Source: Spirochaetota bacterium
GTDB taxonomy: Bacteria; Spirochaetota; Spirochaetia; Treponematales; UBA12059
Direction of reading: 5' to 3'
DNA: 64,000 nucleotides
NCBI GenBank assembly: GCA_022703505.1
Contig: JAKLDN010000003.1
Coordinates: 62,001-126,000 of the forward strand
Shown piece after piece: positions 1-64,000 of the stretch. The position numbers and the translations under genes were made by a program. Below the pieces are notes generated by a model, which saw nothing but the letters and a program-made list of their open reading frames with translations, was not told the origin of the DNA and searched no databases. Numbering within the stretch: position 1 is the first letter of the stretch; every line of letters starts with the position of its first letter.

Positions 1-26
1 GCCGCCCGAGCCCGGAGGAGGCTTAG
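1..26 (+). CDS. C-terminal end of the gene upstream of flhA (probably flhB)
   Basis: Only the last seven codons (RPSPEEA) and a TAG stop are in the window; the stop abuts the flhA ATG directly. In spirochaete flagellar operons the gene before flhA is usually flhB, the export-gate switch protein, so that is the likely identity. The visible residues alone cannot confirm it. Confidence 0.4.
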
Positions 27-2114
27 ATGTCCGATACCCAACGGGTCCTGAGGGACACCTTCCTGACGAACCGCTCGGACTTCGCCGTGGCCATCGGGGC
101 CGTGGCGGTGGTCCTCATGATCATCATCCCGATCCCCACGGTGCTCCTGGACGCCCTGATGGCCTTCAACCTCACGATCAGCCTTTTGATCCTGCTGATC
201 GTCCTGTATACCCGGAAGGCCACGGAGTTCTCCATCTTCCCGACCATGCTCCTGGTGACGACGATCTTCGGCCTGGCCCTGAACATCTCCTCCACCCGGC
301 TCATCCTGACCCAGGGCAGCCGCTTCGACGGCCGCCTGATCCGCGCCTTTTCCACCTTCGTGGTGGGCTCCGGGGGCACCGAGGGCCTGGTGATCGGCTT
401 CATCATCTTCATCGTGATCATCGCGGTCCAGGCCATCGTCATCACCAAGGGGGCGACGCGGATCGCCGAGGTGGCGGCCCGGTTCACCCTGGACGGTCTT
501 CCGGTCAAGCAGATGGCCATCGAAAGCGAGTTCAACTCCGGGGCCATCACGGAGGAGGAGGCCCGGAGGCGCAAGGACGAGGTCCAGCGGGAGGTCGATT
601 TCTACGGCCAGATGGACGGCGCCTCCAAGTTCGTGTCCGGGAACGTGAAGGTCGGGATCTTCATCTCCGTCATCAACATGCTGGGAGGCTTCGTGGTGGG
701 CATGGTGATCCACTCCGAGAGCTTCCAGACCGCCATCGAGGCCTACACCTCCCTGACCATCGGGGACGGACTTCTGTCCCAGCTGCCGGCCCTCCTGGTG
801 TCCGTGGCCACGGGCATCATCGTGACCCGGGCGAACTCCCAGGGAACCTTCGGCGGGGACGTGACGGCCCAGTTCTCCCAGAACGCCCGGATCTACTGGA
901 TCGGGTCCGCGGTCCTGGCCGCCCTGGCCTTCCTGCCCGGCTTCCCCTGGTACGTCCTCCTTCCCATGGCGGCCTCCATGGCCTGGCTCGCGTTCCGCCT
1001 TTCCCGCAAGCAGCTCCGGGACGCGGAAGCCGCCAAGGCGCATCCCGCGGGCGCCAAGGCCAAGGGGGAGTCCGCCCAGGAGCTCTCGCCCGTGGTACCC
1101 CTGGATCCCATCAGCCTGGAGCTGGGCTACGGCCTCATCCCCCTGGTGGACCGGGACAAGGGGGCGGAACTCCTGGAGCGCATCACCCGGATCCGCAAGG
1201 AGAGCGCCCTGGACATGGGCCTGGTGGTGCCCCGCATCCGGATCATCGACAACATGCGCCTGGAGCCCAGCGAGTACTGCTTCAAGATCAAGGGTGTCGA
1301 GGTCGGGCGCGGAGTCATCCGGCTGGGCTACTACATGGCAATCAATCCCGGCGGGGTGACCGAGGAGATCCCCGGAGAGAAAACCCGGGATCCGGCCTTC
1401 GGCCTTTCCGCCCTCTGGATAGCCGAGGACCAGCGGGACAAGGCCGAGCGGGCGGGCTACACCGTGGTGGACGCCCCCAGCATCGTGGCCACCCACCTGA
1501 CGGAGATCATCAAACGGCACGCCTCGGAGATCCTGGGACGGCAGGAGATCCAGTCTATCCTGGACACACTCCGGAAGGACTATCCCGCGGTGGTGGAGGA
1601 CGCCCAGAAGCACCTCTCCCTGGGGGAGATCCAGAAGGTCATCCAGGCCCTCCTTCGGGAGCAGGTGTCGGTCCGCAACATGGTCGTGATCCTGGAGACC
1701 CTGGCGGACTACGCGGGCATCACCAAGGATCCCGGCTTCCTGGCGGAGAAGGTCCGCCAGGCCCTGGGGCGGCAGATCTGCCTGCAGTACGCGGACGCCA
1801 AGAAGGTCCTGCACGTCCTGACCATAGATCCGGACCTGGAGCAGAAGATCATCGAGAGCCGGGTGGAGTCCACGATGGGCAACATAGCCGCCCTGGAGCC
1901 GGCGGTGCAGCGGCAGTGGATCAAGGCCTTGACCCAGGCGGTCTCGGCGGTCCAGAAGCAGGGTTTCTTCCCGCTCATCCTCTGTTCGGAGGCGGCCCGG
2001 GCCCTGGTCAAGTCGAGCACCGAGCGGGAAATCCCGGACCTCGTCGTGCTCTCGGTGCCCGAGGTTGTGGCGGACGTGAGCGTGGAAGCCATCGGCGAGA
2101 TACGGCTGGAATAG
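27..2114 (+). CDS. flhA: Flagellar type III export protein FlhA
   Basis: FlhA, 695 aa, the major inner-membrane component of the flagellar type III export gate. The N-terminal half (about 1-330) carries strongly hydrophobic helices and the conserved FHIPEP-type cytosolic loop region around 145-210 (KGATRIAEVAARF, then the E-rich stretch before DGASKFV). The C-terminal half is the soluble chaperone/substrate docking domain. Length matches the family. The ATG follows a GGAGGAGG ribosome site that lies inside the end of the previous gene, so translation is coupled. It heads the flhA-flhF-flhG-fliA block. Confidence 0.97.
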   Translation: MSDTQRVLRDTFLTNRSDFAVAIGAVAVVLMIIIPIPTVLLDALMAFNLTISLLILLIVLYTRKATEFSIFPTMLLVTTIFGLALNISSTRLILTQGSRFDGRLIRAFSTFVVGSGGTEGLVIGFIIFIVIIAVQAIVITKGATRIAEVAARFTLDGLPVKQMAIESEFNSGAITEEEARRRKDEVQREVDFYGQMDGASKFVSGNVKVGIFISVINMLGGFVVGMVIHSESFQTAIEAYTSLTIGDGLLSQLPALLVSVATGIIVTRANSQGTFGGDVTAQFSQNARIYWIGSAVLAALAFLPGFPWYVLLPMAASMAWLAFRLSRKQLRDAEAAKAHPAGAKAKGESAQELSPVVPLDPISLELGYGLIPLVDRDKGAELLERITRIRKESALDMGLVVPRIRIIDNMRLEPSEYCFKIKGVEVGRGVIRLGYYMAINPGGVTEEIPGEKTRDPAFGLSALWIAEDQRDKAERAGYTVVDAPSIVATHLTEIIKRHASEILGRQEIQSILDTLRKDYPAVVEDAQKHLSLGEIQKVIQALLREQVSVRNMVVILETLADYAGITKDPGFLAEKVRQALGRQICLQYADAKKVLHVLTIDPDLEQKIIESRVESTMGNIAALEPAVQRQWIKALTQAVSAVQKQGFFPLILCSEAARALVKSSTEREIPDLVVLSVPEVVADVSVEAIGEIRLE

Positions 2115-2144
2115 GCCGGACCGAACATGGAAGGGAACGACGGG

Positions 2145-3335
2145 ATGGAATACTTTACCGAACAGGGGGCCTCCCACCGCGAAGCCATCGAGCGGGTGCG
2201 GGCCAAGTACGGGGACGCGGCGCAGATTCTGACCCAGCGGGTGGTCCGGACCGGCGGGGTCCTGGGTTTCTTCGCCCGGGAAGGGGTTGAGCTCACGGGC
2301 TACATCCGCCAAGAGGCCGCCAAGGAGGCGGCCAACCGGAAACTCGACCTGGAGGAGGAGAAGCGGCGGCTCCTGGCATCCATCCAGGACCGGACCCTCC
2401 AGGAGGTCCTCACGGAGGTCCGGGACCTGAAGCGGACCGTGGAAACCTACCGTCCCCCGGAGGCGGAGGCGGACCATCCGAACCTGAAGGCCTTGGACGA
2501 CCTGTTGATCCTGAACGAGTTCACGGAGCCCTACCGCCGGGGGATCCTGGACAAGGTGCGGGCCGAGTTCACCCTGGACGCCCTGGAGGACTGGGACGGC
2601 CTGCAGGACGCGGCCCTGGAATGGATCGGCCGGGACATTGCGGTCGTACCGGGCCCCGCCTCCCCGGGCCCCCGGGTCTTCGTTTTGGTGGGGCCCACCG
2701 GGGTGGGGAAGACCACCACGATCGCCAAGCTCGCGGCTATCCACAAGATCGGGATCGGGGGTCTTCCGCCCCGGGACGTGCGGATGATCACCATCGACAG
2801 CTACCGTATCGGCGCAAAACAGCAGATCGAGACCTACGGGGACATCATGGGGGTGCCCACCTCCTGCGTGGAGACCGCGGAGGACCTGGCCAAGACCATC
2901 GCCCTGTACCGGGACGTGGACCTGATCCTGGTGGACACTATCGGAAAGAGCCCCCGGGAGGCGGTCAAGCTGGCGGAGATGAAGCAGATCCTGGACGCCT
3001 GCGGCCCCCGGGCGGAAGTCCACCTGGCCATGGCCGCCACGACCAAGGCGACGGACATGGAGGAGATCCTACGGCAGTTCGAGCCCTTCGGCTACCACGC
3101 CGTGGTGGTCACCAAGCTGGACGAGACGAACCGCCTGGGGAACGTGATCTCCGTCCTGTCCCAGCGACGCAAGCCCGTGTCCTACCTCACGGACGGCCAG
3201 AAAGTGCCCCAGGACATCCAGCCCGCCGCCGTTCCCCGGTTCCTCCTGGGGTTGGAGGGCTTCAAGCTGGACCGCGATCGGATCGAGGAGAAGTTCGGAT
3301 CCCGCCGGGAGACCCGGGCGGAGGGGAGGCGTTGA
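2145..3335 (+). CDS. flhF: Flagellar SRP-type GTPase FlhF
   Basis: FlhF is an SRP-family GTPase that sets the site and number of polar flagella. The N-terminus (EYFTEQGASHREAIERVRAKYG) is the typical FlhF B-domain start; the G domain has the P-loop GPTGVGKTT, the DTIGKSP switch motif and TKLDET as the guanine-specificity motif. Two ATGs are possible: 2127 and 2145. The inner one is preferred because AAGGGA lies 8 nt upstream and the family normally starts MxYF; the outer one has no ribosome site. It overlaps flhG by one base (TGATG). Confidence 0.95.
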   Translation: MEYFTEQGASHREAIERVRAKYGDAAQILTQRVVRTGGVLGFFAREGVELTGYIRQEAAKEAANRKLDLEEEKRRLLASIQDRTLQEVLTEVRDLKRTVETYRPPEAEADHPNLKALDDLLILNEFTEPYRRGILDKVRAEFTLDALEDWDGLQDAALEWIGRDIAVVPGPASPGPRVFVLVGPTGVGKTTTIAKLAAIHKIGIGGLPPRDVRMITIDSYRIGAKQQIETYGDIMGVPTSCVETAEDLAKTIALYRDVDLILVDTIGKSPREAVKLAEMKQILDACGPRAEVHLAMAATTKATDMEEILRQFEPFGYHAVVVTKLDETNRLGNVISVLSQRRKPVSYLTDGQKVPQDIQPAAVPRFLLGLEGFKLDRDRIEEKFGSRRETRAEGRR

Positions 3336-4216
3336 TGGAAGACCAGGCACAGAAACTCCGGGAGCTCATGCAGGCGGGCGCCCCCTCGGCGGCCCCGCAG
3401 GGCGCCTCCTCCCAGAAGCGGACCCGGGTGATCACGGTGACCAGCGGCAAGGGCGGGGTGGGGAAGACCAACCTCTCGGTCAACCTGGCCCTGGCCTACG
3501 CCCAACAGGGCAAGCGGGTCATCGTGCTGGACGCGGACCTGGGGTTGGCCAACGTGAACATCATGCTGAACATGATCCCCAAGTACAACCTCTACCACGT
3601 CATCCGCAAGCAGAAGACGATGAAGGAGATCATCCTGGACACGGACTACGGGATCCAGATCGTGGCCGGGGCTTCCGGGTTCTCCAAGATCGCCAACCTC
3701 TCCGAGGAGGAGCGGCAGAGCTTCATCAGCGAGCTCTACTCCCTGGCCGGGGCGGACATCATCATCATCGATACCAGCGCGGGGGTATCCAGCAACGTCC
3801 TGTCCTTCGTGGCCGCCGCGGACGACGCCATCATCATCACCACCCCGGAGCCCACGGCCATTACGGACGCCTACGGGATCATCAAGATCATAGCCACGGA
3901 GGTGGAGAACCTGAACATCGGGCTCAAACTCGTGGTCAACCGGGTGAAAAGCGTCCTGGAGGGGAAGAAGGTCGCGGAGCGTATCATCAACATCTCCGGG
4001 CAATTCCTGAACCTGAAGGTCGAGTACCTGGGCTGCATCTACGAGGATCCCATCGTGCCGGCCTCGGTGATCCGCCAGAGGCCCTTCATCCTCTCGGATC
4101 CCAAGTCCAAGGCCGCCATCTCGGTCCATCACCTGGTGAGCCGGATCGAGAAGACGGATTTCTCGGACGACAAGGGCATCGGCCGGTTCATCCGGAAGCT
4201 CTTCGGGAGGGAGTGA
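3335..4216 (+). CDS. flhG: MinD-like ATPase FlhG
   Basis: FlhG (FleN/YlxH) is a ParA/MinD-type ATPase that works with FlhF to control flagellar number. The 293-aa protein opens with a short amphipathic lead (EDQAQKLRELMQAG, a probable FlhF-activating helix), followed by the deviant Walker A TSGKGGVGKTN and the DADLGLANVN motif; the second conserved Asp lies in IIIIDTSAG. The ATG at 3335 shares its first base with the flhF stop, which fixes the start through coupling, although the frame stays open far upstream. Confidence 0.95.
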   Translation: MEDQAQKLRELMQAGAPSAAPQGASSQKRTRVITVTSGKGGVGKTNLSVNLALAYAQQGKRVIVLDADLGLANVNIMLNMIPKYNLYHVIRKQKTMKEIILDTDYGIQIVAGASGFSKIANLSEEERQSFISELYSLAGADIIIIDTSAGVSSNVLSFVAAADDAIIITTPEPTAITDAYGIIKIIATEVENLNIGLKLVVNRVKSVLEGKKVAERIINISGQFLNLKVEYLGCIYEDPIVPASVIRQRPFILSDPKSKAAISVHHLVSRIEKTDFSDDKGIGRFIRKLFGRE

Positions 4217-4255
4217 GCGTGCCGATCCGGGAAGGGGACGGGAAAGTGCTTCGGC

Positions 4256-4285
4256 TTGACTCCGGCTTCGGCGTTGCCATAAGAT
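4256..4285 (+). promoter_or_regulatory. Candidate internal sigma-70 promoter before the 4350 gene
   Basis: TTGACT (4256-4261) and TAAGAT (4280-4285) are spaced by 18 bp in the gap after flhG. A transcript from here would start near 4292, inside the ATG-proximal part of the longer version of the next gene, which favours the downstream GTG start. It would allow fliA expression independent of the upstream flagellar operon. Confidence 0.4.
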
Positions 4286-4349
4286 GGAAGGAGATATCCG
4301 CAAGCCGAGCACGGAGTCGCGGGAACCTGCGGGGGGAGGGGCGCCAGGG

Positions 4350-5000
4350 GTGAGTTCCGATATCCGGATCATGTCGATCGCCGCCGGGGCCGCGTTCCTG
4401 GTCTCCGCCTTGACGGGAATCGTCAGCCAGGTCGCCTTCGGAGCCCTGCTGCTGCGGGCGATCCTGTCCGGCGCGGCCTTCGCCGCCCTCGGCGCAGGTG
4501 CGGCCTACGTGGCCCGCGTCTTCCTTCCGGAACTGTTCGGAGAACCCTCCCACCCGGACTCGGCCGCGCCTGTTCCGGGAATCGCGGATGCGGAGCATCA
4601 CCTGAACATCGTCCTGCCCGGCGGGGACGAGGCCGCCGAGGAGGTGGAGGAGTTGCCGGAAGCCGTGGATCCGGCCGGGGCCGGAGAGGATGACCTGAGG
4701 AACCTGGAACGGGAAGCCGCGGAGATCGGTTCGGACAGTCTCGTCCCGGAGGAGGAGTCCCGGGAAGCCCGGGCCCCCGTTTCGGCGCGGCCTCCCGCCT
4801 CCTTCGACGACCTGGACGTGCTGCCGGACCTGGACGGGCTTTCGGACGTGTTTTCCGCCGCGTCCCATGAGGATATCGACGCGGGCGAGGCTCCCGCCCG
4901 GGATCCCATTTCCACGACCGGGGCTTCCCGGGACGGGATCGACGCCGCGACGATGGCCCAGGCCGTGAGGACGCTGTTGAAACGGGATCAGAAAGGGTAA
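4350..5000 (+). CDS. Conserved membrane protein of the spirochaete flagellar operon (function unknown)
   Basis: Not a recognised enzyme. About 216 aa: two hydrophobic segments near the start (ISIAAGAAFLVSALTGIVSQ-like, then LLLRAILSGAAFAALGAGAAYVARV), then a long acidic, proline-rich cytoplasmic tail. It ends in a basic helix, IDAATMAQAVRTLLKRDQKG, that looks conserved enough to be a binding motif. The GTG at 4350 has GGGGGGAGGGG 8 nt upstream; the alternative ATG at 4284 has no ribosome site and overlaps a candidate -10 box. It sits between flhG and fliA, so a role in flagellar assembly or FliA control is an inference from position only. Confidence 0.75.
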   Translation: MSSDIRIMSIAAGAAFLVSALTGIVSQVAFGALLLRAILSGAAFAALGAGAAYVARVFLPELFGEPSHPDSAAPVPGIADAEHHLNIVLPGGDEAAEEVEELPEAVDPAGAGEDDLRNLEREAAEIGSDSLVPEEESREARAPVSARPPASFDDLDVLPDLDGLSDVFSAASHEDIDAGEAPARDPISTTGASRDGIDAATMAQAVRTLLKRDQKG

Positions 5001-5006
5001 CCCGAG

Positions 5007-5795
5007 ATGAATAATCCCCTGTTGGAACATACGACCGAAGAGGAACTCTGGGTCGAGTACAAGCGGAAACGGGATCCGGCGATCCGCGAGGCCTTCATCA
5101 AGCAGTACGCCCCGCTGGTGAAATACGTGGCAGGGAAGGTCGCCTCCTCCATGCCCCATTCCGTGGAATTCGAGGACCTCGTCGGGTTCGGGGTCTTCGG
5201 CCTCATCGACGCCATCGACAAGTTCGATCCGGAAAAGAACGTCAAATTCAAGACTTACGCGGTCACCCGCATCCGGGGGGCCATCTTCGACGAGCTCCGT
5301 TCCATTGACTGGGTACCCCGTTCGGTCCGCCAGAAGACCAAGGAGCTGGAGGAGGCCATCCAGCAGCTGGAATCCAAGCTGGGCCGCCCCGCCTCGGACA
5401 TGGAGATCGCCCATGCCATGGGGGTCACCGAGGACGAACTGGCCAAGACCATGCTGAAGATCTCCGGTACCGCCGTCCTTTCCCTGAACGACGTGTGGTA
5501 TTCCGGGGACGACGCGGACAAGATCTCCATCGGAGACAGCATCGAGAGCCCGGGCAGCCTCAACCCGGATTCCATGATCGAGCGGGAGGAGATCCGCCGA
5601 GTGATCGTCCAGGCCATCCAGGAATTGCCCGATAAGGAGAAGAAGGTCCTGGTGCTGTATTACTACGAGGAGCTCACGCTCAAGGAGATCGGACAGGTGC
5701 TCGAGGTCACGGAATCCCGGGTCAGCCAGCTGCATACGAAGGCCATACTCCGGCTCCGGGCCAAGCTCACGAACATCCGCAAGGGGATCGTGTAG
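5007..5795 (+). CDS. fliA: Flagellar sigma-28 factor FliA/WhiG
   Basis: Alternative sigma factor of the FliA/WhiG family, 262 aa. Region 2 contains EDLVGFGVFGLIDAIDKFDPEKNVKFKTYAVTRI-type sequence, with the family-specific GAIFDELRSIDWVPRS segment. Region 3 follows, and region 4 ends in LKEIGQVLEVTESRVSQLHTKAILRLRAKL, the helix-turn-helix that contacts the -35 element. It should direct late flagellar genes. The start has the purine-rich GGTAACCCGAGATG context and lies 6 nt after the preceding stop. Confidence 0.96.
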   Translation: MNNPLLEHTTEEELWVEYKRKRDPAIREAFIKQYAPLVKYVAGKVASSMPHSVEFEDLVGFGVFGLIDAIDKFDPEKNVKFKTYAVTRIRGAIFDELRSIDWVPRSVRQKTKELEEAIQQLESKLGRPASDMEIAHAMGVTEDELAKTMLKISGTAVLSLNDVWYSGDDADKISIGDSIESPGSLNPDSMIEREEIRRVIVQAIQELPDKEKKVLVLYYYEELTLKEIGQVLEVTESRVSQLHTKAILRLRAKLTNIRKGIV

Positions 5796-5797
5796 AC

Positions 5798-7783
5798 ATG
5801 CCGGGTACCGTCGGGCTTCCGCAGATTCAGGAACTCATGCGCCGGTACCTGGACGAGGACAGGGAGAAGACCTCCGTGGCGGCCGAGGGAGCCTCCCTGG
5901 AGGAAGCCCTCCGGAACGCCGCCATCCAGCTGGAATGCCCCGTGGCCTCCCTGGATTTCGAGGTCGTGGAGAAGGGGGTTCCCGGAACCCTGGGTCTGGG
6001 AAGGAAACCCTGGAAGATCCGGGCATACAAGACCTCCGTCAAGAAGCAGGTCGCGGCCGCGGAATCGTCCTTCGGGGAAGGGATCCTGTCGGAGGACTTT
6101 GGGGCCGACCAGGAGCCCAAGGACCGGGACGGGGGCGTCTATGTGCGCCTTTCCTCGGACGGCGCCCTGCTCAAGGTCACCGCCCCGGTCGGCCGCGGGC
6201 GCAGGGTGAACGACAAGGCCGCCATGGACAGGCTCCATGAGCGGGCCGTGCACGACATCGACGAGCCCCTGGTCCGGGAGGTCGTGCGGCTGGCCTCGGG
6301 GGAATACGTGCCGGTGGGCCGGTTCATCCTCAACCCCGCCAACGATGCCCTGATGACCGTGGATGTGGGCGATCAGGACATGAAGGCCTACGTGATGTTG
6401 ACCGCCCCGGGGCCGGGGGGCTGCGACCTCTCCGCGGATTCCATCCTCTCCTTCCTGCGGAACAACAAGGTCATCTACGGGATCAAGGAGGACGTGCTCC
6501 AGGAACTGGAGGACCTTCCGCGGTACCGGGAACCCATCCTGGCCGCCGAGGGATCCCGCCCCCAGAACGGCCGGGACGCCTACATGCAGTTCAACTTCAG
6601 CATGGACAAGAGCGAGATCCATCTCAAGGAAAGCGCGGACGGCCGGGTCAACTTCAAGGAGCTCGGGTTGATCCAGAACGTTGTGGCGGGCCAGCCCCTC
6701 GCCCGCAAAGTGCCCGCGGAAAACGCGATCCCCGGAAGGACCGTGACCGGAAAGATCCTCCCCGCCCGGAACGGAAAGGACATCCCCCTTCCCCTGGGCA
6801 AGAACGTCCGGGTTTCCGAGGACGGGGTGACCGTATTGGCCGAGATCAACGGCCAGGTGACCTACATCGGCGGAAAGATCAACGTGGAGGAGGTCTTCAC
6901 CGTCCAGGGGGACGTGAACCTCAAGTCCGGAAACGTCATGTTCCTGGGCACCGTCCTGGTGCAGGGCAACGTGGAGGACGGCTTCATCGTGAAGGCCTCC
7001 GGAAACATCGAGGTGCACGGGAACGTGGGCAAGAGCGAACTGGTGGCGGAGGGGGATATCATCGTCCACCAGGGCATCACCGGAAAATCCGGCGGTTCCA
7101 TCCAGGCGGGGAAGAACGTCTGGGCCAAGTTCATCGAGAACGCGAAGGTGGAGGCCGGGGAGTCCGTGATCGTCTCGGACGGCATCGTGAACTCCGGCGT
7201 CACGGCGAACAAGAAGATCATCTGCCAGGGCAAGCGCGCCCATATCGTCGGAGGCCATTACCGGGCCTGCGAGGAGATCAACGCCAAGACCCTGGGATCC
7301 CCGGTGGGCGGGACGGAGACGGTCTGCGAGGTCGGTTACGATCCCAAGAGCAAGGAGAGGATGGACCAGCTCAGCCAGCAGGTTTCCCAGATCCGGCACC
7401 AGATCGAGGAGATGGACAAGAACATCTCCACCCTGCAGATCCTTAAGAAGCAGCGAAAGACCCTGCCGGAGGAGAAGGAAGCCATCCTCCAGGAGAGCCT
7501 GGCCAAGCGCGCGGAGGTCGCGGAGGAGGCGGCCGGACTCGCGAAGGAGATCGAATCCATACAGACCTACCTTGCCAACCTTAAGACCCGGGGGAAGGTG
7601 AGCGTCTCCGGGAAGGCCTATCCGGGCGTCCGCATCATCATCAAGGACGTGGTCGAGGAGCTCAAGACCGACCAGAAGGGACTGACCTTCTACCTGGACA
7701 ACATGATGATCAAGAAGACGAAGTACGAGGAAGTGGACGACGAGAGCGTCCGCAGGGGACCGGATGCCTATAAAGCCGATTGA
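5798..7783 (+). CDS. fapA: FapA family protein with N-terminal Jag_N domain
   Basis: 661 aa. Residues about 25-75 (SLEEALRNAAIQLECP ... VPGTLGLGRKPWKI) match the Jag N-terminal domain, a small RNA- or protein-binding fold ending in the GxLGLGxKP signature. The centre (about 230-480) is the FapA/DUF342 beta-helix region, rich in the repeated G-N-V/I-x-G pattern that resembles bactofilin; a coiled coil follows (about 510-610). FapA proteins affect polar flagellar assembly in other bacteria. The gene starts 2 nt after the fliA stop and overlaps the next gene by 20 nt. Confidence 0.9.
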   Translation: MPGTVGLPQIQELMRRYLDEDREKTSVAAEGASLEEALRNAAIQLECPVASLDFEVVEKGVPGTLGLGRKPWKIRAYKTSVKKQVAAAESSFGEGILSEDFGADQEPKDRDGGVYVRLSSDGALLKVTAPVGRGRRVNDKAAMDRLHERAVHDIDEPLVREVVRLASGEYVPVGRFILNPANDALMTVDVGDQDMKAYVMLTAPGPGGCDLSADSILSFLRNNKVIYGIKEDVLQELEDLPRYREPILAAEGSRPQNGRDAYMQFNFSMDKSEIHLKESADGRVNFKELGLIQNVVAGQPLARKVPAENAIPGRTVTGKILPARNGKDIPLPLGKNVRVSEDGVTVLAEINGQVTYIGGKINVEEVFTVQGDVNLKSGNVMFLGTVLVQGNVEDGFIVKASGNIEVHGNVGKSELVAEGDIIVHQGITGKSGGSIQAGKNVWAKFIENAKVEAGESVIVSDGIVNSGVTANKKIICQGKRAHIVGGHYRACEEINAKTLGSPVGGTETVCEVGYDPKSKERMDQLSQQVSQIRHQIEEMDKNISTLQILKKQRKTLPEEKEAILQESLAKRAEVAEEAAGLAKEIESIQTYLANLKTRGKVSVSGKAYPGVRIIIKDVVEELKTDQKGLTFYLDNMMIKKTKYEEVDDESVRRGPDAYKAD

Positions 7784-8087
7784 CCTACAGACCCTGTTCC
7801 TGCAGATGAACCAGGTCAGCAAGGAACAGGCCGCGGCCAAGGACGGTGCCCTCCTCCAGCAGTCCATACAGGGAGCCGTCCTCGCGAAGAAGCGGGAGGA
7901 CGAGGTCCGCTCCGTCCAGAAGCCCCAGGCGGACGAGAACGCCGGGAAGGTCGGCGACCGGGAGACCGGCTCCGAGACCGGGGAAGAAACCGAAGGCCGC
8001 AAGCGCCCCCGGAACTCCGGGGAGGCCGAGGAACCGGAGATCGTGAAGGATCCCGACCTCGGCCGACGGATCGACATCCAAGGATAA
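7764..8087 (+). CDS. Small flagellar-operon protein (function unknown)
   Basis: 107 aa, no recognised domain. The N-terminal 50 residues (IKPIDLQTLFLQMNQVSKEQAAAKDG) form an amphipathic, helix-prone and Gln-rich segment; the rest is very polar, with many Glu, Arg and Lys. It overlaps the end of fapA by 20 nt and is followed after 2 nt by the next gene, so it is almost surely translated. A ribosome site cannot be separated from fapA coding sequence. Antisense reading frames cover the same bases, but operon position favours this strand. Confidence 0.7.
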   Translation: MPIKPIDLQTLFLQMNQVSKEQAAAKDGALLQQSIQGAVLAKKREDEVRSVQKPQADENAGKVGDRETGSETGEETEGRKRPRNSGEAEEPEIVKDPDLGRRIDIQG

Positions 8088-8089
8088 CC

Positions 8090-8818
8090 ATGACCCAGTT
8101 CTCCGTGCTGCTGGCCCTCAACATCGCCGGCCTGCTTTTCATCTTCCTTTTCGTGCGGGCGAGGATCCGGCAGGCCCTGGACGCAGAGGGTCTCAAAGAG
8201 ATCCTTCGCCAGGAGATCGGCCAGCTTGTCCGGGACCTGAACCAGACGACGGACCGCAACGTCACGTTGATGGAGGACGCCCTGCGTTCCCTCAAGGAGG
8301 CGGTGGCGGAGGCGGACCGGAGGGTGGAGGTCCTGAGGAGGGAATCCGGACGGAGGGTCCAGGAGGGGGCGGTGTACGACAGGCTGGGACGCCTCCGTGC
8401 CTCCGTTTCGGGCGCTTCGGAGTCGGCCGGTGCGCCGCGGTACCCGGAAACCGCCGAGCCGGCGGCCCGGTATGCCGTTCCCGCGTCTTCCGCCCCGGGA
8501 ATCCCGCCGGCCGGTCGGCCGAGCCCGGAAGACGCTGAGGCGCCGGCCGTCGGCAGGCCTTCCCCGAGCCGGGAATACCCCGGGATCGCTCCGGCCGAGG
8601 AGGCGGAACCCCTCCAGCCCTCCATACCCTTCGTCACCTTTTCCTCCACGCCCCTGCGGGCCAAGCCCCCCCTGAAGGAGGAGGTCCTGTCCCTGAATCG
8701 CCGGGGGATCTCCTCGGAGTTCATAGCCGCCAAACTCGGAATCACCGTGGCCGAAGTCGAGCTGATCGTGTCCCTGGAAGAACAGAGGGGACGTGCGGGC
8801 CGGGAGGGGGGGACGTGA
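8090..8818 (+). CDS. Membrane-anchored coiled-coil protein with C-terminal DUF6115-like helix-turn-helix
   Basis: 242 aa. One N-terminal transmembrane helix (LLALNIAGLLFIFLFV) is followed by a predicted coiled coil (about 25-105), then a Pro/Ala/Ser-rich disordered stretch. The last 40 residues (EEVLSLNRRGISSEFIAAKLGITVAEVELIVSLEE) resemble the helix-turn-helix-like module at the end of DUF6115 proteins, which in other bacteria lie beside flagellar genes. The stop overlaps the GTG of the Hsp70 gene (GTGA). Function unknown. Confidence 0.75.
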   Translation: MTQFSVLLALNIAGLLFIFLFVRARIRQALDAEGLKEILRQEIGQLVRDLNQTTDRNVTLMEDALRSLKEAVAEADRRVEVLRRESGRRVQEGAVYDRLGRLRASVSGASESAGAPRYPETAEPAARYAVPASSAPGIPPAGRPSPEDAEAPAVGRPSPSREYPGIAPAEEAEPLQPSIPFVTFSSTPLRAKPPLKEEVLSLNRRGISSEFIAAKLGITVAEVELIVSLEEQRGRAGREGGT

Positions 8819-10482
8819 TCCGGGGGATCCTGGGGATCGATTTCGGCACCACCAATTCCCTGTGCGCCTGGATCGAGGACGGTCGTCCCCAGATCGTCCC
8901 GAACGACCGGGGCAGCCGGACCACCCCCTCCGTGGTGGCCCTGTCCCATTCGGGGGAGATCCTGGTCGGGGAATCCGCCAAGAACCAGGCCGTAGCGTCC
9001 CCCCAGACCACCCTGACCGGCGTCAAGCGAAGGCTCGGTTCCCGGGATCCGGTACGCCTCGGGGACCGGAGCTTCCCGCCGGAGGAAGCCGCGTCCTGGA
9101 TCTTCGCCAAGCTGAAGCGGGACTCCGAGGCCTTCCTGGGCTTTCCCGTGGAGCAGGCCGTGGTGTCCGTGCCCGCCCGGTTCGGGGAGGCCCAACGGCG
9201 GGCCGTCAAGGAAGCCGCCCGCCGGGCGGGCCTGGAGGTTCCCCGGCTGGTGAACGAGCCGACCGCGGCGGCCGTGGCCCGGGCCTTCCTCGACCCCGAG
9301 GAGGCGGACACGGAACGGGTCGTCCTGGTCTACGATTTCGGCGGAGGGACCTTCGACGTGACCGTCCTGGCCGCCCGGGGTCGGGTCTGCGAGGTCCTGT
9401 CCTCCGCCGGGGACGACCGCCTGGGGGGCATGGACATCGACGCCCTGCTCTATCGGGAGGCCGCCGAGGCCTTCCGCCGGGACTGGGGGGTGGATCCCGA
9501 TTCCGACCCCTTCCTGGCCCAGCAGCTCATGGACCTCTCGGAACGGGCCAAGATAGAGCTTTCGTCCCGCTCCGAGGTTACCTTCACCATACCATTCCTC
9601 AACGCGGGCAGGGGCCTGTCCCATCCCTCCTTCGGGTTGAGCCGGGCTCGCCTGGAAGACCTGACCCGACCCCTGGCGGAGCGGACCCTTTCCCTGGTCC
9701 GCAAGGCCCTGGACGAGGCGGGCAAAAGGCCCATGGACGTCGGCGCCCTGGTGCTCTCCGGGGGCTCCAGCCGGATCCCCCTGGTGCGGAGAATGATCTC
9801 GGAGCTTTTGCCCCTGGAACCCGAAGGCCGGGTGAACCCCGAGGAGATCGTCGCGGTCGGCGCGGCGGTGGAAGCCGCGATCCTCTCGGGCCGCGCGGGC
9901 GGATTCGTCGTGCGGGACGTGAACTCCCGCACCTACGGGGTGGAGATCGAGGGAGGTCGGTTCGTAGAGCTCCTTCCCCGGAACGAACCCCTGCCGTCCC
10001 GGAGGAGACGGGTGTTCACCACCGTCGTGGACGGACAGGAATCCGTGGAGATCCACATCCTCCAGGGCGAATCCGGATCGGCCGCGGAAAACCTCTCCCT
10101 GGGGCGCTTCCTCCTGCCCGGGATCCGGAAGGCCGGCAAGGGGGAACCGAAGATCCAGGTGGAGTTCTCCATCGACGAGAGCGACCTCCTGCGCGTCCGG
10201 GCCATGGATCTGGACACCCGCACCGAGCAGGCCGTGGTCGTGACAGGCTCCGGTGCTGACGGCGGGGACGCCGAGAAGCTGGCCCGGCTGGCGGCCCGGG
10301 TCCGGAGCCTGGCGGGCGCGGAGGACATCGACAACGGCTTCCGATCCGAGATCGAGGAGCTCCTGGCCCGGGCGGCCTGGGCGGTCGAGTCGGGTTCGGA
10401 GGAGGACCGGCGCCTGGCCCGGGGTTCCCTGGAAGCCGTGGCCGGGGAGCTCCTGGCGCGGAAGAAGGTGGCCTCCCCGTGA
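8815..10482 (+). CDS. Hsp70/DnaK-family chaperone, divergent short form
   Basis: 555 aa Hsp70. The ATPase domain is intact: IDFGTTNSLCA phosphate-1 motif near the start, VNEPTAAAVA, DFGGGTFDVTV, and LSGGSSRIPLVRRMI. The substrate-binding domain is shorter and more divergent than DnaK (about 640 aa), and the EEVD-like acidic C-terminus is missing, so this is not the housekeeping dnaK. Start is GTG in a GTGA overlap with the preceding gene, and its own end overlaps the J-protein start the same way. Hsp70 and J partner are therefore co-translated at the end of a flagellar operon. Confidence 0.93.
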   Translation: MIRGILGIDFGTTNSLCAWIEDGRPQIVPNDRGSRTTPSVVALSHSGEILVGESAKNQAVASPQTTLTGVKRRLGSRDPVRLGDRSFPPEEAASWIFAKLKRDSEAFLGFPVEQAVVSVPARFGEAQRRAVKEAARRAGLEVPRLVNEPTAAAVARAFLDPEEADTERVVLVYDFGGGTFDVTVLAARGRVCEVLSSAGDDRLGGMDIDALLYREAAEAFRRDWGVDPDSDPFLAQQLMDLSERAKIELSSRSEVTFTIPFLNAGRGLSHPSFGLSRARLEDLTRPLAERTLSLVRKALDEAGKRPMDVGALVLSGGSSRIPLVRRMISELLPLEPEGRVNPEEIVAVGAAVEAAILSGRAGGFVVRDVNSRTYGVEIEGGRFVELLPRNEPLPSRRRRVFTTVVDGQESVEIHILQGESGSAAENLSLGRFLLPGIRKAGKGEPKIQVEFSIDESDLLRVRAMDLDTRTEQAVVVTGSGADGGDAEKLARLAARVRSLAGAEDIDNGFRSEIEELLARAAWAVESGSEEDRRLARGSLEAVAGELLARKKVASP

Positions 10483-11087
10483 AAAGCGACCGGGAGCTCT
10501 GGGCCGTATTCGGCCTGCCGCCGGGGGCGGATTCCCGGGACCTCAAGAAGGCCTTCCGCCAGCTCACCAAGCGGTATCATCCGGATTCCTCCAAGGATCC
10601 CGCCACGGCCCGGAGGTTTTCCCGGGTCGTGCGGGTGTACGAGCTCCTGTCCCGGAAGGCGGGTCCGGCACGGGAAACCCCGGCGGAACCGGGAGGAACG
10701 GATCCCGAGGAGGACCTGTTCGCCCTGGGGACCGAGTTCACCGTGTCCCGGGACGCGGTGACCCGGCTGGAGGCGGTCAAGCGCCTGGGGCTGTCCGGGA
10801 AGAGGAGCGCCTACATCTTCCTGAGAAAGGCCCTGTACGACGATTCCCCGGAGGTGGTCGCTCAGGCCGTGCGGTCCGTGGCCCTCCTGGGGATTCGGCA
10901 GGCCGAGGGGGAAATGGCCAGCCTCTTCTCCCGCTCCGGCTCCGCCCTCAAGCGGACCATCCTGGAGACGGCACGGGGCACCCGGGAACCGGTGTTCCTG
11001 TCCGCCCTGCGGGTGGCGAGGTCGGATCCGGACGCCTCCATAGCCTCGGACGCGACGGAGATCCTCGGCTCCCTGGAGGGCTGCTGA
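10479..11087 (+). CDS. J-domain (DnaJ-like) protein with C-terminal HEAT-like repeats
   Basis: 202 aa. The N-terminal J-domain (ELWAVFGLPPGADSRDLKKAF) carries the H34-P35-D36 tripeptide that stimulates Hsp70 ATPase. There is no Gly/Phe region or zinc finger, so it is a class C J-protein. Residues about 90-200 form repeated helical pairs (RLEAVKRLGLSGKRSAYIFLRKALYDDSPEVVAQAVRSVALLG) that look like HEAT repeats and may choose the client. GTG start overlaps the Hsp70 stop. Likely the dedicated partner of that Hsp70. Confidence 0.9.
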   Translation: MKSDRELWAVFGLPPGADSRDLKKAFRQLTKRYHPDSSKDPATARRFSRVVRVYELLSRKAGPARETPAEPGGTDPEEDLFALGTEFTVSRDAVTRLEAVKRLGLSGKRSAYIFLRKALYDDSPEVVAQAVRSVALLGIRQAEGEMASLFSRSGSALKRTILETARGTREPVFLSALRVARSDPDASIASDATEILGSLEGC

Positions 11088-11106
11088 CCCGGGATACCCC
11101 GGAACC

Positions 11107-12471
11107 TCACTCCTCCGCCCGGCTCCCGTCCAGGCCGTACTCCTGGAGTTTCTGGTAGAGGGTTTTCCGCCCGATTCCGAGAATTTCCGCGGTGCGGCTC
11201 TTGTTCCCCCCCTGGACGGCCAGGGTTTCCCGGATCAGGATCTTCTCCGCCTCCGCCAGGGATGACCCGGCGGGGATCCGCACCGTGTCGTCCTCCTGGG
11301 CTTCCCGGATGCCGGGGGGGAGGTCCTCCAGGGTCACGAGGCTCCCCCGGGCCAGGACAACGGCGCTCTCCACGCAGTTGCGGAGCTCCCGCACGTTGCC
11401 GGGCCAGCCGTAGGCGAAGAAGGCCGCCCGTACCTTGGTGTCGAATCCCTCCAGGTTCTTGCCGTTTTCCTCGGTAAACTCCCGTAGGAAGGCCCCGGCC
11501 AGGAGGGGGATGTCGTCCTTGCGCTCCCGAAGGGGCGGGACGTGGATGTTGACCACGTTCAGCCGGTAGTAGAGGTCCTCCCGGAAAGAGCCTTTCTCGA
11601 TCTCCGCCTTCAGGTCCCGGTTGGTGGCGGCGATCACCCGGACATCCACCTCCAGGGTCTCCTCGCCCCCGACCCGTTCGAACTTCCGTTCCTGCAGGAC
11701 CCGGAGGATCTTGATCTGGACGTTCTGGTTGATCTCCCCGATCTCGTCGAGGAAGAGGGTTCCCTCATGGGCCAGCTCGAAGCGCCCCCGTTTCCGCCCC
11801 GCGGCCCCCGTGAAGGCTCCCTTCTCGTGGCCGAAGAGCTCGCTCTCCAGGAGGGATTCCGCTAGGGCGGCGCAGTGGACCTTGACGAAGGGCTTGTCCG
11901 CCCTCGGGGAGAGGTTGTGCAGGGCGTCGGCGATGAGCTCCTTGCCGACCCCGCTTTCCCCGGTGATGAGGACGCTGGCCTTGGTGGGCGCCACGCGGCG
12001 AAGGAGATCGAAGATCTTCTTCATCTCGGGGCTGCGCCCGATGATGGAGGAGATCCGCTTCTGGCTCTCGATTTCCCGCTGGAGCTCCTGGTTCTGCCGT
12101 TCCAGCTCCCGGCTTTCCAGGGCGCGCCGGATAAGCATGGACAGGTGGTCCAGGTTTACGGGCTTGGTGATGAAGTCGAAGGCCCCCACCCGCATGGAGT
12201 CCACGGCGTCCTCGATCGTCCCGTGGCCGGTCAGGACGATGACGGGCATTCCGGGATAGGAGCCCGCGACCCGCTTCAAGACCTCGTTCCCGGAGACCTT
12301 GGGCATACGCAGGTCCGTGACGACCAGGTCGATCCGTCCCTCCTCCACGGCCTTCAGGGCTTCCTCGCCGTCCGCAGCCAGGGCCACCTCGTAGCCCTCT
12401 AGTCGGAGGGCCTCCGCCAGCCCTTCCCGGATGTTCCGCTCGTCGTCGGCGACCAGGATGGTGAATTTCAC
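11107..12471 (-). CDS. NtrC/AtoC-type sigma-54-dependent response regulator
   Basis: 454 aa, three domains: receiver (phospho-acceptor D53 in VVTDLRMP), AAA+ sigma-54 activation domain with Walker A GESGVGKE, the sigma-54 contact loop GAFTGA, and Walker B LFLDEIGE; then a Fis-type helix-turn-helix (KSRTAEILGIGRKTLYQKL). It activates RNA polymerase at sigma-54 promoters. It overlaps the histidine kinase gene by 4 nt, its evident partner. A sigma-54-like promoter occurs at 23809. Treponema has an AtoS/AtoC pair in a similar place, recalled from memory. Confidence 0.95.
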   Translation of the reverse strand: MKFTILVADDERNIREGLAEALRLEGYEVALAADGEEALKAVEEGRIDLVVTDLRMPKVSGNEVLKRVAGSYPGMPVIVLTGHGTIEDAVDSMRVGAFDFITKPVNLDHLSMLIRRALESRELERQNQELQREIESQKRISSIIGRSPEMKKIFDLLRRVAPTKASVLITGESGVGKELIADALHNLSPRADKPFVKVHCAALAESLLESELFGHEKGAFTGAAGRKRGRFELAHEGTLFLDEIGEINQNVQIKILRVLQERKFERVGGEETLEVDVRVIAATNRDLKAEIEKGSFREDLYYRLNVVNIHVPPLRERKDDIPLLAGAFLREFTEENGKNLEGFDTKVRAAFFAYGWPGNVRELRNCVESAVVLARGSLVTLEDLPPGIREAQEDDTVRIPAGSSLAEAEKILIRETLAVQGGNKSRTAEILGIGRKTLYQKLQEYGLDGSRAEE

Positions 12472-13676
12472 GATGCCTCCCCCGGAGTCCGGGATTCCGG
12501 CGTCCGTTCCCCGGCCGCGGAATCGTGGGACAAGAGCCGGCGCTCCGCGGGCGGAAGCGGCAGGGTGATCGTGAACGCCGTCCCCTCGCCCTCCCGGGAA
12601 CGGACCGCGATCTCGCCCCCGTGCTCCTTGACGATCTTGAAGGTAAGGGTGAGCCCCAGCCCCGTGCCCGTCTCCTTGGTGGTGAAGTAGGGTTCGAAGA
12701 TTTTCGGCAGGTTCTCCTCCGGGATACCCGTCCCGGTATCCGCCACGGTCAGGAGGATGCCGTCATCCCCGCGTCCCGTGCTCAGGGTCAGCTTCCCTCC
12801 CCGAGGCATGGCGGCCAGGGCGTTCTGGACCAGGTTGAGGACCGCCTGCTTCATGTACCGGGGGTCCAGTCGGAGGCGGGGGACTGCGGGGGACAGGTCC
12901 CGCTCCAGCCGGACCTCGGCACGCTCGATCTCCGGTGCCAGGAAGTCCAGGAGGTCGGACAGAAGCCCGTTGAGGTCCGTATCTCGGGGTTGGATGTCCA
13001 TGGGCCGGACCGCGAAGAGGAAATCCACCACGATCCGGTTCAGTCGGTCGATCTCCTCGTCCACCACGTCCAGGTACCGATGGATGGTCCCGGACCGCTC
13101 GTCGCAGGAGGCCTTCAGGGCCTTCCGCATCAGTTGGACGTGAATCGACAGGGAACCCAGGGGGTTCTTGATCTCGTGGGCGACTCCCGCGGCCAGGGTC
13201 GTCAGGGACGCCAGGTTTTCCGCCCTGCGGAGCTGGGCCTCCTTACGGCGCTTGTCCGTCACCTCCTCGACGTGGATCAGGTTTCCCCGGATCCGCTGTT
13301 CCCTCACCAGGGGACTTATGGTGATCGAGACGATCCGGGTCGAGCCCTTCGCGTCCAGGGCGAATTCCCGGTCCATCCGGGTTTCCTCGCTCTCCAGGGT
13401 TTCCCGGAGGAATCCGGCGATCTCCTCGTCCGAGACGCTCTCCCAGACGGGCCGGTCGTACACGTCCAGGTAGGCCAGGGGCAGCAACCTCTCCGCGGAC
13501 TTGTTGAAAAGGGTGGGACGGTGGGCGGAGTCGCACACGACGATGCCGTCCAGCATGGAGTCCAATACCGTGCCCATCCGCTCGTTCTCGTCCGCCAGGA
13601 TGTCCAGGAGTCTGCGGATCTGCTCCTCGTTCATCCGCGGGGCCTTGGCCAGGGCCCGTTCCAGGAACCTTCTCAC
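12468..13676 (-). CDS. Cytoplasmic PAS-domain sensor histidine kinase
   Basis: 402 aa, no transmembrane helix, so a soluble sensor. A PAS domain (about 35-145, with DGIVVCDSAHRPTLFNKSAERLL) precedes the HisKA dimer domain with phospho-acceptor H167 in AHEIKNPLGS. The HATPase domain has the N box (NLVQNALAAMP), G1 (VADTGTGIPE), F box and G2 (TGTGLGLTLTF). The NtrB-like layout fits the adjacent sigma-54 activator. GTG at 13676 overlaps the upstream stop (GTGA); a later ATG at 13634 is possible. The ligand of the PAS domain is not evident. Confidence 0.94.
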   Translation of the reverse strand: MRRFLERALAKAPRMNEEQIRRLLDILADENERMGTVLDSMLDGIVVCDSAHRPTLFNKSAERLLPLAYLDVYDRPVWESVSDEEIAGFLRETLESEETRMDREFALDAKGSTRIVSITISPLVREQRIRGNLIHVEEVTDKRRKEAQLRRAENLASLTTLAAGVAHEIKNPLGSLSIHVQLMRKALKASCDERSGTIHRYLDVVDEEIDRLNRIVVDFLFAVRPMDIQPRDTDLNGLLSDLLDFLAPEIERAEVRLERDLSPAVPRLRLDPRYMKQAVLNLVQNALAAMPRGGKLTLSTGRGDDGILLTVADTGTGIPEENLPKIFEPYFTTKETGTGLGLTLTFKIVKEHGGEIAVRSREGEGTAFTITLPLPPAERRLLSHDSAAGERTPESRTPGEAS

Positions 13677-14962
13677 GGGACGCTCCGGAGGGATTCGGCC
13701 AGGGCTTCCGCGAGGCGTTCCGCCAGGGCGGGGGGCGAGAGGTTGTAGGTCTCGTACCGGACCTGGGCGTCCCGGATGGCCGCCGCCCAGAGGGCCAGGA
13801 TCGCGTCGGTCCGGGGTTCCGAGGCGCGGGCCCGGGAGCGGACCAGCCGGGCCAGGCTGCGGAGGAAGGCGGGGAAGAGGTAGGAAAGTGAGTCGTCCCC
13901 GGACCCGAAGCCCTTGGTGGCCGCGGAGATGTCGGAAACCGCCTTGTGGACGGTCGGGTCCGGCGCGTCGCCGGAGAGGTCCAGCAGGGGATCGGGGATG
14001 AAGACCCCCTCCCGGGAGGCCTGGTAGCAGACCGCGGTCAGGAACCGGAAGGCGTACTCGTCCGTCGCGGACTCGGGCAGGGGTTTCCGGGCCGCGAGGT
14101 ACTCGTCCAGGGAGAGATCCGCTTCCCCCGGGGCGGCGCGGAACACCTTGGCCAGGATCTCCCGGGATGCCCGGGCATCCCGGGGGCGGAACGGATAGGT
14201 CCGTACCCGGGAAAGGATGGTGGGCATGAGGGCGGAGGGGCGGGAGGACAGGAGCAGGAAGCGGGAGGTGGCGGGAGGCTCCTCCAGGATCTTGAGCAGG
14301 GCGTTGCGGGCCCCGTCCAGCATCCTCTCGGCGTTCTCGATCACCGCGACCTTGACCCGTCCGTAGGGCGCCAGCCGCGCCCAGCGTTCCACGGCCCGGA
14401 CCTGGAAGATGGGCAGGGCGTCGGGAAGCAGGGCCTCCAATTTGTCCGCGACCGGGAGGGCCTTGGCCGCCGCCTGGGCGGATTCCCCGGGGGCTTGTCC
14501 CGCGTCCTCCGCGTCCGGCCCGGCGGACTCCAGGAGTTCGTCCAGGGTCTGGAGCAGGGCGGACGCCTTGGAAAGGCGGGACTCCTCGCCCTCGAAGAGC
14601 GCGGGGTCGAAGCGGCGGGTGAGCTTCCGGACCGCCCGATAGAAGAGGAAGCGTGCGGCCCGGTTGGGGCTCCGGCCGAGGGCCTCCCCGGCGGCCTTGA
14701 TCTCCGCCCGGAAGGACCGGGGTCCCATCAGGAGGAGGTCCGGATGCGAGAGGGTCCGGTGGCGCTCGCAGGAGGGGCAGGGACAGTTCCAGGCCGCGGC
14801 GCCGGTCTCGCAGGACAGGGCTCGGGCGGTCTCCAGGGCGGCCGTGAGCTTGCCCGCGTTTTCCGGCCCCGCGAAGAGCAGGGACGGGGGGAGCTCCTTC
14901 CGCTCCAGGTCGGAACGGAGGATCCTCACGACCTCCTCCTGGCCGATCAGGTTCTCGTACAC
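13673..14962 (-). CDS. DNA polymerase III delta'/gamma-like clamp-loader subunit
   Basis: 429 aa AAA+ protein of the HolB/DnaX group. It begins MYENLIGQEEVVRILRSDL, then a P-loop-like GPENAGKLT in which the usual GKT is GKL, a cysteine cluster typical of clamp-loader zinc modules (NCPCPSCERH), and the sensor region VAVIENAERMLDGARNALLKILEEPP with the LEEPP signature and LLLSSRPSALMPTILSR. The altered P-loop fits a non-hydrolysing delta' subunit. About 90 extra residues sit between the zinc module and Walker B. It is in the murG operon, 1 nt from cvpA and overlapping the kinase gene. Confidence 0.85.
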   Translation of the reverse strand: MYENLIGQEEVVRILRSDLERKELPPSLLFAGPENAGKLTAALETARALSCETGAAAWNCPCPSCERHRTLSHPDLLLMGPRSFRAEIKAAGEALGRSPNRAARFLFYRAVRKLTRRFDPALFEGEESRLSKASALLQTLDELLESAGPDAEDAGQAPGESAQAAAKALPVADKLEALLPDALPIFQVRAVERWARLAPYGRVKVAVIENAERMLDGARNALLKILEEPPATSRFLLLSSRPSALMPTILSRVRTYPFRPRDARASREILAKVFRAAPGEADLSLDEYLAARKPLPESATDEYAFRFLTAVCYQASREGVFIPDPLLDLSGDAPDPTVHKAVSDISAATKGFGSGDDSLSYLFPAFLRSLARLVRSRARASEPRTDAILALWAAAIRDAQVRYETYNLSPPALAERLAEALAESLRSVP

Positions 14963-15427
14963 CTAGGCCCCCAGCCGGGCGGCGGACACGAGGACGGGCA
15001 GGAGGTTCTTCCCCAGGAAGCTGCCCTCCAGCAGGGCCGAGAGGTCCAGGACCGGCTGAAGCCGCATAAGCATGAGCAGGAGGGAGGACAGAAGCAGCCC
15101 TTCCGCCGCCCCCAGGAGGAAGCCCAGACCCCGGTCCACGTTCTGCAGGTTGATGTTCTCGATGACGCTCCGCAGGACACCCTGCAGGATCTTGATGAGC
15201 AGGAAGACCAGCAGGAAGACGACGGCGAAGCCCAGGACCTCGGTGAAGGACTCCAGGGCCAGGTACTTGGCCAGGAGTTCCCCCGCGGGGCGGTAGAAGA
15301 GGATGGCCAGGAACACCCCCAGGATGACGGCGGCCATGGAGAGAAGTTCGGCCACGAAGCCCCGGAAGTAGCAGCGCAGCGCGAAGAGGAGGATGACTAC
15401 GAACAGCACCAGATCCAAGGCGTTCAT
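14963..15427 (-). CDS. cvpA: CvpA family membrane protein
   Basis: 154 aa with four hydrophobic helices (LDLVLFVVILLFALRCYF; AVILGVFLAILFY; GFAVVFLLVFLLIKIL; GLLLSSLLLMLMRL) and the short charged linker RGFVAELLS that is characteristic of CvpA/colicin V production proteins. In other bacteria the family is linked to envelope integrity and stress tolerance. The ATG overlaps the murG stop (ATGA), and the gene is directly followed by the clamp-loader gene. The reading frame is open further upstream inside murG, but only this start gives the family N-terminus. Confidence 0.9.
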   Translation of the reverse strand: MNALDLVLFVVILLFALRCYFRGFVAELLSMAAVILGVFLAILFYRPAGELLAKYLALESFTEVLGFAVVFLLVFLLIKILQGVLRSVIENINLQNVDRGLGFLLGAAEGLLLSSLLLMLMRLQPVLDLSALLEGSFLGKNLLPVLVSAARLGA

Positions 15428-16584
15428 GACGGGTTCCCCCAGGCTCGATCGGCTATGGCTCGGGCAATGATGTCCGCCGCGTCCCGGGCCCCCAGTTCCC
15501 GGGCCGCACGGGACGCCGCCCGGAGCCCCTCGGCGTCTTCCAGGAATCCGAGGCAGGCGGATACCAGGGCGGAGGGGTCTTCGGCGTCCCGGCCTTCGAG
15601 CACCCGCGCGGCGCGCCGGGCCGCGAACCAGCGGGCGTTCTCGACCTGGTCTCCCCGGGTGCCGGTCCCCGCCAGGGGGACCAGGACCATGGGCAGCCCC
15701 GCGGCGGCGCATTCCCAGAGGGAACCCGCTCCGGCGCGCCCCACGTAGATGCTGGCGGCGGCCAGGAGGTCCGGAAGTTCCCCCCGCAGGTACTCGAAGG
15801 AGCGGTACCGCCCTTCCAGTCCCGGGGGCAGGGCTTCCCGCGGGACTCCCGGGTTGCCGGGTCCCGTCTGGTGGATCACGCAGGCCTTCGGAAGGAGTTC
15901 CGGCAGGGCCGCCGCCACCAGGTCGTTCAGGCGCCGGGCGCCCTGGCTTCCCCCGATCACGAGGATCAGGGGAAGTCCCTCGGGGAAACCGGCCCGGGAG
16001 CGCCCGGCGGCCGGATCCCCGGACCGGATGGCCGCCCGGATCGGCTGGCCGGAGACGACCACGGAGGGTCTCCGGGCGGGCGGGAAGGCGTCCCTCGTCT
16101 CCTCGTAGCTCACGAAGACGGTTTCCGCGATCCCCGCGTTGAGGCGGGTGGCCAGACCCGGGGAGAAGTCGGACTCGTGAGTGAAGACGGGTATGCCCAA
16201 GGCTGCGGCGGCCCGGCAGGGCGGGACGGAGACGTATCCGCCCTTGGAGAACAACAGGCGCGGCCGCAGCTTTGAAAGGACGCGCCGGGAAGCCCCGTAT
16301 CCCGCGAGGACGCGGAAGGCGTCCGCCAGGTTTTCCACGGAAAGTTCCCGGCGGAGCTTGCCCGAGGGAATCGGGATGAACTCCAGGCCCGCCGCCTCCA
16401 CCGCCGCCCGGTCGCTGTCCTTCGTGGAACCCAGCCAGACGAAGCGGACGCTACGGCCCCGAACGGACAGGAGTTCCCGGAGCCGGTCCGCAACGGCCAG
16501 ACCCGGGTAGATGTGCCCTCCCGTGCCGCCCCCGGTGAAGGCCAGGACGTCCGGGCTTCCGGGGGTTTCGCTCCCTCCCCTCAT
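15424..16584 (-). CDS. murG: UDP-GlcNAc:lipid II GlcNAc transferase MurG
   Basis: 386 aa glycosyltransferase (GT28) that turns lipid I into lipid II on the inner face of the membrane. Visible motifs are the N-terminal glycine loop AFTGGGTGGHIYPGLAVADRL, SKGGYVSVP, LVIGGSQGARRLND, and the UDP-GlcNAc site YVGRAGAGSLWE. Family proteins usually read SRAGA; here GRAGA. The ATG at 16584 overlaps the pgi stop (ATGA). Although the frame is open through all of pgi, that region is not coding in this frame. C-terminus is rich in Ala/Arg and ends at the cvpA start. Confidence 0.95.
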   Translation of the reverse strand: MRGGSETPGSPDVLAFTGGGTGGHIYPGLAVADRLRELLSVRGRSVRFVWLGSTKDSDRAAVEAAGLEFIPIPSGKLRRELSVENLADAFRVLAGYGASRRVLSKLRPRLLFSKGGYVSVPPCRAAAALGIPVFTHESDFSPGLATRLNAGIAETVFVSYEETRDAFPPARRPSVVVSGQPIRAAIRSGDPAAGRSRAGFPEGLPLILVIGGSQGARRLNDLVAAALPELLPKACVIHQTGPGNPGVPREALPPGLEGRYRSFEYLRGELPDLLAAASIYVGRAGAGSLWECAAAGLPMVLVPLAGTGTRGDQVENARWFAARRAARVLEGRDAEDPSALVSACLGFLEDAEGLRAASRAARELGARDAADIIARAIADRAWGNPS

Positions 16585-18164
16585 CGTACCCCCAGGGCGC
16601 GGGACAGGGCTTCCAGGGCCCCGTCGAGGGGGCCTCCGGCCAGGACCTGCTTGGTCAGGACCTTGCCCAGCTGGACTCCCTCCTGGTCGAAGCTGTTCAG
16701 GTTCCAGGCGAAGCCCTGGAACATCACCTTGTTCTCGAAGTGGGCCAGGAGGGCTCCCAGGGCCCGGGGATCCAGGGTCCGGCCGTACAGGAGGGTGGAG
16801 GGGCGGCCTCCGGGGAACCGCTTGTTCGGATTGCCGCTGTCCTGTCCCTTCGCGAACGCGACCACCTGGGCGGCCAGGTTGGCGTTCAACTTGGCCCGGC
16901 TTGTGGAACCTTCGACCTCGAGGTCCCCGTCCCCCTGGTTCTCCGCGAAACCGATGAACTCCAGGGGCACGATGTCCGTGCCCTGGTGCAGGAGTTGGTA
17001 GAAGGAGTGCTGGCCGTTCGTCCCGGGTTCGCCGAATACCACGGGCCCGGTGGAATAGACCACCGGATGGCCGTCCCGGTTTACCTGCTTGCCGTTGGAT
17101 TCCATGTCCAGCTGCTGGAGGTGGGCGGGGAAGCGGGAGAGGGCCTGCGAGTAGGGCAGGACGGCCACGCAGGGTCGGCCCAGGACGTTCCGCTCGAAGA
17201 TCCCGAGCAGGGCGTCCAGGAGGGCGGGATTCCGGAGGAGGTCCGGGGTCAGGGCCCGTTCGTCCGCCTCCCGGGCGCCCCGCAGGAGCTCCTCGAAGGT
17301 CTCCGGGCCGAAAGCCAGGGACAGGACGACCCCTCCCACCGCGGAGGTGGAGGAATACCGGCCGCCGATGAAGTCGTCGATGTAGAAGGATTCCAGGTAG
17401 CCGGGGTTCCGTGCCAGGGGGCTGGTCTCGCTGGTCACGGCGACGATGTGGCGGGAAGGATCGAGTCCCGCGGGTCCCCGCCGCCGGAGGAAGTCCCGGG
17501 CCAGGGTCTCGTTGGCCAGGGTCTCCTGGGTGGTCCCGCTCTTGGACACCAGGATGAAGAGGGTGGTCTCCGGGTCCAGGTCGAAGAACACCCCGTTCGC
17601 GTCGTCGGGGTCCACGTTGCTCAGGAACCGGGCGGCCATCCGCGTCCGGCCCTTGGCCCGTGCCCAGGTCTCCAGGGCCAGGAAGAGGGCCCGGGGACCC
17701 AGGTCGGATCCGCCGATTCCGATCTGCACGGCGGTACGGAATCGCTTGCCCGTGGAGCCCGTCAGCGACCCCGAATGGATCCGCCGGGCGAAATCCGCGG
17801 CCCGCAGGCGCTCCCCCTCGTAGAAGGCGCGGAAGTCCCGGCCGTCCCGGACCACCTTCCCCGCGGGTTCCCCCCGGGTCAGGTGGTGGAGCACCATACG
17901 GTCCTCGCCGGTGTTCATGCGGTGCCCCGAGGCCAGGAGGCGGTACTTCTCCACGAGTTCCTGCTCCGCCGCGAGGGCGCCGAGCAGGGAAACCGTCTCG
18001 TCTCCCGCGTCCGAGGCGGCCCAGGAAAAGGTCAATCCCCCGCCCGCGTCCGCCCTTCGGGTCTCGAAGGCTTCCGCGGTCAAGGCGGCACGGAGATCCG
18101 ACGGACCTTGGCCGAGAAGGGCCCGGAACGCCGGGGACTCGTCGAGATTCCGGAATTGAACCAT
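16581..18164 (-). CDS. pgi: Glucose-6-phosphate isomerase
   Basis: 527 aa, interconverts glucose-6-phosphate and fructose-6-phosphate. Signatures seen are IGIGGSDLGPRALF, SKSGTTQETLANE, GGRYSSTSAVGG, MESNGKQVNRDG and GEPGTNGQHSFYQLLHQG (catalytic Glu and His region), and the late KQV-type Lys region. Start at 18164 is supported by AGGAGGT 5 nt upstream; the frame is open 18 codons further, but that ATG overlaps the promoter. First gene of the murG-cvpA-clamp loader-kinase-regulator operon. Confidence 0.97.
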   Translation of the reverse strand: MVQFRNLDESPAFRALLGQGPSDLRAALTAEAFETRRADAGGGLTFSWAASDAGDETVSLLGALAAEQELVEKYRLLASGHRMNTGEDRMVLHHLTRGEPAGKVVRDGRDFRAFYEGERLRAADFARRIHSGSLTGSTGKRFRTAVQIGIGGSDLGPRALFLALETWARAKGRTRMAARFLSNVDPDDANGVFFDLDPETTLFILVSKSGTTQETLANETLARDFLRRRGPAGLDPSRHIVAVTSETSPLARNPGYLESFYIDDFIGGRYSSTSAVGGVVLSLAFGPETFEELLRGAREADERALTPDLLRNPALLDALLGIFERNVLGRPCVAVLPYSQALSRFPAHLQQLDMESNGKQVNRDGHPVVYSTGPVVFGEPGTNGQHSFYQLLHQGTDIVPLEFIGFAENQGDGDLEVEGSTSRAKLNANLAAQVVAFAKGQDSGNPNKRFPGGRPSTLLYGRTLDPRALGALLAHFENKVMFQGFAWNLNSFDQEGVQLGKVLTKQVLAGGPLDGALEALSRALGVR

Positions 18165-18216
18165 GGGGACCTCCTGGTCGAAACGGCCCCGGGGGCTGTT
18201 TCCTTTCGATACGCTC

Positions 18217-18246
18217 ATGATAGCCGGGACGGGACGGATCTTTCAA
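18217..18246 (-). promoter_or_regulatory. Promoter of the pgi-murG operon
   Basis: On the minus strand TTGAAA (18246-18241) and TATCAT (18222-18217) are spaced by 18 bp. Transcription would begin near 18210 and give a leader of about 45 nt containing the AGGAGGT site of pgi. Confidence 0.6.
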
Positions 18247-18310
18247 GGCCGAGCTTTCCGCGCGGGTACGGCTTTCCGGACTTTTGACCCGAACCGGGTT
18301 CCCTCCGCAC

Positions 18311-18339
18311 TTTCTTCCTCCGGAAACGCATGGTATACT
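18311..18339 (+). promoter_or_regulatory. Extended -10 promoter of the PilZ gene
   Basis: TGGTATACT (18331-18339) is an extended -10 element; the -35 position 17 bp upstream is a weak TTTCTT (18311-18316). The predicted start point is near 18346, only about 9 nt before the ATG at 18355. The promoter is divergent from that of pgi. Confidence 0.55.
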
Positions 18340-18354
18340 CGGGCGGGGGCTGTG

Positions 18355-19602
18355 ATGGCCGAACTCGTAAATCATGTAGAAACGGAATTCATTCTTAAGG
18401 AAGCCATGAACCTCGGCATTTCGCTCCGTCTACAGGGAGCCGGGAAGAGCGCCGCGGCCAAGGTCAAGGAATTCCGCAAGGATTCCCTCTGGATGGATCT
18501 TCCGGCCCGGAGCGGCAAGAGGTTCCTTCCCTGGGAGCTCTTGTCCGCGTATTTCGATTTCCACGGCAAGGACATGACCTTCAGCTCCAAGGTCCTCAAG
18601 CAGGAAGGGGACTTCCTGGTCCTGGCCTATCCCGTCCGTCTGCTTCGCTCCCCGGCCCGGCGGCACCCCCGGGTGCCCTGCCCCCGGGGATTCGCCTTGG
18701 AGATCACCCTGCAGAACGAGACGGTCCGGCTGGACTATCCCCAGAGCGGGGAGTATTCGGATGTCTCCCTGCCGGATCTGCACGAAGGGTTCGACATCAG
18801 TTCCCTGAACACATTGATCGAAAGTTTCCGCCAGCGCTCCAGCCGGATGGCCAGCGAGAGCCGGGTGGTGTTGTTCCGGGATCGGTTCCCCCAGGGAGTC
18901 GAGGAGCTGATGCTCTCCCGTTTCGGCAGGACCCTGTTCATACCCTCGACCCGGAGCCCCCTGCCTTCGGCGGATCCCTACCCCGAACCCCGCATCATCA
19001 CCGCCCAGATGGCCCAGGATTACGAGGGACCCGAGGGGATCGTGGACGGCTCCCGGTTCGATCATGCCATGGTCTCCAAGATCGGCCGTGGGATCAACGC
19101 CGAGGTATGGTGCCCGATCCTGTACTTCCAGTACGTCGTCGGGTACGTGTACCTGGCGAACAAGACCGACCGGCCCGTATCCATGGATTTCTCCGTCGTC
19201 GACTGCGCGTGGGAGTTTTCCCGGGTTCTGGCCTTCTATCTGAAGACCAACGATTACTTCAAGACGGCCCAGGACGGCGAGCCCGTCTCCCACACGGCGG
19301 GCATCGTGGATTTGTCCGCCTCCGGCTGCCTCCTTTCCATACCCCATACGGCCCTGGCGATGCGGATCAAGACGGGCGCCCTGCTGGACCTGCGCCTGGA
19401 TTATCCGGAGGGGAGCCTCCAAGTCCGGGGGAAGGTGGTCCGGCGCTTCGACGACAAGGACGGAGCCTACTACGGAGTCGCGTTCCAGGACTTGGAGTCC
19501 GAGGACCTGCGGGTCCTCTTTCCGAAGATCTACGAGATGTCCTACCCGGATTCCCAGGAGGATGCCGGGGAAGCCCGCCTTCACGCCGGGGGTTCCGCAT
19601 GA
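18355..19602 (+). CDS. PilZ-domain protein (candidate c-di-GMP receptor)
   Basis: 415 aa. The C-terminal 100 residues form a PilZ-like domain: DLSASGCLLSI (variant of D/NxSxxG), followed by VRGKVVRRFDDKDGAYYGVAFQDL. The N-terminal c-di-GMP arginine pair could be RRHPRVP (about 95-105), which precedes a first, PilZN/YcgR-like beta domain, so two PilZ-related halves flank a helical insert. Treponemes have similar two-part proteins with a motility role; that link is inference. The ATG at 18355 follows GGGCGGGGG; a GTG one codon earlier is possible. It overlaps the next gene by 4 nt. Confidence 0.8.
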   Translation: MAELVNHVETEFILKEAMNLGISLRLQGAGKSAAAKVKEFRKDSLWMDLPARSGKRFLPWELLSAYFDFHGKDMTFSSKVLKQEGDFLVLAYPVRLLRSPARRHPRVPCPRGFALEITLQNETVRLDYPQSGEYSDVSLPDLHEGFDISSLNTLIESFRQRSSRMASESRVVLFRDRFPQGVEELMLSRFGRTLFIPSTRSPLPSADPYPEPRIITAQMAQDYEGPEGIVDGSRFDHAMVSKIGRGINAEVWCPILYFQYVVGYVYLANKTDRPVSMDFSVVDCAWEFSRVLAFYLKTNDYFKTAQDGEPVSHTAGIVDLSASGCLLSIPHTALAMRIKTGALLDLRLDYPEGSLQVRGKVVRRFDDKDGAYYGVAFQDLESEDLRVLFPKIYEMSYPDSQEDAGEARLHAGGSA

Positions 19603-19829
19603 ACGGGCTGATGGCCGAGCTGCTGATCGCCCTGGAGGTCCTCAAGCGGTGGGAGATCCTGGCCGCCCTCGCGGTCTTCCTGGGAGTCTGGAGCGTCTTC
19701 CGATACGTGGCGCTGGTTCAGCGCAAGCCCGCGGGATTCCGATTCCGCCGGCCCCGAAAGCCGGCCGCCCCGGCCGCTCCGGCTCCGGCTTCGGAGACGG
19801 ATGAGCCTCCGGAGGAACCCGAGGAGTAG
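19599..19829 (+). CDS. Small single-span membrane protein (function unknown)
   Basis: 76 aa: a helix with transmembrane character (EILAALAVFLGVWSVFRYVALV, about 22-43), a basic juxtamembrane stretch (QRKPAGFRFRRPRKP) and a Pro/Ala/Glu tail. The ATG overlaps the stop of the PilZ gene (ATGA), which argues for co-translation. Its last 188 nt overlap the 3' end of recQ on the other strand. No family was recognised. Confidence 0.6.
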   Translation: MNGLMAELLIALEVLKRWEILAALAVFLGVWSVFRYVALVQRKPAGFRFRRPRKPAAPAAPAPASETDEPPEEPEE

Positions 19830-21408
19830 CCGCGGCTCCGGCGCCGGGAGCCGGCCGAGGTCCGAACCAACGCCGCCGGGCGGCAGGACGTACCCGGCCT
19901 TTCCAGGCGCCGCGCCGGGGCACCTCGATCGCCCCCGACCCCGCCAGGTAGGACAGGGCTTCCGCCGCCTCCCCCGCCTCCCATCCGAGGAGCGCCCCGG
20001 CCCAGGCACAGGGGCCCGCGATTCCCGCGAGCAGTCGGGAGGCCTCCGACACGGTCCAGCGGCCGGAATTGGCCGCCGCGAAGCGCAGGATCTCCCGGCG
20101 GCCCTCGGGTTCCGGAACGGCCGACCCCGAGCAGACGTCACAGCCTGAGCATCCCTCCGCCTCGGACCCCAGGAGCGCAAGCAGGGTTTCCCTGCGGCAC
20201 CGGGTCGAGCCCTCGGCGTAGTCCAGCACGGCGGCCCTCCGGCGGCGCCGGACCGGATCGGAATCCCGGTTCAGCAGGTCCCGGTCCGAGGGGCGGACGA
20301 TGAGGACCGCCGTGGAAGGCCGTCCGTCACGGCCGGCCCTCCCGGATTCCTGCAGATAGGATTCCGCGGAGGGCGGGGGGTCCGCGTGGATGACCGAGCG
20401 GATGTCCGGCTTGTCGATGCCCATCCCGAAGGCGCAGGTCGCGGTAAGGACCCCGTCCCGGGACGGGAGGAACCAGTCCTCCACGGCCTTTCGCTCCTCC
20501 TTGGTCATGCCCGCATGGTAGAAGCGCACCTCCCGGGTATCCAGCGCCCGGGCCAGGCGTTCCGCGGTGATCTGGGTTCCCGCCCGGGAGGCGCAGAAGA
20601 CCAGCAGGGGCTTCGGCAGGGTCCGGGCCAGCCTTTCCAGGGTATGCGACCGGGACAGGGTCGGAGCGCATCGATAGCTCAGGTTCGGCCGGTCCGGGTT
20701 CCCCGAGACCAGCCGCCACGGTTCGTCCCCGAAGAGCACCTCCGCCACACGGGCGAGGATGCCCTGGGAGGCCGTCGCCGTGAAGGCCGTGACGGCGGGA
20801 GGATCCAGGGCCCGGAGGACGCTTCCTAATTCCACGTAGGCGGGGCGGAAGTCGTCGCCCCATTCCGAGACGCAGTGCGCCTCGTCCACGACGGCATGGG
20901 CCACTCCCACCGAGCGCAGGAGGGCGAGGACGGATTCCGTCCGGAGGACCTCCGGGTTGGCCAGGGCGATCCGGGCCCGGCCCGAACGCACGGCCTCCTC
21001 CGCGGCGCGGCGCTCCTCCGGGGACCGGCCGCCCTGGAGTACGGCGCAGGGCAGCCCCCTCTCCCGGAGCCTCCGGGCCTGGTCCGCCATCAGGGACCGC
21101 AGGGGATAGACGGCCAGGGTCAGCCCGGGAAGGAAGACGGCCGGAAGCTGGAAGCAGAGGCTCTTGCCGTACCCGGTGGGCAGGAGGACGACTTGGCGCA
21201 GCCGGTCCGGGCCCTCCGGCGTCGTCCCGGCGGTGTCGGGGACGGCGCCGAGATCCCCGGGGGATGGCGCCGCCCCCGGGAAGGCGTCCAGGATGTTGGC
21301 GACCACCAGGCGCTGGTAGGGATAGAGGTACCGTACCCCGAACAAGGTTTCGGCGGCGGCCGAAACGGGATCCTGCCGCCGGATGGATTCCGATGCGGGA
21401 TCGAGCAT
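19642..21408 (-). CDS. recQ: RecQ-family ATP-dependent DNA helicase
   Basis: 588 aa superfamily-2 helicase. Motifs: Q-motif region FGVRYLYPYQ, motif I LLPTGYGKSLCFQ, Ia PLRSLMADQ, II VDEAHCVSEWGDDFRPAY (aromatic-rich loop), III FTATAS, V ATCAFGMGIDKPDIRSV, VI QESGRAGRDG. The RecQ zinc site follows (CRRETLL ... CSGCDVC). The winged helix is short and there is no HRDC domain. About 70 C-terminal residues are low-complexity Arg/Pro/Gly and lie over the small membrane gene on the opposite strand, so the true functional end may be near 19830. No Shine-Dalgarno site is apparent. Confidence 0.93.
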   Translation of the reverse strand: MLDPASESIRRQDPVSAAAETLFGVRYLYPYQRLVVANILDAFPGAAPSPGDLGAVPDTAGTTPEGPDRLRQVVLLPTGYGKSLCFQLPAVFLPGLTLAVYPLRSLMADQARRLRERGLPCAVLQGGRSPEERRAAEEAVRSGRARIALANPEVLRTESVLALLRSVGVAHAVVDEAHCVSEWGDDFRPAYVELGSVLRALDPPAVTAFTATASQGILARVAEVLFGDEPWRLVSGNPDRPNLSYRCAPTLSRSHTLERLARTLPKPLLVFCASRAGTQITAERLARALDTREVRFYHAGMTKEERKAVEDWFLPSRDGVLTATCAFGMGIDKPDIRSVIHADPPPSAESYLQESGRAGRDGRPSTAVLIVRPSDRDLLNRDSDPVRRRRRAAVLDYAEGSTRCRRETLLALLGSEAEGCSGCDVCSGSAVPEPEGRREILRFAAANSGRWTVSEASRLLAGIAGPCAWAGALLGWEAGEAAEALSYLAGSGAIEVPRRGAWKGRVRPAARRRWFGPRPAPGAGAAATPRVPPEAHPSPKPEPERPGRPAFGAGGIGIPRACAEPAPRIGRRSRLPGRPRGRPGSPTA

Positions 21409-21460
21409 GCCGGGTAACCGCCCGCGATCGGCTGTTCGCTTGCGTCCGGTACGGACGGAC

Positions 21461-22105
21461 TCAGGCCGTGTCCGCCGAGGGACAGAGCTCGCGGACAGCG
21501 CAGCCCGGGCAGTCGGGACGGCGGGCCGTGCAGACGTACTTACCGTGCCGGTTGACCGCGTGGGAGAAGGCGGTCCGGTATTCCGGCTCGATCAGGGCCT
21601 CGATGCGGCGTTCCGCGGCGACGGGATCGCGGTTCTCCGTGAGCCCGAGCCTGTGGCAGACCCGGAGGAAATGGGTGTCCGCGATGATCCCGGGCCTTCC
21701 GAAGCAGGCGCTGGCCACCAGGTTGGCCGTCTTGCGTCCCACGCCCGGGAGTTCCAGGAGCTCCTCCATGCGCTCCGGCACCCGTCCGGAAAACCTCTCC
21801 ACGAGGATCCTGGACAGGTCGATGAGGTGCCGAGCCTTGGTCCGGTAGAAGCCCAGGGAGTGGACGCAATCCTCCAGCTCCGCAAGGTCCGCCTCCGCTA
21901 GCCGCCCGGGATCGGGCCACCTGCGGAATAACCCGGGAGTCACCCGATTGACCTGGTCGTCCGTCGTCTGCGCGGAGAGCACCACCGCGACCAGGAGTTC
22001 GAAACAGTCGTCGTAGGCGAGGAGGGGCTCGGCCCGAGGCCAGAGGGCCGTGAGGGCGAGCCGGAGGCTGCGTGCGCGTTCCACCTCGAAGGGGGAGGTT
22101 TCCAT
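21461..22105 (-). CDS. nth: Endonuclease III (DNA glycosylase/AP lyase)
   Basis: 214 aa base-excision repair enzyme for oxidised pyrimidines. The helix-hairpin-helix LPGVGRKTAN contains catalytic Lys125, and D143 lies in ADTHFLRVCHRLGL. The [4Fe-4S] loop is complete: C192, C199, C202, C208 (C-x6-C-x2-C-x5-C). There is no Shine-Dalgarno site; instead a -10-like hexamer lies 6 nt upstream of the ATG, predicting a leaderless mRNA. It is upstream of recQ on the same strand, 52 nt apart. Confidence 0.96.
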   Translation of the reverse strand: METSPFEVERARSLRLALTALWPRAEPLLAYDDCFELLVAVVLSAQTTDDQVNRVTPGLFRRWPDPGRLAEADLAELEDCVHSLGFYRTKARHLIDLSRILVERFSGRVPERMEELLELPGVGRKTANLVASACFGRPGIIADTHFLRVCHRLGLTENRDPVAAERRIEALIEPEYRTAFSHAVNRHGKYVCTARRPDCPGCAVRELCPSADTA

Positions 22106-22111
22106 GGGGAA

Positions 22112-22140
22112 AGTATGCCGGGAGGCTCCGGGAAGGGCAA
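22112..22140 (-). promoter_or_regulatory. Promoter of nth, leaderless arrangement
   Basis: On the minus strand TTGCCC (22140-22135), 17 bp, CATACT (22117-22112), then exactly 6 nt to the ATG. The start point should coincide with the first codon. Confidence 0.5.
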
Positions 22141-22167
22141 GATCTCCGACCGGCGGTCCCGCGGACC

Positions 22168-22196
22168 TTGCGCGGGGAAGGGTTGTATCCTATACT
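22168..22196 (+). promoter_or_regulatory. Promoter of the secreted-protein gene at 22223
   Basis: TTGCGC (22168-22173), 17 bp, TATACT (22191-22196). The leader would be about 20 nt and contain the AGGGAGG site. It is divergent from the nth promoter, with the two -35 boxes about 28 bp apart. Confidence 0.6.
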
Positions 22197-22222
22197 TACG
22201 CAAGATCATCAGGGAGGATTGG

Positions 22223-22660
22223 ATGAAACGGATTTTGATCGCCTCGATCCTTATAGCGATGGCTCTTGCGGCCTTCCCCGCGTTTTCCCAGGAAGCCAAA
22301 CCGGCCGATCCCCTGGCTACCCAGATCAAGAGCCCTTCCGACATGTACCCTTTCCGCTTGGACGTGGTCAAGGTTTTCCAGCACAGTCTCGGATTCCGGG
22401 TCGTCTACCGGGTCGGGCAGGCGGATTTCGCGGACGCCTACATCCCCATCGAGTGGTTCAAGGCCGGCGGCAAGGCCGAGTTGATCCGTTCCAACGACCC
22501 GTCCCATCCGTACATGGTCATCTACTATCGGGAAGGCAAATTCAGCCATGTCCGACTGTTCGTCAAGGATTTCCCCAAGGATCCCTCCTGGGGGATCCTG
22601 GAGCCCGGCCCGGACGTGGCTTCCAAGTTCAAGGTCGAGGAGATCGTCCCGAAATTCTAG
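22223..22660 (+). CDS. Small secreted protein (function unknown)
   Basis: 145 aa with a clear Sec signal peptide (KRILIASILIAMALAAFPAFSQEA, probable cleavage after AFS). The mature part of about 122 aa is predicted beta-rich with alternating aromatic residues and no cysteine beyond the signal. No lipobox, so periplasmic or exported. The ATG at 22223 has AGGGAGG 6 nt upstream; in-frame codons before it are untranslated. It has its own promoter. I do not recognise the family. Confidence 0.8.
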   Translation: MKRILIASILIAMALAAFPAFSQEAKPADPLATQIKSPSDMYPFRLDVVKVFQHSLGFRVVYRVGQADFADAYIPIEWFKAGGKAELIRSNDPSHPYMVIYYREGKFSHVRLFVKDFPKDPSWGILEPGPDVASKFKVEEIVPKF

Positions 22661-22728
22661 GGACCCGGCGGGACGGCCCAGTCTCCTGAGTCACCCCGTC
22701 TGTCCGCCGGCCGCTTGAAAGGCGTACC

Positions 22729-23727
22729 ATGAGCGTCAAACCCGTTCCTCCCGAGCTGCCGGCCTTCATCGACGGCCGAGAGGTATTCCTGATCGTCGGG
22801 CACAAAGAGCCCGACGGAGACTGCATCGGATCCCAGCTGGCCCTGTCTTCCTTCCTGCGGAGGAAGGGAAAGAGGACGGTCCTCCTGTCCTCGGGCCCCT
22901 TTACCCGGACGGAGATCCTGCAGTACGAACACGCCTTCCTGGACCGGATACCCGACGGTCTTCCCCTTTCCCGGGCGGCCCTTATCGTCCTGGACTGCTC
23001 CTCCCTCTCCCGGGTGGGGCGGATCGCCGACCAGCTTCCAACCCTTCCCGTCGCCTTCATCGACCACCACGCGGCCGGGGAGGCTTCGGGGGACGTCCTC
23101 TATATCGATCCGGCGGCTTCCTCGGTCACCCGACTGATCCACGCCCTGATCGAGGCGATGGGGGAGGAGCCGACCCGGGAGGAGGCGGAGCTCCTCTTCT
23201 TCGGCCTGGCCACGGACACGGGCTTCTTCCGCCACCTGGACGCGGGGGGTTCGGACTCCTTCCTGTCCGCGGCCCGGCTGGTCGATCGGGGAGCCTCCCC
23301 CAAGCGTACCTATTCGATGATCTACGGGGGCAAGTCCCTGTTCACCCGAAAGTTGATGGGCGAGATCCTGGTCCGCACGGAGCCGTTTTTCGACGGCCGC
23401 CTCCTGGTTTCCTACGTGACCGAGGAGGACCATAGGCGCTACGGCATCGCCAGCCGGGATTCGGACATGCTCTACCAGCTTCTCATGACCGTCGCGGGGG
23501 TCGAGGCGGCCGTGGTCATCCGGCAGGAAAGCGAGAACAACTGCACCGTAGGATTCCGGTCCCGGGATACCGTGGACGTCGGGGCCGTCGCCGCCCAGTT
23601 CGGCGGAGGCGGGCATCGGCTCGCCGCGGGGCTTTCCATCGAGGGCCGGATCGAGGACGTGCGGGAGAGGATGCTGGAAGCCTTCGACCGGCTATTTGTA
23701 ACAAAAGGTAACGACTCGGACTATTGA
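22729..23727 (+). CDS. nrnA: DHH/DHHA1 phosphoesterase, NrnA-type oligoribonuclease/pAp phosphatase
   Basis: 332 aa. DHH domain motifs: GHKEPDGDCIGSQLAL (metal-binding His and two Asp), VLDCSSLSRVGR, and FIDHHAAGEA; the C-terminal DHHA1 domain has FGGGGHRLAAG. This matches bacterial NrnA, which removes 5'-nucleotides from di- to penta-ribonucleotides (nanoRNA, pGpG) and dephosphorylates pAp in many phyla. AAAGG lies 7 nt before the ATG. The linear-dinucleotide-clearing role would complement the PilZ protein upstream, an inference. Confidence 0.92.
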   Translation: MSVKPVPPELPAFIDGREVFLIVGHKEPDGDCIGSQLALSSFLRRKGKRTVLLSSGPFTRTEILQYEHAFLDRIPDGLPLSRAALIVLDCSSLSRVGRIADQLPTLPVAFIDHHAAGEASGDVLYIDPAASSVTRLIHALIEAMGEEPTREEAELLFFGLATDTGFFRHLDAGGSDSFLSAARLVDRGASPKRTYSMIYGGKSLFTRKLMGEILVRTEPFFDGRLLVSYVTEEDHRRYGIASRDSDMLYQLLMTVAGVEAAVVIRQESENNCTVGFRSRDTVDVGAVAAQFGGGGHRLAAGLSIEGRIEDVRERMLEAFDRLFVTKGNDSDY

Positions 23728-23780
23728 TTTCCGGTATGCCGGAGATCCCCCTCCGTAATTCCATATCCGGACTCGGCCGT

Positions 23781-23824
23781 TTCGAGGAGCCAGACGGACC
23801 TCGAACCTTGGCATGGAACTTGCC
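23781..23824 (+). promoter_or_regulatory. Candidate sigma-54 (-24/-12) promoter with adjacent inverted repeat
   Basis: TGGCATG (23809-23815), 4 nt, TTGCC (23820-23824) keeps the GG/GC spacing required by sigma-54 RNA polymerase. An inverted repeat TTCGAGG/CCTCGAA (23781-23787 and 23799-23805) lies just upstream. No sigma-70 -10/-35 pair is evident. The element is itself partly palindromic (TGGCA/TGCCA), so a repressor site is the alternative. The window encodes an NtrC-type activator. Confidence 0.5.
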
Positions 23825-23859
23825 ATGTTCTCCTCGCCCGCAGGGGCCGGGAGGGAGGC

Positions 23860-24717
23860 ATGGAACAGGAGACCTTTTCATGCATAGCGCGGCTGGCGGA
23901 TTCCGGCGAAGGACTTCGGGAAGCCCTGGGAGAGATGGCCCGGATCCTGTATAGGAACCCCGCCGCGTATGGCTTGAAGGACGCGGACGATGTCGGCGAG
24001 CTCTTCGCGAGGTATCCGGGCAGGATCGAGGCCATCCTGAGGAAGTACCGGGAAACCCAGGGATATTTCCCGGCTTATCTCGTCGCCACCGTCCGGTACC
24101 TGGCCTTGTCGCTCCGCAGGGACCGGGCAAGGGCCTTCGACCGCCAGATGGTCTTCGAGGAGGAGGCCGTGATGTGCGCGGAAGGAGTTCCGGGTCCCGA
24201 GTACGGTCCCGCGGAGCTGGAGTCCCCCCTGCCCGAATCCCGGGGCCGCGGACGCTACCGCGGCCGCTCCCTCCGGTCCCGGTTCCTGTTCCTGAGCGTG
24301 AAATGCGCGTGGACCGCGGACGAGGACCTCCTCCTCCGGGCCGCTCGGGCCCTCGATCTCGACACCGCCCGGCTGTCGAAGAGCCTTTCCCGGGCCCGGG
24401 CGCGCACCCTCTCCGTCCGGGACCGCTGGGAGGAGCGCAGGACGGCCCGGGACGCGTCCTGGGTCCGGCTCCGGGTTCTTGAGCGTCGCCTGTCCCGTGA
24501 GGAGGATCCCTGCCTCCGGGCGGTTTTCCGGGAACGGATCGACCGGGAGCGGGAACGGTTCCGCCGGAGGCTCGAGGAGACACGCAGGCTTCGGTTGACG
24601 ATTTCCAACAAGGCGGTCGCGGAGATCCTGGGCGTGCCGAAAGGCACGGTGGACGCGGGGATGTACAACCTCGCCCGGAGACTGCGGGACTTTCCCTTCG
24701 AGGGACAAAACGGCTAG
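23860..24717 (+). CDS. Sigma-70-like protein of unknown role
   Basis: 285 aa, very Arg-rich. Residues about 25-95 (ILYRNPAAYGLKDADDVGELFARYPGRIEAILRKYRETQGYFPAYLVATVRYLAL) resemble sigma region 2, and the C-terminus (NKAVAEILGVPKGTVDAGMYNLARRLRDFP) looks like a region-4 helix-turn-helix. Between them is a long helical, coiled-coil-prone segment. The -10 recognition residues of known ECF factors are not obvious, so it may be a degenerate sigma or a DNA-binding adaptor. GGGAGGGAGG lies just upstream of the ATG. It follows a sigma-54-like promoter. Confidence 0.7.
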   Translation: MEQETFSCIARLADSGEGLREALGEMARILYRNPAAYGLKDADDVGELFARYPGRIEAILRKYRETQGYFPAYLVATVRYLALSLRRDRARAFDRQMVFEEEAVMCAEGVPGPEYGPAELESPLPESRGRGRYRGRSLRSRFLFLSVKCAWTADEDLLLRAARALDLDTARLSKSLSRARARTLSVRDRWEERRTARDASWVRLRVLERRLSREEDPCLRAVFRERIDRERERFRRRLEETRRLRLTISNKAVAEILGVPKGTVDAGMYNLARRLRDFPFEGQNG

Positions 24718-24727
24718 TATCCCCCCC

Positions 24728-25324
24728 ATGACGCTGTACATCGCCACCAACAACGCCCACAAGGTCAAGGAGCTCGCGGAGCTCTTCCCGGGGATCCCGC
24801 TCCGGACCCCCGCGGATGCGGGGATCGAGTTCGACCACGACGAGACGGAGGACAGCTTCCTGGGCAACAGCCTGGGAAAGGCCCGGGCTCTCTTCGGGCT
24901 CGTGAAGGCCCCGGTGCTGGCGGACGATTCGGGGCTCTGCGTGGACGCCCTGGGCGGGGCGCCGGGGGTGCGGTCGGCGCGCTACGGCTCCCCGGACGAC
25001 GGCCGGACCGTCCTGTCCGCCCGGGATAAGAACGAGCTCCTCCTGCGGGAGATGGAGGGCCGGCGGGACCGGACCTGCCGCTTCGTCTGCGCCATGACCC
25101 TGATGCTCTCGGAACACCGCTTCGTCACGGTCCAGGAGACCTGCGAGGGCCGTCTCCTGGAGAGCTCCCGGGGCGCCGAGGGATTCGGGTACGATCCGGT
25201 CTTTTTCCTGCCGGGGGAAGGCCTCTCGATGGCCGAGCTCTCCCTGGAGCGGAAGAACCGGCTGAGCCACCGAGGCCGGGCCGCGGCGCGGATCCTCGCC
25301 GTCCTGGCGTCCCTTCCGGACTGA
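24728..25324 (+). CDS. rdgB: XTP/dITP diphosphatase (HAM1/RdgB family)
   Basis: 198 aa nucleotide-pool sanitiser that hydrolyses dITP, dXTP and ITP to monophosphates. Motifs: IATNNAHKVKELAELF, VLADDSGLCVDALGGAPGVRSARY, and GFGYDPVFFLPG, with the C-terminal LSHRGRAA. Preceded by CCCCCCC and no Shine-Dalgarno site; TAGTAT ends 7 nt before the ATG, so it is either leaderless or coupled to the upstream gene, whose stop is 10 nt away. Followed by a terminator shared with rpmE. Confidence 0.95.
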   Translation: MTLYIATNNAHKVKELAELFPGIPLRTPADAGIEFDHDETEDSFLGNSLGKARALFGLVKAPVLADDSGLCVDALGGAPGVRSARYGSPDDGRTVLSARDKNELLLREMEGRRDRTCRFVCAMTLMLSEHRFVTVQETCEGRLLESSRGAEGFGYDPVFFLPGEGLSMAELSLERKNRLSHRGRAAARILAVLASLPD

Positions 25325-25340
25325 AGGGGGGGGCAATGAA

Positions 25341-25370
25341 AAGGCCGCGGGCGATGCGCCGCGGCCTTTC
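25341..25370. terminator. Bidirectional intrinsic terminator between rdgB and rpmE
   Basis: Perfect 8-bp stem GGCCGCGG/CCGCGGCC (25343-25350, 25359-25366) with an 8-nt loop, AAAA before and TTT after. It separates convergent genes and could end both transcripts; the U-runs are short. Confidence 0.7.
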
Positions 25371-25403
25371 GACGAGGAACGGCGCCGAAGGCGGCGCCTC
25401 TTC

Positions 25404-25607
25404 CTACTCCTTGATTCCGTACTTTTTCCGGAATCGCTCCACGCGTCCCGCGGTGTCGATGAGCTTCTGTTTGCCGGTAAAGAAGGGGTGGCAGGCCGAG
25501 CAAATTTCGACCTGGAGATTCTTTACCGTCGAACGGGTCTCGATGACGTTGCCGCAGGCGCACGTGATGGTGGTGAGCTCGTACTTGGGATGGATGCCCT
25601 TCTTCAC
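25404..25607 (-). CDS. rpmE: 50S ribosomal protein L31, zinc-binding (C+) form
   Basis: 67 aa (with GTG as Met): [19 protein letters not shown] ... [15 protein letters not shown]. Cysteines 16, 18, 36 and 39 form the zinc site of the C+ paralogue. Start is GTG at 25607 with GGAGGG 5 nt upstream; the open frame upstream of this is not L31-like. It lies after rho, as in treponemes. Confidence 0.96.
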
Positions 25608-25701
25608 AGTACCCTCCGCGCCTATCTGGCTGCAGCCTGAAAACCGGCCTCTGACGGTAGTCCGCACGGAGCGGGCGATGGAGGCCCGCGTCCGGCTTCC
25701 C

Positions 25702-27357
25702 TCAGTCGTTCCCGTTGTACGGGGTGTTCATGGACTTCAGGAAGACCTCATTATTCTTACTTTTCATCATCCTGTCAATGAGGAGCTCCATGATCTCTAT
25801 ATCGTCCATGGGATTAATCACCTTGCGGAGCACCCAGATCTTCTGGAGCTCCTCGTCCGTCAGGAGGAGTTCCTCCTTGCGGGTGCCGGACTTTTTGATG
25901 TTGAAGGCCGGGAAGGTCCGGCGGTCCGAGAGCCGGCGGTCCAGGTTGATCTCCATGTTGCCCGTGCCCTTGAACTCCTCGAAGATCACCTCGTCCATGC
26001 GGCTGCCCGTGTCGATCAGGGCCGTGGCTATGATGGTCAGGCTGCCGCCGCCTTCGATGTTCCGGGCGGCTCCGAAGAAGCGCTTGGGCTTGTGCAGGGC
26101 GTTGGAATCCACGCCGCCCGACAGGATCTTGCCGCTGGTGGGCACGGTCTGGTTGTACGCCCGGGCCAGGCGGGTGATGGAGTCCAGGAGGATCACCACG
26201 TCCTTGCCGTGCTCGACCAGGCGCTTGGCCTTCTCCAGGACCATCTCCGCCACCTGGACGTGCCGGGTGGCCTGCTCGTCGAAGGTGGAGGAGATGACCT
26301 CGGCCTTGACGGTACGCTCCATGTCCGTCACTTCCTCCGGCCGCTCGTCGATCAGGAGGACGATGAGGTAGACCTCGGGATGGTTGGCGGTGATGGAGTT
26401 GGCGATGCGCTGGAGGAGGATGGTCTTGCCGGTCTTTGGGGGGGATACCACCAGGGCGCGCTGGCCCTTCCCGATGGGGCAGAAGAGGTTGATGATCCGG
26501 GTGGAGATCTCCTTGGTGTCCGTCTCCAGGTTCAGCCGCTGGTTCGGGTACAGGGGGGTCAGGTTCTCGAAGGGGATGCGGTTCTGGGCCACCGCGGGTT
26601 CATCGAAGTTGACTTGCTCCACCCGGAGCATGGCGAAGAAGCGTTCCCCTTCCTTGGGGCTCCGGATCTGGCCGTACACGGTGTCCCCGGTCTTCAGGTT
26701 GAACAGGCGGATCTGGGACGGGGAGATGTAGATGTCGTCGGAGCCGGGCAGGTAGGAGTTCTGGGGGGACCGGAGGAAGCCGTAGCCGTCCGGAAGGATC
26801 TCCAGGGAGCCGTAGGCGTAGATGATCCCGCCCCGCTCCGTATGGGCCTTGAGGGTGGAAAAGATGAGCTCCTGCTTCTTGAGGGAGATCATCTCCTCGT
26901 GGCCGATCCCGTACTTGGAGCCCAGGTCGCGGAGCTCCTTGAGGGGCATGCTGGTCAGGTCGTTGATGGAAAGCCGGGACCGGGAGTCCACGTGGTCGGA
27001 ACGGCTCGGTTCCGAGGGCTTCTCGACGGCCTCCTGCTTCCTCACGAAACCGGGCACGGAGATCGTGGTGGTGCGGAACCCCGGCGAGTCCTCCCGGGCC
27101 GCCTCGGGGCGGGGCTGTTCCGGCGAGACCTGGTCGGCAGGCGGGACTTCGCGGCCCGGTTTCCTACGGACCCGGATCCGGACCGGTTCCTTGTCCGCGC
27201 CTTCTTCCCGGGGTTCCGGGGCCTCGGGGCCGGGCTCGAAGGAACCCTGAGACTCCTCCGTCAGGTTCAAGTCCGACTCGAGGGGAAATTCCGCCTGTCC
27301 GGGCTCCTCGGTCTCCGCCGCGATATCGACGGGGCGTTTCTTTCGGATTATTGCCAT
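25702..27357 (-). CDS. rho: Transcription termination factor Rho
   Basis: 551 aa hexameric RNA helicase. The N-terminal 150 residues are an acidic/basic low-complexity insertion, longer than in E. coli Rho (419 aa). The conserved core starts at [21 protein letters not shown]; the RNA-binding domain has [22 protein letters not shown], the P-loop [11 protein letters not shown], Walker [17 protein letters not shown], and the R-loop [27 protein letters not shown]. The ATG at 27357 has GGAG 7 nt upstream; a TTG one codon earlier is less likely. It has a structured leader. Confidence 0.97.
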
Positions 27358-27431
27358 CAATCACTCCGTACTGAAGGTTGGATTCTCGGTATGCCGCGGG
27401 CCGCCGCATCGGGCGTCCACGGGGATCGAAT

Positions 27432-27559
27432 CGCGCCGAAACCCTCGGGTTGGCGCGTTTCGAAGCTGGATCTTGTCAGAAGGGGGAACTTCGCCGGCCG
27501 GGCCTGGTGCCCTCCGTGGCGGACATCCCATCCTATATCCCGATGCCTCCCGCTGTCAA
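27432..27559 (-). promoter_or_regulatory. Promoter and structured leader of rho
   Basis: TTGACA (27559-27554), 16 bp, TATAGG (27537-27532) on the minus strand; the -35 box overlaps the pncC stop codon. The roughly 170-nt leader holds the hairpin CGCGCC/GGCGCG with an inner ACCC/GGGT pair (27457-27432). rho is autoregulated through its leader in other bacteria, so the same is plausible here. Confidence 0.5.
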
Positions 27560-28089
27560 GAAGACCCGGCGGAGCCCCCTTCCACGAAGGACCGGAGTTC
27601 CCCCAGGACGCGGAGCGCGGAGTCCCCGCGGATCCGGTCCCTCCCGCCCGTCAAGTCCAGGCGGAGCTCCCGGCTCCTCCCGTCCCGGCAGGCCAGCCCG
27701 ATCCACACGGTGCCGACGGGCTTTTCCGGGCTCCCTCCCCCGGGGCCCGCGATACCGGAAACCGAGGCCGAGACGTCCGCGCCGCTCAAGTCCAGGACCC
27801 CCCTGGCCATGGCCCGGACCGTCTCCGCGGAAACGGCTCCGTGGCGTTCCAGGACGTCCCGGGGGACGGAAAGGACCTTTACCTTGGCCTCGTTCGCATA
27901 GGAGACGACGGCCCCCCAGAAATGATCGGAAGCCCCGGGTATGGAGGTAAGGGCAGCGGAGACCAGCCCGCCCGTACAGGATTCCGCCAGGGCCGCGGTC
28001 CATCCGCGACGGGACAAGTCCTCAAGGAGTCGCGCCGCCGCGGCCTTCGCGGGCTCCCCGGCTTCCGACCCGCGGGCGGACGGTCGCAT
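27556..28089 (-). CDS. pncC: CinA C-terminal family, nicotinamide-nucleotide amidase PncC
   Basis: 177 aa: the CinA C-terminal domain alone, as in E. coli PncC, which deamidates NMN to NaMN in pyridine-nucleotide salvage. Motifs: LAESCTGGLVSAALTSIPGASDHFWGAVVSYANEAK and SVSGIAGPGGGSPEKPVGTVWIGL. The ATG overlaps the bactofilin stop by one base. No N-terminal molybdopterin-binding domain is present. Confidence 0.92.
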   Translation of the reverse strand: MRPSARGSEAGEPAKAAAARLLEDLSRRGWTAALAESCTGGLVSAALTSIPGASDHFWGAVVSYANEAKVKVLSVPRDVLERHGAVSAETVRAMARGVLDLSGADVSASVSGIAGPGGGSPEKPVGTVWIGLACRDGRSRELRLDLTGGRDRIRGDSALRVLGELRSFVEGGSAGSS

Positions 28090-28481
28090 CAGGATGGTTC
28101 GGCCCGGGTCGCGAAGGGGCTGAAGTCGGAGGGGTTGCGGATCATCTCGCAGCGGCCCTCGAAGATCACGCCGTCCGCGATCCGCAGCTTGGTGGTGCGG
28201 ATCTTGCCGTACACCTTGGCGGTGGGCAGCAGTTCGATGCGGTCCGCGGCCTCCAGGTCGCCGTGGACCACGCCGCCGACCACGATGCTGGAGGCCCGGA
28301 TGAGCCCGGCCCGGACCTCGGCGCCCTCGTCGATGTGCAGGAAACCCTGGGCATCGATCTCGCCCTCGAAGTTCCCGCGGATCATGAGGGATTCCTGGAA
28401 TTTCAGTTTTCCGGAGAACCCGGTTTCCCGGCCCAGGATCGTGCTTATCTCGTGGATCGTCTTGGATGCGTTCTTGGGCAT
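28089..28481 (-). CDS. Bactofilin
   Basis: 130 aa polymer-forming cytoskeletal protein (bactofilin, DUF583). The central region shows the regular beta-helix repeat (LMIRGNFEGEIDAQGFLHIDEGAEVRAGLIRASSIVVGGVVHGDLEAADRIEL), flanked by short unstructured ends. In spirochaetes and other helical bacteria bactofilins influence cell shape. AGGAAG lies upstream of the ATG. FapA (5798) carries a related beta-helix pattern. Confidence 0.93.
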   Translation of the reverse strand: MPKNASKTIHEISTILGRETGFSGKLKFQESLMIRGNFEGEIDAQGFLHIDEGAEVRAGLIRASSIVVGGVVHGDLEAADRIELLPTAKVYGKIRTTKLRIADGVIFEGRCEMIRNPSDFSPFATRAEPS

Positions 28482-28491
28482 GGGCTTCCTG

Positions 28492-28719
28492 TCACTTCGT
28501 CTTCATAACGAACACGCCGTCCCAGTCCTCCGGGGGCGGTTCCTGCATATAGTGCCGGCAGCGTTCCAGATAGACTTTGGCCGGCCCATCCAGGGAGTCG
28601 ATCCGGAGGGCTTCCGCGAACAGGGGTTCGGCTTCCTTGAACTTCATGAGCTTGTAGAGCTTGCGCCCCTGGGCGAAGAGTTCGAGGACCCGTTTTTTCT
28701 CTTCCGTGATCACTCCCAC
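28492..28719 (-). CDS. Small TPR-like protein resembling the C-terminal tail of spirochaete adenylate/guanylate cyclases
   Basis: 75 aa. A single TPR-like helical pair (VLELFAQGRKLYKLMKFKEAEPLFAEALRIDS) is followed by DGPAKVYLERCRHYMQEPPPEDWDGVFVMKTK. That ending is one I associate with the C-termini of class III cyclases in spirochaetes; here it stands alone, with no catalytic domain upstream. It lies 9 nt after the response regulator and 10 nt before bactofilin, so the three are one operon. Function unknown. Confidence 0.7.
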   Translation of the reverse strand: MGVITEEKKRVLELFAQGRKLYKLMKFKEAEPLFAEALRIDSLDGPAKVYLERCRHYMQEPPPEDWDGVFVMKTK

Positions 28720-28728
28720 CCTCCTAGC

Positions 28729-29391
28729 TTACTGTCCGGAATGCTCCCGGACCTTCCTCTTGATGGCCGCCAGGGCGGTCTCTCCCGTCTTCAGGCGGTC
28801 GGCCTCGGCCTTCCAGGATTCCACGCGCCGTTCCCACTCGTCCAGCTTGGAGACGATCTTGCGGACTTCCTCCGCAGGGGCGCCCGACCTGGAGCCCAGG
28901 GCGTCCAAGAGGGGCCGGACCTCCGAGGAAACCTGAACCGCCGCCCCGGCCATCTCCTCCGCGATCCTGAGCCGGCCTTCCCGGTACTCGATCTGGCGTA
29001 TCAGTTCCCGGGTCCGAAGGACGGCCCGGATCCGGGCGAGGACCTCGGAGAAATTGAAGGGTTTGGTGATGTAGTCGTCCGCCCCGAGTTCCAGTCCCTC
29101 CACCTTGTCCTTCACGTCGTCCATCGCGGAAAACATGATGATGGGGATGTCGGCGTATTCCGAGTAATCCGGGTTGGTCTTGAGCAGGCGGGTCACCTCC
29201 CAGCCCGAGAGCTTGGGCATGACGTTGTCCAGGATCACCAGGTCGGGTTTTTCCTTCCGGATGGAGTCCAGGGCTTCCATCCCGTTCTCCGCCTTTTCCA
29301 CCCGGAAACCGAGTTTGGAAAGCATGACGTCGAAGAATTCGAGGTTGATCTGCTCGTCGTCTACGATTAGTATGCGCTTCTTGTCGTCCAT
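28729..29391 (-). CDS. Response regulator with receiver domain and coiled-coil C-terminus
   Basis: 220 aa. The CheY-like receiver (1-125) has the acidic pair D11/D12, phospho-acceptor D55 in VILDNVMP, S88 and K110 in ITKPFN. The remaining 95 residues are helical and coiled-coil-prone with no DNA-binding or output enzyme, so it probably acts by protein contact. No kinase is adjacent. The ribosome site is weak (TAGG). Confidence 0.9.
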   Translation of the reverse strand: MDDKKRILIVDDEQINLEFFDVMLSKLGFRVEKAENGMEALDSIRKEKPDLVILDNVMPKLSGWEVTRLLKTNPDYSEYADIPIIMFSAMDDVKDKVEGLELGADDYITKPFNFSEVLARIRAVLRTRELIRQIEYREGRLRIAEEMAGAAVQVSSEVRPLLDALGSRSGAPAEEVRKIVSKLDEWERRVESWKAEADRLKTGETALAAIKRKVREHSGQ

Positions 29392-29418
29392 CTGTACCTA
29401 CTTGCGGTGTCGTGCCTC

Positions 29419-29447
29419 ATTTTCCTATAGCCGTCCGGTATTGTCAA
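29419..29447 (-). promoter_or_regulatory. Promoter of the response regulator-bactofilin operon
   Basis: TTGACA (29447-29442), 17 bp, GAAAAT (29424-29419) on the minus strand. The -35 box overlaps the lnt stop codon. The -35 is perfect, the -10 is weak. Confidence 0.5.
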
Positions 29448-31087
29448 TCGAGGGTCTTCCGAATCCCGGGGCGCTTTCCCGCGGTACACGCGGCGGCCGC
29501 GATCGCCGCGGAGGCCGCGGCCCAGGCCGCCCCCAAGGCCAGGGCGGCCCAGCCGACGGCGTCCCCGATCCGCCGGTACCCCGTGCCGCGGAACGACGCC
29601 GGAGGCAGGGGTATGTCCACCCGGAGGATCCCCTCCTCGAAGGGAGGCAGCTCCGTCCGCAGGGTTCCGTCGGGCCCGAGCAGGGCCGTGGAGCCGGTGT
29701 TGGCGGCCCTGGCGATCGGAATGCCCAACTCCGCGGCCCTCAGGGCCGATTGGGTCAGGTGATAGTACTGGCAGGAAGCCGATTTTCCCCAGGAATCGTC
29801 CGTTAGGACCACCAGGAACTCGGCGCCCGCCGCGGCCATAGCCCGGGTGTGGTCTCCGAAGGAATCCTCGAAGCAGATGGGCACGGAGAACTTGGCGTCT
29901 CCCACGCGGAAGACGGTGATCTCCCGGCCGGCTTCCCAGAATTGGCCGACCTCGGCTTCGATGAGCGCCGCTATGCCCGGCAGGACCTTCTTCGGGGGAA
30001 AGGTTTCTGAGTAGGGCACCAGGCGCATCTTGTCGTACCGGGCCGCCTCCCGGCCCCGGTCGAACAGGAAGGCGCTGTTCCAGTTCCTGCGGAGGCCGGT
30101 ATCCGGCCCCGAAGGCTCGGCCCGGCCGTTCCCGAAGAGGAGGGGCACGTCCAGGCCGCGGATGTAGCCGTCGAGGCGCATCGCCAGGTCCAGGGTGTCC
30201 CGGTTCGGGCGGAACCGGAGATGCCATCCGAGGGGGGGTACGATGGCGGTCTCGTGCCAGACGACGAGGTCGGGTTTCTCGGGGCGGACTTCCTCGGTCA
30301 GGCGGATCAGCCGGTCCGCCATGGCCCGATAGTCCCGGATGGACCGCTGGCGTTCCCGGAAGGCGGGCTGCACCAGGGCCGCCCGGAGGTATCCCCGGGG
30401 CTCCCAGTCCGTCCGGAGCGGGGCGCCGGAGGCGTAGGACAGGACCACGATGGCGACCGCGGCCGCGGCGGACGCGAGGGCGGGCTTCCGGTCCCTCTGC
30501 GGTCCGGTTCCTGGACGTCCACGCAGGAGCTCCCGCAGGGCGAATCCAGCGGCGGCGTTGGCCCCCAGGGCGGCAAGGGACACGAGCCAGACCCCGCCCG
30601 CGGACGCCAGGCCCAGCATGGCCGGATCCCTCCAGAATGCGTAGCCCAGGACGCCGTAGGGGTATCCCATGAACCCCCGGGAGCGGAGGAATTCGTAGGA
30701 CAGCCAGAGGAAGGGGAGGGCGGCGAACCCGGCCTTGGGGAAGGCCCGGAAGGCGAGGGAGATGACCGGGAAGAGGATCGCCAGGCAGAGGGCCGCGTAG
30801 GCGCAGGCGATGATCATGGCCGCGGGGTGATAGATCCAGAGCCAGTAGTTGGAAAGGGCGTAGAAGGAAATCCCGAAGGCGGCCCCCAGGACCGCCGCGG
30901 ACCGGGCTTTCCGGTCGGCCAGGGCCGCGAAGAGCGGAGCCAGGGCTATCCAGGCGAGGAAACCCAGGCCCTTTTCAAGGACGGGGTTCGGGAAGGCGAG
31001 GATATATAAGGCGAGGGAAACCAGGAAGCAGGCGGCGGTTGGTACGGGCCCGATCGGCTTGTTATTCCCCGGAGCCGTCGGAGCCAT
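29444..31087 (-). CDS. lnt: Apolipoprotein N-acyltransferase Lnt
   Basis: 547 aa integral membrane enzyme that adds the third acyl chain to lipoproteins. Several transmembrane helices (about 15-220) precede the periplasmic nitrilase-like domain, with the catalytic triad E279 (VVWHETAI), K353 (YDKMRLVPYSE) and C405 (SVPICFEDSFG); a final helix anchors the C-terminus. It is slightly longer than E. coli Lnt (512). It overlaps hup by 26 nt. Presence agrees with a lipoprotein-rich diderm spirochaete. Confidence 0.96.
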   Translation of the reverse strand: MAPTAPGNNKPIGPVPTAACFLVSLALYILAFPNPVLEKGLGFLAWIALAPLFAALADRKARSAAVLGAAFGISFYALSNYWLWIYHPAAMIIACAYAALCLAILFPVISLAFRAFPKAGFAALPFLWLSYEFLRSRGFMGYPYGVLGYAFWRDPAMLGLASAGGVWLVSLAALGANAAAGFALRELLRGRPGTGPQRDRKPALASAAAAVAIVVLSYASGAPLRTDWEPRGYLRAALVQPAFRERQRSIRDYRAMADRLIRLTEEVRPEKPDLVVWHETAIVPPLGWHLRFRPNRDTLDLAMRLDGYIRGLDVPLLFGNGRAEPSGPDTGLRRNWNSAFLFDRGREAARYDKMRLVPYSETFPPKKVLPGIAALIEAEVGQFWEAGREITVFRVGDAKFSVPICFEDSFGDHTRAMAAAGAEFLVVLTDDSWGKSASCQYYHLTQSALRAAELGIPIARAANTGSTALLGPDGTLRTELPPFEEGILRVDIPLPPASFRGTGYRRIGDAVGWAALALGAAWAAASAAIAAAACTAGKRPGIRKTLD

Positions 31088-31406
31088 TCGGAACCGGTCC
31101 CGGCCGGTCCTTCAAATTCCAGGCGGCCTTTTTCAGATCGCGGCCGGGGCGGAAGGCCGCCACGCCGTGGTCGGCTACGGAGACCGGTTCCCCGGTCTTC
31201 GGGTTCCGGGCGCGTTTCCGACCCTTGCGAACCCGGACCTCGAAAGTGCCGAACCCTCGGAGCTCGACGGTGCGGCCGGACAGGATGGCCGTCTTGATTT
31301 CCTCGAATACGCCGTCGATCAAGGAGTGAATGTCCTTCCGGCTGATCGAAAGGCGCTCGTGGAGAGAATCGATCAGCTCAGCTTTCGTGACCTTTTCGGC
31401 CATCAT
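31062..31406 (-). CDS. hup: HU/IHF-family nucleoid protein
   Basis: 114 aa: typical HU fold (KVTKAELIDSLHERLSISRKDIHSLIDGVFEEIKTAILSGRTVELRGFGTFEVRVRKGRKRARNPKTGE) with the DNA-contact arm RARNPKTG. The 20 C-terminal residues after KKAAWN are an extra polar tail (LKDRPGPVPNGSDGSGE) caused by overlap with lnt. Two adjacent ATGs (31406, 31403) cannot be told apart; GGGGGG precedes both. Confidence 0.94.
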   Translation of the reverse strand: MMAEKVTKAELIDSLHERLSISRKDIHSLIDGVFEEIKTAILSGRTVELRGFGTFEVRVRKGRKRARNPKTGEPVSVADHGVAAFRPGRDLKKAAWNLKDRPGPVPNGSDGSGE

Positions 31407-31428
31407 GCCCCCCGGAACCTAGCGCTCG

Positions 31429-31462
31429 GAAAAGAACGACGCCGTCCGTCGAATCGCGGCGT
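31429..31462 (-). terminator. Weak intrinsic terminator between rpsT and hup
   Basis: Minus-strand stem ACGCCG/CGGCGT with a 12-nt loop, then GTTCTTTTCC. It may partly separate the two genes and let only a fraction of transcripts read on into hup-lnt. Confidence 0.4.
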
Positions 31463-31470
31463 TTCCTGGA

Positions 31471-31740
31471 TCAAGCCGTCAGGGTGTTGACCAAGCGCTG
31501 CATCCGCGACTTCTTGCGGGCCGCGGTGTTTCTCTTGACGATGCCCTTGCTGGCCGCGGTGTCGATATCCTTGATCATGGCCTTGAGGGCGGCCTCGGCC
31601 CCGGCCTTGTCCTTGCCCTGAACGGCGGCGACCACCTTCTTGGCTTCCGTGCGGATTTCGCTCTTGGCGCGCTTGTTGCGGACCCGGCGCTTCTCGGACT
31701 GGAGGTGGCGTTTTTCCGCGGACGACTGATTCTTGCCCAA
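31471..31740 (-). CDS. rpsT: 30S ribosomal protein S20
   Basis: 89 aa, basic three-helix protein: GKNQSSAEKRHLQSEKRRVRNKRAKSEIRT ... AASKGIVKRNTAARKKSRM. The only start consistent with the family is TTG at 31740, with AGGAG 7 nt upstream. A TTG start is also used by E. coli rpsT, where it takes part in S20 autoregulation. Preceded by a hairpin leader. Confidence 0.96.
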   Translation of the reverse strand: MGKNQSSAEKRHLQSEKRRVRNKRAKSEIRTEAKKVVAAVQGKDKAGAEAALKAMIKDIDTAASKGIVKRNTAARKKSRMQRLVNTLTA

Positions 31741-31769
31741 CTAAGTACTCCTAAAACGGTTCCGGACTC

Positions 31770-31837
31770 CCCCGCGGCGCCTCGGCGCCGATGCGGGGCT
31801 TGAGGGAAAAACTAGCAGATGCGCCTTGCCGTGTCAA
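31770..31837 (-). promoter_or_regulatory. Promoter and hairpin leader of rpsT
   Basis: TTGACA (31837-31832), 17 bp, TAGTTT (31814-31809) on the minus strand. The roughly 60-nt leader folds as an outer CCCCGC/GCGGGG pair around an inner GGCGCC/GGCGCC pair (31798-31770). Together with the TTG start this suggests translational autoregulation by S20. Confidence 0.55.
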
Positions 31838-31869
31838 TAGATAGACGCATTTGGAATCCGATCCTCGAG

Positions 31870-31898
31870 TTGCGGTTTCCGGGAGAAGCGGCTATCAT
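31870..31898 (+). promoter_or_regulatory. Promoter of plsC, leaderless arrangement
   Basis: TTGCGG (31870-31875), 17 bp, TATCAT (31893-31898), then 6 nt to the ATG at 31905. Confidence 0.6.
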
Positions 31899-31904
31899 GG
31901 AGCC

Positions 31905-32687
31905 ATGCTCTCCTCGATCTGGTTCATGGTCTGCGCCTTCTCCCTCTTCCTCCTCTACGACGTGCTCCTGAAGGTAGCCCGCGCCCTGGCTCCGGACCGA
32001 GGGTTGGAATTGTCGTTCCGCCTGGCGGACGAAATCATCCGCCGCCTGTTCGTGACCCTGCGATGGATCGGGGGGTTCCGCTACCTTCCCGAGGGAACCC
32101 CGGGCGGGGACCTGCCCGACCGGTTCCTGATCGTCGCGAACCACCAGAGCCTCCTGGATATCATCGTGGTGATGAGCTATTTCGGATCCTGCCGGGGGGT
32201 TCGCCTGGTATCCAAGCGGGAACTCGGGCGCTTCGTCCCCCTGGTGTCCTCGGTCCTGCGGATCCAGGGCCACGCCCTGATCTCCCGGAAGGGAGAGGCC
32301 AAACAGGCCATGGACGAGCTGGCGCGGTTCGCCCGGCTCTGCGCGCGGGAGGGCGTGAACCCGGTCATCTTCCCCGAGGGCACCCGGTCCCGGACCGGCG
32401 AGGTGGGTCCCTTCCATTCCGCGGGGGTGCGCCGGATCCTGGAGGAAGGCGGAAGCCTTCCCGTCGTGGCCCTGGCCATCGACGGGGGGTGGAGGGTCCG
32501 GAACGTACGGGGACTTCTGCAGAACCTCGCGGGCGGCCGGTACAGGGTCCGTCCGGCGGGGATCTATCCGGCGCCGGCCGGCAAACGGGAGATCCTGGAC
32601 GTCCTGGCCCGGGCCCGGGCCTCGATCTCCGAGATCGTCGACCGTTGGCACGCGGAGCAGCCGTCTCCGCGTCAGGATATGGGCTGA
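31905..32687 (+). CDS. plsC: 1-acyl-sn-glycerol-3-phosphate acyltransferase (PlsC family)
   Basis: 260 aa. N-terminal hydrophobic segment (IWFMVCAFSLFLLYDVLL), then the acyltransferase blocks NHQSLLD (NHx4D), KRELGRFVPL, and FPEGTRSR, which define the glycerolipid acyltransferase fold. It makes phosphatidic acid from lyso-PA at the membrane. The ATG at 31905 has no usable Shine-Dalgarno site and lies 6 nt after a -10 box, so a leaderless mRNA is expected. The frame is open 18 codons upstream, but that part lies before the promoter. Confidence 0.9.
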   Translation: MLSSIWFMVCAFSLFLLYDVLLKVARALAPDRGLELSFRLADEIIRRLFVTLRWIGGFRYLPEGTPGGDLPDRFLIVANHQSLLDIIVVMSYFGSCRGVRLVSKRELGRFVPLVSSVLRIQGHALISRKGEAKQAMDELARFARLCAREGVNPVIFPEGTRSRTGEVGPFHSAGVRRILEEGGSLPVVALAIDGGWRVRNVRGLLQNLAGGRYRVRPAGIYPAPAGKREILDVLARARASISEIVDRWHAEQPSPRQDMG

Positions 32688-32730
32688 AAAAAAGCGGGAC
32701 GCCGAAGGCTTCAAGCCTCCCGGCGCCCCG
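32685..32730 (-). terminator. Intrinsic terminator of the zinc-ribbon gene
   Basis: Minus-strand hairpin GGGcGCCG...AGGCTTGAAGCCT...CGGCgtCCC followed by GCTTTTTTTC. The U-run is on the minus strand, so it serves the 32762-32932 gene; it may also slow readthrough from plsC. Confidence 0.75.
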
Positions 32731-32761
32731 GATCGGACCGTACGGTTCCGCGGACCCTGGA

Positions 32762-32932
32762 CTAGCTGAAATCGCTGGGCCGGCGCTCCGTGCGCTTGCA
32801 CTTCTCGCATTCGGCGATGTTCTTGATCTTGCCGTCCTCGAAGAGGGTCTTCATCTTTATCTCCCCGCCGCAGGGACAGTAGAAGCGCTGGGTCGTGCTG
32901 GAAGTACGGGCGTTCTTGCTTATGGCTGCCAT
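32762..32932 (-). CDS. 56-aa zinc-ribbon protein
   Basis: Short gene reading AAISKNARTSSTTQRFYCPCGGEIKMKTLFEDGKIKNIAECEKCKRTERRPSDFS after the Met (split here: the zinc ligands are CPC at 19-21 and CEKC at 43-46). The basic N-terminus and paired Cys knuckles look like a nucleic-acid-binding zinc ribbon. AAGGAG lies 7 nt upstream of the ATG; it has its own promoter and terminator, so it is a real, independently transcribed gene. No specific function can be assigned. Confidence 0.85.
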   Translation of the reverse strand: MAAISKNARTSSTTQRFYCPCGGEIKMKTLFEDGKIKNIAECEKCKRTERRPSDFS

Positions 32933-32949
32933 GGCAACTCCTTAATCAA

Positions 32950-32985
32950 GGATGGAATCTATCCTTAAAGGCTCGGAAATGTCAA
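32950..32985 (-). promoter_or_regulatory. Promoter of the zinc-ribbon gene, with inverted repeat over the -10
   Basis: TTGACA (32985-32980), 18 bp, TAGATT (32961-32956) on the minus strand. An inverted repeat AAGGAT/ATCCTT brackets the -10 hexamer and may be an operator. Confidence 0.6.
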
Positions 32986-33000
32986 CCGCGGGAGAGGCGC

Positions 33001-33040
33001 AAAAAAATGCTCCCGGGGGAAAGGAGGAACCCCCGGGAGC
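33001..33040 (-). terminator. Intrinsic terminator after the ParB-like operon
   Basis: Perfect 11-bp minus-strand stem GCTCCCGGGGG/CCCCCGGGAGC (33040-33009) with loop TTCCTCCTTT, then ATTTTTTT. It ends the transcript of the 36089-33128 operon about 90 nt after the last stop codon. The loop contains CCUCCUUU, the anti-Shine-Dalgarno sequence. Confidence 0.85.
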
Positions 33041-33127
33041 CGCGCCACATAACGGAGTCGAGAAGGCAATCTCGCTCACCCCATGCATACGAGAAACAAC
33101 GTGCCCCGGGGGAGGTTACAAGAAAGG

Positions 33128-34030
33128 TCATCTTCCCAGCAACGCGGACAATACCCCCCGGACCCGGTCCCGGAAGCCCTGGCCGTAGCGGGAGGAGAAG
33201 TCCACCGCCGCGGAACGGGCCGTCACCGGCAGTCCGTACTTCCGCTTCAGGTGGTCCCAGTGCTTCACGATGTAGACGTACAGGTCCGCCACGGTCCGAC
33301 CCGGGAACCGGGCGTCGATACGTTCGGCCCGGATGACCGCCGCTATGGGGGCGTAGACGGTCCGGTACCAGGATTCCAGGGCGTCCCGGAAGGGGATCTC
33401 CTCCGGTTTCCCCTCGTTGATGAAGTATTTGTGGACTAGGATATGGTCCAGGACGATGTCGTACTGCCCTGGGGCCGAGAAATCCAGGTTTCCGTCCCCT
33501 GTGGCGTCCAGGAAGCCCGTCTTCCCGTAGAACCGATCCTTTTCGTACCGCAGGACGGCCTTCCGGAGGTCCTCCAGGCCCATGCCGGGCTCCAGGGAAA
33601 CCTTGGTATCCAGGGACACAACCTCCGCGTCGATGGCCTGGATGCCTTGCATCCGGGCCACGGAAACCCTGTGGTTGCCGTCCCGGACGAAGTAGAGCCC
33701 TCCCGCCTCGTACAACTGGATGGGCGGCAGGATGACGTCCTTATAATGGGCCACGTCCACCCGCACCCAGCGCGGCCGGAGGTGGTCGAACCGGGGCAGG
33801 AAATGGCGGTTGAAATCCCTATACCGACCTTCGCTGCCGACGATCCGGTCCAGGGGCACGGCCTGCATGCCCAGGTAGGTCTCGCCCTCGGGCCTCAGGA
33901 CGGAACGCACCTCCTCCAAGGACAGGAGTCTGCTTCGGGAGGGATCCAGGAAACCCTGGACCCGGGTCAGGAATTCCCGGGTCCGGGCCCGGGAAAAGTC
34001 GTCCTCGGCTCGCTCGGAATGAAGATCCAT
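33128..34030 (-). CDS. ParB/sulfiredoxin-like nuclease-fold protein
   Basis: 300 aa. The middle (about 100-150) holds the ParB N-terminal-type motif LYFVRDGNHRVSVARMQGIQAIDAEVV, where GNHR corresponds to the GxxR phosphate box. The rest is helical and does not match chromosome-partition ParB; there is no central helix-turn-helix, so a DNA-segregation role is unlikely. The start at 34030 overlaps the phosphoesterase stop by one base. Third gene of the TPR-phosphoesterase operon; function unknown. Confidence 0.75.
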   Translation of the reverse strand: MDLHSERAEDDFSRARTREFLTRVQGFLDPSRSRLLSLEEVRSVLRPEGETYLGMQAVPLDRIVGSEGRYRDFNRHFLPRFDHLRPRWVRVDVAHYKDVILPPIQLYEAGGLYFVRDGNHRVSVARMQGIQAIDAEVVSLDTKVSLEPGMGLEDLRKAVLRYEKDRFYGKTGFLDATGDGNLDFSAPGQYDIVLDHILVHKYFINEGKPEEIPFRDALESWYRTVYAPIAAVIRAERIDARFPGRTVADLYVYIVKHWDHLKRKYGLPVTARSAAVDFSSRYGQGFRDRVRGVLSALLGR

Positions 34031-34710
34031 CAGGTCCGGTCCTCCCAGTCCAGCAGATAATGGCTGAAGGCGTTCACCACCGTGGTCCCGCCGTATTCCG
34101 AAACCCTGGAGGATGCCATGTCGTAGAGGTGGACATGGCCGTGGACCAGGAAGCGGGGGCGGAAGGCCCGCATGAACCACAGGAAGGGGCGGAAACCCCT
34201 ATGGCAGGGGTCCGGCCGATCCTGGATGCCTTCCGGAGGGGCGTGGGTAAGCAGGATGTCGAGGTACCGGCCATGGAAGATCCGGTTCCATACCAGGGAC
34301 GGGATCAAAAAAAGGATGCGGAAGGCCATCTGGAGGTTCGTGAACTGGTTGGCGCCGCCGTTGTACCAGCGGGAGCCCCCCAGCCCGGCCACCAGGAGCC
34401 CGCCCTCCCGTACCACCCGGAAACCCGTGTAGACCGCCCCGGAACCCTCCAGACGGTCCCGGGACGGCCAGGGGGTGTCCACGGGGTGGCCGCGGACGTC
34501 GGCCCGGGGTCTGTAATAGGCCAACTCCTCGAGATTGTGGTTCCCGAAGACGAAAAGCAGGGGCTTGTTCAATCCCGAGACGATGAAGGACAGGTAGTCC
34601 ATGGGAAGGTCCCCGGCGGCCAGGACGAGATCCACGTCCTTGAACCGGTCCCGGATGGCCGAGGAGTACACCACCGGATCGACCTGGTCCGAGACGCAGA
34701 GGATCCTCAT
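34030..34710 (-). CDS. Calcineurin-like metallophosphoesterase
   Basis: 226 aa. Conserved metal-binding blocks: SDQVDP at the N-terminus in place of the usual DxH, AAGDLPMDY (GDxxxD), FGNHNLEE (GNH), LTHAPPEG, and VHGHVHLYD (GHxH). The first His of DxH is missing (D-Q-V), which could change one metal site. It is cytoplasmic with no signal peptide. It overlaps the TPR gene by 4 nt (ATGA), so the two are co-translated. The substrate is unknown. Confidence 0.88.
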   Translation of the reverse strand: MRILCVSDQVDPVVYSSAIRDRFKDVDLVLAAGDLPMDYLSFIVSGLNKPLLFVFGNHNLEELAYYRPRADVRGHPVDTPWPSRDRLEGSGAVYTGFRVVREGGLLVAGLGGSRWYNGGANQFTNLQMAFRILFLIPSLVWNRIFHGRYLDILLTHAPPEGIQDRPDPCHRGFRPFLWFMRAFRPRFLVHGHVHLYDMASSRVSEYGGTTVVNAFSHYLLDWEDRT

Positions 34711-36089
34711 CTACGGGAGCCGGAAGGCAGGGTCGTTTTCGCCAGCAATTCCTGGAGCTGGTCCTTGGCCGTCAGTTCGACGGCCCGGTTTTCCCCGAAC
34801 TCCAGGGCAGCGCGGTTGAAGGACGAGCTGGTGATGATGGAACCCTTGATGATGCTGAGCTTCTTCATCTGGTCCAGGAGGGAACGGATGGAGGAGTCGT
34901 CCAGCATTTCGGACACCCGCAGGAAGCGGAGCAGGCGCGGCATCTTCTTGGTGCCCATCCACTTCTCGGAATCGTTCTCCACGGCGATCATGTCCACCCC
35001 GTTCGGGGTCATGGACACGTCCCGTATGTTGAGCTGCAGGGCCTGCTGGGTGATGGCCTTGCAGAGTTCGATGAACTCCTCCCGCCCGCAGGTCAGGTAA
35101 TCTTTCATCTTGTCGTCGGACCGGTATTCCTGGTACTGGGTGAGCTTCTCCGCGACGTCCCGGAAGCCGGGCTTGCGGGCGTAGATCTTCTCCCACTGCT
35201 CGATGGCCCGGTCCAGGTTCCGCATCTTCTCGAAGCACATGGCCAGGAAGTAGCGGGCGTACAGGGCTTCCGGGGCTCCCTCGTCCTTGGCCAGCTTGAC
35301 CGCCCGCTCCAGCTCCACCACGGCCTTGTCCAACGCGCCCATGCTCATGTAGCAGCCGCCCCGCTCGACCAGGGCCTTCACCTTGAGCTCCGGGCTCCGC
35401 TGGGCCTTCTCCAGGGTCAGGAGGGCGGCGGTATAGTCGTTGCTCTCCTTCAGGAGCTTCCCGAGGTAGTAATAGGACTCCAGGTAATCGGGCTGGAGCT
35501 TGATGGCGATCTCCAGCTCCGCCCGGGACTCGACGGGGTGCTTGGTCTTGTAGAGGATAAGCCCGAGGCGCGCGTGGGCCTTGCCCATCCGGGGATCCAG
35601 CTCCAGGGCTTTCCGAAGGTACTTCACCCCCACGTCCGTCTTGCCCCGTTCGTCGAAGAGCCGGCCGCAGTTGAAGTAGTGTTCCGCGACGGAACTCTCC
35701 AGCTTGGTCAGGAGAATGTGCTCCTTGAGGGCTTCCTCGAACTGGCTGAATTTCTCGTACATCCCCGCGATGCGGGTCCGGAATTCCACCTCCGGAACCT
35801 CCTCCCCGAACTGGCCGATCTGGTTGACGGTCTTGAACTCCATCAGGGCCAGCTCGGGCTTTTCCTCCGCGAGGTACACGAGGCCCAGGTAGTAGTGGGC
35901 CGGGGCGCTGGTGGGGGTCTTGGCTATGATGCCGCGCACGATCCGGGCCGCGGCGGAAAGACGGCCCTGCTTGATCATGTCGTTCACGGCGGCCAGCTGC
36001 TTGGGGGTCACGACCATGCGGACCAGGAAGATGGCCAGGACGCCGACTCCCGCACCGATCACGATGATGAGGATCACGACAAAGGACAT
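34707..36089 (-). CDS. Membrane-anchored TPR protein with a C-terminal Mrr-like domain
   Basis: 460 aa. One N-terminal transmembrane helix (FVVILIIVIGAGVGVLAIFLV) is followed by seven or more TPR units (about 30-320; for example HYYLGLVYLAEEKPELALMEFK). The last 120 residues (NGVDMIAVENDSEKWMGTKK ... KKLSIIKGSIITSSSFNRAALEFGENRAVEL) look like a degenerate restriction-endonuclease/Mrr fold; a PD-(D/E)xK metal site is not obvious. Likely a scaffold at the inner membrane. First gene of the operon. Confidence 0.85.
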   Translation of the reverse strand: MSFVVILIIVIGAGVGVLAIFLVRMVVTPKQLAAVNDMIKQGRLSAAARIVRGIIAKTPTSAPAHYYLGLVYLAEEKPELALMEFKTVNQIGQFGEEVPEVEFRTRIAGMYEKFSQFEEALKEHILLTKLESSVAEHYFNCGRLFDERGKTDVGVKYLRKALELDPRMGKAHARLGLILYKTKHPVESRAELEIAIKLQPDYLESYYYLGKLLKESNDYTAALLTLEKAQRSPELKVKALVERGGCYMSMGALDKAVVELERAVKLAKDEGAPEALYARYFLAMCFEKMRNLDRAIEQWEKIYARKPGFRDVAEKLTQYQEYRSDDKMKDYLTCGREEFIELCKAITQQALQLNIRDVSMTPNGVDMIAVENDSEKWMGTKKMPRLLRFLRVSEMLDDSSIRSLLDQMKKLSIIKGSIITSSSFNRAALEFGENRAVELTAKDQLQELLAKTTLPSGSRR

Positions 36090-36188
36090 CCCGTCTCCTG
36101 TCGGACGTCCCGGAACCGAAGTCCGCGCCGAGTTCGACGCGTCCGGTCCGGCTAGGCCGTCCTACTTTTCGTATAGCCCGAGGCGCGG

Positions 36189-36227
36189 TATACTCAAATA
36201 GTATAGCAGATACGCCGATCTTGTCAG
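36189..36227. promoter_or_regulatory. Divergent promoter region with back-to-back -10 boxes
   Basis: TATACT occurs on both strands as an inverted repeat (36189-36194 and, reversed, 36205-36200, 5 nt apart). The minus-strand box pairs with CTGACA (36227-36222), 16-bp spacer, serving the 36089 TPR gene. The plus-strand box has only a weak TTTTCG -35 and would serve the 36249 gene. Because the boxes overlap, the two promoters should compete. Confidence 0.5.
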
Positions 36228-36248
36228 CAGGAACGGGGGTGCATAAGG

Positions 36249-37001
36249 GTGCTACACGGACGGAGGAAAGGATCCGCGGCCTTGTCGGGACGCAGGATCG
36301 TCCGCTTCGCGGTCCTGGCCGCTCTCTTTCTTTCCGTCCTCTCCTCCGCCTCCGCCCAGACCGGATCCTTCGCCCAGGGAGAACGGCTCTTCCTGGAGAA
36401 CAGACCCCTGGAGGCCTCCGCCCTCCTGGAACGCGCGACCCGAGAGAACCCCCGGGACGAGAAGGCCTGGCTCTACCTCGGGATCTGTTACCAGCAGCTC
36501 GGGCGCCACGACGAGGCCGTGGCGGTCTTCCGCAAGGGCCTGCCCGCGGCCCTCTCCCTGTCCCACGTGTTCCACTTCAACATGGGGAACAGCTTCCTGG
36601 CCCAGGGCCGGAACGCCTTCGCGGAGGAGATGTACGGCCAGGCCATCCAGGCCCGGCCCGACTGGGCCCCTCCCTTCCTGAACCGGGCCAACGCCCGGAT
36701 GGCCCAGGAGAAGTACCCGGACGCGGTGGCCGACTACACCGTGTACCTCAGCATCAACCCCTCGACCCCCCAGGCGGAATCCATCCGCAAGGTGATAGAA
36801 CTGCTCGGCCACGCCCAGGCCGCCGAGGCGGCCCTCAAGGCCGCGGAGGAGGCCAGAAAGCTGGCGGAGGAGCAGGCCCGGCAGGCCCTCCTGGCCGCGG
36901 TGGCCGATTCCCTCCGGCAGAGCGCGGAGGATACCACCAGCCTGTCCGCCGGTTCCGGGGACGTGCAGGGCTATACCGACGACTTCACCCTGGAAGACTG
37001 A
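36249..37001 (+). CDS. Exported TPR protein
   Basis: About 250 aa with a signal peptide (RIVRFAVLAALFLSVLSSASA, cleavage before QTGSF) and three to four TPR units (about 40-165), then an Ala/Glu-rich coiled coil and a short acidic tail. Two starts fit: GTG at 36249 (GGGGG 9 nt upstream), and TTG at 36282 (AAAGGA 9 nt upstream), the latter giving a more typical signal peptide. It is followed after 22 nt by a second TPR gene, probably one operon. Periplasmic scaffold; partner unknown. Confidence 0.8.
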   Translation: MLHGRRKGSAALSGRRIVRFAVLAALFLSVLSSASAQTGSFAQGERLFLENRPLEASALLERATRENPRDEKAWLYLGICYQQLGRHDEAVAVFRKGLPAALSLSHVFHFNMGNSFLAQGRNAFAEEMYGQAIQARPDWAPPFLNRANARMAQEKYPDAVADYTVYLSINPSTPQAESIRKVIELLGHAQAAEAALKAAEEARKLAEEQARQALLAAVADSLRQSAEDTTSLSAGSGDVQGYTDDFTLED

Positions 37002-37023
37002 CGGAACGAAACGGAGAATCATC

Positions 37024-38949
37024 GTGAAGAAGAAAACGCTCATTCTGGCCGGCATCGCCGTCCTTCTGATCATCGCCGCGGGTATCGGGACCTTCGCCGT
37101 ACTCGGGGCCGGGGGCGGGGCGGACCGGGAGCGCCAGAACACTCTGCGCTTGGCCCGGGACTACCTGGAGCAGGGGGACTTCGACCGCGCCCTGGACCTC
37201 CTGGACCGCCTTCTCATCAAGAACGCGGACGACCCGGACGCCCGTGCCCTCCGGGACGAGGTCGTGGCCCGGAAGAAGGCCACCGAGTCGGACAAGGCCC
37301 GGGCCGAGGCGGAGAAGAACCGCTCGGGCCAGGACGCCCTGACCCAGACCATCTCCAAGCTCGGCCAGACCATCGAGCGTACCTCGACCCCGCCCGCCCG
37401 GGACACGGCGGCGGAGAAGGCCGCGGAGGAGGAGGCCCGGCGCAAGGCCGAGGCGGAGGCCGCGGCCGCCCGGAAACGCGCCGAGGAGGCGGAGCTGGCC
37501 AAGAAGAGCGCGGAGCTCCAGGAAAAAATGCGGGCCGTGAACGAGCTGGTCCGCAAAGGTCGGGAGTCCATGACGAACGGGCAGTACGACCCCGCCCGCA
37601 AGTCCTTCGCCTCCGCCCAGGAGATCCTTCCCCCCGGGGAGGACAAGTTCGCGGCCCGGACCCTGGCGGACATCGCGGAATCCTATTACGACGGGTACAA
37701 GCGGGCCCCCGAGAGTCCGGACGGCATCCAGTCCGCCAAGGACGCCCAGAAGACGGCCCAGGAGGCCATCCGAAAGGACGCCACGGACGCCCGCCCGCAT
37801 TACACCCTGAGCAAGATCTACAACGATTCCAAGCTCCCGGACCTGGCCGTGAAGGAACTGGAGGAAGCCACAAGGCTGGATCCCAAGAACTACCTGTACG
37901 CCTTCGAGCTCGGGAAGGCCCAATATGCCCTGAAGAAATACGAGGAGGCCCGAAGGTCCTTCGAGTCCGCGGGTTCCCTGAATCCCCAGTTCGAGCCGGC
38001 CTTCTTCAACCTGGGCATGACCCAGCGGGTCCTCCGGAACAACGACGCCGCCCTGACGGCGTTCCGGACCGCGGTCAAGATCAAGCCCGATTTCGTCCGT
38101 GCCCATATCGAGATCGGGCGGGTCCTGTTCGCGAAGGGAGACACCAAGGGGGCCATCACCTCCTACCGGACGGCCCTCTCCTTCGAGCCGAAGAACGTGA
38201 CGGCCCTACGGGACCTCGGTCTGGCCCAAGTCAAGGAAGGGAACCTGGCGGACGCGGAGAGGACCTTCGCGGAGGCCCTGGCCGTCGAGTCCGACGCGGT
38301 CACGAACTACAACCTGGCCAACGTCAAGATCGACCTCAAGAAATTCCGGGAAGCCGTGCCCCTGGCGGAGAAGGCCGTCGCTGCGGCCCCGAACAACGCC
38401 CTGTACCAGTACACCCTGGGTCTGGCCCACGACGGGGCCGGGAACGCGGACGGGGCGATCGCGGCCTATACCCGAGCCGCCGCCCTGGACAAGGCCTACG
38501 CCCCGCCCCGCATCAACCTGGGCAAGCTCTACCTGGAAGCGGGTTTCGACGACAAGGCCCTGCCTCCCCTGGAGGAAGCGTACAAGATCGACCCGAACTC
38601 CCTGGAGGCCAACAACAACCTGGCCAACGCCTACGGCCGCAAGGGGCTTTGGGACAAGAGTATCTTCCACTACGAGAAGGCCCTCCAGCTTTCCCCCCGG
38701 AATCCTACCATCCGGCTGAACCTGGCCCGGGCCTACGTAAGCGCGGGGACCCTGGAGAAGGCCCGGGACGCCTACGCGGAGCTGATCAAGCTGGCCCCCT
38801 CCGAGTGGGATGCTTACTTCGAGCTCGGGAAGGTCTACGCCAGCCTCAAGGACTCCGCCAACGCACGGCGGGTGCTGACGGAGCTCAAGGCCAAGAAGCC
38901 GGATTACGAGAAGCGGGCGGAGGTGGACGCCATCCTGGCGGGTCTATAG
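37024..38949 (+). CDS. Large TPR protein with N-terminal membrane anchor
   Basis: 641 aa. KKKTLILAGIAVLLIIAAGIGTFAVLG is a membrane anchor or uncleaved signal; then an Ala/Glu/Arg coiled coil (about 75-180) and at least ten TPR units (about 230-640), each with the W/L-G-Y-A-F-x-A-x spacing (for example NLANAYGRKGLWDKSIFHYEKALQLSP). GTG start with GGAG 8 nt upstream. The TAG stop is the first three bases of a structured repeat element. Probably periplasmic-facing; client unknown. Confidence 0.85.
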   Translation: MKKKTLILAGIAVLLIIAAGIGTFAVLGAGGGADRERQNTLRLARDYLEQGDFDRALDLLDRLLIKNADDPDARALRDEVVARKKATESDKARAEAEKNRSGQDALTQTISKLGQTIERTSTPPARDTAAEKAAEEEARRKAEAEAAAARKRAEEAELAKKSAELQEKMRAVNELVRKGRESMTNGQYDPARKSFASAQEILPPGEDKFAARTLADIAESYYDGYKRAPESPDGIQSAKDAQKTAQEAIRKDATDARPHYTLSKIYNDSKLPDLAVKELEEATRLDPKNYLYAFELGKAQYALKKYEEARRSFESAGSLNPQFEPAFFNLGMTQRVLRNNDAALTAFRTAVKIKPDFVRAHIEIGRVLFAKGDTKGAITSYRTALSFEPKNVTALRDLGLAQVKEGNLADAERTFAEALAVESDAVTNYNLANVKIDLKKFREAVPLAEKAVAAAPNNALYQYTLGLAHDGAGNADGAIAAYTRAAALDKAYAPPRINLGKLYLEAGFDDKALPPLEEAYKIDPNSLEANNNLANAYGRKGLWDKSIFHYEKALQLSPRNPTIRLNLARAYVSAGTLEKARDAYAELIKLAPSEWDAYFELGKVYASLKDSANARRVLTELKAKKPDYEKRAEVDAILAGL

Positions 38950-39082
38950 CAGGTTGTTGAAATACTCGAAGCATTTCAACAACCTGCTATGCAATTGCTC
39001 GAGAACCTTACGGTTCTCTGCCCAATTGCGAAATTAAGGTAGTGTTGATAAAGGTTCCATAGCCTTTTTCAACACCCTGCTA
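38947..39082. repeat. Three-hairpin intergenic repeat, copy A
   Basis: 136 bp from TAGCAGG to CCTGCTA. Hairpin 1: perfect 17-bp arms (38947-38963, 38973-38989) with loop ACTCGAAGC. Hairpin 2: GCAATTG/CAATTGC (38991-38997, 39023-39029) around GAGAACC/GGTTCTC. Hairpin 3: GTGTTGATAAAGG against CCTTTTTCAACAC (39042-39054, 39063-39075), one mismatch. The first three bases are the stop codon of the TPR gene and the last three (CTA) are the mutL stop. A second copy is at 51117. Confidence 0.9.
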
Positions 39083-40897
39083 GATGATCCGCTTCACGAG
39101 GCGGTAGAGCTCGTCCTTGCCGAAGCGGAGGCGCACGGGGCGGCCGTGGGGACAGCGAGGCTCCGGGAGTTCCCGGGCCCGGGCTATCAACTCCACGGCG
39201 GCGGCCCGGTCCAGCTCGTCCCCGTCCTTGACCGCGGCCCGGCAAGCCGTGGTCGCGTGGGCCTCCCGGAGGAGGGCGTCCGGGGACGGCCGGGACCTCA
39301 GGAGCTCCAGGACGGCCGACGCGTCTCCGTTCCCCAGGCCCGCGGGGAGGCCCGTGACCAGCCAATCCGACCCCGTTCGCTCCAGGATATAGCCCGCTTC
39401 CTTCAGCGTCTCCACGGAGGCGGCCAGCCAAACCTCTTCCATGTCCGAATCCGGCTCCAGGACCAGGGGCACGAGGAGCTCCTGCACCGTCGAGGGCCGG
39501 GCCACGAGGCGGTCGAAGATCAACCGCTCGTGGGCGGCGTGCTGGTCTAGGAGCCAGAGGGCCCCGTCCTCCTCGTAGACCAGGAAGACCCCCAGGGCGG
39601 AGCCGAGGTAACGGAAGCCCGGCCCCCCGTCCGTTGCGGGAGAGGGACCTCCCGCCGGGGCGGAACCCCCGCCGCGCGCCTCCGCGCCGGACTCGGCCTC
39701 CCGGGCCCGCCGGGCCCCCGCGGCCAGGTCCGCGACCCGGTCCCAGCCTGCCCGTCCCTCCGGCTCTGCCGTGCCCCCGGGGAGGGCGCCCGGATCGGTG
39801 CCCGGAGCCCGCGGGGGGTAGTCCCGCAGGCCCGGGGTCTCCCGGACTTCCCAGAGGCTTCGCTCCGGTACGTCCTCCCGATCCCGGAGCCCGGCCAGGC
39901 GGATACGGTCGGACAGGGCCTCCCGGACCGCGCGGACCACGGCCTTCCGCACGGGCTCGATGTCCCGGAACCGGACCTCCCGTTTGGCGGGGTGGATGTT
40001 GAAGTCCACCAGGGCCGGATCGATGTCCAGGAAGAGGAAGGCGAAGGGGTGCTGCCCCCCCGGCAGGACCGGGGAGAAGGCCCAGTCCAGGGCCTGAAGC
40101 AGGGAGTATTCCGCCACCCGGCGGCGGTTCACGAAGACCTGGGAGTGCCGGCGGTCCGTCCGGGCCAAGGCAGGATCCCCGATCACCGTCCGACCCTCGA
40201 AGCCCGGACCCGATAAAGCGACCTCCGACACGAGCCCCGCCGGGGCGTCGGGGGCGTAGACCGAGGCGACCCGCTCCGCCGGCCCCGCCGGGGGTAGGAA
40301 GAGGGACAGAGCTCCCTCGGTGAAGAGGCGGAAGGCCGTGGAGGGGAAGGGGATGGCCTTGTCCACCAGGGCCTGGCGGCAGAGGGCGGACTCCGTGGCC
40401 GGGCGCTTGAGGAATAGCTTTCGGGCGGGGTAGGAGTCGAAGAGCCCCCGGACCCGGACCGTGGTTCCGGGCCTGCCCGCCGCGGGTTCCACGGAAGCGG
40501 GACTGCCCGGGACGGAGGTCAAGAGATGGGGGACCCCGTCCCTCTCGGCGCTCAGGATCGAAAGCCGGGCTACCGCGGCGACCGAGGCCAGGGCTTCCCC
40601 TCGGAAACCCAGGGTGCGGGCGGTTAAAAGGTCATCCAGTTCCGCGATCTTGCTGGTGGCGTGGGGCAGGATCGAGAGGGCCAGGTCCTCGGGACCCATC
40701 CCGCGGCCGTCGTCGGTGACCCGGAGGGACGCGATGCCCCCGCCCTCCAGGTCCGCCTCGATGACCGAGGCCCCCGCGTCCAGGGCGTTGTCCAGGAGTT
40801 CCCGGAGCACCGAGGCGGGCCGCTCGATCACCTCCCCCGCGGCTATGCGCTTGGCCGTGTCCGGAGGGAGGATGCGGATGCGGGGTGCGCTGTCCAT
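39080..40897 (-). CDS. mutL: DNA mismatch repair protein MutL
   Basis: 605 aa. GHKL ATPase motifs: ELLDNALDAGAS, DDGRGMGPEDL, GFRGEALASVAAV. The C-terminal dimer/endonuclease domain has DQHAAHERLIFD, ACRAAVKDGDEL and CPHGRPVRL, which correspond to the metal-binding motifs of nicking MutL, with Asp in place of the last Glu of DQHAxxExxxxE. The linker (about 350-420) is Pro/Gly/Arg-rich. The ATG at 40897 has no ribosome site but a -10 box 6 nt upstream. The stop lies inside repeat copy A. No mutS in the window. Confidence 0.95.
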   Translation of the reverse strand: MDSAPRIRILPPDTAKRIAAGEVIERPASVLRELLDNALDAGASVIEADLEGGGIASLRVTDDGRGMGPEDLALSILPHATSKIAELDDLLTARTLGFRGEALASVAAVARLSILSAERDGVPHLLTSVPGSPASVEPAAGRPGTTVRVRGLFDSYPARKLFLKRPATESALCRQALVDKAIPFPSTAFRLFTEGALSLFLPPAGPAERVASVYAPDAPAGLVSEVALSGPGFEGRTVIGDPALARTDRRHSQVFVNRRRVAEYSLLQALDWAFSPVLPGGQHPFAFLFLDIDPALVDFNIHPAKREVRFRDIEPVRKAVVRAVREALSDRIRLAGLRDREDVPERSLWEVRETPGLRDYPPRAPGTDPGALPGGTAEPEGRAGWDRVADLAAGARRAREAESGAEARGGGSAPAGGPSPATDGGPGFRYLGSALGVFLVYEEDGALWLLDQHAAHERLIFDRLVARPSTVQELLVPLVLEPDSDMEEVWLAASVETLKEAGYILERTGSDWLVTGLPAGLGNGDASAVLELLRSRPSPDALLREAHATTACRAAVKDGDELDRAAAVELIARARELPEPRCPHGRPVRLRFGKDELYRLVKRII

Positions 40898-40903
40898 GGG
40901 AAG

Positions 40904-40933
40904 GTTATACCGTTTCCGGAACCGCGGCCGCAA
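40904..40933 (-). promoter_or_regulatory. Promoter of mutL, leaderless arrangement
   Basis: TTGCGG (40933-40928), 18 bp, TATAAC (40909-40904) on the minus strand, then 6 nt to the ATG. Confidence 0.6.
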
Positions 40934-40958
40934 TGCCCGGCGTTTACCGGATAGATCC

Positions 40959-41072
40959 GACAGGATGGACAGGATGAAGAAAGATGAACAAGATTAGTTT
41001 TTTAGCCATACTCTATTTCTCGGTACGAAATTATCATGTTTATCTTGTCTTATCTTGTTAATCCTGTTGGAA
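40959..41072. repeat. AT-rich intergenic stretch with imperfect inverted CAGGAT/ACAAGAT repeats
   Basis: About 110 bp with much lower GC than its surroundings. Direct repeats CAGGATG (twice near 40960-40976) and ACAAGAT on the left are mirrored on the right by ATCTTGT, ATCTTGT and ATCCTGT, giving a long imperfect inverted repeat. No gene is seen. It resembles degenerate intergenic repeats known from many genomes; it may be a worn mobile remnant. Confidence 0.5.
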
Positions 41073-41077
41073 TTATT

Positions 41078-41102
41078 AAAAAAAGGCCGCCCGGAGGCGG
41101 CC
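41078..41102 (-). terminator. Intrinsic terminator of the outer-membrane protein operon
   Basis: Minus-strand stem GGCCGCC/GGCGGCC (41102-41085), 4-nt loop, followed by TTTTTTT. It lies 52 nt after the stop of the 41154 gene. Confidence 0.85.
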
Positions 41103-41153
41103 TATGTAAAACTTGAAGGGAGAGGGGCGGCCGGGGCGGCCGCCCGGATTCGG

Positions 41154-43295
41154 TCAGAAGTGCAGCCGCGTCTCCAGGGTGATCACCGGGACCATCTCGG
41201 GGATGCCGGGGGAGGCGTACAGGATGTCGCCGTTCCCGTCCCGCCGGGCCGAGGTGCTGAATACGAAGGCCAGGTCCAGGTTCGGGGCCTTGGGCACCGG
41301 CACGACGACCTCGCCCTTGAGGGTGGTGTTGGCGTCCAGGAGCGCGAAGTCGTTGTCGTAGAAGAGATCCTGCGCCAGACCCCGCTTCTCGTAGGAGATC
41401 GAGCCGTATACGTCCACCACGGGGATCAACCCCTTCTTGATGACCAGCTGGGCCGTGAAGTAGTCGTCCCCCGCGATGTCCGCCAGGCTCGCGGCGTCCG
41501 GGGACCAGGGCCAGAAGTAGCCCATCTTGAAGGTGAGCTTCTCCCGCAGGAAGCTGAAGCCGCCCTCGCCGTACACGCCCATCACGTTGGGGGTCGCGTC
41601 GTAGGTCGCGGGCGTGGTCAGGTAGGCCGCGTACTCCTCGGCGTAGGCGCCCTTGACGCGCTCGTAGGCGGAGTCGAAGAAGGCGGGCCGGAAGGCCCCG
41701 GTGAAGTACCGGAACTCCAGGCGCCAGTCGATGATGGCCACGTTCCCGATGAAGCCCGTGGCGGCGCCCCAGTTCTTGAGCTGGCCGTCGGACCAGAGTA
41801 GCTCGGTCTTGAGGCCCGGATCCACGGTGCCGAAGCTGTCCCGGATGTAGGGCACCGTGGCGGCGCCCTCGACGAACCAGCGGATCCCCAGGAGGGCGTT
41901 GCGCCGGATGATGGGCAGGTCCATGTCCAGGCCCAGGCCCAGGAAGATCGGGTCGCCGACGCTGGAAGGCGCCGCGAGCTCCCGGGCGGGGAAGAAGTCC
42001 GCCACCGCCTGGGCGCCCAGGGAGAAGGGGAAGTCCTTGACGGGGAAGAAGAAGAGCCGGGCGCCCACCACGGAGGGGTCCGCCAGGTCGTTCGTAACCA
42101 CCTCGAAGCCGGTCTTCTCGCCGGTGACGCCCATGTTGAGGCCGATCCGGCGCACCGCCGGGAAGTCCTGGTCGTTCGCGTAGTTCCGCATGAGGAGGCC
42201 GTGCCCCAACGTCATGGTGTTGAGGTTGCCCACCTTGAGGTAGAAGGGATCCTCCAGCTGTCGGCCGTACTCCAGGAAGCGGATCTTGAGGGCCAGGTCC
42301 TGGACGGCGTCCAGGGCTGCCTCTGCGGGGTCGCTCCTCCACCCGATGTCGGTGCCGAAGGACCACTCGTCGTTGCCGCGGGGCCGGTACCAGTCGCCGG
42401 GGTCGAAGAGGTTGGTCTGGTAGATGACGGGCAGGTAGAGACCCATCTTCAGCTTGCCGACCTTGATGATGGGCTGGATGACCGCCTTGGCGTAGGTGGT
42501 CTGGTCGATGGTCACCGATCCGAGCTCGAAGCCCAGAGCCTCCTTGAGCCACTTCACGAAGGGGCTGTCTTCGGAGGGTTCCTCCTCTTTTTCCTTGTCT
42601 CCGTCTTCGCCCTGGTCGTCCCCGCCGGCATCCGCGACGTCCTGGCCGGGCACGGACTTGAGCTTGTCGGGGCTGATGTCCACGTCCCCGTACTCCGCGG
42701 CGAACTGCTCCGCCGTATAGGCCAGGGCCTGGAACGCGGAGCCGAAGAGGTCCGCGAACTGCCCCGCCCCGACCAGGATGGACTGCAAGACCGCCCCGTC
42801 CGTGCCCAGGCGCCCGAACTGGACGGCTCCCTTGGACACGAGAAGGAGGTTTTTCATGCCCTCCTCCACGGCGAAGGTGAAGTCCGTGCCCCGGACTCCC
42901 GCCACCGTGGAGGTGGAGCGGATCTCGTAGCTCCCGCCCTTGGCGGCCACGGCCCGGACCTTGCCGCCCAGGAGTGCGAACTGGTTGGTCTGGCTGGGCG
43001 CCGCCGCGACCGCGTCCACCCGGAAGTTCGTGTTCTTGGCCAGCTTCACGAGGGTGCCGTTGGGTTTGAGGCGGAGCTCAGCGGTAGTGGTGGGGCCGGT
43101 CTTGACCAGGGCCCCGACCGGGATGGCGTCGTCCTCGGCTATGCCCGAGGGGTAGGCGAGGGTGGTCCCGCCGATCTGGACGGTAAGCTCCGAGCCGGAA
43201 ACGAATTCCAGGATCATGGAGGGCCCGCCTTGGGCGGCCAGAAGGGCCGGGGCGAGCAGAGCGGCCAGTATTGCCAGTAGCTTGCGCGATTTCAT
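41154..43295 (-). CDS. FecR-domain outer-membrane beta-barrel protein
   Basis: 713 aa. Signal peptide (KSRKLLAILAALLAPALLAAQ); residues about 30-190 form a FecR-like domain (VGALVKTGPTTTAELRLKPNGTLVKLAKNTNFRV ... YEIRSTSTVAGVRGTDFTFAVEEG). An acidic Asp/Glu/Lys linker (about 215-240) follows; then about 460 residues of alternating, amphipathic strands end in TLETRLHF, a C-terminal Phe as in BAM substrates. It is 10 nt downstream of a second barrel protein with similar strands (YLKVGNLNTMTLGHGLLMRNYAN / YVKLGSIQDLTLGDGFIVGDYAN), so the two are paralogues. Probably surface-exposed. Confidence 0.85.
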   Translation of the reverse strand: MKSRKLLAILAALLAPALLAAQGGPSMILEFVSGSELTVQIGGTTLAYPSGIAEDDAIPVGALVKTGPTTTAELRLKPNGTLVKLAKNTNFRVDAVAAAPSQTNQFALLGGKVRAVAAKGGSYEIRSTSTVAGVRGTDFTFAVEEGMKNLLLVSKGAVQFGRLGTDGAVLQSILVGAGQFADLFGSAFQALAYTAEQFAAEYGDVDISPDKLKSVPGQDVADAGGDDQGEDGDKEKEEEPSEDSPFVKWLKEALGFELGSVTIDQTTYAKAVIQPIIKVGKLKMGLYLPVIYQTNLFDPGDWYRPRGNDEWSFGTDIGWRSDPAEAALDAVQDLALKIRFLEYGRQLEDPFYLKVGNLNTMTLGHGLLMRNYANDQDFPAVRRIGLNMGVTGEKTGFEVVTNDLADPSVVGARLFFFPVKDFPFSLGAQAVADFFPARELAAPSSVGDPIFLGLGLDMDLPIIRRNALLGIRWFVEGAATVPYIRDSFGTVDPGLKTELLWSDGQLKNWGAATGFIGNVAIIDWRLEFRYFTGAFRPAFFDSAYERVKGAYAEEYAAYLTTPATYDATPNVMGVYGEGGFSFLREKLTFKMGYFWPWSPDAASLADIAGDDYFTAQLVIKKGLIPVVDVYGSISYEKRGLAQDLFYDNDFALLDANTTLKGEVVVPVPKAPNLDLAFVFSTSARRDGNGDILYASPGIPEMVPVITLETRLHF

Positions 43296-43305
43296 GGCGT
43301 CCTCC

Positions 43306-44649
43306 TTAGAACTTGATCGAGCTCTGGAGGCTCGAGGTGACGGTGTATCCCCCGGCTCCGTCGTATTTCAGGTTATAGAGGAGCGACAGGACCGCCGCTC
43401 CGGTACGGTAGTTGATCTGGGCGGTGATCACCGCGTCCTCGGCCGTCACCAGGTCCTCGAAGAATGTTCCGGTCTTGCCCAGGAAGTACTTCTCGTAGAT
43501 CGCGTCGAAGGAGAAGCCCCCGACGATGCCCTCCCCCAGGGTGGCCACGGCCCGAAGGTGCGGATAGTCCGCGGGGTTGTCGGTCGCGACGGCGGGCTTG
43601 GCCGCGAAGGGGCCGTCCAGGGAGGTCTTGAAGGCGATCTTGTCCTCCAGGACCGAGAAACCCAGGGAGGCGAACCACCCGGTGAAGGTGTCCCCCGCGG
43701 GGGCGACGGCCATCAGGTCGTGCTTGGCCGCCCGGTAGAGATCGTAGTTGGCGTCGAAGTAGACCGGGATGAAGCCGGGTCCCAGGACCCGGAGCTGGGC
43801 GCCGTAGGTGATGAAGCGGAAGAGGCGCCCGCCCGCCCCGATCATGGAGCCCCAGCGTCCCTCGGGCTGGAGTACGAAGTCCGAGAAGGCCGCCAGGGGG
43901 AAGGTCTTCCCCCCGAGGATCGGGATGAACACGTCCAGCCCGTACATCGCCACGGTCTCCAGGGGCTGGACCACGGGATTGTACAGGTCGGCCTGGAAGT
44001 CCGCGGCCGCGGTCAATCCCACCTGCATGCTCTCCATGATGGGGATCCCCGTGCCGTAGAGGGGCCGGGCGAAGAGACGGGCTCCCACCACGTCGAAGCG
44101 GGCCAGGTTCCCGGTCATCAGCTGGGCCCCGACCCAGGGGAACTGGAAGAGGGCGCCGTCGATGTCCAGGGCAAGGCCGAAGATCCTCTGCTCCGGCAGG
44201 AAGCGGGTGTTGGCGTAGTCCCCCACGATGAATCCGTCCCCCAGGGTCAGGTCCTGGATGGAGCCGAGCTTCACGTAGAGGGGGTCGCCCCGCTGCCCGT
44301 AGCGGACGTACATGAACTTGGGAAGGTAGACGTCCAGGAAGGTCTTGCCGTTGCCCTCGTAGTCCGGGATCCAGTCCCCTCCGTACACGGCGTCCTCCCC
44401 CGGGGCGGGGGATAGCTTGAAGCGGAGGGTTATGTCCAGCCCGATGCCGATCTTCCCGAAGGAGAGGTCCGGCTGGAATCCCAGGCGGGTCCAGCTGGAG
44501 AAGCCTCCCAGCCCGTCCGGCAGGACGTCGGTGCCCAGGTTGATGCCCGCCTGGAACTGGAACCCCGACCCGGAGTCCTCGGAATCCTGGGCGAAGGCGG
44601 ATATGGAAAGAAGCAACAGGATCGTCGCGACGGCGATCGACTTCCGCAT
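43306..44649 (-). CDS. Outer-membrane beta-barrel protein, paralogue of the adjacent FecR-barrel protein
   Basis: 447 aa with signal peptide RKSIAVATILLLLSISAFAQ and a barrel of roughly 20 predicted strands ending SSLQSSIKF (C-terminal Phe). It shares with the next gene the block KLGSIQDLTLGDGFIVGDYANTRFLPEQRIFGLALDIDG, but has no FecR domain. The ATG at 44649 has AGGAGG 8 nt upstream. First gene of a two-gene operon. Spirochaete outer membranes carry several such lineage-specific barrels. Confidence 0.85.
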   Translation of the reverse strand: MRKSIAVATILLLLSISAFAQDSEDSGSGFQFQAGINLGTDVLPDGLGGFSSWTRLGFQPDLSFGKIGIGLDITLRFKLSPAPGEDAVYGGDWIPDYEGNGKTFLDVYLPKFMYVRYGQRGDPLYVKLGSIQDLTLGDGFIVGDYANTRFLPEQRIFGLALDIDGALFQFPWVGAQLMTGNLARFDVVGARLFARPLYGTGIPIMESMQVGLTAAADFQADLYNPVVQPLETVAMYGLDVFIPILGGKTFPLAAFSDFVLQPEGRWGSMIGAGGRLFRFITYGAQLRVLGPGFIPVYFDANYDLYRAAKHDLMAVAPAGDTFTGWFASLGFSVLEDKIAFKTSLDGPFAAKPAVATDNPADYPHLRAVATLGEGIVGGFSFDAIYEKYFLGKTGTFFEDLVTAEDAVITAQINYRTGAAVLSLLYNLKYDGAGGYTVTSSLQSSIKF

Positions 44650-44778
44650 GATAAAACCTCCTGATCTGCCTGAGCCGGGATCCAGGACCCGCCGGTACCC
44701 GTGCACGGTATACCGACAATGCCGGAGTCCCACGGTAAAGTATACCTCCCCGCCGTGGAAAAAAACATACCGCGCCGC

Positions 44779-44807
44779 TTGTCCCGATCCCGTCTCCATG
44801 GTAGGTT
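44779..44807 (+). promoter_or_regulatory. Promoter of pyrF-pyrE
   Basis: TTGTCC (44779-44784), 17 bp, extended TGG-TAGGTT (44802-44807). The leader would be about 40 nt. No pyrimidine attenuator hairpin is visible in it. Confidence 0.4.
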
Positions 44808-44852
44808 CGGTCGACGGAGCGATGCCGCTAACCCTGTTCCCCGGGAGCTTCC

Positions 44853-46433
44853 ATGGACTTCTTTTCCCGTCTTTCCGCCGCCTGGATCGAGCGCCGGACA
44901 CTCCTGTGCGTGGGGTTGGATCCCCGGCCCGCGGCCGGCGCGGAGGACCCCCGGAAGGCCGCGGCGGAGATCCTGGATCGAAACCGCCGCCTGATCGACG
45001 CGACCGCGGAGCACGCGGCCTGTTTCAAGCCCAACATCGCCTTCTACGAGGCCTGGGGTTCCGCGGGCTGGGACGCCTTGAAGGCCACCATCGACTACAT
45101 TCCCGAGTCCGTTCCCGTCCTCCTGGACGCCAAGCGGGGGGACATCGACTCCACCGCCCGCGCCTACGCCCGGGCGGTCTTCCGGGAACTGGGTGTGGAC
45201 GCGGTCACCCTGAGCCCCTACCTGGGGCGGGACGCGGCGGATCCCTTCCTGGAGTACCCGGACGCGGCCTTGTTCCTGCTCTGCCGGACCAGCAACCCTC
45301 GGGCCGGGGCCTTCCAGGATCTGACCGTGGACGGCGCGGCGTCCCGGACCGCGGTGATTTCCGGGACGGGCAGGGCCGTGGGTACGGCCCGGACCTCCGC
45401 CGAGCCCCTCTACCTCCGGGTCGCCCGGGAGTGCGTGTCCTGGTCCGATCGGGTCGGCCTGGTCGTGGCGGGAAACGACCCCGAGGCCCTCCGGGCCGTC
45501 CGTGCCGCGGCGCCGGAGGCCTGGTTCCTGGCCCCCGGGATCGGCGCCCAGGGCGGCGATATCTCCGAAGCCTGGGAGGCGGGTGCCCGGGAGGACGGCC
45601 TGGGGATGATCCCGGCCGTCTCCCGGGCCGTCTCGGAAGCCCCGGACCCGGGAGCGGCGGCCGCGGCCCTCCGCAGGGCCGCCGCGGAGGCCTGGGAGAA
45701 GGCGATGGAATCCCGGATCCACGAGCAGAAGCGGCCGGCGCCCGTTTCCGGCGTAGCCTCCCCGACGGCGGTACCCGGGAGGGGGACAGGGCTCGGGAAC
45801 CCTTCGGAGTCCGAGACGGGGACAGAGCTCGATCGCGGAATCATCAAGGAAAAGCTGCTCCGGGGCCTGGTGGAGACCGGATGCTTCCGGGTAGGGGAGT
45901 TCACCTTGAAGAGCGGGATCCGCTCCCCCTTCTACATCGACCTGCGGAGCGTGGTATCCGACGCGGGCCTCTTGGAGACGGCCGCGGAGGCGTACGCCCT
46001 CCTGGCCCGGGGCCTGGAATACGACCGGCTGGGGGGAATACCCGCGGCCGCCCTTCCCCTGGCTACCGCGGCCGCCCTGCGCCTGCGGAAGCCCCTGGTC
46101 TGGCCCCGCATGCCCGTGAAGGAACACGGGACCGGAAATCGGGTGGAAGGCCGTTTCCGGATCGGGGAGAAGGTTCTATTGTTGGATGATCTGATCACCA
46201 CCGGGGCCAGCAAGCTGGAGGCCGCGGAGATCCTCCGGGGCGAAGGCCTCGAGGTCGCGGACCTCGCGGTTCTGATCGAGCGGGGAGTCCGGGGGCGCGG
46301 GGAGCTGGAAGCGGTAGGCATCCGCCTTCACGCCTTCCTGCATGTACGGGAACTGATAGCCCTCTGCGTGTCCCTGGGCCTGGTGGACGCGGATGCGGGT
46401 AGGCGAATGGAGGAATTCGCCGCCGCGGAGTGA
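44853..46433 (+). CDS. pyrFE: Bifunctional orotidine-5'-phosphate decarboxylase / orotate phosphoribosyltransferase
   Basis: 526 aa fusion for the last two steps of UMP synthesis. Residues 1-280 are OMP decarboxylase (type 2): CVGLDPR, CFKPNIAFYEAWG, VLLDAKRGDI with D92-K94-D97, and VGNDPE-like and PGIGAQGGD phosphate loops. Residues about 330-526 are OPRT: SGIRSPFYIDLR, GGIPAAALPLATAAAL, VWPRMPVKEHGTGNRVEG, and the PRPP motif VLLLDDLITTGAS (D445, D446). The order decarboxylase-first is the reverse of animal UMP synthase. The interdomain linker holds GGGGACAGAGCTC repeats. GGGAG lies 6 nt before the ATG. Confidence 0.95.
   Translation: MDFFSRLSAAWIERRTLLCVGLDPRPAAGAEDPRKAAAEILDRNRRLIDATAEHAACFKPNIAFYEAWGSAGWDALKATIDYIPESVPVLLDAKRGDIDSTARAYARAVFRELGVDAVTLSPYLGRDAADPFLEYPDAALFLLCRTSNPRAGAFQDLTVDGAASRTAVISGTGRAVGTARTSAEPLYLRVARECVSWSDRVGLVVAGNDPEALRAVRAAAPEAWFLAPGIGAQGGDISEAWEAGAREDGLGMIPAVSRAVSEAPDPGAAAAALRRAAAEAWEKAMESRIHEQKRPAPVSGVASPTAVPGRGTGLGNPSESETGTELDRGIIKEKLLRGLVETGCFRVGEFTLKSGIRSPFYIDLRSVVSDAGLLETAAEAYALLARGLEYDRLGGIPAAALPLATAAALRLRKPLVWPRMPVKEHGTGNRVEGRFRIGEKVLLLDDLITTGASKLEAAEILRGEGLEVADLAVLIERGVRGRGELEAVGIRLHAFLHVRELIALCVSLGLVDADAGRRMEEFAAAE
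45782..45830. repeat. GGGGACAGAGCTC-type repeats in the pyrF/pyrE linker
   Basis: GGGGACAGGGCTC (from 45782) and GGGGACAGAGCTC (45818-45830), the second followed by GATCGCGGAA, the same flank as at 60159. They lie in the poorly conserved linker between the two enzyme domains and keep the frame open. Confidence 0.75.
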
Positions 46434-46463
46434 GGCGCCCGGAACTTCTCCGGATGCCGAGGA

Positions 46464-46874
46464 TCAGGCCCCTCGGACCATGTCCTCCAGGGTCCTGTGG
46501 GCGGTGAAGGACCGCAGGTGCGAATCCATCTCTCTCCAGATCTTCCCGGCGGCGCAATCGTTGCGGCGCTCGCAGGCATCCTCTTTCCCGCAGACGCAGG
46601 GGGCGATTCCCAGGCCCTCTCCGGAGGATTCCAGGATGGCTTCCAGGGTGATCTCCCTCAGGGGGCGGGCGAAGTAGAATCCGCCTCCGGGGCCGCGAAC
46701 CGAGTTGATGACGCCGGCTTTCCTCAGGCGGAAGAAGATCTGCTCCAGGAATTCCGGAGAAATCTGCTCCCGCTCCGAGATCGCTTTGATGGAGACCGGA
46801 GAGCCGTCCTCGCTCGTTCTGGCCAGGGCCAGGACAGCCCGCAGCGCGTACCTACCCTTCGTGGTTATCCGCAA
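46464..46874 (-). CDS. Rrf2-family regulator with four cysteines (IscR-like)
   Basis: 136 aa if started at TTG 46874: RITTKGRYALRAVLALA is the usual Rrf2 N-terminus, and GGGAG lies 7 nt upstream. A longer start (TTG 46904) would add ten residues and crowd the promoter. A winged helix-turn-helix (VSIKAISEREQISPEFLEQIFFRLRKAGVINSVRGPGGGF) is followed by C93, C95, C101 and C107 (CVCGKEDACERRNDC), a spacing that could hold an Fe-S cluster. Likely senses Fe-S, redox or NO. No isc/suf genes are adjacent. Confidence 0.92.
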   Translation of the reverse strand: MRITTKGRYALRAVLALARTSEDGSPVSIKAISEREQISPEFLEQIFFRLRKAGVINSVRGPGGGFYFARPLREITLEAILESSGEGLGIAPCVCGKEDACERRNDCAAGKIWREMDSHLRSFTAHRTLEDMVRGA

Positions 46875-46906
46875 TTTTGTGCTCCCGGGTTCATTTTGCT
46901 TCAATT

Positions 46907-46935
46907 ATCATATCGCCGGAGTAAGGAATTCGCAA
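46907..46935 (-). promoter_or_regulatory. Promoter of the Rrf2 regulator
   Basis: TTGCGA (46935-46930), 17 bp, TATGAT (46912-46907) on the minus strand. The leader would be about 25 nt. Confidence 0.55.
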
Positions 46936-46978
46936 GGAAATTACGGTTGATAGGATAAATTTTTCGTCTAAAGTCCGA

Positions 46979-47938
46979 TCAAGACCGTTCCAGTCTCCAG
47001 CACCGGTGCGGTCGGGCGTCCTCGAAGTCCGGCGGCGTGGTCGGCCTGGTCAGATCCCGCAGGGATATCCCGGGAAACCGGGTCTCGTCGAAGCGGAAGG
47101 ATCGGGAATTCGTCGAGAAGTAGAGGATGCCCCCCGGAGAAAGGACTTCCAGGCAGAGGCTCACGAGGTCGATCCAGTCCCGATTGATGTCCAGGGAACC
47201 GCTCATGCGCTTGGAGTTCGAGAAGGTGGGGGGATCCAGGATCGCCAGGTCCCAGCGGCGGCCGGCGGCCCGGGCGGAGGACAGGAACTCCAGGGCATCC
47301 TCATGGAAAAGCGAATATGACCGGCCCCGGAATCCGTTCAGGTCGAGGTTGCGGCCGGCCCAGGCCAGGTAGGTCTTGGAAAGGTCGACGCTGTCCACGG
47401 AGGCTGCACCTCCCGCGGCGGCATAGACGGAGAACGAACCGGTATAGCAGAACAGGTTGAGCACCCTTCGGTCCCGGGCCTCGTCCCGGACCCGGGACCG
47501 GGTGATACGATGGTCCAGGAACAACCCCGTGTCCAGGTAATCCGAGAGGTTCACCAGGAAGCGGAGTCCTCCCTCTTGGACGACCGCCGTCCGGCCTTCC
47601 TCCGAGACCCGCTCGTATTGCCCGCTTCCCCGCTGCCTCCTGCGAACCTTCCGGAAAATGTGCTCCTCCGGAACCTCCAGGACCCGGGATACCGCCCGGC
47701 ACATTCGGTCCAACCAGGCCCGTTCCTCCGCCTCGGGCTTCTCGTAGGGGCGCTCATACAGGGAGACGAGGGCGTAGGGGCCGTACCGGTCCACGGCCAG
47801 TGGAATTTCCGGGATATCCCGGTCGTAGACCCGGTAGCACTCCACGGATTCCCGGCGCGCCCATTTCCGGAGATGGCGGTCCCGTTTCCTCAGGCGGTTC
47901 TCGAGGTATTCCTCCTGTCGGTCCGGAGAATCCGGCAT
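46979..47938 (-). CDS. Class I SAM-dependent 23S rRNA methyltransferase, RlmK/RlmI-like
   Basis: 319 aa. The N-terminal third is the RlmK/RlmI-type substrate domain (ECYRVYDRDIPEIPLAVDRYG), then LVNLSDYLDTGLFLDHRITR, the SAM motif VLNLFCYTGSFSVYAAAGGA, VDLSKTYLAWAGRNLDLNG, and motif IV LDPPTFSNSKRM. This equals the C-terminal half of E. coli RlmL (m7G2069). No THUMP domain is present. It starts 3 nt after the rex stop and has no own ribosome site, so it is coupled to rex. Confidence 0.9.
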   Translation of the reverse strand: MPDSPDRQEEYLENRLRKRDRHLRKWARRESVECYRVYDRDIPEIPLAVDRYGPYALVSLYERPYEKPEAEERAWLDRMCRAVSRVLEVPEEHIFRKVRRRQRGSGQYERVSEEGRTAVVQEGGLRFLVNLSDYLDTGLFLDHRITRSRVRDEARDRRVLNLFCYTGSFSVYAAAGGAASVDSVDLSKTYLAWAGRNLDLNGFRGRSYSLFHEDALEFLSSARAAGRRWDLAILDPPTFSNSKRMSGSLDINRDWIDLVSLCLEVLSPGGILYFSTNSRSFRFDETRFPGISLRDLTRPTTPPDFEDARPHRCWRLERS

Positions 47939-47941
47939 GGT

Positions 47942-48586
47942 TCAGGCGGGCTGGTTCTTTCTTGTCTGGAGCATGACGGAAAGCAGGGCGTAACCCGAGG
48001 ACAGGTCTTCCCGATGGACGACCACCTCGTCCGAGACCTTGAGCTTGGCGTTCGTGAAATTCCAGATGGCCCGGATCCCGGACTTCACCAGGGTATCCGC
48101 GGTCTCCTGGGCGTGGGGGGACGGCACGGTCAGGATGGCGTACTCCACCTTGGAACCCCGGATCGTCGCTTCCAGGTCCGCGAGATTCAGGACGGTCACC
48201 CCGTGGATTTTCTTGCCGATCTTGTCGGGATCCGTGTCGAAGGCGGCCACGATGTGCAGGCCGTGGATCCGGAACTCCGGGTATCCCATGAGGGCGGAGC
48301 CCAGGTTGCCCGCGCCCACCACGATGGCGTCGTGCATCTCGTCCCAGCCCAGGTACCGCTCCACCGCGGCGATCAGGGCGTCCACGGGATAGCCTTTCTT
48401 GGGCTTTCCGATGATGCCCGTGATCGCCAGGTCCTTGCGCACCTGGATCGGTTCCAGGTTCAGTTCCTGGGCGATCACGGTGCCGGATATGTAGAACTGG
48501 CTGTTTCTCTGGGCGTTGCGGATGATGTGGAGGTAGGAGGGGAGGCGCCGTATCGAAGGGGTGAACGATATCTTCAGTCGAGCCAT
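47942..48586 (-). CDS. rex: Redox-sensing repressor Rex
   Basis: 214 aa. Winged helix (RLPSYLHIIRNAQRNSQFYISGTVIAQELNLEPIQVRKDLAI), then a Rossmann domain that binds NADH (AIVVGAGNLGSALMGY), domain-swap helix at the C-terminus. Rex represses fermentation and respiration genes and releases DNA when NADH/NAD+ rises. The ATG at 48586 follows AGAGG. A promoter and a candidate small RNA lie upstream. Confidence 0.95.
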   Translation of the reverse strand: MARLKISFTPSIRRLPSYLHIIRNAQRNSQFYISGTVIAQELNLEPIQVRKDLAITGIIGKPKKGYPVDALIAAVERYLGWDEMHDAIVVGAGNLGSALMGYPEFRIHGLHIVAAFDTDPDKIGKKIHGVTVLNLADLEATIRGSKVEYAILTVPSPHAQETADTLVKSGIRAIWNFTNAKLKVSDEVVVHREDLSSGYALLSVMLQTRKNQPA

Positions 48587-48618
48587 GTTCGCCTCTTTGG
48601 GATATGGATGTAAAAATA

Positions 48619-48648
48619 AATATAGGGGGGTATAGATAATTAAGTCAA
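48619..48648 (-). promoter_or_regulatory. Promoter of rex
   Basis: TTGACT (48648-48643), 18 bp, TATATT (48624-48619) on the minus strand. It lies directly after the terminator of the candidate small RNA. A Rex operator palindrome was not recognised in it. Confidence 0.6.
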
Positions 48649-48660
48649 TATTCAATCGGA

Positions 48661-48741
48661 AATAAAAGGAAGCCCCGGGGAAAAAGGAGGTTTAAAACCC
48701 CGGGGCTCGGTGGAAGCGTAGAGTTATACGGAACTCTACGC
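48661..48741 (-). ncRNA. Candidate small RNA upstream of rex
   Basis: About 75-80 nt on the minus strand: a 10-bp hairpin GCGTAGAGTT/AACTCTACGC (48741-48716), a short linker, and a 10-bp terminator stem AGCCCCGGGG/CCCCGGGGCT (48707-48671) followed by TCCTTTTATTT. The terminator loop contains AAACCTCCTTTTT. No gene on this strand lies upstream for the terminator to serve, and a promoter ends just before the first hairpin. Confidence 0.55.
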
Positions 48742-48744
48742 ATA

Positions 48745-48772
48745 AATATACACGATTCGGATTTTAAATCAA
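48745..48772 (-). promoter_or_regulatory. Promoter of the candidate small RNA
   Basis: TTGATT (48772-48767), 16 bp, TATATT (48750-48745) on the minus strand. The start point would fall near 48738, inside or at the edge of the first hairpin arm, so the 5' end needs mapping. Confidence 0.5.
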
Positions 48773-48859
48773 GAGTGAGTTTTGATGTCCCGAGTCCGGG
48801 ATGCTTCCGGTGCCCTAGTCGCGGGTGATTCGGAAAGGCATCCGACGAGCCCGGAGCCC

Positions 48860-48888
48860 TTGCAATGAGAACCGGCATGTATTAGAAT
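48860..48888 (+). promoter_or_regulatory. Promoter of the antiporter gene
   Basis: TTGCAA (48860-48865), 17 bp, TAGAAT (48883-48888). The leader would be about 65 nt, AT-rich. The 304-bp stretch 48656-48959 holds only this promoter, the rex promoter and the candidate small RNA. Confidence 0.6.
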
Positions 48889-48959
48889 TGCGTAGAATAT
48901 GTCAGTATATGCGGATGGTTCTTCATTATGGTCTATATTGACATAAAACGGGAGAAGGT

Positions 48960-51119
48960 ATGAAGAGGGCTTCGAGAATCCTCGTTTTCCTGATCGTGCT
49001 TGTGCTGCCCTTCGCGGCCGCGGCCTCGGAGGAATCCGGGATAGCGGCCCGGGAGACGGCTCTGGTCATCCAGATCGGGATCATCCTGTTCGCGGTGCGC
49101 CTCGGATCGGCCCTGGCCCAGCGCGTCGGGGTGCCCACGGTGCTTGGGGAACTCCTGGCGGGAATCGTCATCGGCCCCTACGCCCTGGGCGCCCTGCCCC
49201 TGCCGGGATTCCCGACGGGCCTGTTCGCGGGGAGCATGGGCGAATTGGCGGTGAGCACCGAACTCTACGGGATCGCGACCATAGCGTCCATCCTCCTCCT
49301 GTTCGTGTCGGGCCTGGAGACGGACCTCTCCCTCCTCATGAAGTACTCCCTCGCGGGGGGCATCATCGGGATCGGGGGCGTGGCGCTCTCCTTCGCGGCC
49401 GGGGACCTCCTGGGCATGGTCCTGTTCCGGACCGGTGCCATGGATCCCCGGGCCCTCTTCCTGGGGATCATGTCCACCGCCACCAGCGTGGGGATCACGG
49501 CGCGGATCCTCTCGGACCGCAGGAAGATGGACAGCCCCGAGGGCGTGACCATCCTGGCGGCCGCCGTCTTCGACGACGTCCTGGGCATCGTATTCCTGGC
49601 GGCGGTCATGGGGATCGCGACCCTGACCCGGGACGGGACGGGAGGCCCCCTGCCCTGGGGCTCCATCCTGGGGATTGCGGGGAGGGCCTTCGGCTTCTGG
49701 CTGGGGTTCACGGCCCTGGGCCTGTTGCTGTCCAAGCAGCTGGCCCGTTTCCTCAAGAGTTTCCGGAATCCGGCCTACTTCTCCATCCTGGCCCTGGGCT
49801 TGGCCCTGATCCTGGCCGGGATCTTCGAGAAGCAGGGCCTGGCCATGATCATCGGGGCCTACGTCCTGGGCATCTCCCTGTCCAAGTCCGACATAAGCCA
49901 TGTCATCCTGGACAAGACGCGGGGCCTCTACGAGTTCCTGGTGCCCCTGTTCTTCGCGGTGATGGGAATGCTGGTCAACGTCCGACAGCTCCTGGACCCG
50001 GCGGTCCTCCTGGGAGGCCTCGCGTACTCCCTCGTGTCGGTCGCCTCGAAGTTCATCGGCTGCGGATTTCCCGCCCTGTTCCTGGGCTTCAACGGCAAGG
50101 GAGCCCTCCGCATCGGCGCCGGCATGGTGCCCCGCGGGGAAGTGGCCCTCATCGTGGCCGGGATCGGGTTGTCCGGGGGCCTCCTGAGCGAAAACGAGTT
50201 CGGCATGGCCATATTGATGACCCTGATCACTACGATCGCCGCCCCCCCGGTCCTTTCCGCGGCCCTGCGGATTCCCGGTCGGGGTACCCGGGCGGTGGAG
50301 AAGGGGGCCGAGGCGGAGTCCTCCGTCTACGCCTTCCCCTCCGAGGACGTCGCGGTCCTGGTTTCGGACGTCCTGGTCCGGGATCTCCAGAACGAGGGCT
50401 TCTTCGTCCAGCTCATGAACGTGGGGGACGGGATCGTGCAGGTCCGCAAGGACGACATCGCCTTCTCCCTGGAGCGCAAGGGGGTCGAGCTGACCCTGCG
50501 GATGGATCCTTCGGACGCGATCTTCGTGAAGACCGCCCTGTTCGAGGCCGTGGCCCAGCTCAACCAACGCTTCGAGGAACTCCGGAAAAACCTGGACCCC
50601 AAACGGCTTACCGAGGGCCTGGACGAGGAGGGGGGGCGCGTGAATCCCGGGTTCCGGGAAGCTCTGTCCCCGGACTGCGTCATCCTGAACCTCAAGGGAG
50701 CGGACAAGGAGTCCGTCATCACGGAGCTCGTGGACCGCTTGAGTTCGAAAGGGCTCCTGGCGGATCGGGCCCAGGTCCTGCGGGACGTCCTGGACCGGGA
50801 GAAGTCCATGAGCACGGGGATGCAGCACGGCATCGCCCTTCCCCACGCCAAGACCGAGGGGGTGACCCGCATCGTGGCGGCCCTTGGCCTGAAACCCGAG
50901 GGCGTCGAGTTCCAGTCCCTGGACGGCGCGCCCGCCAAGGTCATCCTCCTCCTGGCTTCCCCCGGCAGGCAGGCGGGCCCCCATATCCAGGTCCTGGCCT
51001 CCGCGGCCGCCCTCCTGAACGACGAGATCCGCCGGACGGACCTGCTCGCGGCCCAGAGCGTGGAGGAGGCCGCGGTGATCCTGGGCCTGGGGACCAAGAA
51101 AGCCGTGTCCAGGGATTAG
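48960..51119 (+). CDS. CPA2 cation/proton antiporter fused to a PTS EIIA (type 2) domain
   Basis: 719 aa. A signal-like first helix, then about 12 transmembrane helices (residues about 30-430) of the Na+/H+ exchanger superfamily, with GVPTVLGELLAGIVIGPYALG and the unwound-helix region FDDVLGIVFLAAV (double Asp). A soluble middle domain (about 455-560) links to a C-terminal EIIA fructose/mannitol-type domain (about 570-719) with phospho-acceptor H629 in GIALPHAKTEG. This links ion transport to PTS phosphorylation state. GGAGAAGG lies 2-9 nt before the ATG. Its TAG stop is the first codon of repeat copy B. Confidence 0.92.
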   Translation: MKRASRILVFLIVLVLPFAAAASEESGIAARETALVIQIGIILFAVRLGSALAQRVGVPTVLGELLAGIVIGPYALGALPLPGFPTGLFAGSMGELAVSTELYGIATIASILLLFVSGLETDLSLLMKYSLAGGIIGIGGVALSFAAGDLLGMVLFRTGAMDPRALFLGIMSTATSVGITARILSDRRKMDSPEGVTILAAAVFDDVLGIVFLAAVMGIATLTRDGTGGPLPWGSILGIAGRAFGFWLGFTALGLLLSKQLARFLKSFRNPAYFSILALGLALILAGIFEKQGLAMIIGAYVLGISLSKSDISHVILDKTRGLYEFLVPLFFAVMGMLVNVRQLLDPAVLLGGLAYSLVSVASKFIGCGFPALFLGFNGKGALRIGAGMVPRGEVALIVAGIGLSGGLLSENEFGMAILMTLITTIAAPPVLSAALRIPGRGTRAVEKGAEAESSVYAFPSEDVAVLVSDVLVRDLQNEGFFVQLMNVGDGIVQVRKDDIAFSLERKGVELTLRMDPSDAIFVKTALFEAVAQLNQRFEELRKNLDPKRLTEGLDEEGGRVNPGFREALSPDCVILNLKGADKESVITELVDRLSSKGLLADRAQVLRDVLDREKSMSTGMQHGIALPHAKTEGVTRIVAALGLKPEGVEFQSLDGAPAKVILLLASPGRQAGPHIQVLASAAALLNDEIRRTDLLAAQSVEEAAVILGLGTKKAVSRD

Positions 51120-51254
51120 CAGGGCGCTGACAAACTCGAAGCTAGTCAGCACCCTGCCATGCAATTGCTCGATAAACTTGCGCTTTTCTGCGCAATTGCG
51201 ACATTAAGGAGGCTGTCGACAAAGGCGCCATCGCCCTTGTCAACAGCCTGTTAG
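51117..51254. repeat. Three-hairpin intergenic repeat, copy B
   Basis: 138 bp between convergent genes. Hairpin 1: GCAGGGcGCTGAC/GTCAGCaCCCTGC (51119-51131, 51145-51157) with the same loop core ACTCGAAGC as copy A. Then the exact 14-mer shared with copy A from 51159, GCAATTG/CAATTGC arms (51161-51167, 51193-51199), CGA-ATTAAGG-like junction, and hairpin 3 AGGCTGTCGACAAAGG against CCCTTGTCAACAGCCT (51210-51225, 51234-51249). The first three bases are the antiporter stop codon. Confidence 0.88.
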
Positions 51255-51270
51255 GCTCGGGCGCCCCGGC

Positions 51271-52146
51271 TCATTCCCACCAGGTCCGGGCGGTGAAGTC
51301 CGGCCGGATGGAGGCTCCCGAATGCCGGATGACCGAGGCGGTGCGTCGGTTCGGGAAGAGGGGGGCCAGGCGGCGCTCGAAGAGCTCCAGGGTGGTTCCC
51401 TTGGCCACATCCTCGTCGAAGAGCAGGGCCGTGCCGTCCCGGTAGGCGGACAGGAAGACCTCGTCCGAGAGGGAGACGATCGGGGCGTCGTCCTTTCTTT
51501 TGAACATGCTGAACCGCACGAAATACAGGGGAACGCCCAGGTATTCCGCCAACAGGAGCCCGGGCAGGATGGAGCCGTGGGCCGCCCCCACCAGGATGTC
51601 CGGCTTGCACGCCGCGAGGATCCTGTCCGCAAGGGCCCGGATCTTGGCGGGTTCGGAAGCCCGCCAGGTGTACTTGTCCCGGATCCCCGTGTAGACGAAG
51701 TCCCGGACCAGGACCGGAAGCCTCCGCAGGAGGGACCCGGCCAGTTCCCGGATGCCGGGGTCCAGGCGGACCACGGCACGGGCCACCTCCACCCCGTCCC
51801 GGTACAGGTTGTTGGCCCGCTCCAGTTCCCCCAGGGGATAGCGGAGGTTGTACTTCCTCGCCTCCCCGAGGTCGTAGTACACCGTCGGATGCAGGGGCAA
51901 GCCGTGCTCGACGCAGATCTTGTAGTTGAGCAGGACGTTGACCAGGGCGGGGGCGCGCACGTAGAGGCGGACGCAGAAGTCCCAGAAGGGATCCTCCGCT
52001 TCCTTCGGCACGGTCCCGGACTCTTCCCGGCCCAGGACGGCCTCGACACCCGCCGCCGCTTGTCCGAGGAGGTCCGCGAAGGTTTCCTCGAAATCCATGG
52101 CCCCGGGCGGCTCGTCCCAGTCCGCGAAGAGATATCGGTCCAGCAT
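51271..52146 (-). CDS. Phosphoribosyltransferase-fold protein
   Basis: 291 aa. The C-terminal 130 residues carry a PRTase fold: KPDILVGAAHGSILPGLLLAEYLGVPLYFVRFSMFKRKDDAP, and the PRPP-loop-like GTALLFDEDVAKGTTLELF in which the usual DD is DE-D. The N-terminal half (AMDFEETFADLLGQ ... YDLGEARKYNLRYP) is helical and not recognised. The substrate is unknown; it may not be a transferase. The ATG has no ribosome site and a -10 box 6 nt upstream. Frames open further upstream and in other phases are not family-like. Confidence 0.75.
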   Translation of the reverse strand: MLDRYLFADWDEPPGAMDFEETFADLLGQAAAGVEAVLGREESGTVPKEAEDPFWDFCVRLYVRAPALVNVLLNYKICVEHGLPLHPTVYYDLGEARKYNLRYPLGELERANNLYRDGVEVARAVVRLDPGIRELAGSLLRRLPVLVRDFVYTGIRDKYTWRASEPAKIRALADRILAACKPDILVGAAHGSILPGLLLAEYLGVPLYFVRFSMFKRKDDAPIVSLSDEVFLSAYRDGTALLFDEDVAKGTTLELFERRLAPLFPNRRTASVIRHSGASIRPDFTARTWWE

Positions 52147-52152
52147 GGAGGG

Positions 52153-52181
52153 AGTATATCCGGCCCCGGAGCCGCCCGCAA
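52153..52181 (-). promoter_or_regulatory. Promoter of the PRTase-like gene, leaderless arrangement
   Basis: TTGCGG (52181-52176), 17 bp, TATACT (52158-52153) on the minus strand, then 6 nt to the ATG. Confidence 0.6.
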
Positions 52182-52196
52182 CGAAGGCGGCCGGGC

Positions 52197-52224
52197 CTGA
52201 CGCGCGCGCCGGTTTCCTGGTAGA
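52197..52224 (+). promoter_or_regulatory. Promoter of the FAH-family gene
   Basis: CTGACG (52197-52202), 16 bp, extended TGG-TAGAAT (52219-52224). The leader of about 48 nt carries GGAGGGG before the ATG. Confidence 0.5.
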
Positions 52225-52278
52225 ATCCGGTCCACATCAAGGCAGGCTGAACGCGGCGGCCGAGGGCGGAGGGGACGC

Positions 52279-53130
52279 ATGAAGATAGCGATGTATACGC
52301 GAAACGGGGTCCGGGGGATCGCGGTATTGAGCGCCGAAGGCCCGAGGGGCCTCGAGGAAGGCGGTCCGGGCTGGCCCGGGGACCTGGACACCCTGATATC
52401 CGGCGGGGCGGACCTCCGGGATGTCGGGGCCCGGCTGTCGTCGGCTCCCCTCCTGGACGCCGGGACTATCTCCTACCTGCCCCCCCTCGTCCGGCCGTCC
52501 AAGATCCTCTGCATCGGCCTCAACTATCGGGACCACTCCTCGGAGACCGGTCTCAAGCTCCCCGACTATCCCGCCGTGTTCGCCCGCTTCCCCTCCTGCC
52601 TGGTCGGCCACGGCCAGCCCCTGGTGAAGCCGGCGGTCTCCGACCAGTTCGACTACGAGGGCGAGCTCGTGGCCGTGATCGGCCGCCGGGTCCGGAAGGT
52701 CTCCCGGGAGGAGGCACCGGACTTCGTGGCGGGCTATTCGGCCTTCAACGAGGCCTCGGTCCGGGACTTCCAGATGCGGACCAGCCAGTGGACCGTGGGC
52801 AAGAACTTCGACGGCACCGGGGCCTTCGGGCCCTGGCTCGTGACCCCGGAGGAGCTGCCCCCGGGGGCCCGGGGGGTCCGGATCCGGACCCGCCTTAACG
52901 GACAGACCGTCCAGGACGGCAACACCTCGGACATGGTCTTCGACGTGGCGGACCTGGTCTCCATCCTCAGCCGGACCATGACCCTGGAGCCCGGGGACGT
53001 GCTGGTCACCGGGACGCCCTCCGGAGTCGGAATGGCCCGCAAGCCGCCCCTGTTCATGAAGCCCGGGGACGTCTGTGAGGTGGAGATCGAGGGGATCGGG
53101 ATTCTCCGGAATCCGGTTATCGAGGGCTGA
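52279..53130 (+). CDS. Fumarylacetoacetate hydrolase (FAH) family protein
   Basis: 283 aa. The FAH fold core begins at KILCIGLNYRDHSSETGLKLPDYPAVFARFPSCLVG, followed by DYEGELVAVIGRRVRKV (metal-binding Glu pair), GYSAFNEASVRDFQMRTSQWTVGKNFDGTGAFGPWLVT, and VLVTGTPSGVGMARKPP. Such proteins act as acylpyruvate hydrolases, oxaloacetate decarboxylases or isomerases; the substrate cannot be told from sequence. GGAGGGG precedes the ATG. Its last 14 nt overlap the end of the Feo-associated gene on the other strand. Confidence 0.9.
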   Translation: MKIAMYTRNGVRGIAVLSAEGPRGLEEGGPGWPGDLDTLISGGADLRDVGARLSSAPLLDAGTISYLPPLVRPSKILCIGLNYRDHSSETGLKLPDYPAVFARFPSCLVGHGQPLVKPAVSDQFDYEGELVAVIGRRVRKVSREEAPDFVAGYSAFNEASVRDFQMRTSQWTVGKNFDGTGAFGPWLVTPEELPPGARGVRIRTRLNGQTVQDGNTSDMVFDVADLVSILSRTMTLEPGDVLVTGTPSGVGMARKPPLFMKPGDVCEVEIEGIGILRNPVIEG

Positions 53131-53299
53131 GCCCCCGGCCGCCGGACCTTCGGGAGCCGGCCCCGCGGGTGCGGCGCCCGGCGTCCCCGGGGGAGCAGCA
53201 GGACCGTCCCCGGCCCGCCCGGACCAGGGCGAGGACGAGTCCGACGGCCGCCGCCCCGACGATCCCGACTACGGCCGCGAGCTCCGCAGAACCGCTCAT
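53117..53299 (-). CDS. FeoB-associated Cys-rich membrane protein
   Basis: 60 aa: one transmembrane helix (LAAVVGIVGAAAVGLVLALVRAG) followed by GRSCCSP and a basic Arg/Gly tail. Small proteins of this form (helix, then a Cys cluster) commonly follow feoB and are annotated FeoB-associated Cys-rich membrane proteins. The ATG overlaps the feoB stop (ATGA), which supports translation. Only two Cys are present, fewer than in many relatives. Confidence 0.75.
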   Translation of the reverse strand: MSGSAELAAVVGIVGAAAVGLVLALVRAGRGRSCCSPGDAGRRTRGAGSRRSGGRGLSPR

Positions 53300-55440
53300 C
53301 CCAGGCCCGCCAGGTTCCCGATCTGGTACACCGCGAAGCCGAGGCCCCAGCCCAGGGCCAGGAAGTACGCGACCACGAAGCCCAGCCATCCCCAACCCAG
53401 TTCCGCCCGGATCGTGGCCAGGGCCGCGAAGCAGGGGGGGATGATCAGGGTGAAGAGCATGAGCACGAAGGCCGTGAGCGGCGAGAAGAGGGGATCCGCC
53501 CGCAGGGCCTCCCTCAGGGAGCCGCTCTCCTCGGTCTCCTCGAGACCGGTCCGGTACAGGATGCCCAGGGTCGAGACCACGACCTCCTTGGCCGCGAAAC
53601 CCGTCAGGGTGGCCACGCCGACCTTCCAATCGAAGCCCAGGGGTCGGACGGCCGGTTCGATGAACCTTCCAATCCGTCCCGCCGCGCTGTATTCCAGGGC
53701 CGCCGTGGCCCGGGAGGTCTGGGCCCAAGCCTCCGCCGCGCCAGGATCCGCCCCGGGATGCTCCGCCGCGTATCGGGCCGCCAGGGCTTCCGCCTCCCCC
53801 GGCGCGGACGGGCGGGCCGGGAAGCTCGTCAGGGCCCAGATCAGGACGGAAGCCGCCAGGATCACGGTCCCGGCCTTCTTCACGTACTGCCAGGTCTTGT
53901 CCCGGACATGCCAGAGCACTCCCCGCAGGGTGGGTGCCCGGTAGGGGGGCAGCTCCAGCACGAAGGGTGTGGGCTCGCCCCGGAGGACGGTGTTGTGCAG
54001 GATCCGAGACGAGGCGAGGGACAGAGCCACACCGATCGCGTAGATCAGCAGGACCATGCCGGCCGCGGCATCCGGGAAGAAGGCTCCGGCCAGGAGGACG
54101 TAGACCGGTAGCTTCGCGCCGCAGCTCATGAAGGGGATGGTGAGGATCGTGGCGATCCGGTCCCTGCGGCTTTTCAGGGTCCGGGCCGCCAGGATCGCGG
54201 GGACGGAACATCCGAAGCCCAGCATCATGGGGAGCACCGACTGGCCGTGGAGGCCGAAGGTATGCAGGAGCTTGTCCGTCGCGAAGGCCGCCCGGGACAT
54301 GTAGCCCACGTCCTCCAGCAGGGACAGCAGGAAAAAGAGGATCACGATCAGGGGGACGAAGGAGAGGACCCCCCCGACGCCGCCCAGGATTCCGTCCACC
54401 ACCAGGGACCTCAGGAGCCCCTCGGGAAGGGCGGATTCCGCCGCTTCCCCCAGCCGGCCGAAGAGGGTCTCCAGCCAGCCCATGGGGTACTCCCCGATCA
54501 GGAAGGTCAGCTGGAAGACCGCCCAGAGCACCCCCGCGAAGATCGGCAGAGCCAGGAGGGGGTGCATGACGATCCGGTCGACGGCCTCGGTGCGGGAGAA
54601 ATCCGGCTTGCGGACGACCCGGACCGTCTCCTTGACCGCACCCCGGATGTAACCGTACCTCTGCTCGGAGACCACGATCTCGGCGTCCTTGCCGAAGTGC
54701 CGCTCCACCCACTGCACGGATCGGCGAACGGCCGCCTCGATCTCCGAGCTCCGGGGATGCCCGGAGGCGATCCGGGCGGCATGGTCGTCCTTCTCCAGGA
54801 GCTTGACGGCCAGCCAGCGGGAAGGCCGCCTGGCGGCGAAGTCCGGATCGGAGGCCAGCAGGTCGGAAATCCGGCCGATTCCGGCCTCGAGCTCCTCCCC
54901 GTATCCCGGCATCCGGGGCTCGGCCCGGGAGGACTCCATGCGGGCTTCGACGGCGTCCAGGAGCTCGTCGATGCCGATCCCCTTCGGGCCCACGGTCTTC
55001 ACCATGGGGATATCCAGGACCTTGCCCAGGCCGTCCGCGTCGATCTCGATGCCCTTGGCCGCGGCCTCGTCGCTCATGTTCAAGGCGCCGACCACGGGAA
55101 TGCCGAACTCCTGGAACTGCAGGCAGAGGTAGAGGTTCCGCTCGAGGTTCGTGGAGTCCAGGACGTCCACGATGACGTCCGGCTTCTCGTCCAGGATGAA
55201 ATCCCGGGCGACGACCTCGTCCAGGGAATAGGCGGTCAGGCTGTAGGTTCCCGGGAGGTCCACGAACCGGAATTCCCGGCCGTCCCGTACCCGGACGCCC
55301 TCCCGCTTCTCCACCGTGACGCCGGGATAGTTGCCGACCTTGTGGTGGGCCCCGGTCAGGGCGTTGAAGAGGGTGGTCTTGCCGGAGTTGGGGTTCCCCG
55401 CGAGGGCGACCCTGATAACCCGGGGTGCCAGGGCGCTCAT
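53296..55440 (-). CDS. feoB: Ferrous iron transporter FeoB
   Basis: 714 aa. N-terminal G domain: GNPNSGKTTLFNALTG (G1), NYPGVTVEK (G2), DLPGTY (G3), NMSD (G4). A helical GDI-like spacer precedes the polytopic membrane domain with the two Gate motifs (for example SFVPLIVILFFLLSLLEDVGYMSRAAF and LGFGCSVPAILAARTLKSRRDRIATILTIPFMSCGAKLPVY). It imports Fe(II) through the inner membrane under low oxygen. It overlaps feoA by 4 nt. Confidence 0.97.
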   Translation of the reverse strand: MSALAPRVIRVALAGNPNSGKTTLFNALTGAHHKVGNYPGVTVEKREGVRVRDGREFRFVDLPGTYSLTAYSLDEVVARDFILDEKPDVIVDVLDSTNLERNLYLCLQFQEFGIPVVGALNMSDEAAAKGIEIDADGLGKVLDIPMVKTVGPKGIGIDELLDAVEARMESSRAEPRMPGYGEELEAGIGRISDLLASDPDFAARRPSRWLAVKLLEKDDHAARIASGHPRSSEIEAAVRRSVQWVERHFGKDAEIVVSEQRYGYIRGAVKETVRVVRKPDFSRTEAVDRIVMHPLLALPIFAGVLWAVFQLTFLIGEYPMGWLETLFGRLGEAAESALPEGLLRSLVVDGILGGVGGVLSFVPLIVILFFLLSLLEDVGYMSRAAFATDKLLHTFGLHGQSVLPMMLGFGCSVPAILAARTLKSRRDRIATILTIPFMSCGAKLPVYVLLAGAFFPDAAAGMVLLIYAIGVALSLASSRILHNTVLRGEPTPFVLELPPYRAPTLRGVLWHVRDKTWQYVKKAGTVILAASVLIWALTSFPARPSAPGEAEALAARYAAEHPGADPGAAEAWAQTSRATAALEYSAAGRIGRFIEPAVRPLGFDWKVGVATLTGFAAKEVVVSTLGILYRTGLEETEESGSLREALRADPLFSPLTAFVLMLFTLIIPPCFAALATIRAELGWGWLGFVVAYFLALGWGLGFAVYQIGNLAGLG

Positions 55441-55829
55441 GCTCCGGACTCCCGCGGCGCGGGACCGTCGAGATCACCGCAGGATCCTGGAAGTCCGTCG
55501 CGGCTTCCGATGCCTCCATGCCGTCGCGGGCCCCATCCGCGCCTGCGGAATCCCGGGACTCCAAAGCCCCGGCTCCGCCCGGCGGGCTCCTCGGCATGTC
55601 CCCCGCCTACGGGCACTACCTCGATTCCCTCGGCTTCGCAGCGCCGGAGTAGGATGTCGTAGTCCCGGATCCGGACCTGGAGGGGCCCCCGGAAGGCGCC
55701 TCCCCGCACGACCCGGCCGCGGGCGCCCTCGGTGAATCCCATGTCGGCAAGCCTGCGGCCGACTTCCCGCTGGATCCTGACGGCCAGGATCTCGAAATCC
55801 TGGCCGATCGTCGCCTCCGACAACCGCAT
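55437..55829 (-). CDS. feoA: Ferrous iron transport protein FeoA with extended C-terminus
   Basis: 130 aa. Residues 1-78 are a normal SH3-like FeoA (IQREVGRRLADMGFTEGARGRVVRGGAFRGPLQVRIRDYDILLRRCEAEGIEV). The last 50 residues are a Gly/Arg/Pro tail that FeoA proteins (about 75-85 aa) lack and that ends in the overlap with feoB. GGAGGG precedes the ATG. Confidence 0.9.
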   Translation of the reverse strand: MRLSEATIGQDFEILAVRIQREVGRRLADMGFTEGARGRVVRGGAFRGPLQVRIRDYDILLRRCEAEGIEVVPVGGGHAEEPAGRSRGFGVPGFRRRGWGPRRHGGIGSRDGLPGSCGDLDGPAPRESGA

Positions 55830-55876
55830 TGTCCCTCCAGAAGTTATCGTTCAACAACATTGAGCGGATTATTATC

Positions 55877-55932
55877 GAGGCCGATGGGCCTCTTGTTTGT
55901 TTATCCTAACATAGCCCTCAACCTGACGTCAA
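55877..55932 (-). promoter_or_regulatory. Promoter and leader of feoAB
   Basis: TTGACG (55932-55927), 18 bp, TAGGAT (55908-55903) on the minus strand; the -35 box overlaps the stop codon of the DUF4130 gene. The leader contains the hairpin GAGGCC/GGCCTC (55892-55877). A Fur-type box was not clearly recognised, although the -10 region is AT-rich. Confidence 0.45.
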
Positions 55933-56768
55933 GCGTCAAGTTCCGGCAGGTGCTTCCAGTACCTCCGGGGCATGAACTGCAACCGAAGGCGGGGGTTCGA
56001 CCGGGCTGGATTTTCCGCGGCCTTATAATAGGCCCGCCATAGGTTCGCGGGATCCGTGTCCGACGCCGGTTCGTCCGGACGGGCCCGGGCGTCCGGCTCC
56101 GATCCGACGGTCGTTCCGCGCCGCAGGTCGACGATGCGGAAGGGATCCTCCCCGAACCTTCGTCGGAACGCGGGCGCCAGGAGGTCCAGGATCTCGTTGT
56201 CCGGCTCGCAGCGGGCCGTGAGGACGCCGTCCGGGTCCGGGGCGAAGCGGAGCAGGCCCAGGAGCCGATGGACCTCCCGGCGGACCTTGAAGGCGGCCGC
56301 CCGGACGGCGCGCACCTCGGGCCGGGACCGGTCCGCCGCGGCCTCGGGGCCGCAGAGCAGGGCCAGGGCCGCGAAGGCGGCCGCATCCCCCTCCACGGCC
56401 AGATCGGTCCGGAGGGAGTACTCGAAGGTTTCCCAGACGTCGCCCCCCAGGGCCCGCAGGGCCCGTTCCGCGCGGAGGGCTCCGGGATCCCGCTCCTCCA
56501 CGGGGAGGCCGCACCGGCCGGAAACCGGGGGGGACGGCGCGGACCCCGCGGAGACGCCGTCGGGGCAATCCGTCAGCTCCAGTTCGAGCTGGCCCCGGGG
56601 GGCGCACGGGCGGCCGACGCGGCGGAGGCCGGCGCCGCCGGCCCGTCCGCCCGCGGGGGTGGTCCCGGTCGAAGGCGGGAGGTCGCCGCGTCCGCGCCCT
56701 CCGGCGGTCCTTCCCAGCAGGTTGGCGACCGCGATCAGGGTCCGCTCCAATCTCTCGGATGTCCTCAT
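55929..56768 (-). CDS. DUF4130 / TIGR03915-type DNA metabolism protein
   Basis: 279 aa. The C-terminal part (AAFKVRREVHRLLGLLRFAP ... ILDLLAPAFRRRFGEDPFRIVDLRRG ... LWRAYYKAAENPARSNPRLRLQFMPRRYWKHLPEL) matches the DUF4130 domain, which in other genomes is almost always beside the radical-SAM gene found here. The first 120 residues are low-complexity and less conserved. It starts 8 nt after the radical-SAM stop. Family members are called putative DNA modification/repair proteins; the reaction is unknown. Confidence 0.88.
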   Translation of the reverse strand: MRTSERLERTLIAVANLLGRTAGGRGRGDLPPSTGTTPAGGRAGGAGLRRVGRPCAPRGQLELELTDCPDGVSAGSAPSPPVSGRCGLPVEERDPGALRAERALRALGGDVWETFEYSLRTDLAVEGDAAAFAALALLCGPEAAADRSRPEVRAVRAAAFKVRREVHRLLGLLRFAPDPDGVLTARCEPDNEILDLLAPAFRRRFGEDPFRIVDLRRGTTVGSEPDARARPDEPASDTDPANLWRAYYKAAENPARSNPRLRLQFMPRRYWKHLPELDA

Positions 56769-56776
56769 CGGTCCCC

Positions 56777-58024
56777 CTAGAATTGGAATTCCCTCTGCAG
56801 CCGGGGGACCGCCGATGAGGCCGAGGAACGGACTCCGGGGCCCCCGGAGCCCGGAGCGGCAAGGAGGGCCCGGAGCCGATCCGGATCCCCTTCGATCCCC
56901 GCGGAGGATCCGCGGACCGCGACGAAGTGCCGGGCCCGCTTCCACGCGATCCCCAGCCGGGGCAGGACCTCCAGGGAGAGCCCCCCGGCCCGCCGGGTCT
57001 CCAGGATCCGGGCGGCTCCGGTCACGCCGATTCCGGGCACTCGGAGGAGCTCCTCCCGGCCCGCCCGGGCCAGGTCCACCGGGAAGGCCTCGGGGTGGCG
57101 CAGGGCCCAGGCGGTCTTCGGGTCCAGGGACGCGTCCAGGTTCGGCTCCGACTCCCCCGCGATCTCGTCCACCGAAAACCCGTAGAACCGCAGGAGCCAG
57201 TCCGCCTGGTAGAGCCGGTGTTCCCGGAGCAGGGGAGGGGTTCCGGACGGCAGCCGGGGATCCCGGTTGACGGGCACGAAGGCGGAGTAGTAGACGCGCC
57301 GGAGGCCCAGCTTCCCGTACAGGCCGGAGGCGAGGCGGAGGACCGTGCGGTCGGGCTCCGGGGAGGCTCCCACGATGATCTGGGTGCTCTGCCCCGCGGG
57401 GGCGAACCTCGGGGTGCCCCGACCCGGTCCGGCCGCCTCCCGGATCTCGCCGGAGAGGAAGCGCATGGCCCCGAGGATCTCGCCCCCGTCCTTCTGGGGA
57501 GCCAGGGCCGCCAGGCTGTCCGAGGTCGGGAGCTCCAGATTGGCGGACAACCGGTCGGCCCAGCGTCCCGCCTCCCGGAGGGCCCGCTCCCCGGACCCGG
57601 GTATCGCCTTCAGGTGGATATACCCCCCGAAGCCCTCGTCCCTCCGGAGCCGCCGGGCCACCTCGGTCAGCCGGTCCATCACGATGTCGGGATCCGCGAA
57701 GATCCCCGAGGATAGGAAAAGCCCCTCGACGTAGTTCCGGCGGTAGAACTCCTTGGTGATCCGGATGAGCTCCTCGGCGGTGAAGGAGGTCCGGGGGATG
57801 TCCGCGCCCGCCCGGTTCGGGCAGTAGGCGCAGTCCAGGCGGCAGACGTTGGAATAGAGGACCTTGATCAGGGAGACGCAGCGGCCGTCCCCGGTCCAGG
57901 AGTGGCAGATCCCCGAGGGGGTGCAGGCCCCCCGGGAGGATGCGCGGTCCGATCCGCTGGAGGCGCAGGAGGCGTCGTACCGGGCCCCCGCCGCCAGGAT
58001 CGAGAGTTTTTCGGATAGGTCCAT
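56777..58024 (-). CDS. Putative DNA modification/repair radical SAM protein (TIGR03916-type)
   Basis: 415 aa. The radical-SAM cluster is in SNVCRLDCAYCPNRAG (C-x3-C-x2-C), with a further Cys-rich N-terminus (SCASSG, GACTPSGICHSW, GRCVSL) that may hold a second cluster. The C-terminal third has helix-hairpin-helix DNA-binding motifs (LLRVPGIGVTGAARILETRRAG and LPRLGIAWKRARHFVAVRG). Partner of the DUF4130 gene downstream. The ATG has no ribosome site; a -10 box lies 6 nt upstream inside a palindrome. Confidence 0.9.
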   Translation of the reverse strand: MDLSEKLSILAAGARYDASCASSGSDRASSRGACTPSGICHSWTGDGRCVSLIKVLYSNVCRLDCAYCPNRAGADIPRTSFTAEELIRITKEFYRRNYVEGLFLSSGIFADPDIVMDRLTEVARRLRRDEGFGGYIHLKAIPGSGERALREAGRWADRLSANLELPTSDSLAALAPQKDGGEILGAMRFLSGEIREAAGPGRGTPRFAPAGQSTQIIVGASPEPDRTVLRLASGLYGKLGLRRVYYSAFVPVNRDPRLPSGTPPLLREHRLYQADWLLRFYGFSVDEIAGESEPNLDASLDPKTAWALRHPEAFPVDLARAGREELLRVPGIGVTGAARILETRRAGGLSLEVLPRLGIAWKRARHFVAVRGSSAGIEGDPDRLRALLAAPGSGGPGVRSSASSAVPRLQREFQF

Positions 58025-58029
58025 TGAAT

Positions 58030-58059
58030 GACTATACAACCGTATAGTCTTTCTGGCAA
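58030..58059 (-). promoter_or_regulatory. Promoter with 20-bp palindromic operator, radical-SAM/DUF4130 operon
   Basis: TTGCCA (58059-58054), 17 bp, TATAGT (58036-58031) on the minus strand, 6 nt before the ATG. A perfect inverted repeat GACTATAC/GTATAGTC with a 4-nt centre (58049-58030) covers the -10 box. A repressor bound here would block RNA polymerase. It does not match a LexA box I know. Confidence 0.65.
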
Positions 58060-58139
58060 GGAGACCCGATGGAGGGGCCGGGACCCCTGATTCCCGGAGA
58101 GTCCCGGGACCCCGGATCGGCCGCGCGAATTTGCCGAGA

Positions 58140-58168
58140 TTGACAGCCGCCGGGGGCCGGTGTACAGT
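58140..58168 (+). promoter_or_regulatory. Promoter of the ABC-F leader transcript
   Basis: TTGACA (58140-58145), 17 bp, TACAGT (58163-58168), then 6 nt to the ATG at 58175. The -35 is a perfect consensus and the spacing optimal. Confidence 0.65.
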
Positions 58169-58174
58169 GGGGCC

Positions 58175-58279
58175 ATGATCGGTTCGTATGCATTGGAGTC
58201 CGTGCTCTCCGTCCGCTCCGCGGGAGGGGACCTGTCCGACAGGATAGGTGTGCCCGCAGGATCGGTTGGAGATATTTGA
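58175..58279 (+). CDS. 34-aa leaderless reading frame upstream of the ABC-F gene (candidate leader peptide)
   Basis: ATG at 58175, exactly 6 nt after the -10 box, then 34 codons (begins MIGSYALESVLSVRS, ends GSVGDI) and TGA at 58277. There is no Shine-Dalgarno site, so translation would be leaderless. The frame ends 23 nt before a strong terminator. Its arrangement fits a regulatory leader peptide for the ABC-F gene; it could also be chance within a non-coding RNA of about 160 nt. Confidence 0.4.
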   Translation: MIGSYALESVLSVRSAGGDLSDRIGVPAGSVGDI

Positions 58280-58302
58280 GAAAAGCTTCAATCGAACGCA
58301 CC

Positions 58303-58337
58303 GCGCGGCCGCCTACGGACGGCCGCGCTTTTTTTTT
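58303..58337 (+). terminator. Strong intrinsic terminator in the ABC-F leader
   Basis: Perfect 9-bp stem GCGCGGCCG/CGGCCGCGC (58303-58311, 58320-58328) with an 8-nt loop, followed by nine T. It lies between the 58140 promoter and the ABC-F start at 58517. GCGCGGCCG recurs just downstream (near 58355), which could compete for pairing with the right arm. Confidence 0.85.
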
Positions 58338-58368
58338 CCGGCATTTCCGGATAGGCGCGCGGCCGTCC

Positions 58369-58496
58369 CCCTCGGTTCGAGGGTCGTCCCTCCGGCTCCT
58401 GAGCCGGAGGCGAGGAACCGCAGGGGCCGCACCTACCCTGCCCGGATCGGGCCGGGATGCCGGGGCTGTCCAAAAAGCACAGTCGGTTTTTTGGAC
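58369..58496 (+). promoter_or_regulatory. Hairpin-rich 5' region of the ABC-F gene
   Basis: After the terminator come CCCTCG/CGAGGG (58369-58383), a 10-bp near-perfect stem CCTCCGGCTC/GAGCCGGAGG (58389-58410), and GTCCAAAAA/TTTTTGGAC (58468-58496). The last stem ends 9 nt before the AAGGAG ribosome site. No second promoter is evident, so ABC-F expression may depend on readthrough of the terminator. Confidence 0.5.
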
Positions 58497-58516
58497 ACCC
58501 GAGAAAAGGAGTCGTG

Positions 58517-60439
58517 ATGCCGCTGTTGGAATGCAGGAACGTGGGAAAGGATTTCGGAGGGGAACCGGTGCTCACCGGGGTGTCCCTGTCCTTGGAGCCG
58601 GGCTCCAAGACCGCCCTGGTGGGACGCAACGGGACCGGCAAGACCACCCTGGTGCGCATCCTCCTGGGCTTGGACGAGGATTTCCGGGGAACCGTGATCC
58701 GGGCCCCCCGGATCCGGGTCGGCTATGTCCCCCAGCACGTCGAACCCCCCGAGGGCGTATCGGCCCTGGAATGGCTCCTGAATGAGGTCAAAGAGGAGCG
58801 CTCCCGCCTCGTACGCCTGGAACACGAAATGGCCGACGGGTCCGGGGCCGCCCTGGAGCGGCTCTTGGCGGAATACGGGGCTCTCCGGGAAGCCTACGAG
58901 GAGAGGAACGGAGACCTAGCGGAGGACCAGGCCCGGCGCCTGCTTTCCCGGGCGGGCCTGGCGGGAACCGCGGACCGGGAGGCCGCCCGGCTCTCCGGGG
59001 GGGAGCGAAACGTCCTGGCCCTGGTCAAGGCCCTGATGGAGAATCCCGACCTCCTGGTGCTGGACGAGCCCGGGAACCACCTGGACTTCTGGGGGCTTTC
59101 CTGGCTCGAGGACTTCCTCCGGGGCCTGCCCAAGGCGGTGCTCCTGGTCTCCCATAACCGGTGGCTGATCGACCGGGTCGCGGATCGCGTACTGGAGCTG
59201 GAGGGCGGGAAGCTCGCGGAATACGCGGGCGGGTATTCCGCCTATCGCATGGAGAAACTGCGGCGTGCCGCCGGGCAGGGCGCGGACTGGCAGGCGGACC
59301 GGAAGCGGATCGAGCGCCTGGAAGAGCTGGTCCGCCGCTTCGAGCAGATAGCCCGGGCCCGCCCCGATCCCGCCTGGGGGAAGCGCCTTAGGGCCCGCCG
59401 CAGCCAGCTGGCCCGGGAGAAAGAAGCGGCCACGCAAAAACCCGTGCTGGACGGGCGCCGCATCGAGCTCGACTTCCGGGACGCGGATTCCCGCTCGGAC
59501 ATCGCCCTGGACGTGCGAGGATACTCGAAGTCCTTCGGGGACAGAGCTCTCTTCGACGCCGCGTCCCTGGATGTTTTGACCGGGGAGCGGGTCGCCCTGG
59601 TAGGGCGGAACGGGTCCGGAAAGACGACCTTCCTCAAGGATCTCGTCGAGCACGGGAACTGGGATCACGGAATTCTCCGGATCGGCCCGAGCATGCGGGT
59701 GGGGTACTGCGCCCAGGACCGCACGGTCTTCCGCCCCGAGCGCACGGTGGTTCAGGAGTTCGAGGCCCTGGACGCCAAGCGGGAGGAGACCTGGAAGCTC
59801 CTCAAGCGGTTCCTCTTCCGCCCCGAGGACCTGGACCGCCGGATCGACACCCTCTCCGGAGGGGAGCTCAACCGGCTCCAGCTGGCCCGGGCTGTCTACC
59901 TCAAGGCCAACCTCCTCATCCTGGACGAGCCCACGAACCACATGGACATCCCGGGCTGCGAGGCTGTGGAGGACGGGCTTGCCGAGTACCCCGGAACCAT
60001 TTTAGCGGTTTCCCACGACCGGTATTTCCTGGAGAAGGTCGCGGACCGGGTGGTCCTGCTGGAGGACGGCCGGTTCGTGCCGTACGAAGGCACCTTCTCC
60101 GAGTTCTGGAGGGACCTGGGTTCGACCCGGGCCGGCGCCGCTCGGGGCCTTGCGGGCCGGGGACAGAGCTTGAAGATCGCGGAACGGGGACAGAGCTCAA
60201 AAAAGGGAGATGCGACTGTGGAGGAAGGCCCCGGGACGCGGTCGAAGGGCTCGAAACGGCCGGAAGGGGGACAGAGCTCCGTGGAGGACCGCATCCAAGC
60301 CCTCGAGGCGGAAAAGGCGGTCCTGGAGGCCCGAGCCGCGGAGCTCTTCCAGACCCGGGACTTCAAGGGCTCCAGCCGCGTTACCCTGGACCTGGAGAAG
60401 CTGAACCGGAGGATAGAGAAGCTGTACGGGGAACTGTAA
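58517..60439 (+). CDS. ABC-F family ATPase (Uup/EttA type)
   Basis: 640 aa with two ABC domains and no membrane segments. First domain: GRNGTGKTTLVR, SGGERNVLALVKAL, LLVLDEPGNHLDF. Second: GRNGSGKTTFLKD, SGGELNRLQLARAVY, LLILDEPTNHMDI. The linker (about 230-330) is Arg/Glu-rich and helical as in ABC-F, where it enters the ribosome E site. The C-terminal 40 residues form a coiled coil (RIQALEAEKAVLEARAAELF). A Gly/Ser/Lys-rich stretch before it holds three GGGGACAGAGCT repeats. ATG 58517 has AAGGAG 5 nt upstream; an earlier ATG (58457) lies within a leader hairpin. Confidence 0.93.
   Translation: MPLLECRNVGKDFGGEPVLTGVSLSLEPGSKTALVGRNGTGKTTLVRILLGLDEDFRGTVIRAPRIRVGYVPQHVEPPEGVSALEWLLNEVKEERSRLVRLEHEMADGSGAALERLLAEYGALREAYEERNGDLAEDQARRLLSRAGLAGTADREAARLSGGERNVLALVKALMENPDLLVLDEPGNHLDFWGLSWLEDFLRGLPKAVLLVSHNRWLIDRVADRVLELEGGKLAEYAGGYSAYRMEKLRRAAGQGADWQADRKRIERLEELVRRFEQIARARPDPAWGKRLRARRSQLAREKEAATQKPVLDGRRIELDFRDADSRSDIALDVRGYSKSFGDRALFDAASLDVLTGERVALVGRNGSGKTTFLKDLVEHGNWDHGILRIGPSMRVGYCAQDRTVFRPERTVVQEFEALDAKREETWKLLKRFLFRPEDLDRRIDTLSGGELNRLQLARAVYLKANLLILDEPTNHMDIPGCEAVEDGLAEYPGTILAVSHDRYFLEKVADRVVLLEDGRFVPYEGTFSEFWRDLGSTRAGAARGLAGRGQSLKIAERGQSSKKGDATVEEGPGTRSKGSKRPEGGQSSVEDRIQALEAEKAVLEARAAELFQTRDFKGSSRVTLDLEKLNRRIEKLYGEL
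60159..60279. repeat. Three GGGGACAGAGCT repeats in the ABC-F C-terminal linker
   Basis: Copies at 60159-60170, 60186-60198 and 60267-60279, encoding the repeated residues GQSL/GQSS. The first two are 27 nt apart and separated by GAAGATCGCGGAAC, similar to the flank of the copy at 45818. Other matches: 21479, 40303, 59537, and 50660 (reverse). Confidence 0.8.
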
Positions 60440-60551
60440 AAAAAGGCCGGTCTTTCGACCGGCCCGCCCTGTGAAGGTGCCGGGACACTCCATAGTAAAC
60501 TGGGAGGGGAACTATGGAATGCCTCCGACACTCTTTTTATCGGCTGAATCC
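60438..60551 (-). ncRNA. Candidate antisense-strand small RNA upstream of gapA
   Basis: A perfect 8-bp stem GGCCGGTC/GACCGGCC with GAAA tetraloop (60464-60445) is followed on the minus strand by TTTTTTT, but no minus-strand gene precedes it. About 50 nt upstream is a second hairpin CCATAGT/ACTATGG (60517-60490) with a C-rich loop (TCCCCTCCC). A weak promoter, TTCCAA-17 bp-TAAATT (60586-60558), would give an RNA of about 110 nt. The stem may also help end ABC-F transcription, but it lacks a U-run in that direction. Confidence 0.4.
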
Positions 60552-60606
60552 ATGGTAAATTTATCACTTTTTGTGGATACTTGGAAGGGATTTCGGTACG
60601 GCCTGA

Positions 60607-60635
60607 TTGACGCTAAAAGTCCTATTCGATACGTT
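60607..60635 (+). promoter_or_regulatory. Possible promoter of gapA-pgk-tpiA
   Basis: TTGACG (60607-60612), 17 bp, TACGTT (60630-60635). The -10 is poor; TATACG and TATAGA occur further downstream at non-ideal spacing. The region is AT-rich relative to the genome, consistent with a promoter zone. Confidence 0.3.
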
Positions 60636-60652
60636 TCTATACGGAATTATAG

Positions 60653-61747
<1,095 letters not shown>

Positions 61748-61802
61748 GATCCCGGGGCGCGGGCCGGAACGGCACCGCGCCCCGCTCATTCCGGAGAACC
61801 CC

Positions 61803-63065
61803 ATGATCAAGACCATCAAGGATATCGAGCTGACGGGCAAGCGGATCGTCATGCGCGTGGACTTCAACGTCCCCATGAAGGACGGGAAGGTCCAGGACGA
61901 CACCCGGATCACCGCCTCCCTGCCCACGATCCGGTACTGCCTGGAGAAGGGCGTGAAAAGTCTGGTCCTCATGAGTCACCTCGGAGATCCGAAGAAGGAC
62001 TCCAAGAAGGCCAAGGAGAAGGCGGAAAAGGACGGCAAGCCCTGGGACGAGGAGAAGTACCTGGCGGGCAAGCACCGGATGCGCCCCGTGGCGGAGCACT
62101 TCTCGAAGGTCCTCGGCAAGCCCGTGGTCTTCGCGGGAGAGGATTCCTGCTACGGCAAGAAGGCCTTCATCGAGTCCCAGCCCGCCGGAACGGTGGTCAT
62201 GCTGGAGAACACCCGGTTCCACAAGGAGGAGACCAGCGAGGACCCGGCCGAGCGGGACAAGCTGGCCCGGGAACTGGCCGCCTACGGAGAGATCTTCGTG
62301 AACGACGCCTTCGGCACGGCCCACCGGGACCACGCCTCCACGGCCAGCGTCTCCAAATTCCTGCCCGTGTCCGTGGGGGGCTTCCTGATGGCCAAGGAGG
62401 TCGAGTACCTGGAACCCATGGTCGTGAATCCGCCCAAGCCCATGGTTGCGGTCATCGGGGGGGCCAAGGTTTCCTCCAAGATCGCGGTCCTGGAAAGCCT
62501 GCTCAAGAACGCCTACGCCCTGGTCATCGGGGGCGGGATGGCCTACACCTTCCTCCGCGCCCTGGGCAAGAAGACCGGGAAGTCCCTGGTGGAGGAGGAC
62601 ATGATCCCCACCGCCCGGTCCATCCTGGACGCCGCGTCCTCCGCGGGGGTCGAGATCGTCCTGCCCCTGGACCACGTCTGCGCCGCGGTCTTCGACGCCT
62701 CGGCGGCCCCGGTGGCCGTGGACGGCCTGGACATCCCGGACGACCTGATGGGCATGGACGTCGGCCCCAAGACCCTGTCCAAGTATGCCAAGGTCCTGGC
62801 CTCCGCCAAGAGCATCGTATGGAATGGGCCGGTCGGGGTCTTCGAGTTCGAGGCCTTCTCCAAAGGCACCGGCGAGGTGGCCAAGCTCGTGGCCCAGGCC
62901 ACGGGACGCGGAGCCGTGACCGTGGTCGGCGGGGGGGATTCCGTGGCGGCGGTCAACAAGTTCGGCCTGGCCGACAAGATGAGCCACGTGTCCACGGGGG
63001 GCGGCGCCAGCCTCGAACTCCTGGAGGGCAAGAAGCTCCCGGGCATCGAGGTCTGCAGAAAATAA
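61803..63065 (+). CDS. pgk: Phosphoglycerate kinase
   Basis: 420 aa. [23 protein letters not shown] (substrate-binding Asp/Asn), [18 protein letters not shown] (longer than the usual SHLGRP), [32 protein letters not shown], and the nucleotide-binding [16 protein letters not shown]-generating step of glycolysis. It lies 55 nt after gapA; no terminator was seen in the gap. Confidence 0.97.
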
Positions 63066-63080
63066 GATAAGGAGAGCTCA

Positions 63081-63830
63081 ATGCGTTCCTATTACGTCGC
63101 GGGCAATTGGAAGATGCACAAGACCGTCGGAGAGTCCGTGGCCCTGGCCAAGGCCCTGGCCGCCGCCCTGGCGGACTGCGGGGAGAAGGTCATGATCGCC
63201 CCGGCCTTCACCTCCCTGGCCGCCGTGGCCGAGGCCCTCCGGGGTTCGAAGCTGATCCTGGGGGCCCAGAACATGGCCGTGGAGGAGCAGGGCGCCCACA
63301 CCGGGGAGGTTTCCGTCCTGATGCTCAAGGACCTCGGGGTCCGGGCCGTGATCCTGGGCCATTCCGAGCGTCGCCATACCTATGGGGAATCCGACGCCTT
63401 GGTGAATCGCAAGGTCAGGCTGGCCCTGGCCCACGGCCTGGAGCCGATCCTCTGCGTCGGGGAGACCCTGGAAGAACGGGAGGCGGGCCGTCTGGAAGAG
63501 GTCGTGGGAACCCAGCTGAGGGAGGGCCTGGCGGGAGTCTCCCCCGAGGACTTCAAGCGGGTCACCATCGCCTACGAGCCCGTCTGGGCCATCGGGACCG
63601 GGAAGACCGCCACCCCCGAGGACGCGGATTCCGTGCACGCCTTCTGCCGAAAGGTCCTCGCGGAGCTCTACGGACCGTCCGCCGCCAAGTCCGCCTGCAT
63701 CCAGTACGGCGGATCGGTCAAACCGGAGAACGCCGCGGCCCTCATGGCCAAGCCGAATATCGACGGTGCCCTGGTGGGAGGCGCGAGCCTCAAGCCCGAA
63801 TCCTTCGTACCCATCGCCAAGTTCCGGTAG
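63081..63830 (+). CDS. tpiA: Triosephosphate isomerase
   Basis: 249 aa. VAGNWKMHKT (catalytic Lys), ILGHSERRHTYGE (catalytic His), AYEPVWAIGTGKTATPE (catalytic Glu), and YGGSVKPENAAALM phosphate loop. It starts 15 nt after pgk with AAGGAGAG upstream, so it is co-transcribed. Confidence 0.97.
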   Translation: MRSYYVAGNWKMHKTVGESVALAKALAAALADCGEKVMIAPAFTSLAAVAEALRGSKLILGAQNMAVEEQGAHTGEVSVLMLKDLGVRAVILGHSERRHTYGESDALVNRKVRLALAHGLEPILCVGETLEEREAGRLEEVVGTQLREGLAGVSPEDFKRVTIAYEPVWAIGTGKTATPEDADSVHAFCRKVLAELYGPSAAKSACIQYGGSVKPENAAALMAKPNIDGALVGGASLKPESFVPIAKFR

Positions 63831-63846
63831 GGCAGGGGCTTGCCTA

Positions 63847-63875
63847 TTGATCCTGCGGGCGGTACGCGTTATTAT
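63847..63875 (+). promoter_or_regulatory. Promoter of secG
   Basis: TTGATC (63847-63852), 17 bp, TATTAT (63870-63875). The leader of about 65 nt includes the hairpin GCCCC-GAA-GGGGC just after the start point. Confidence 0.6.
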
Positions 63876-63947
63876 GCCTTGCCCCGAAGGGGCGCGCGGC
63901 GGGCGGTATGACCCGCGGCCGCGGAATCCGTCGACGGAGTCTAATCC

Positions 63948-64000
63948 ATGGGTCTTTTAAGCATCATCCTTCTGGTCTTCTTCATCATCGTCTCGGTCCT
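63948..64000 (+). CDS. secG: Preprotein translocase subunit SecG, 5' end only
   Basis: The window holds the first 17 codons plus two bases: MGLLSIILLVFFIIVSV, the first transmembrane helix of SecG. GGAG lies about 9 nt before the ATG. tpiA-secG adjacency is common in bacteria, which supports the call. The gene continues beyond the window. Confidence 0.8.
   Translation, partial: MGLLSIILLVFFIIVSV

Follow-up and report, generated by a model that had tools for sequence, protein, structure and literature searches.

IS5-family IS are among the closest described systems to the repeat analysed here. ISAzs10, annotated as an IS5-family IS from Azospirillum, has ends of the form CAGG(N)(N)GCGGAAAAAGG and a TTAG/TTAG duplication; the spirochaete MITE described below has the same start of its ends and the same type of target. 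A close relative of ISAzs10 has a CTAA/CTAA duplication, again of the (C/T)TA(A/G) type found for the MITE. A spirochaete IS with MITE ends encodes the same type of transposase (NF033581 type). Unlike an IS5-family IS, the MITE carries no gene, is 130 nt long and contains three internal hairpins that were not seen in the IS.

Other mobile or structured repeats share some of these properties. Chunjie, a MITE of Geobacter uraniireducens described in a review (PMC10969869), resembles the spirochaete MITE in its terminal inverted repeats, its duplications, its dozens of copies and its mostly intergenic location, but it is 178 to 235 bp long and has another host; this comparison is by description only. 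QMITE2 of Coxiella burnetii (PMC5896051) is likewise found mainly at gene 3′ ends and in intergenic regions and forms stable hairpins. Its duplications, however, are of 7 to 11 nt and of variable sequence, and it does not copy a palindromic stop-codon target. The REPIN/RAYT system has in common with the MITE the paired inverted hairpins, the intergenic location and a tetranucleotide at each end. In REPINs this tetranucleotide is part of the element and is not duplicated, whereas in the MITE it is the duplicated target, and the RAYT gene is typically flanked by repeats in carriers of REPINs, whereas a genome that carries the MITE (G004) has no detectable RAYT gene. Pneumococcal BOX, RUP and SPRITE (PMC10969869), compared by description, are also short, dispersed, structured repeats between genes. 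SPRITE is described as terminator-like (PMC10969869), while the two MITE copies examined most closely here have no site resembling an intrinsic terminator.

A literature search found no paper on insertions at shared stop codons or on a MITE derived from IS5 that targets CTAG, and there was no Rfam match at the gathering score in the window (the whole 64,000-nucleotide stretch of DNA that was analysed). An earlier note on this DNA knew of no named family with this architecture; that holds for the family, while the kind, the IS5-type MITE, is known. The repeat is apparently an undescribed MITE family of uncultured spirochaetes. What is instructive in this new family of a known kind is the tie between a palindromic stop-codon target and the tolerance of insertions at convergent gene ends. 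It gives a specific explanation, open to testing, for the accumulation of some transposons at the ends of genes, and it accounts for repeats that could be mistaken for structured RNAs or terminators in annotation.

Two copies in the window and their repeat family

The window contains two copies of the element, A and B (Table 1), at positions that the earlier note had given correctly to within one base. The features it listed as common to both, namely the ends, the loop ACTCGAAGC, the 14-mer ATGCAATTGCTCGA and the CAATTGCGA.ATTAAGG junction, were all found in both copies, as were the three consecutive hairpins. The fold of each copy is much more stable than that of dinucleotide shuffles, with z scores of -9.8 and -5.9 on the + strand and -10.9 and -10.1 on the - strand. 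The arms do co-vary as claimed, but not perfectly: arm 1 of B differs from that of A by four compensated pairs, yet it also has three unpaired positions. No gene was called inside the 130- to 131-nt core. The convergent neighbours and the coincidence of the ends with their stop codons were likewise borne out; from their translations, we take three of these neighbours to encode a TPR protein, MutL and an antiporter.

Table 1. Positions of copies A and B and of the adjacent genes in the window
Feature	Positions	Strand	Remarks
Gene upstream of copy A	37024-38949	+	Presumed TPR protein
Copy A, left target-site duplication	38946..38949		ATAG, probably CTAG with a mutation; TAG ends the 37024-38949 gene
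Copy A, MITE core	38950..39079	+	130 nt, CAGG...CCTG, three hairpins
Copy A, right target-site duplication	39080..39083		CTAG; contains the mutL stop; CTAG also in empty relatives
mutL (presumed), other side of copy A	39080-40933	-	
Antiporter gene (presumed), left of copy B	48960-51119	+	
Copy B, left target-site duplication	51116..51119		TTAG; TAG is the stop of the 48960-51119 gene
Copy B, MITE core	51120..51250	+	131 nt, CAGG...CCTG, second subfamily
Copy B, right target-site duplication	51251..51254		TTAG, same as the left one
Gene right of copy B	51271-52146	-	

Copies A and B belong to a larger family; the lack of further copies that the earlier note named as a refutation was not borne out. 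A nucleotide search of the whole genome from which the window comes (a Spirochaetota bacterium assembly of 3.66 Mb in 14 contigs, 98.5% complete, 67% G+C; the own genome below) yielded 23 full-length copies in two subfamilies, 15 of them A-like at 91-100% identity to copy A and 8 at 78-83%. The covariance model search of the genome and its relatives that the earlier note had proposed turned up more copies. In the own genome it recovered the 23 and added about five degenerate ones; over the own genome and its relatives, copies were present in 16 of 59 genomes and in 12 of 32 genera. When a collection of 84,980 species genomes was scanned with a stringent pattern, matches came solely from spirochaete assemblies, all of them MAGs, including Spirochaetaceae bacterium UBA1306, Treponema sp. 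AS27yjCOA_177 and QR_Bin.15. No copies were found in the phage and plasmid records searched.

Several unusual arrangements were seen among the copies. On contig C11 of the relative G004, at about 1550-2530 (L157), the MITE occurs three times in tandem with repeated flanks and a period of 422 bp, which is either a recent amplification or an effect of assembly. At 1178-1451 of contig C21 in the same genome (L089), the MITE adjoins an older, diverged copy with which it shares the terminal CTAG; this is an insertion into the end of another copy. A second short intergenic repeat (CCACGGAG..CACGGAG.. and GGATGAACAGGAT-like) lies near two MITE copies of the own genome, L016 (C9:118.4k) and L020 (C1:413.4k).

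Transposition and the probable IS5-family partner

Both ends of the element carry terminal inverted repeats, CAGG(N)TG(T/C)TGA.... In G004, the 4 bp before CAGG are the same as the 4 bp after CCTG at 38 of 41 distinct insertion sites (CTAG 18, TTAG 12, CTAA 6, TTAA 1, GTAG 1), while 10,000 shuffles gave a mean of 14 and a maximum of 26. Matched 4-bp duplications also flank 17 of the 23 copies in the own genome (shuffle p 0.0005). The consensus target is (C/T)TA(A/G), mostly CTAG. Empty sites were sought in two congeneric genomes with queries made by joining the two flanks of each own copy. Nine loci (L002, L006, L009, L010, L011, L012, L017, L036 and L038) are empty in a relative and have a single CTAG there, and two others (L019, in G001; L037, in G002) are occupied at the orthologous position. 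Matched target-site duplications and empty sites together mark the element as one moved by a transposase. G004 also carries dozens of copies with identical covariance-model scores, and those that were read are nearly identical in sequence, which indicates recent movement.

These data bear on two other origins. A structured non-coding RNA gene or cis-regulatory RNA that does not move would account for the three-hairpin fold kept in all full-length copies. It would not account for the precise empty sites and 4-bp duplications, nor for dozens of near-identical dispersed copies in G004, and it has no Rfam match; the duplications and empty sites rule it out, and we consider it extremely improbable. 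The second is a REPIN-like element moved by a RAYT HUH transposase (Y1_Tnp, PF01797) and placed beside a tetranucleotide without duplication. The inverted hairpins, the intergenic location and the tetranucleotide at each end would fit such an element, and the own genome has five Y1_Tnp genes (L031-L035). However, no REP or MITE copy could be recognised next to any of the five, the 4-mer varies jointly at both ends and is single in empty sites, and no Y1_Tnp gene was detected in G004, whose copies are the most recent and whose assembly is 95% complete. The co-varying duplications, the lack of adjacency and the result for G004 exclude this origin, which we rate as very improbable.

The element is thus very probably a MITE of uncultured Spirochaetota that is moved in trans by an IS5-family DDE transposase and targets (C/T)TA(A/G). 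The earlier note had offered a non-autonomous mobile element as one of two readings, and in kind this was right, given the duplications, the empty sites, the recent burst in a relative and the probable IS5-family partner described here.

Neither the own genome nor G004 gave a whole partner gene in profile searches for DDE_Tnp_1 (PF01609), DDE_Tnp_1_6 (PF13751) and DUF772 (PF05598), since the partner is interrupted where contigs end; its end sequences led to it instead. Contig C2 of the own genome terminates within a repeated element, with the letters TTAA|CAGGCTGTTGAAATTC...ATGCGCGGAATGGAAGAGAAGCAGATAGACGC..., and this terminus has 14 of its first 16 bases in common with the MITE. Contig C1 of the own genome and contigs of G004 end in similar termini. 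The relatives G065 and G068 show the same start where contigs end, with reading frames that are longer. The remainder of the transposase gene and the right end, GGAATTTCAACAGCCTG, come from G068 contigs, and in G068 a terminal inverted repeat is present at both ends. The transposase is of the IS5 family (NF033581, transpos_IS5_4; 272.6 bits, cut-off 140). The spirochaete IS5-family transposon has ends CAGGCTGTTGAAATTCC and is flanked by CTA(A/G). An IS with MITE-like ends is therefore represented by its left end in the own genome and by both ends in a relative.

The assembled IS in the own genome and G004 consists of contig-end fragments only, with no full-length copy, and the G004 terminus has no readable transposase; since these fragments are all that the two genomes show of the partner, we infer its identity and propose that an IS5 transposase with these ends moves the MITE. 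Such a transposase would recognise the ends CAGG(N)TGTTGA... and insert the element into a 4-bp target, which would be duplicated. The shared ends, the IS5 transposase and the ISAzs10-like target type make an IS5-type MITE the best reading. An IS1182-like gene in G017 (L180) was considered as a partner and rejected, as it does not have such ends. Further CAGG(C/T)TGTTGAAAATT termini were seen at the end of own contig C1 (L125) and at G004 contig ends (L146 and L154, the latter doubled), with an interior unlike the IS5 left end. They are either right ends of the same IS or other transposons with a common terminus.

Gene ends and the CTAG target

The earlier note had asked whether copies lie between convergent genes and whether TAG stops coincide with their ends, and both are enriched in the own genome. 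Fourteen of the 23 own copies lie between convergent genes, compared with 8 of 55 junctions in the window (Fisher p 8e-5); the count is 15 if L022, whose left gene was missed by the final gene caller, is included, and the effect sizes are rough because the gene calls are home-made, from a model seeded with recognisable genes. At least one duplication provides the in-frame stop of a neighbouring gene in 18 of the 23 copies, against 18 of 67 other non-coding CTAG sites that are at stops (p 4e-5). The enrichment at stops and between convergent genes thus goes beyond that of other non-coding CTAG sites, so that availability of the target alone does not explain the location.

Enrichment is weaker among the recent copies of G004, where 10 of 42 are at stops, 26 are intergenic and six possibly lie within genes, in every gene arrangement; the two genomes differ in stop location with p 5e-5. 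The difference fits a process in which harmful insertions gradually disappear, with the availability of the target as the base. At 67% G+C, CTAG stops would be some of the few CTAGs where an insertion does no harm, and copies that land elsewhere would be lost with time. We infer that this is the reason for the build-up at convergent gene ends. A preference for 3′ ends, as the earlier note put it, is thus seen as an enrichment, and its cause is best explained by the CTAG target together with the loss, or the avoidance, of insertions that do harm.

As a palindrome, CTAG reads TAG on both strands. In six own copies (L001, L005, L006, L009, L010 and L012), the left duplication ends a + gene and the right one a - gene. 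The TAG belongs to the duplicated target and not to the body of the element, and a single CTAG is already present in relatives at most of the sites compared; the stop codons that the earlier note saw as supplied to the neighbours are this target. In the relative G002, the L006 locus has a single CTAG where the own genome has the two duplications, so that the two tail-to-tail genes had probably used the same CTAG until the element arrived. Insertion into a CTAG stop, even one common to two tail-to-tail genes, would restore both stops and should be neutral.

At the copy A locus, the CTAG of the mutL stop is present in both relatives, and the upstream gene ends there in TGA about 50 bp earlier. 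The copy A lineage seems to have lost the spacer, so that the upstream gene now stops in the left duplication. The copy B locus aligned poorly to the relative. In general, where the target that is duplicated is a palindromic stop (CTAG), each insertion yields a second copy of that stop, and both neighbouring proteins stay intact even where their genes have the four letters in common.

Conservation of the three-hairpin fold

Over the 23 own copies, 97.6% of stem cells are paired, and 14 of 49 pairs have changed on both sides. None of 500 shuffles reached the observed pairing and co-variation, and slid structures were also far below. Because stem differences between the subfamilies are compensated, the fold, or the inverted repeats as such, must matter for the copies that spread. 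Template-switch repair of imperfect palindromes could yield the same compensated pattern. Covariation in the hairpins of a transposon is by itself no proof of RNA function.

Mutations private to single copies reflect what happened after insertion. Their frequency is 1.7% in stems and 3.1% in unpaired parts (p 0.03), and 24 of 35 private stem mutations break a pair, including all of those in copy B. No intrinsic terminator (a GC-rich stem followed by a T run) was found in copy A or B. These results bear on the other reading of the earlier note, an RNA element that insulates convergent transcription, which we take in a form where the element insulates or terminates it and transposon-spread copies are retained by selection for this role. 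The strong conserved structure with its compensated changes, the convergent location of 14 or 15 of the 23 copies set against 8 of 55 junctions and the slight deficit of private mutations in stems are what such an element would predict. However, the private stem mutations mostly disrupt pairing, neither copy has a terminator-like site and the G004 copies are found in all gene arrangements, so that RNA insulation is not supported and we regard it as quite unlikely.

Co-option of the MITE in this lineage is a related idea: copies at shared CTAG stops may have been selected as spacers or RNA barriers between overlapping tail-to-tail transcripts. We consider this unlikely; if true, a transposon with a stop-codon target would work as a gene-end insulator.

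Single hairpins and an altered one were also seen. About a dozen solo first hairpins, palindromes of 37-43 nt without the remaining element, occur in the own genome (L024-L030 and sites such as C9:101455, C7:356896, C11:211324 and C1:602104). Some of them (L027) retain a remnant of the middle hairpin, which indicates that at least part of the solo hairpins are decayed copies; the remaining ones may be yet smaller mobile derivatives. In G004, a MITE variant starting at position 6344 of contig C11 (L156) has an enlarged and different middle hairpin.
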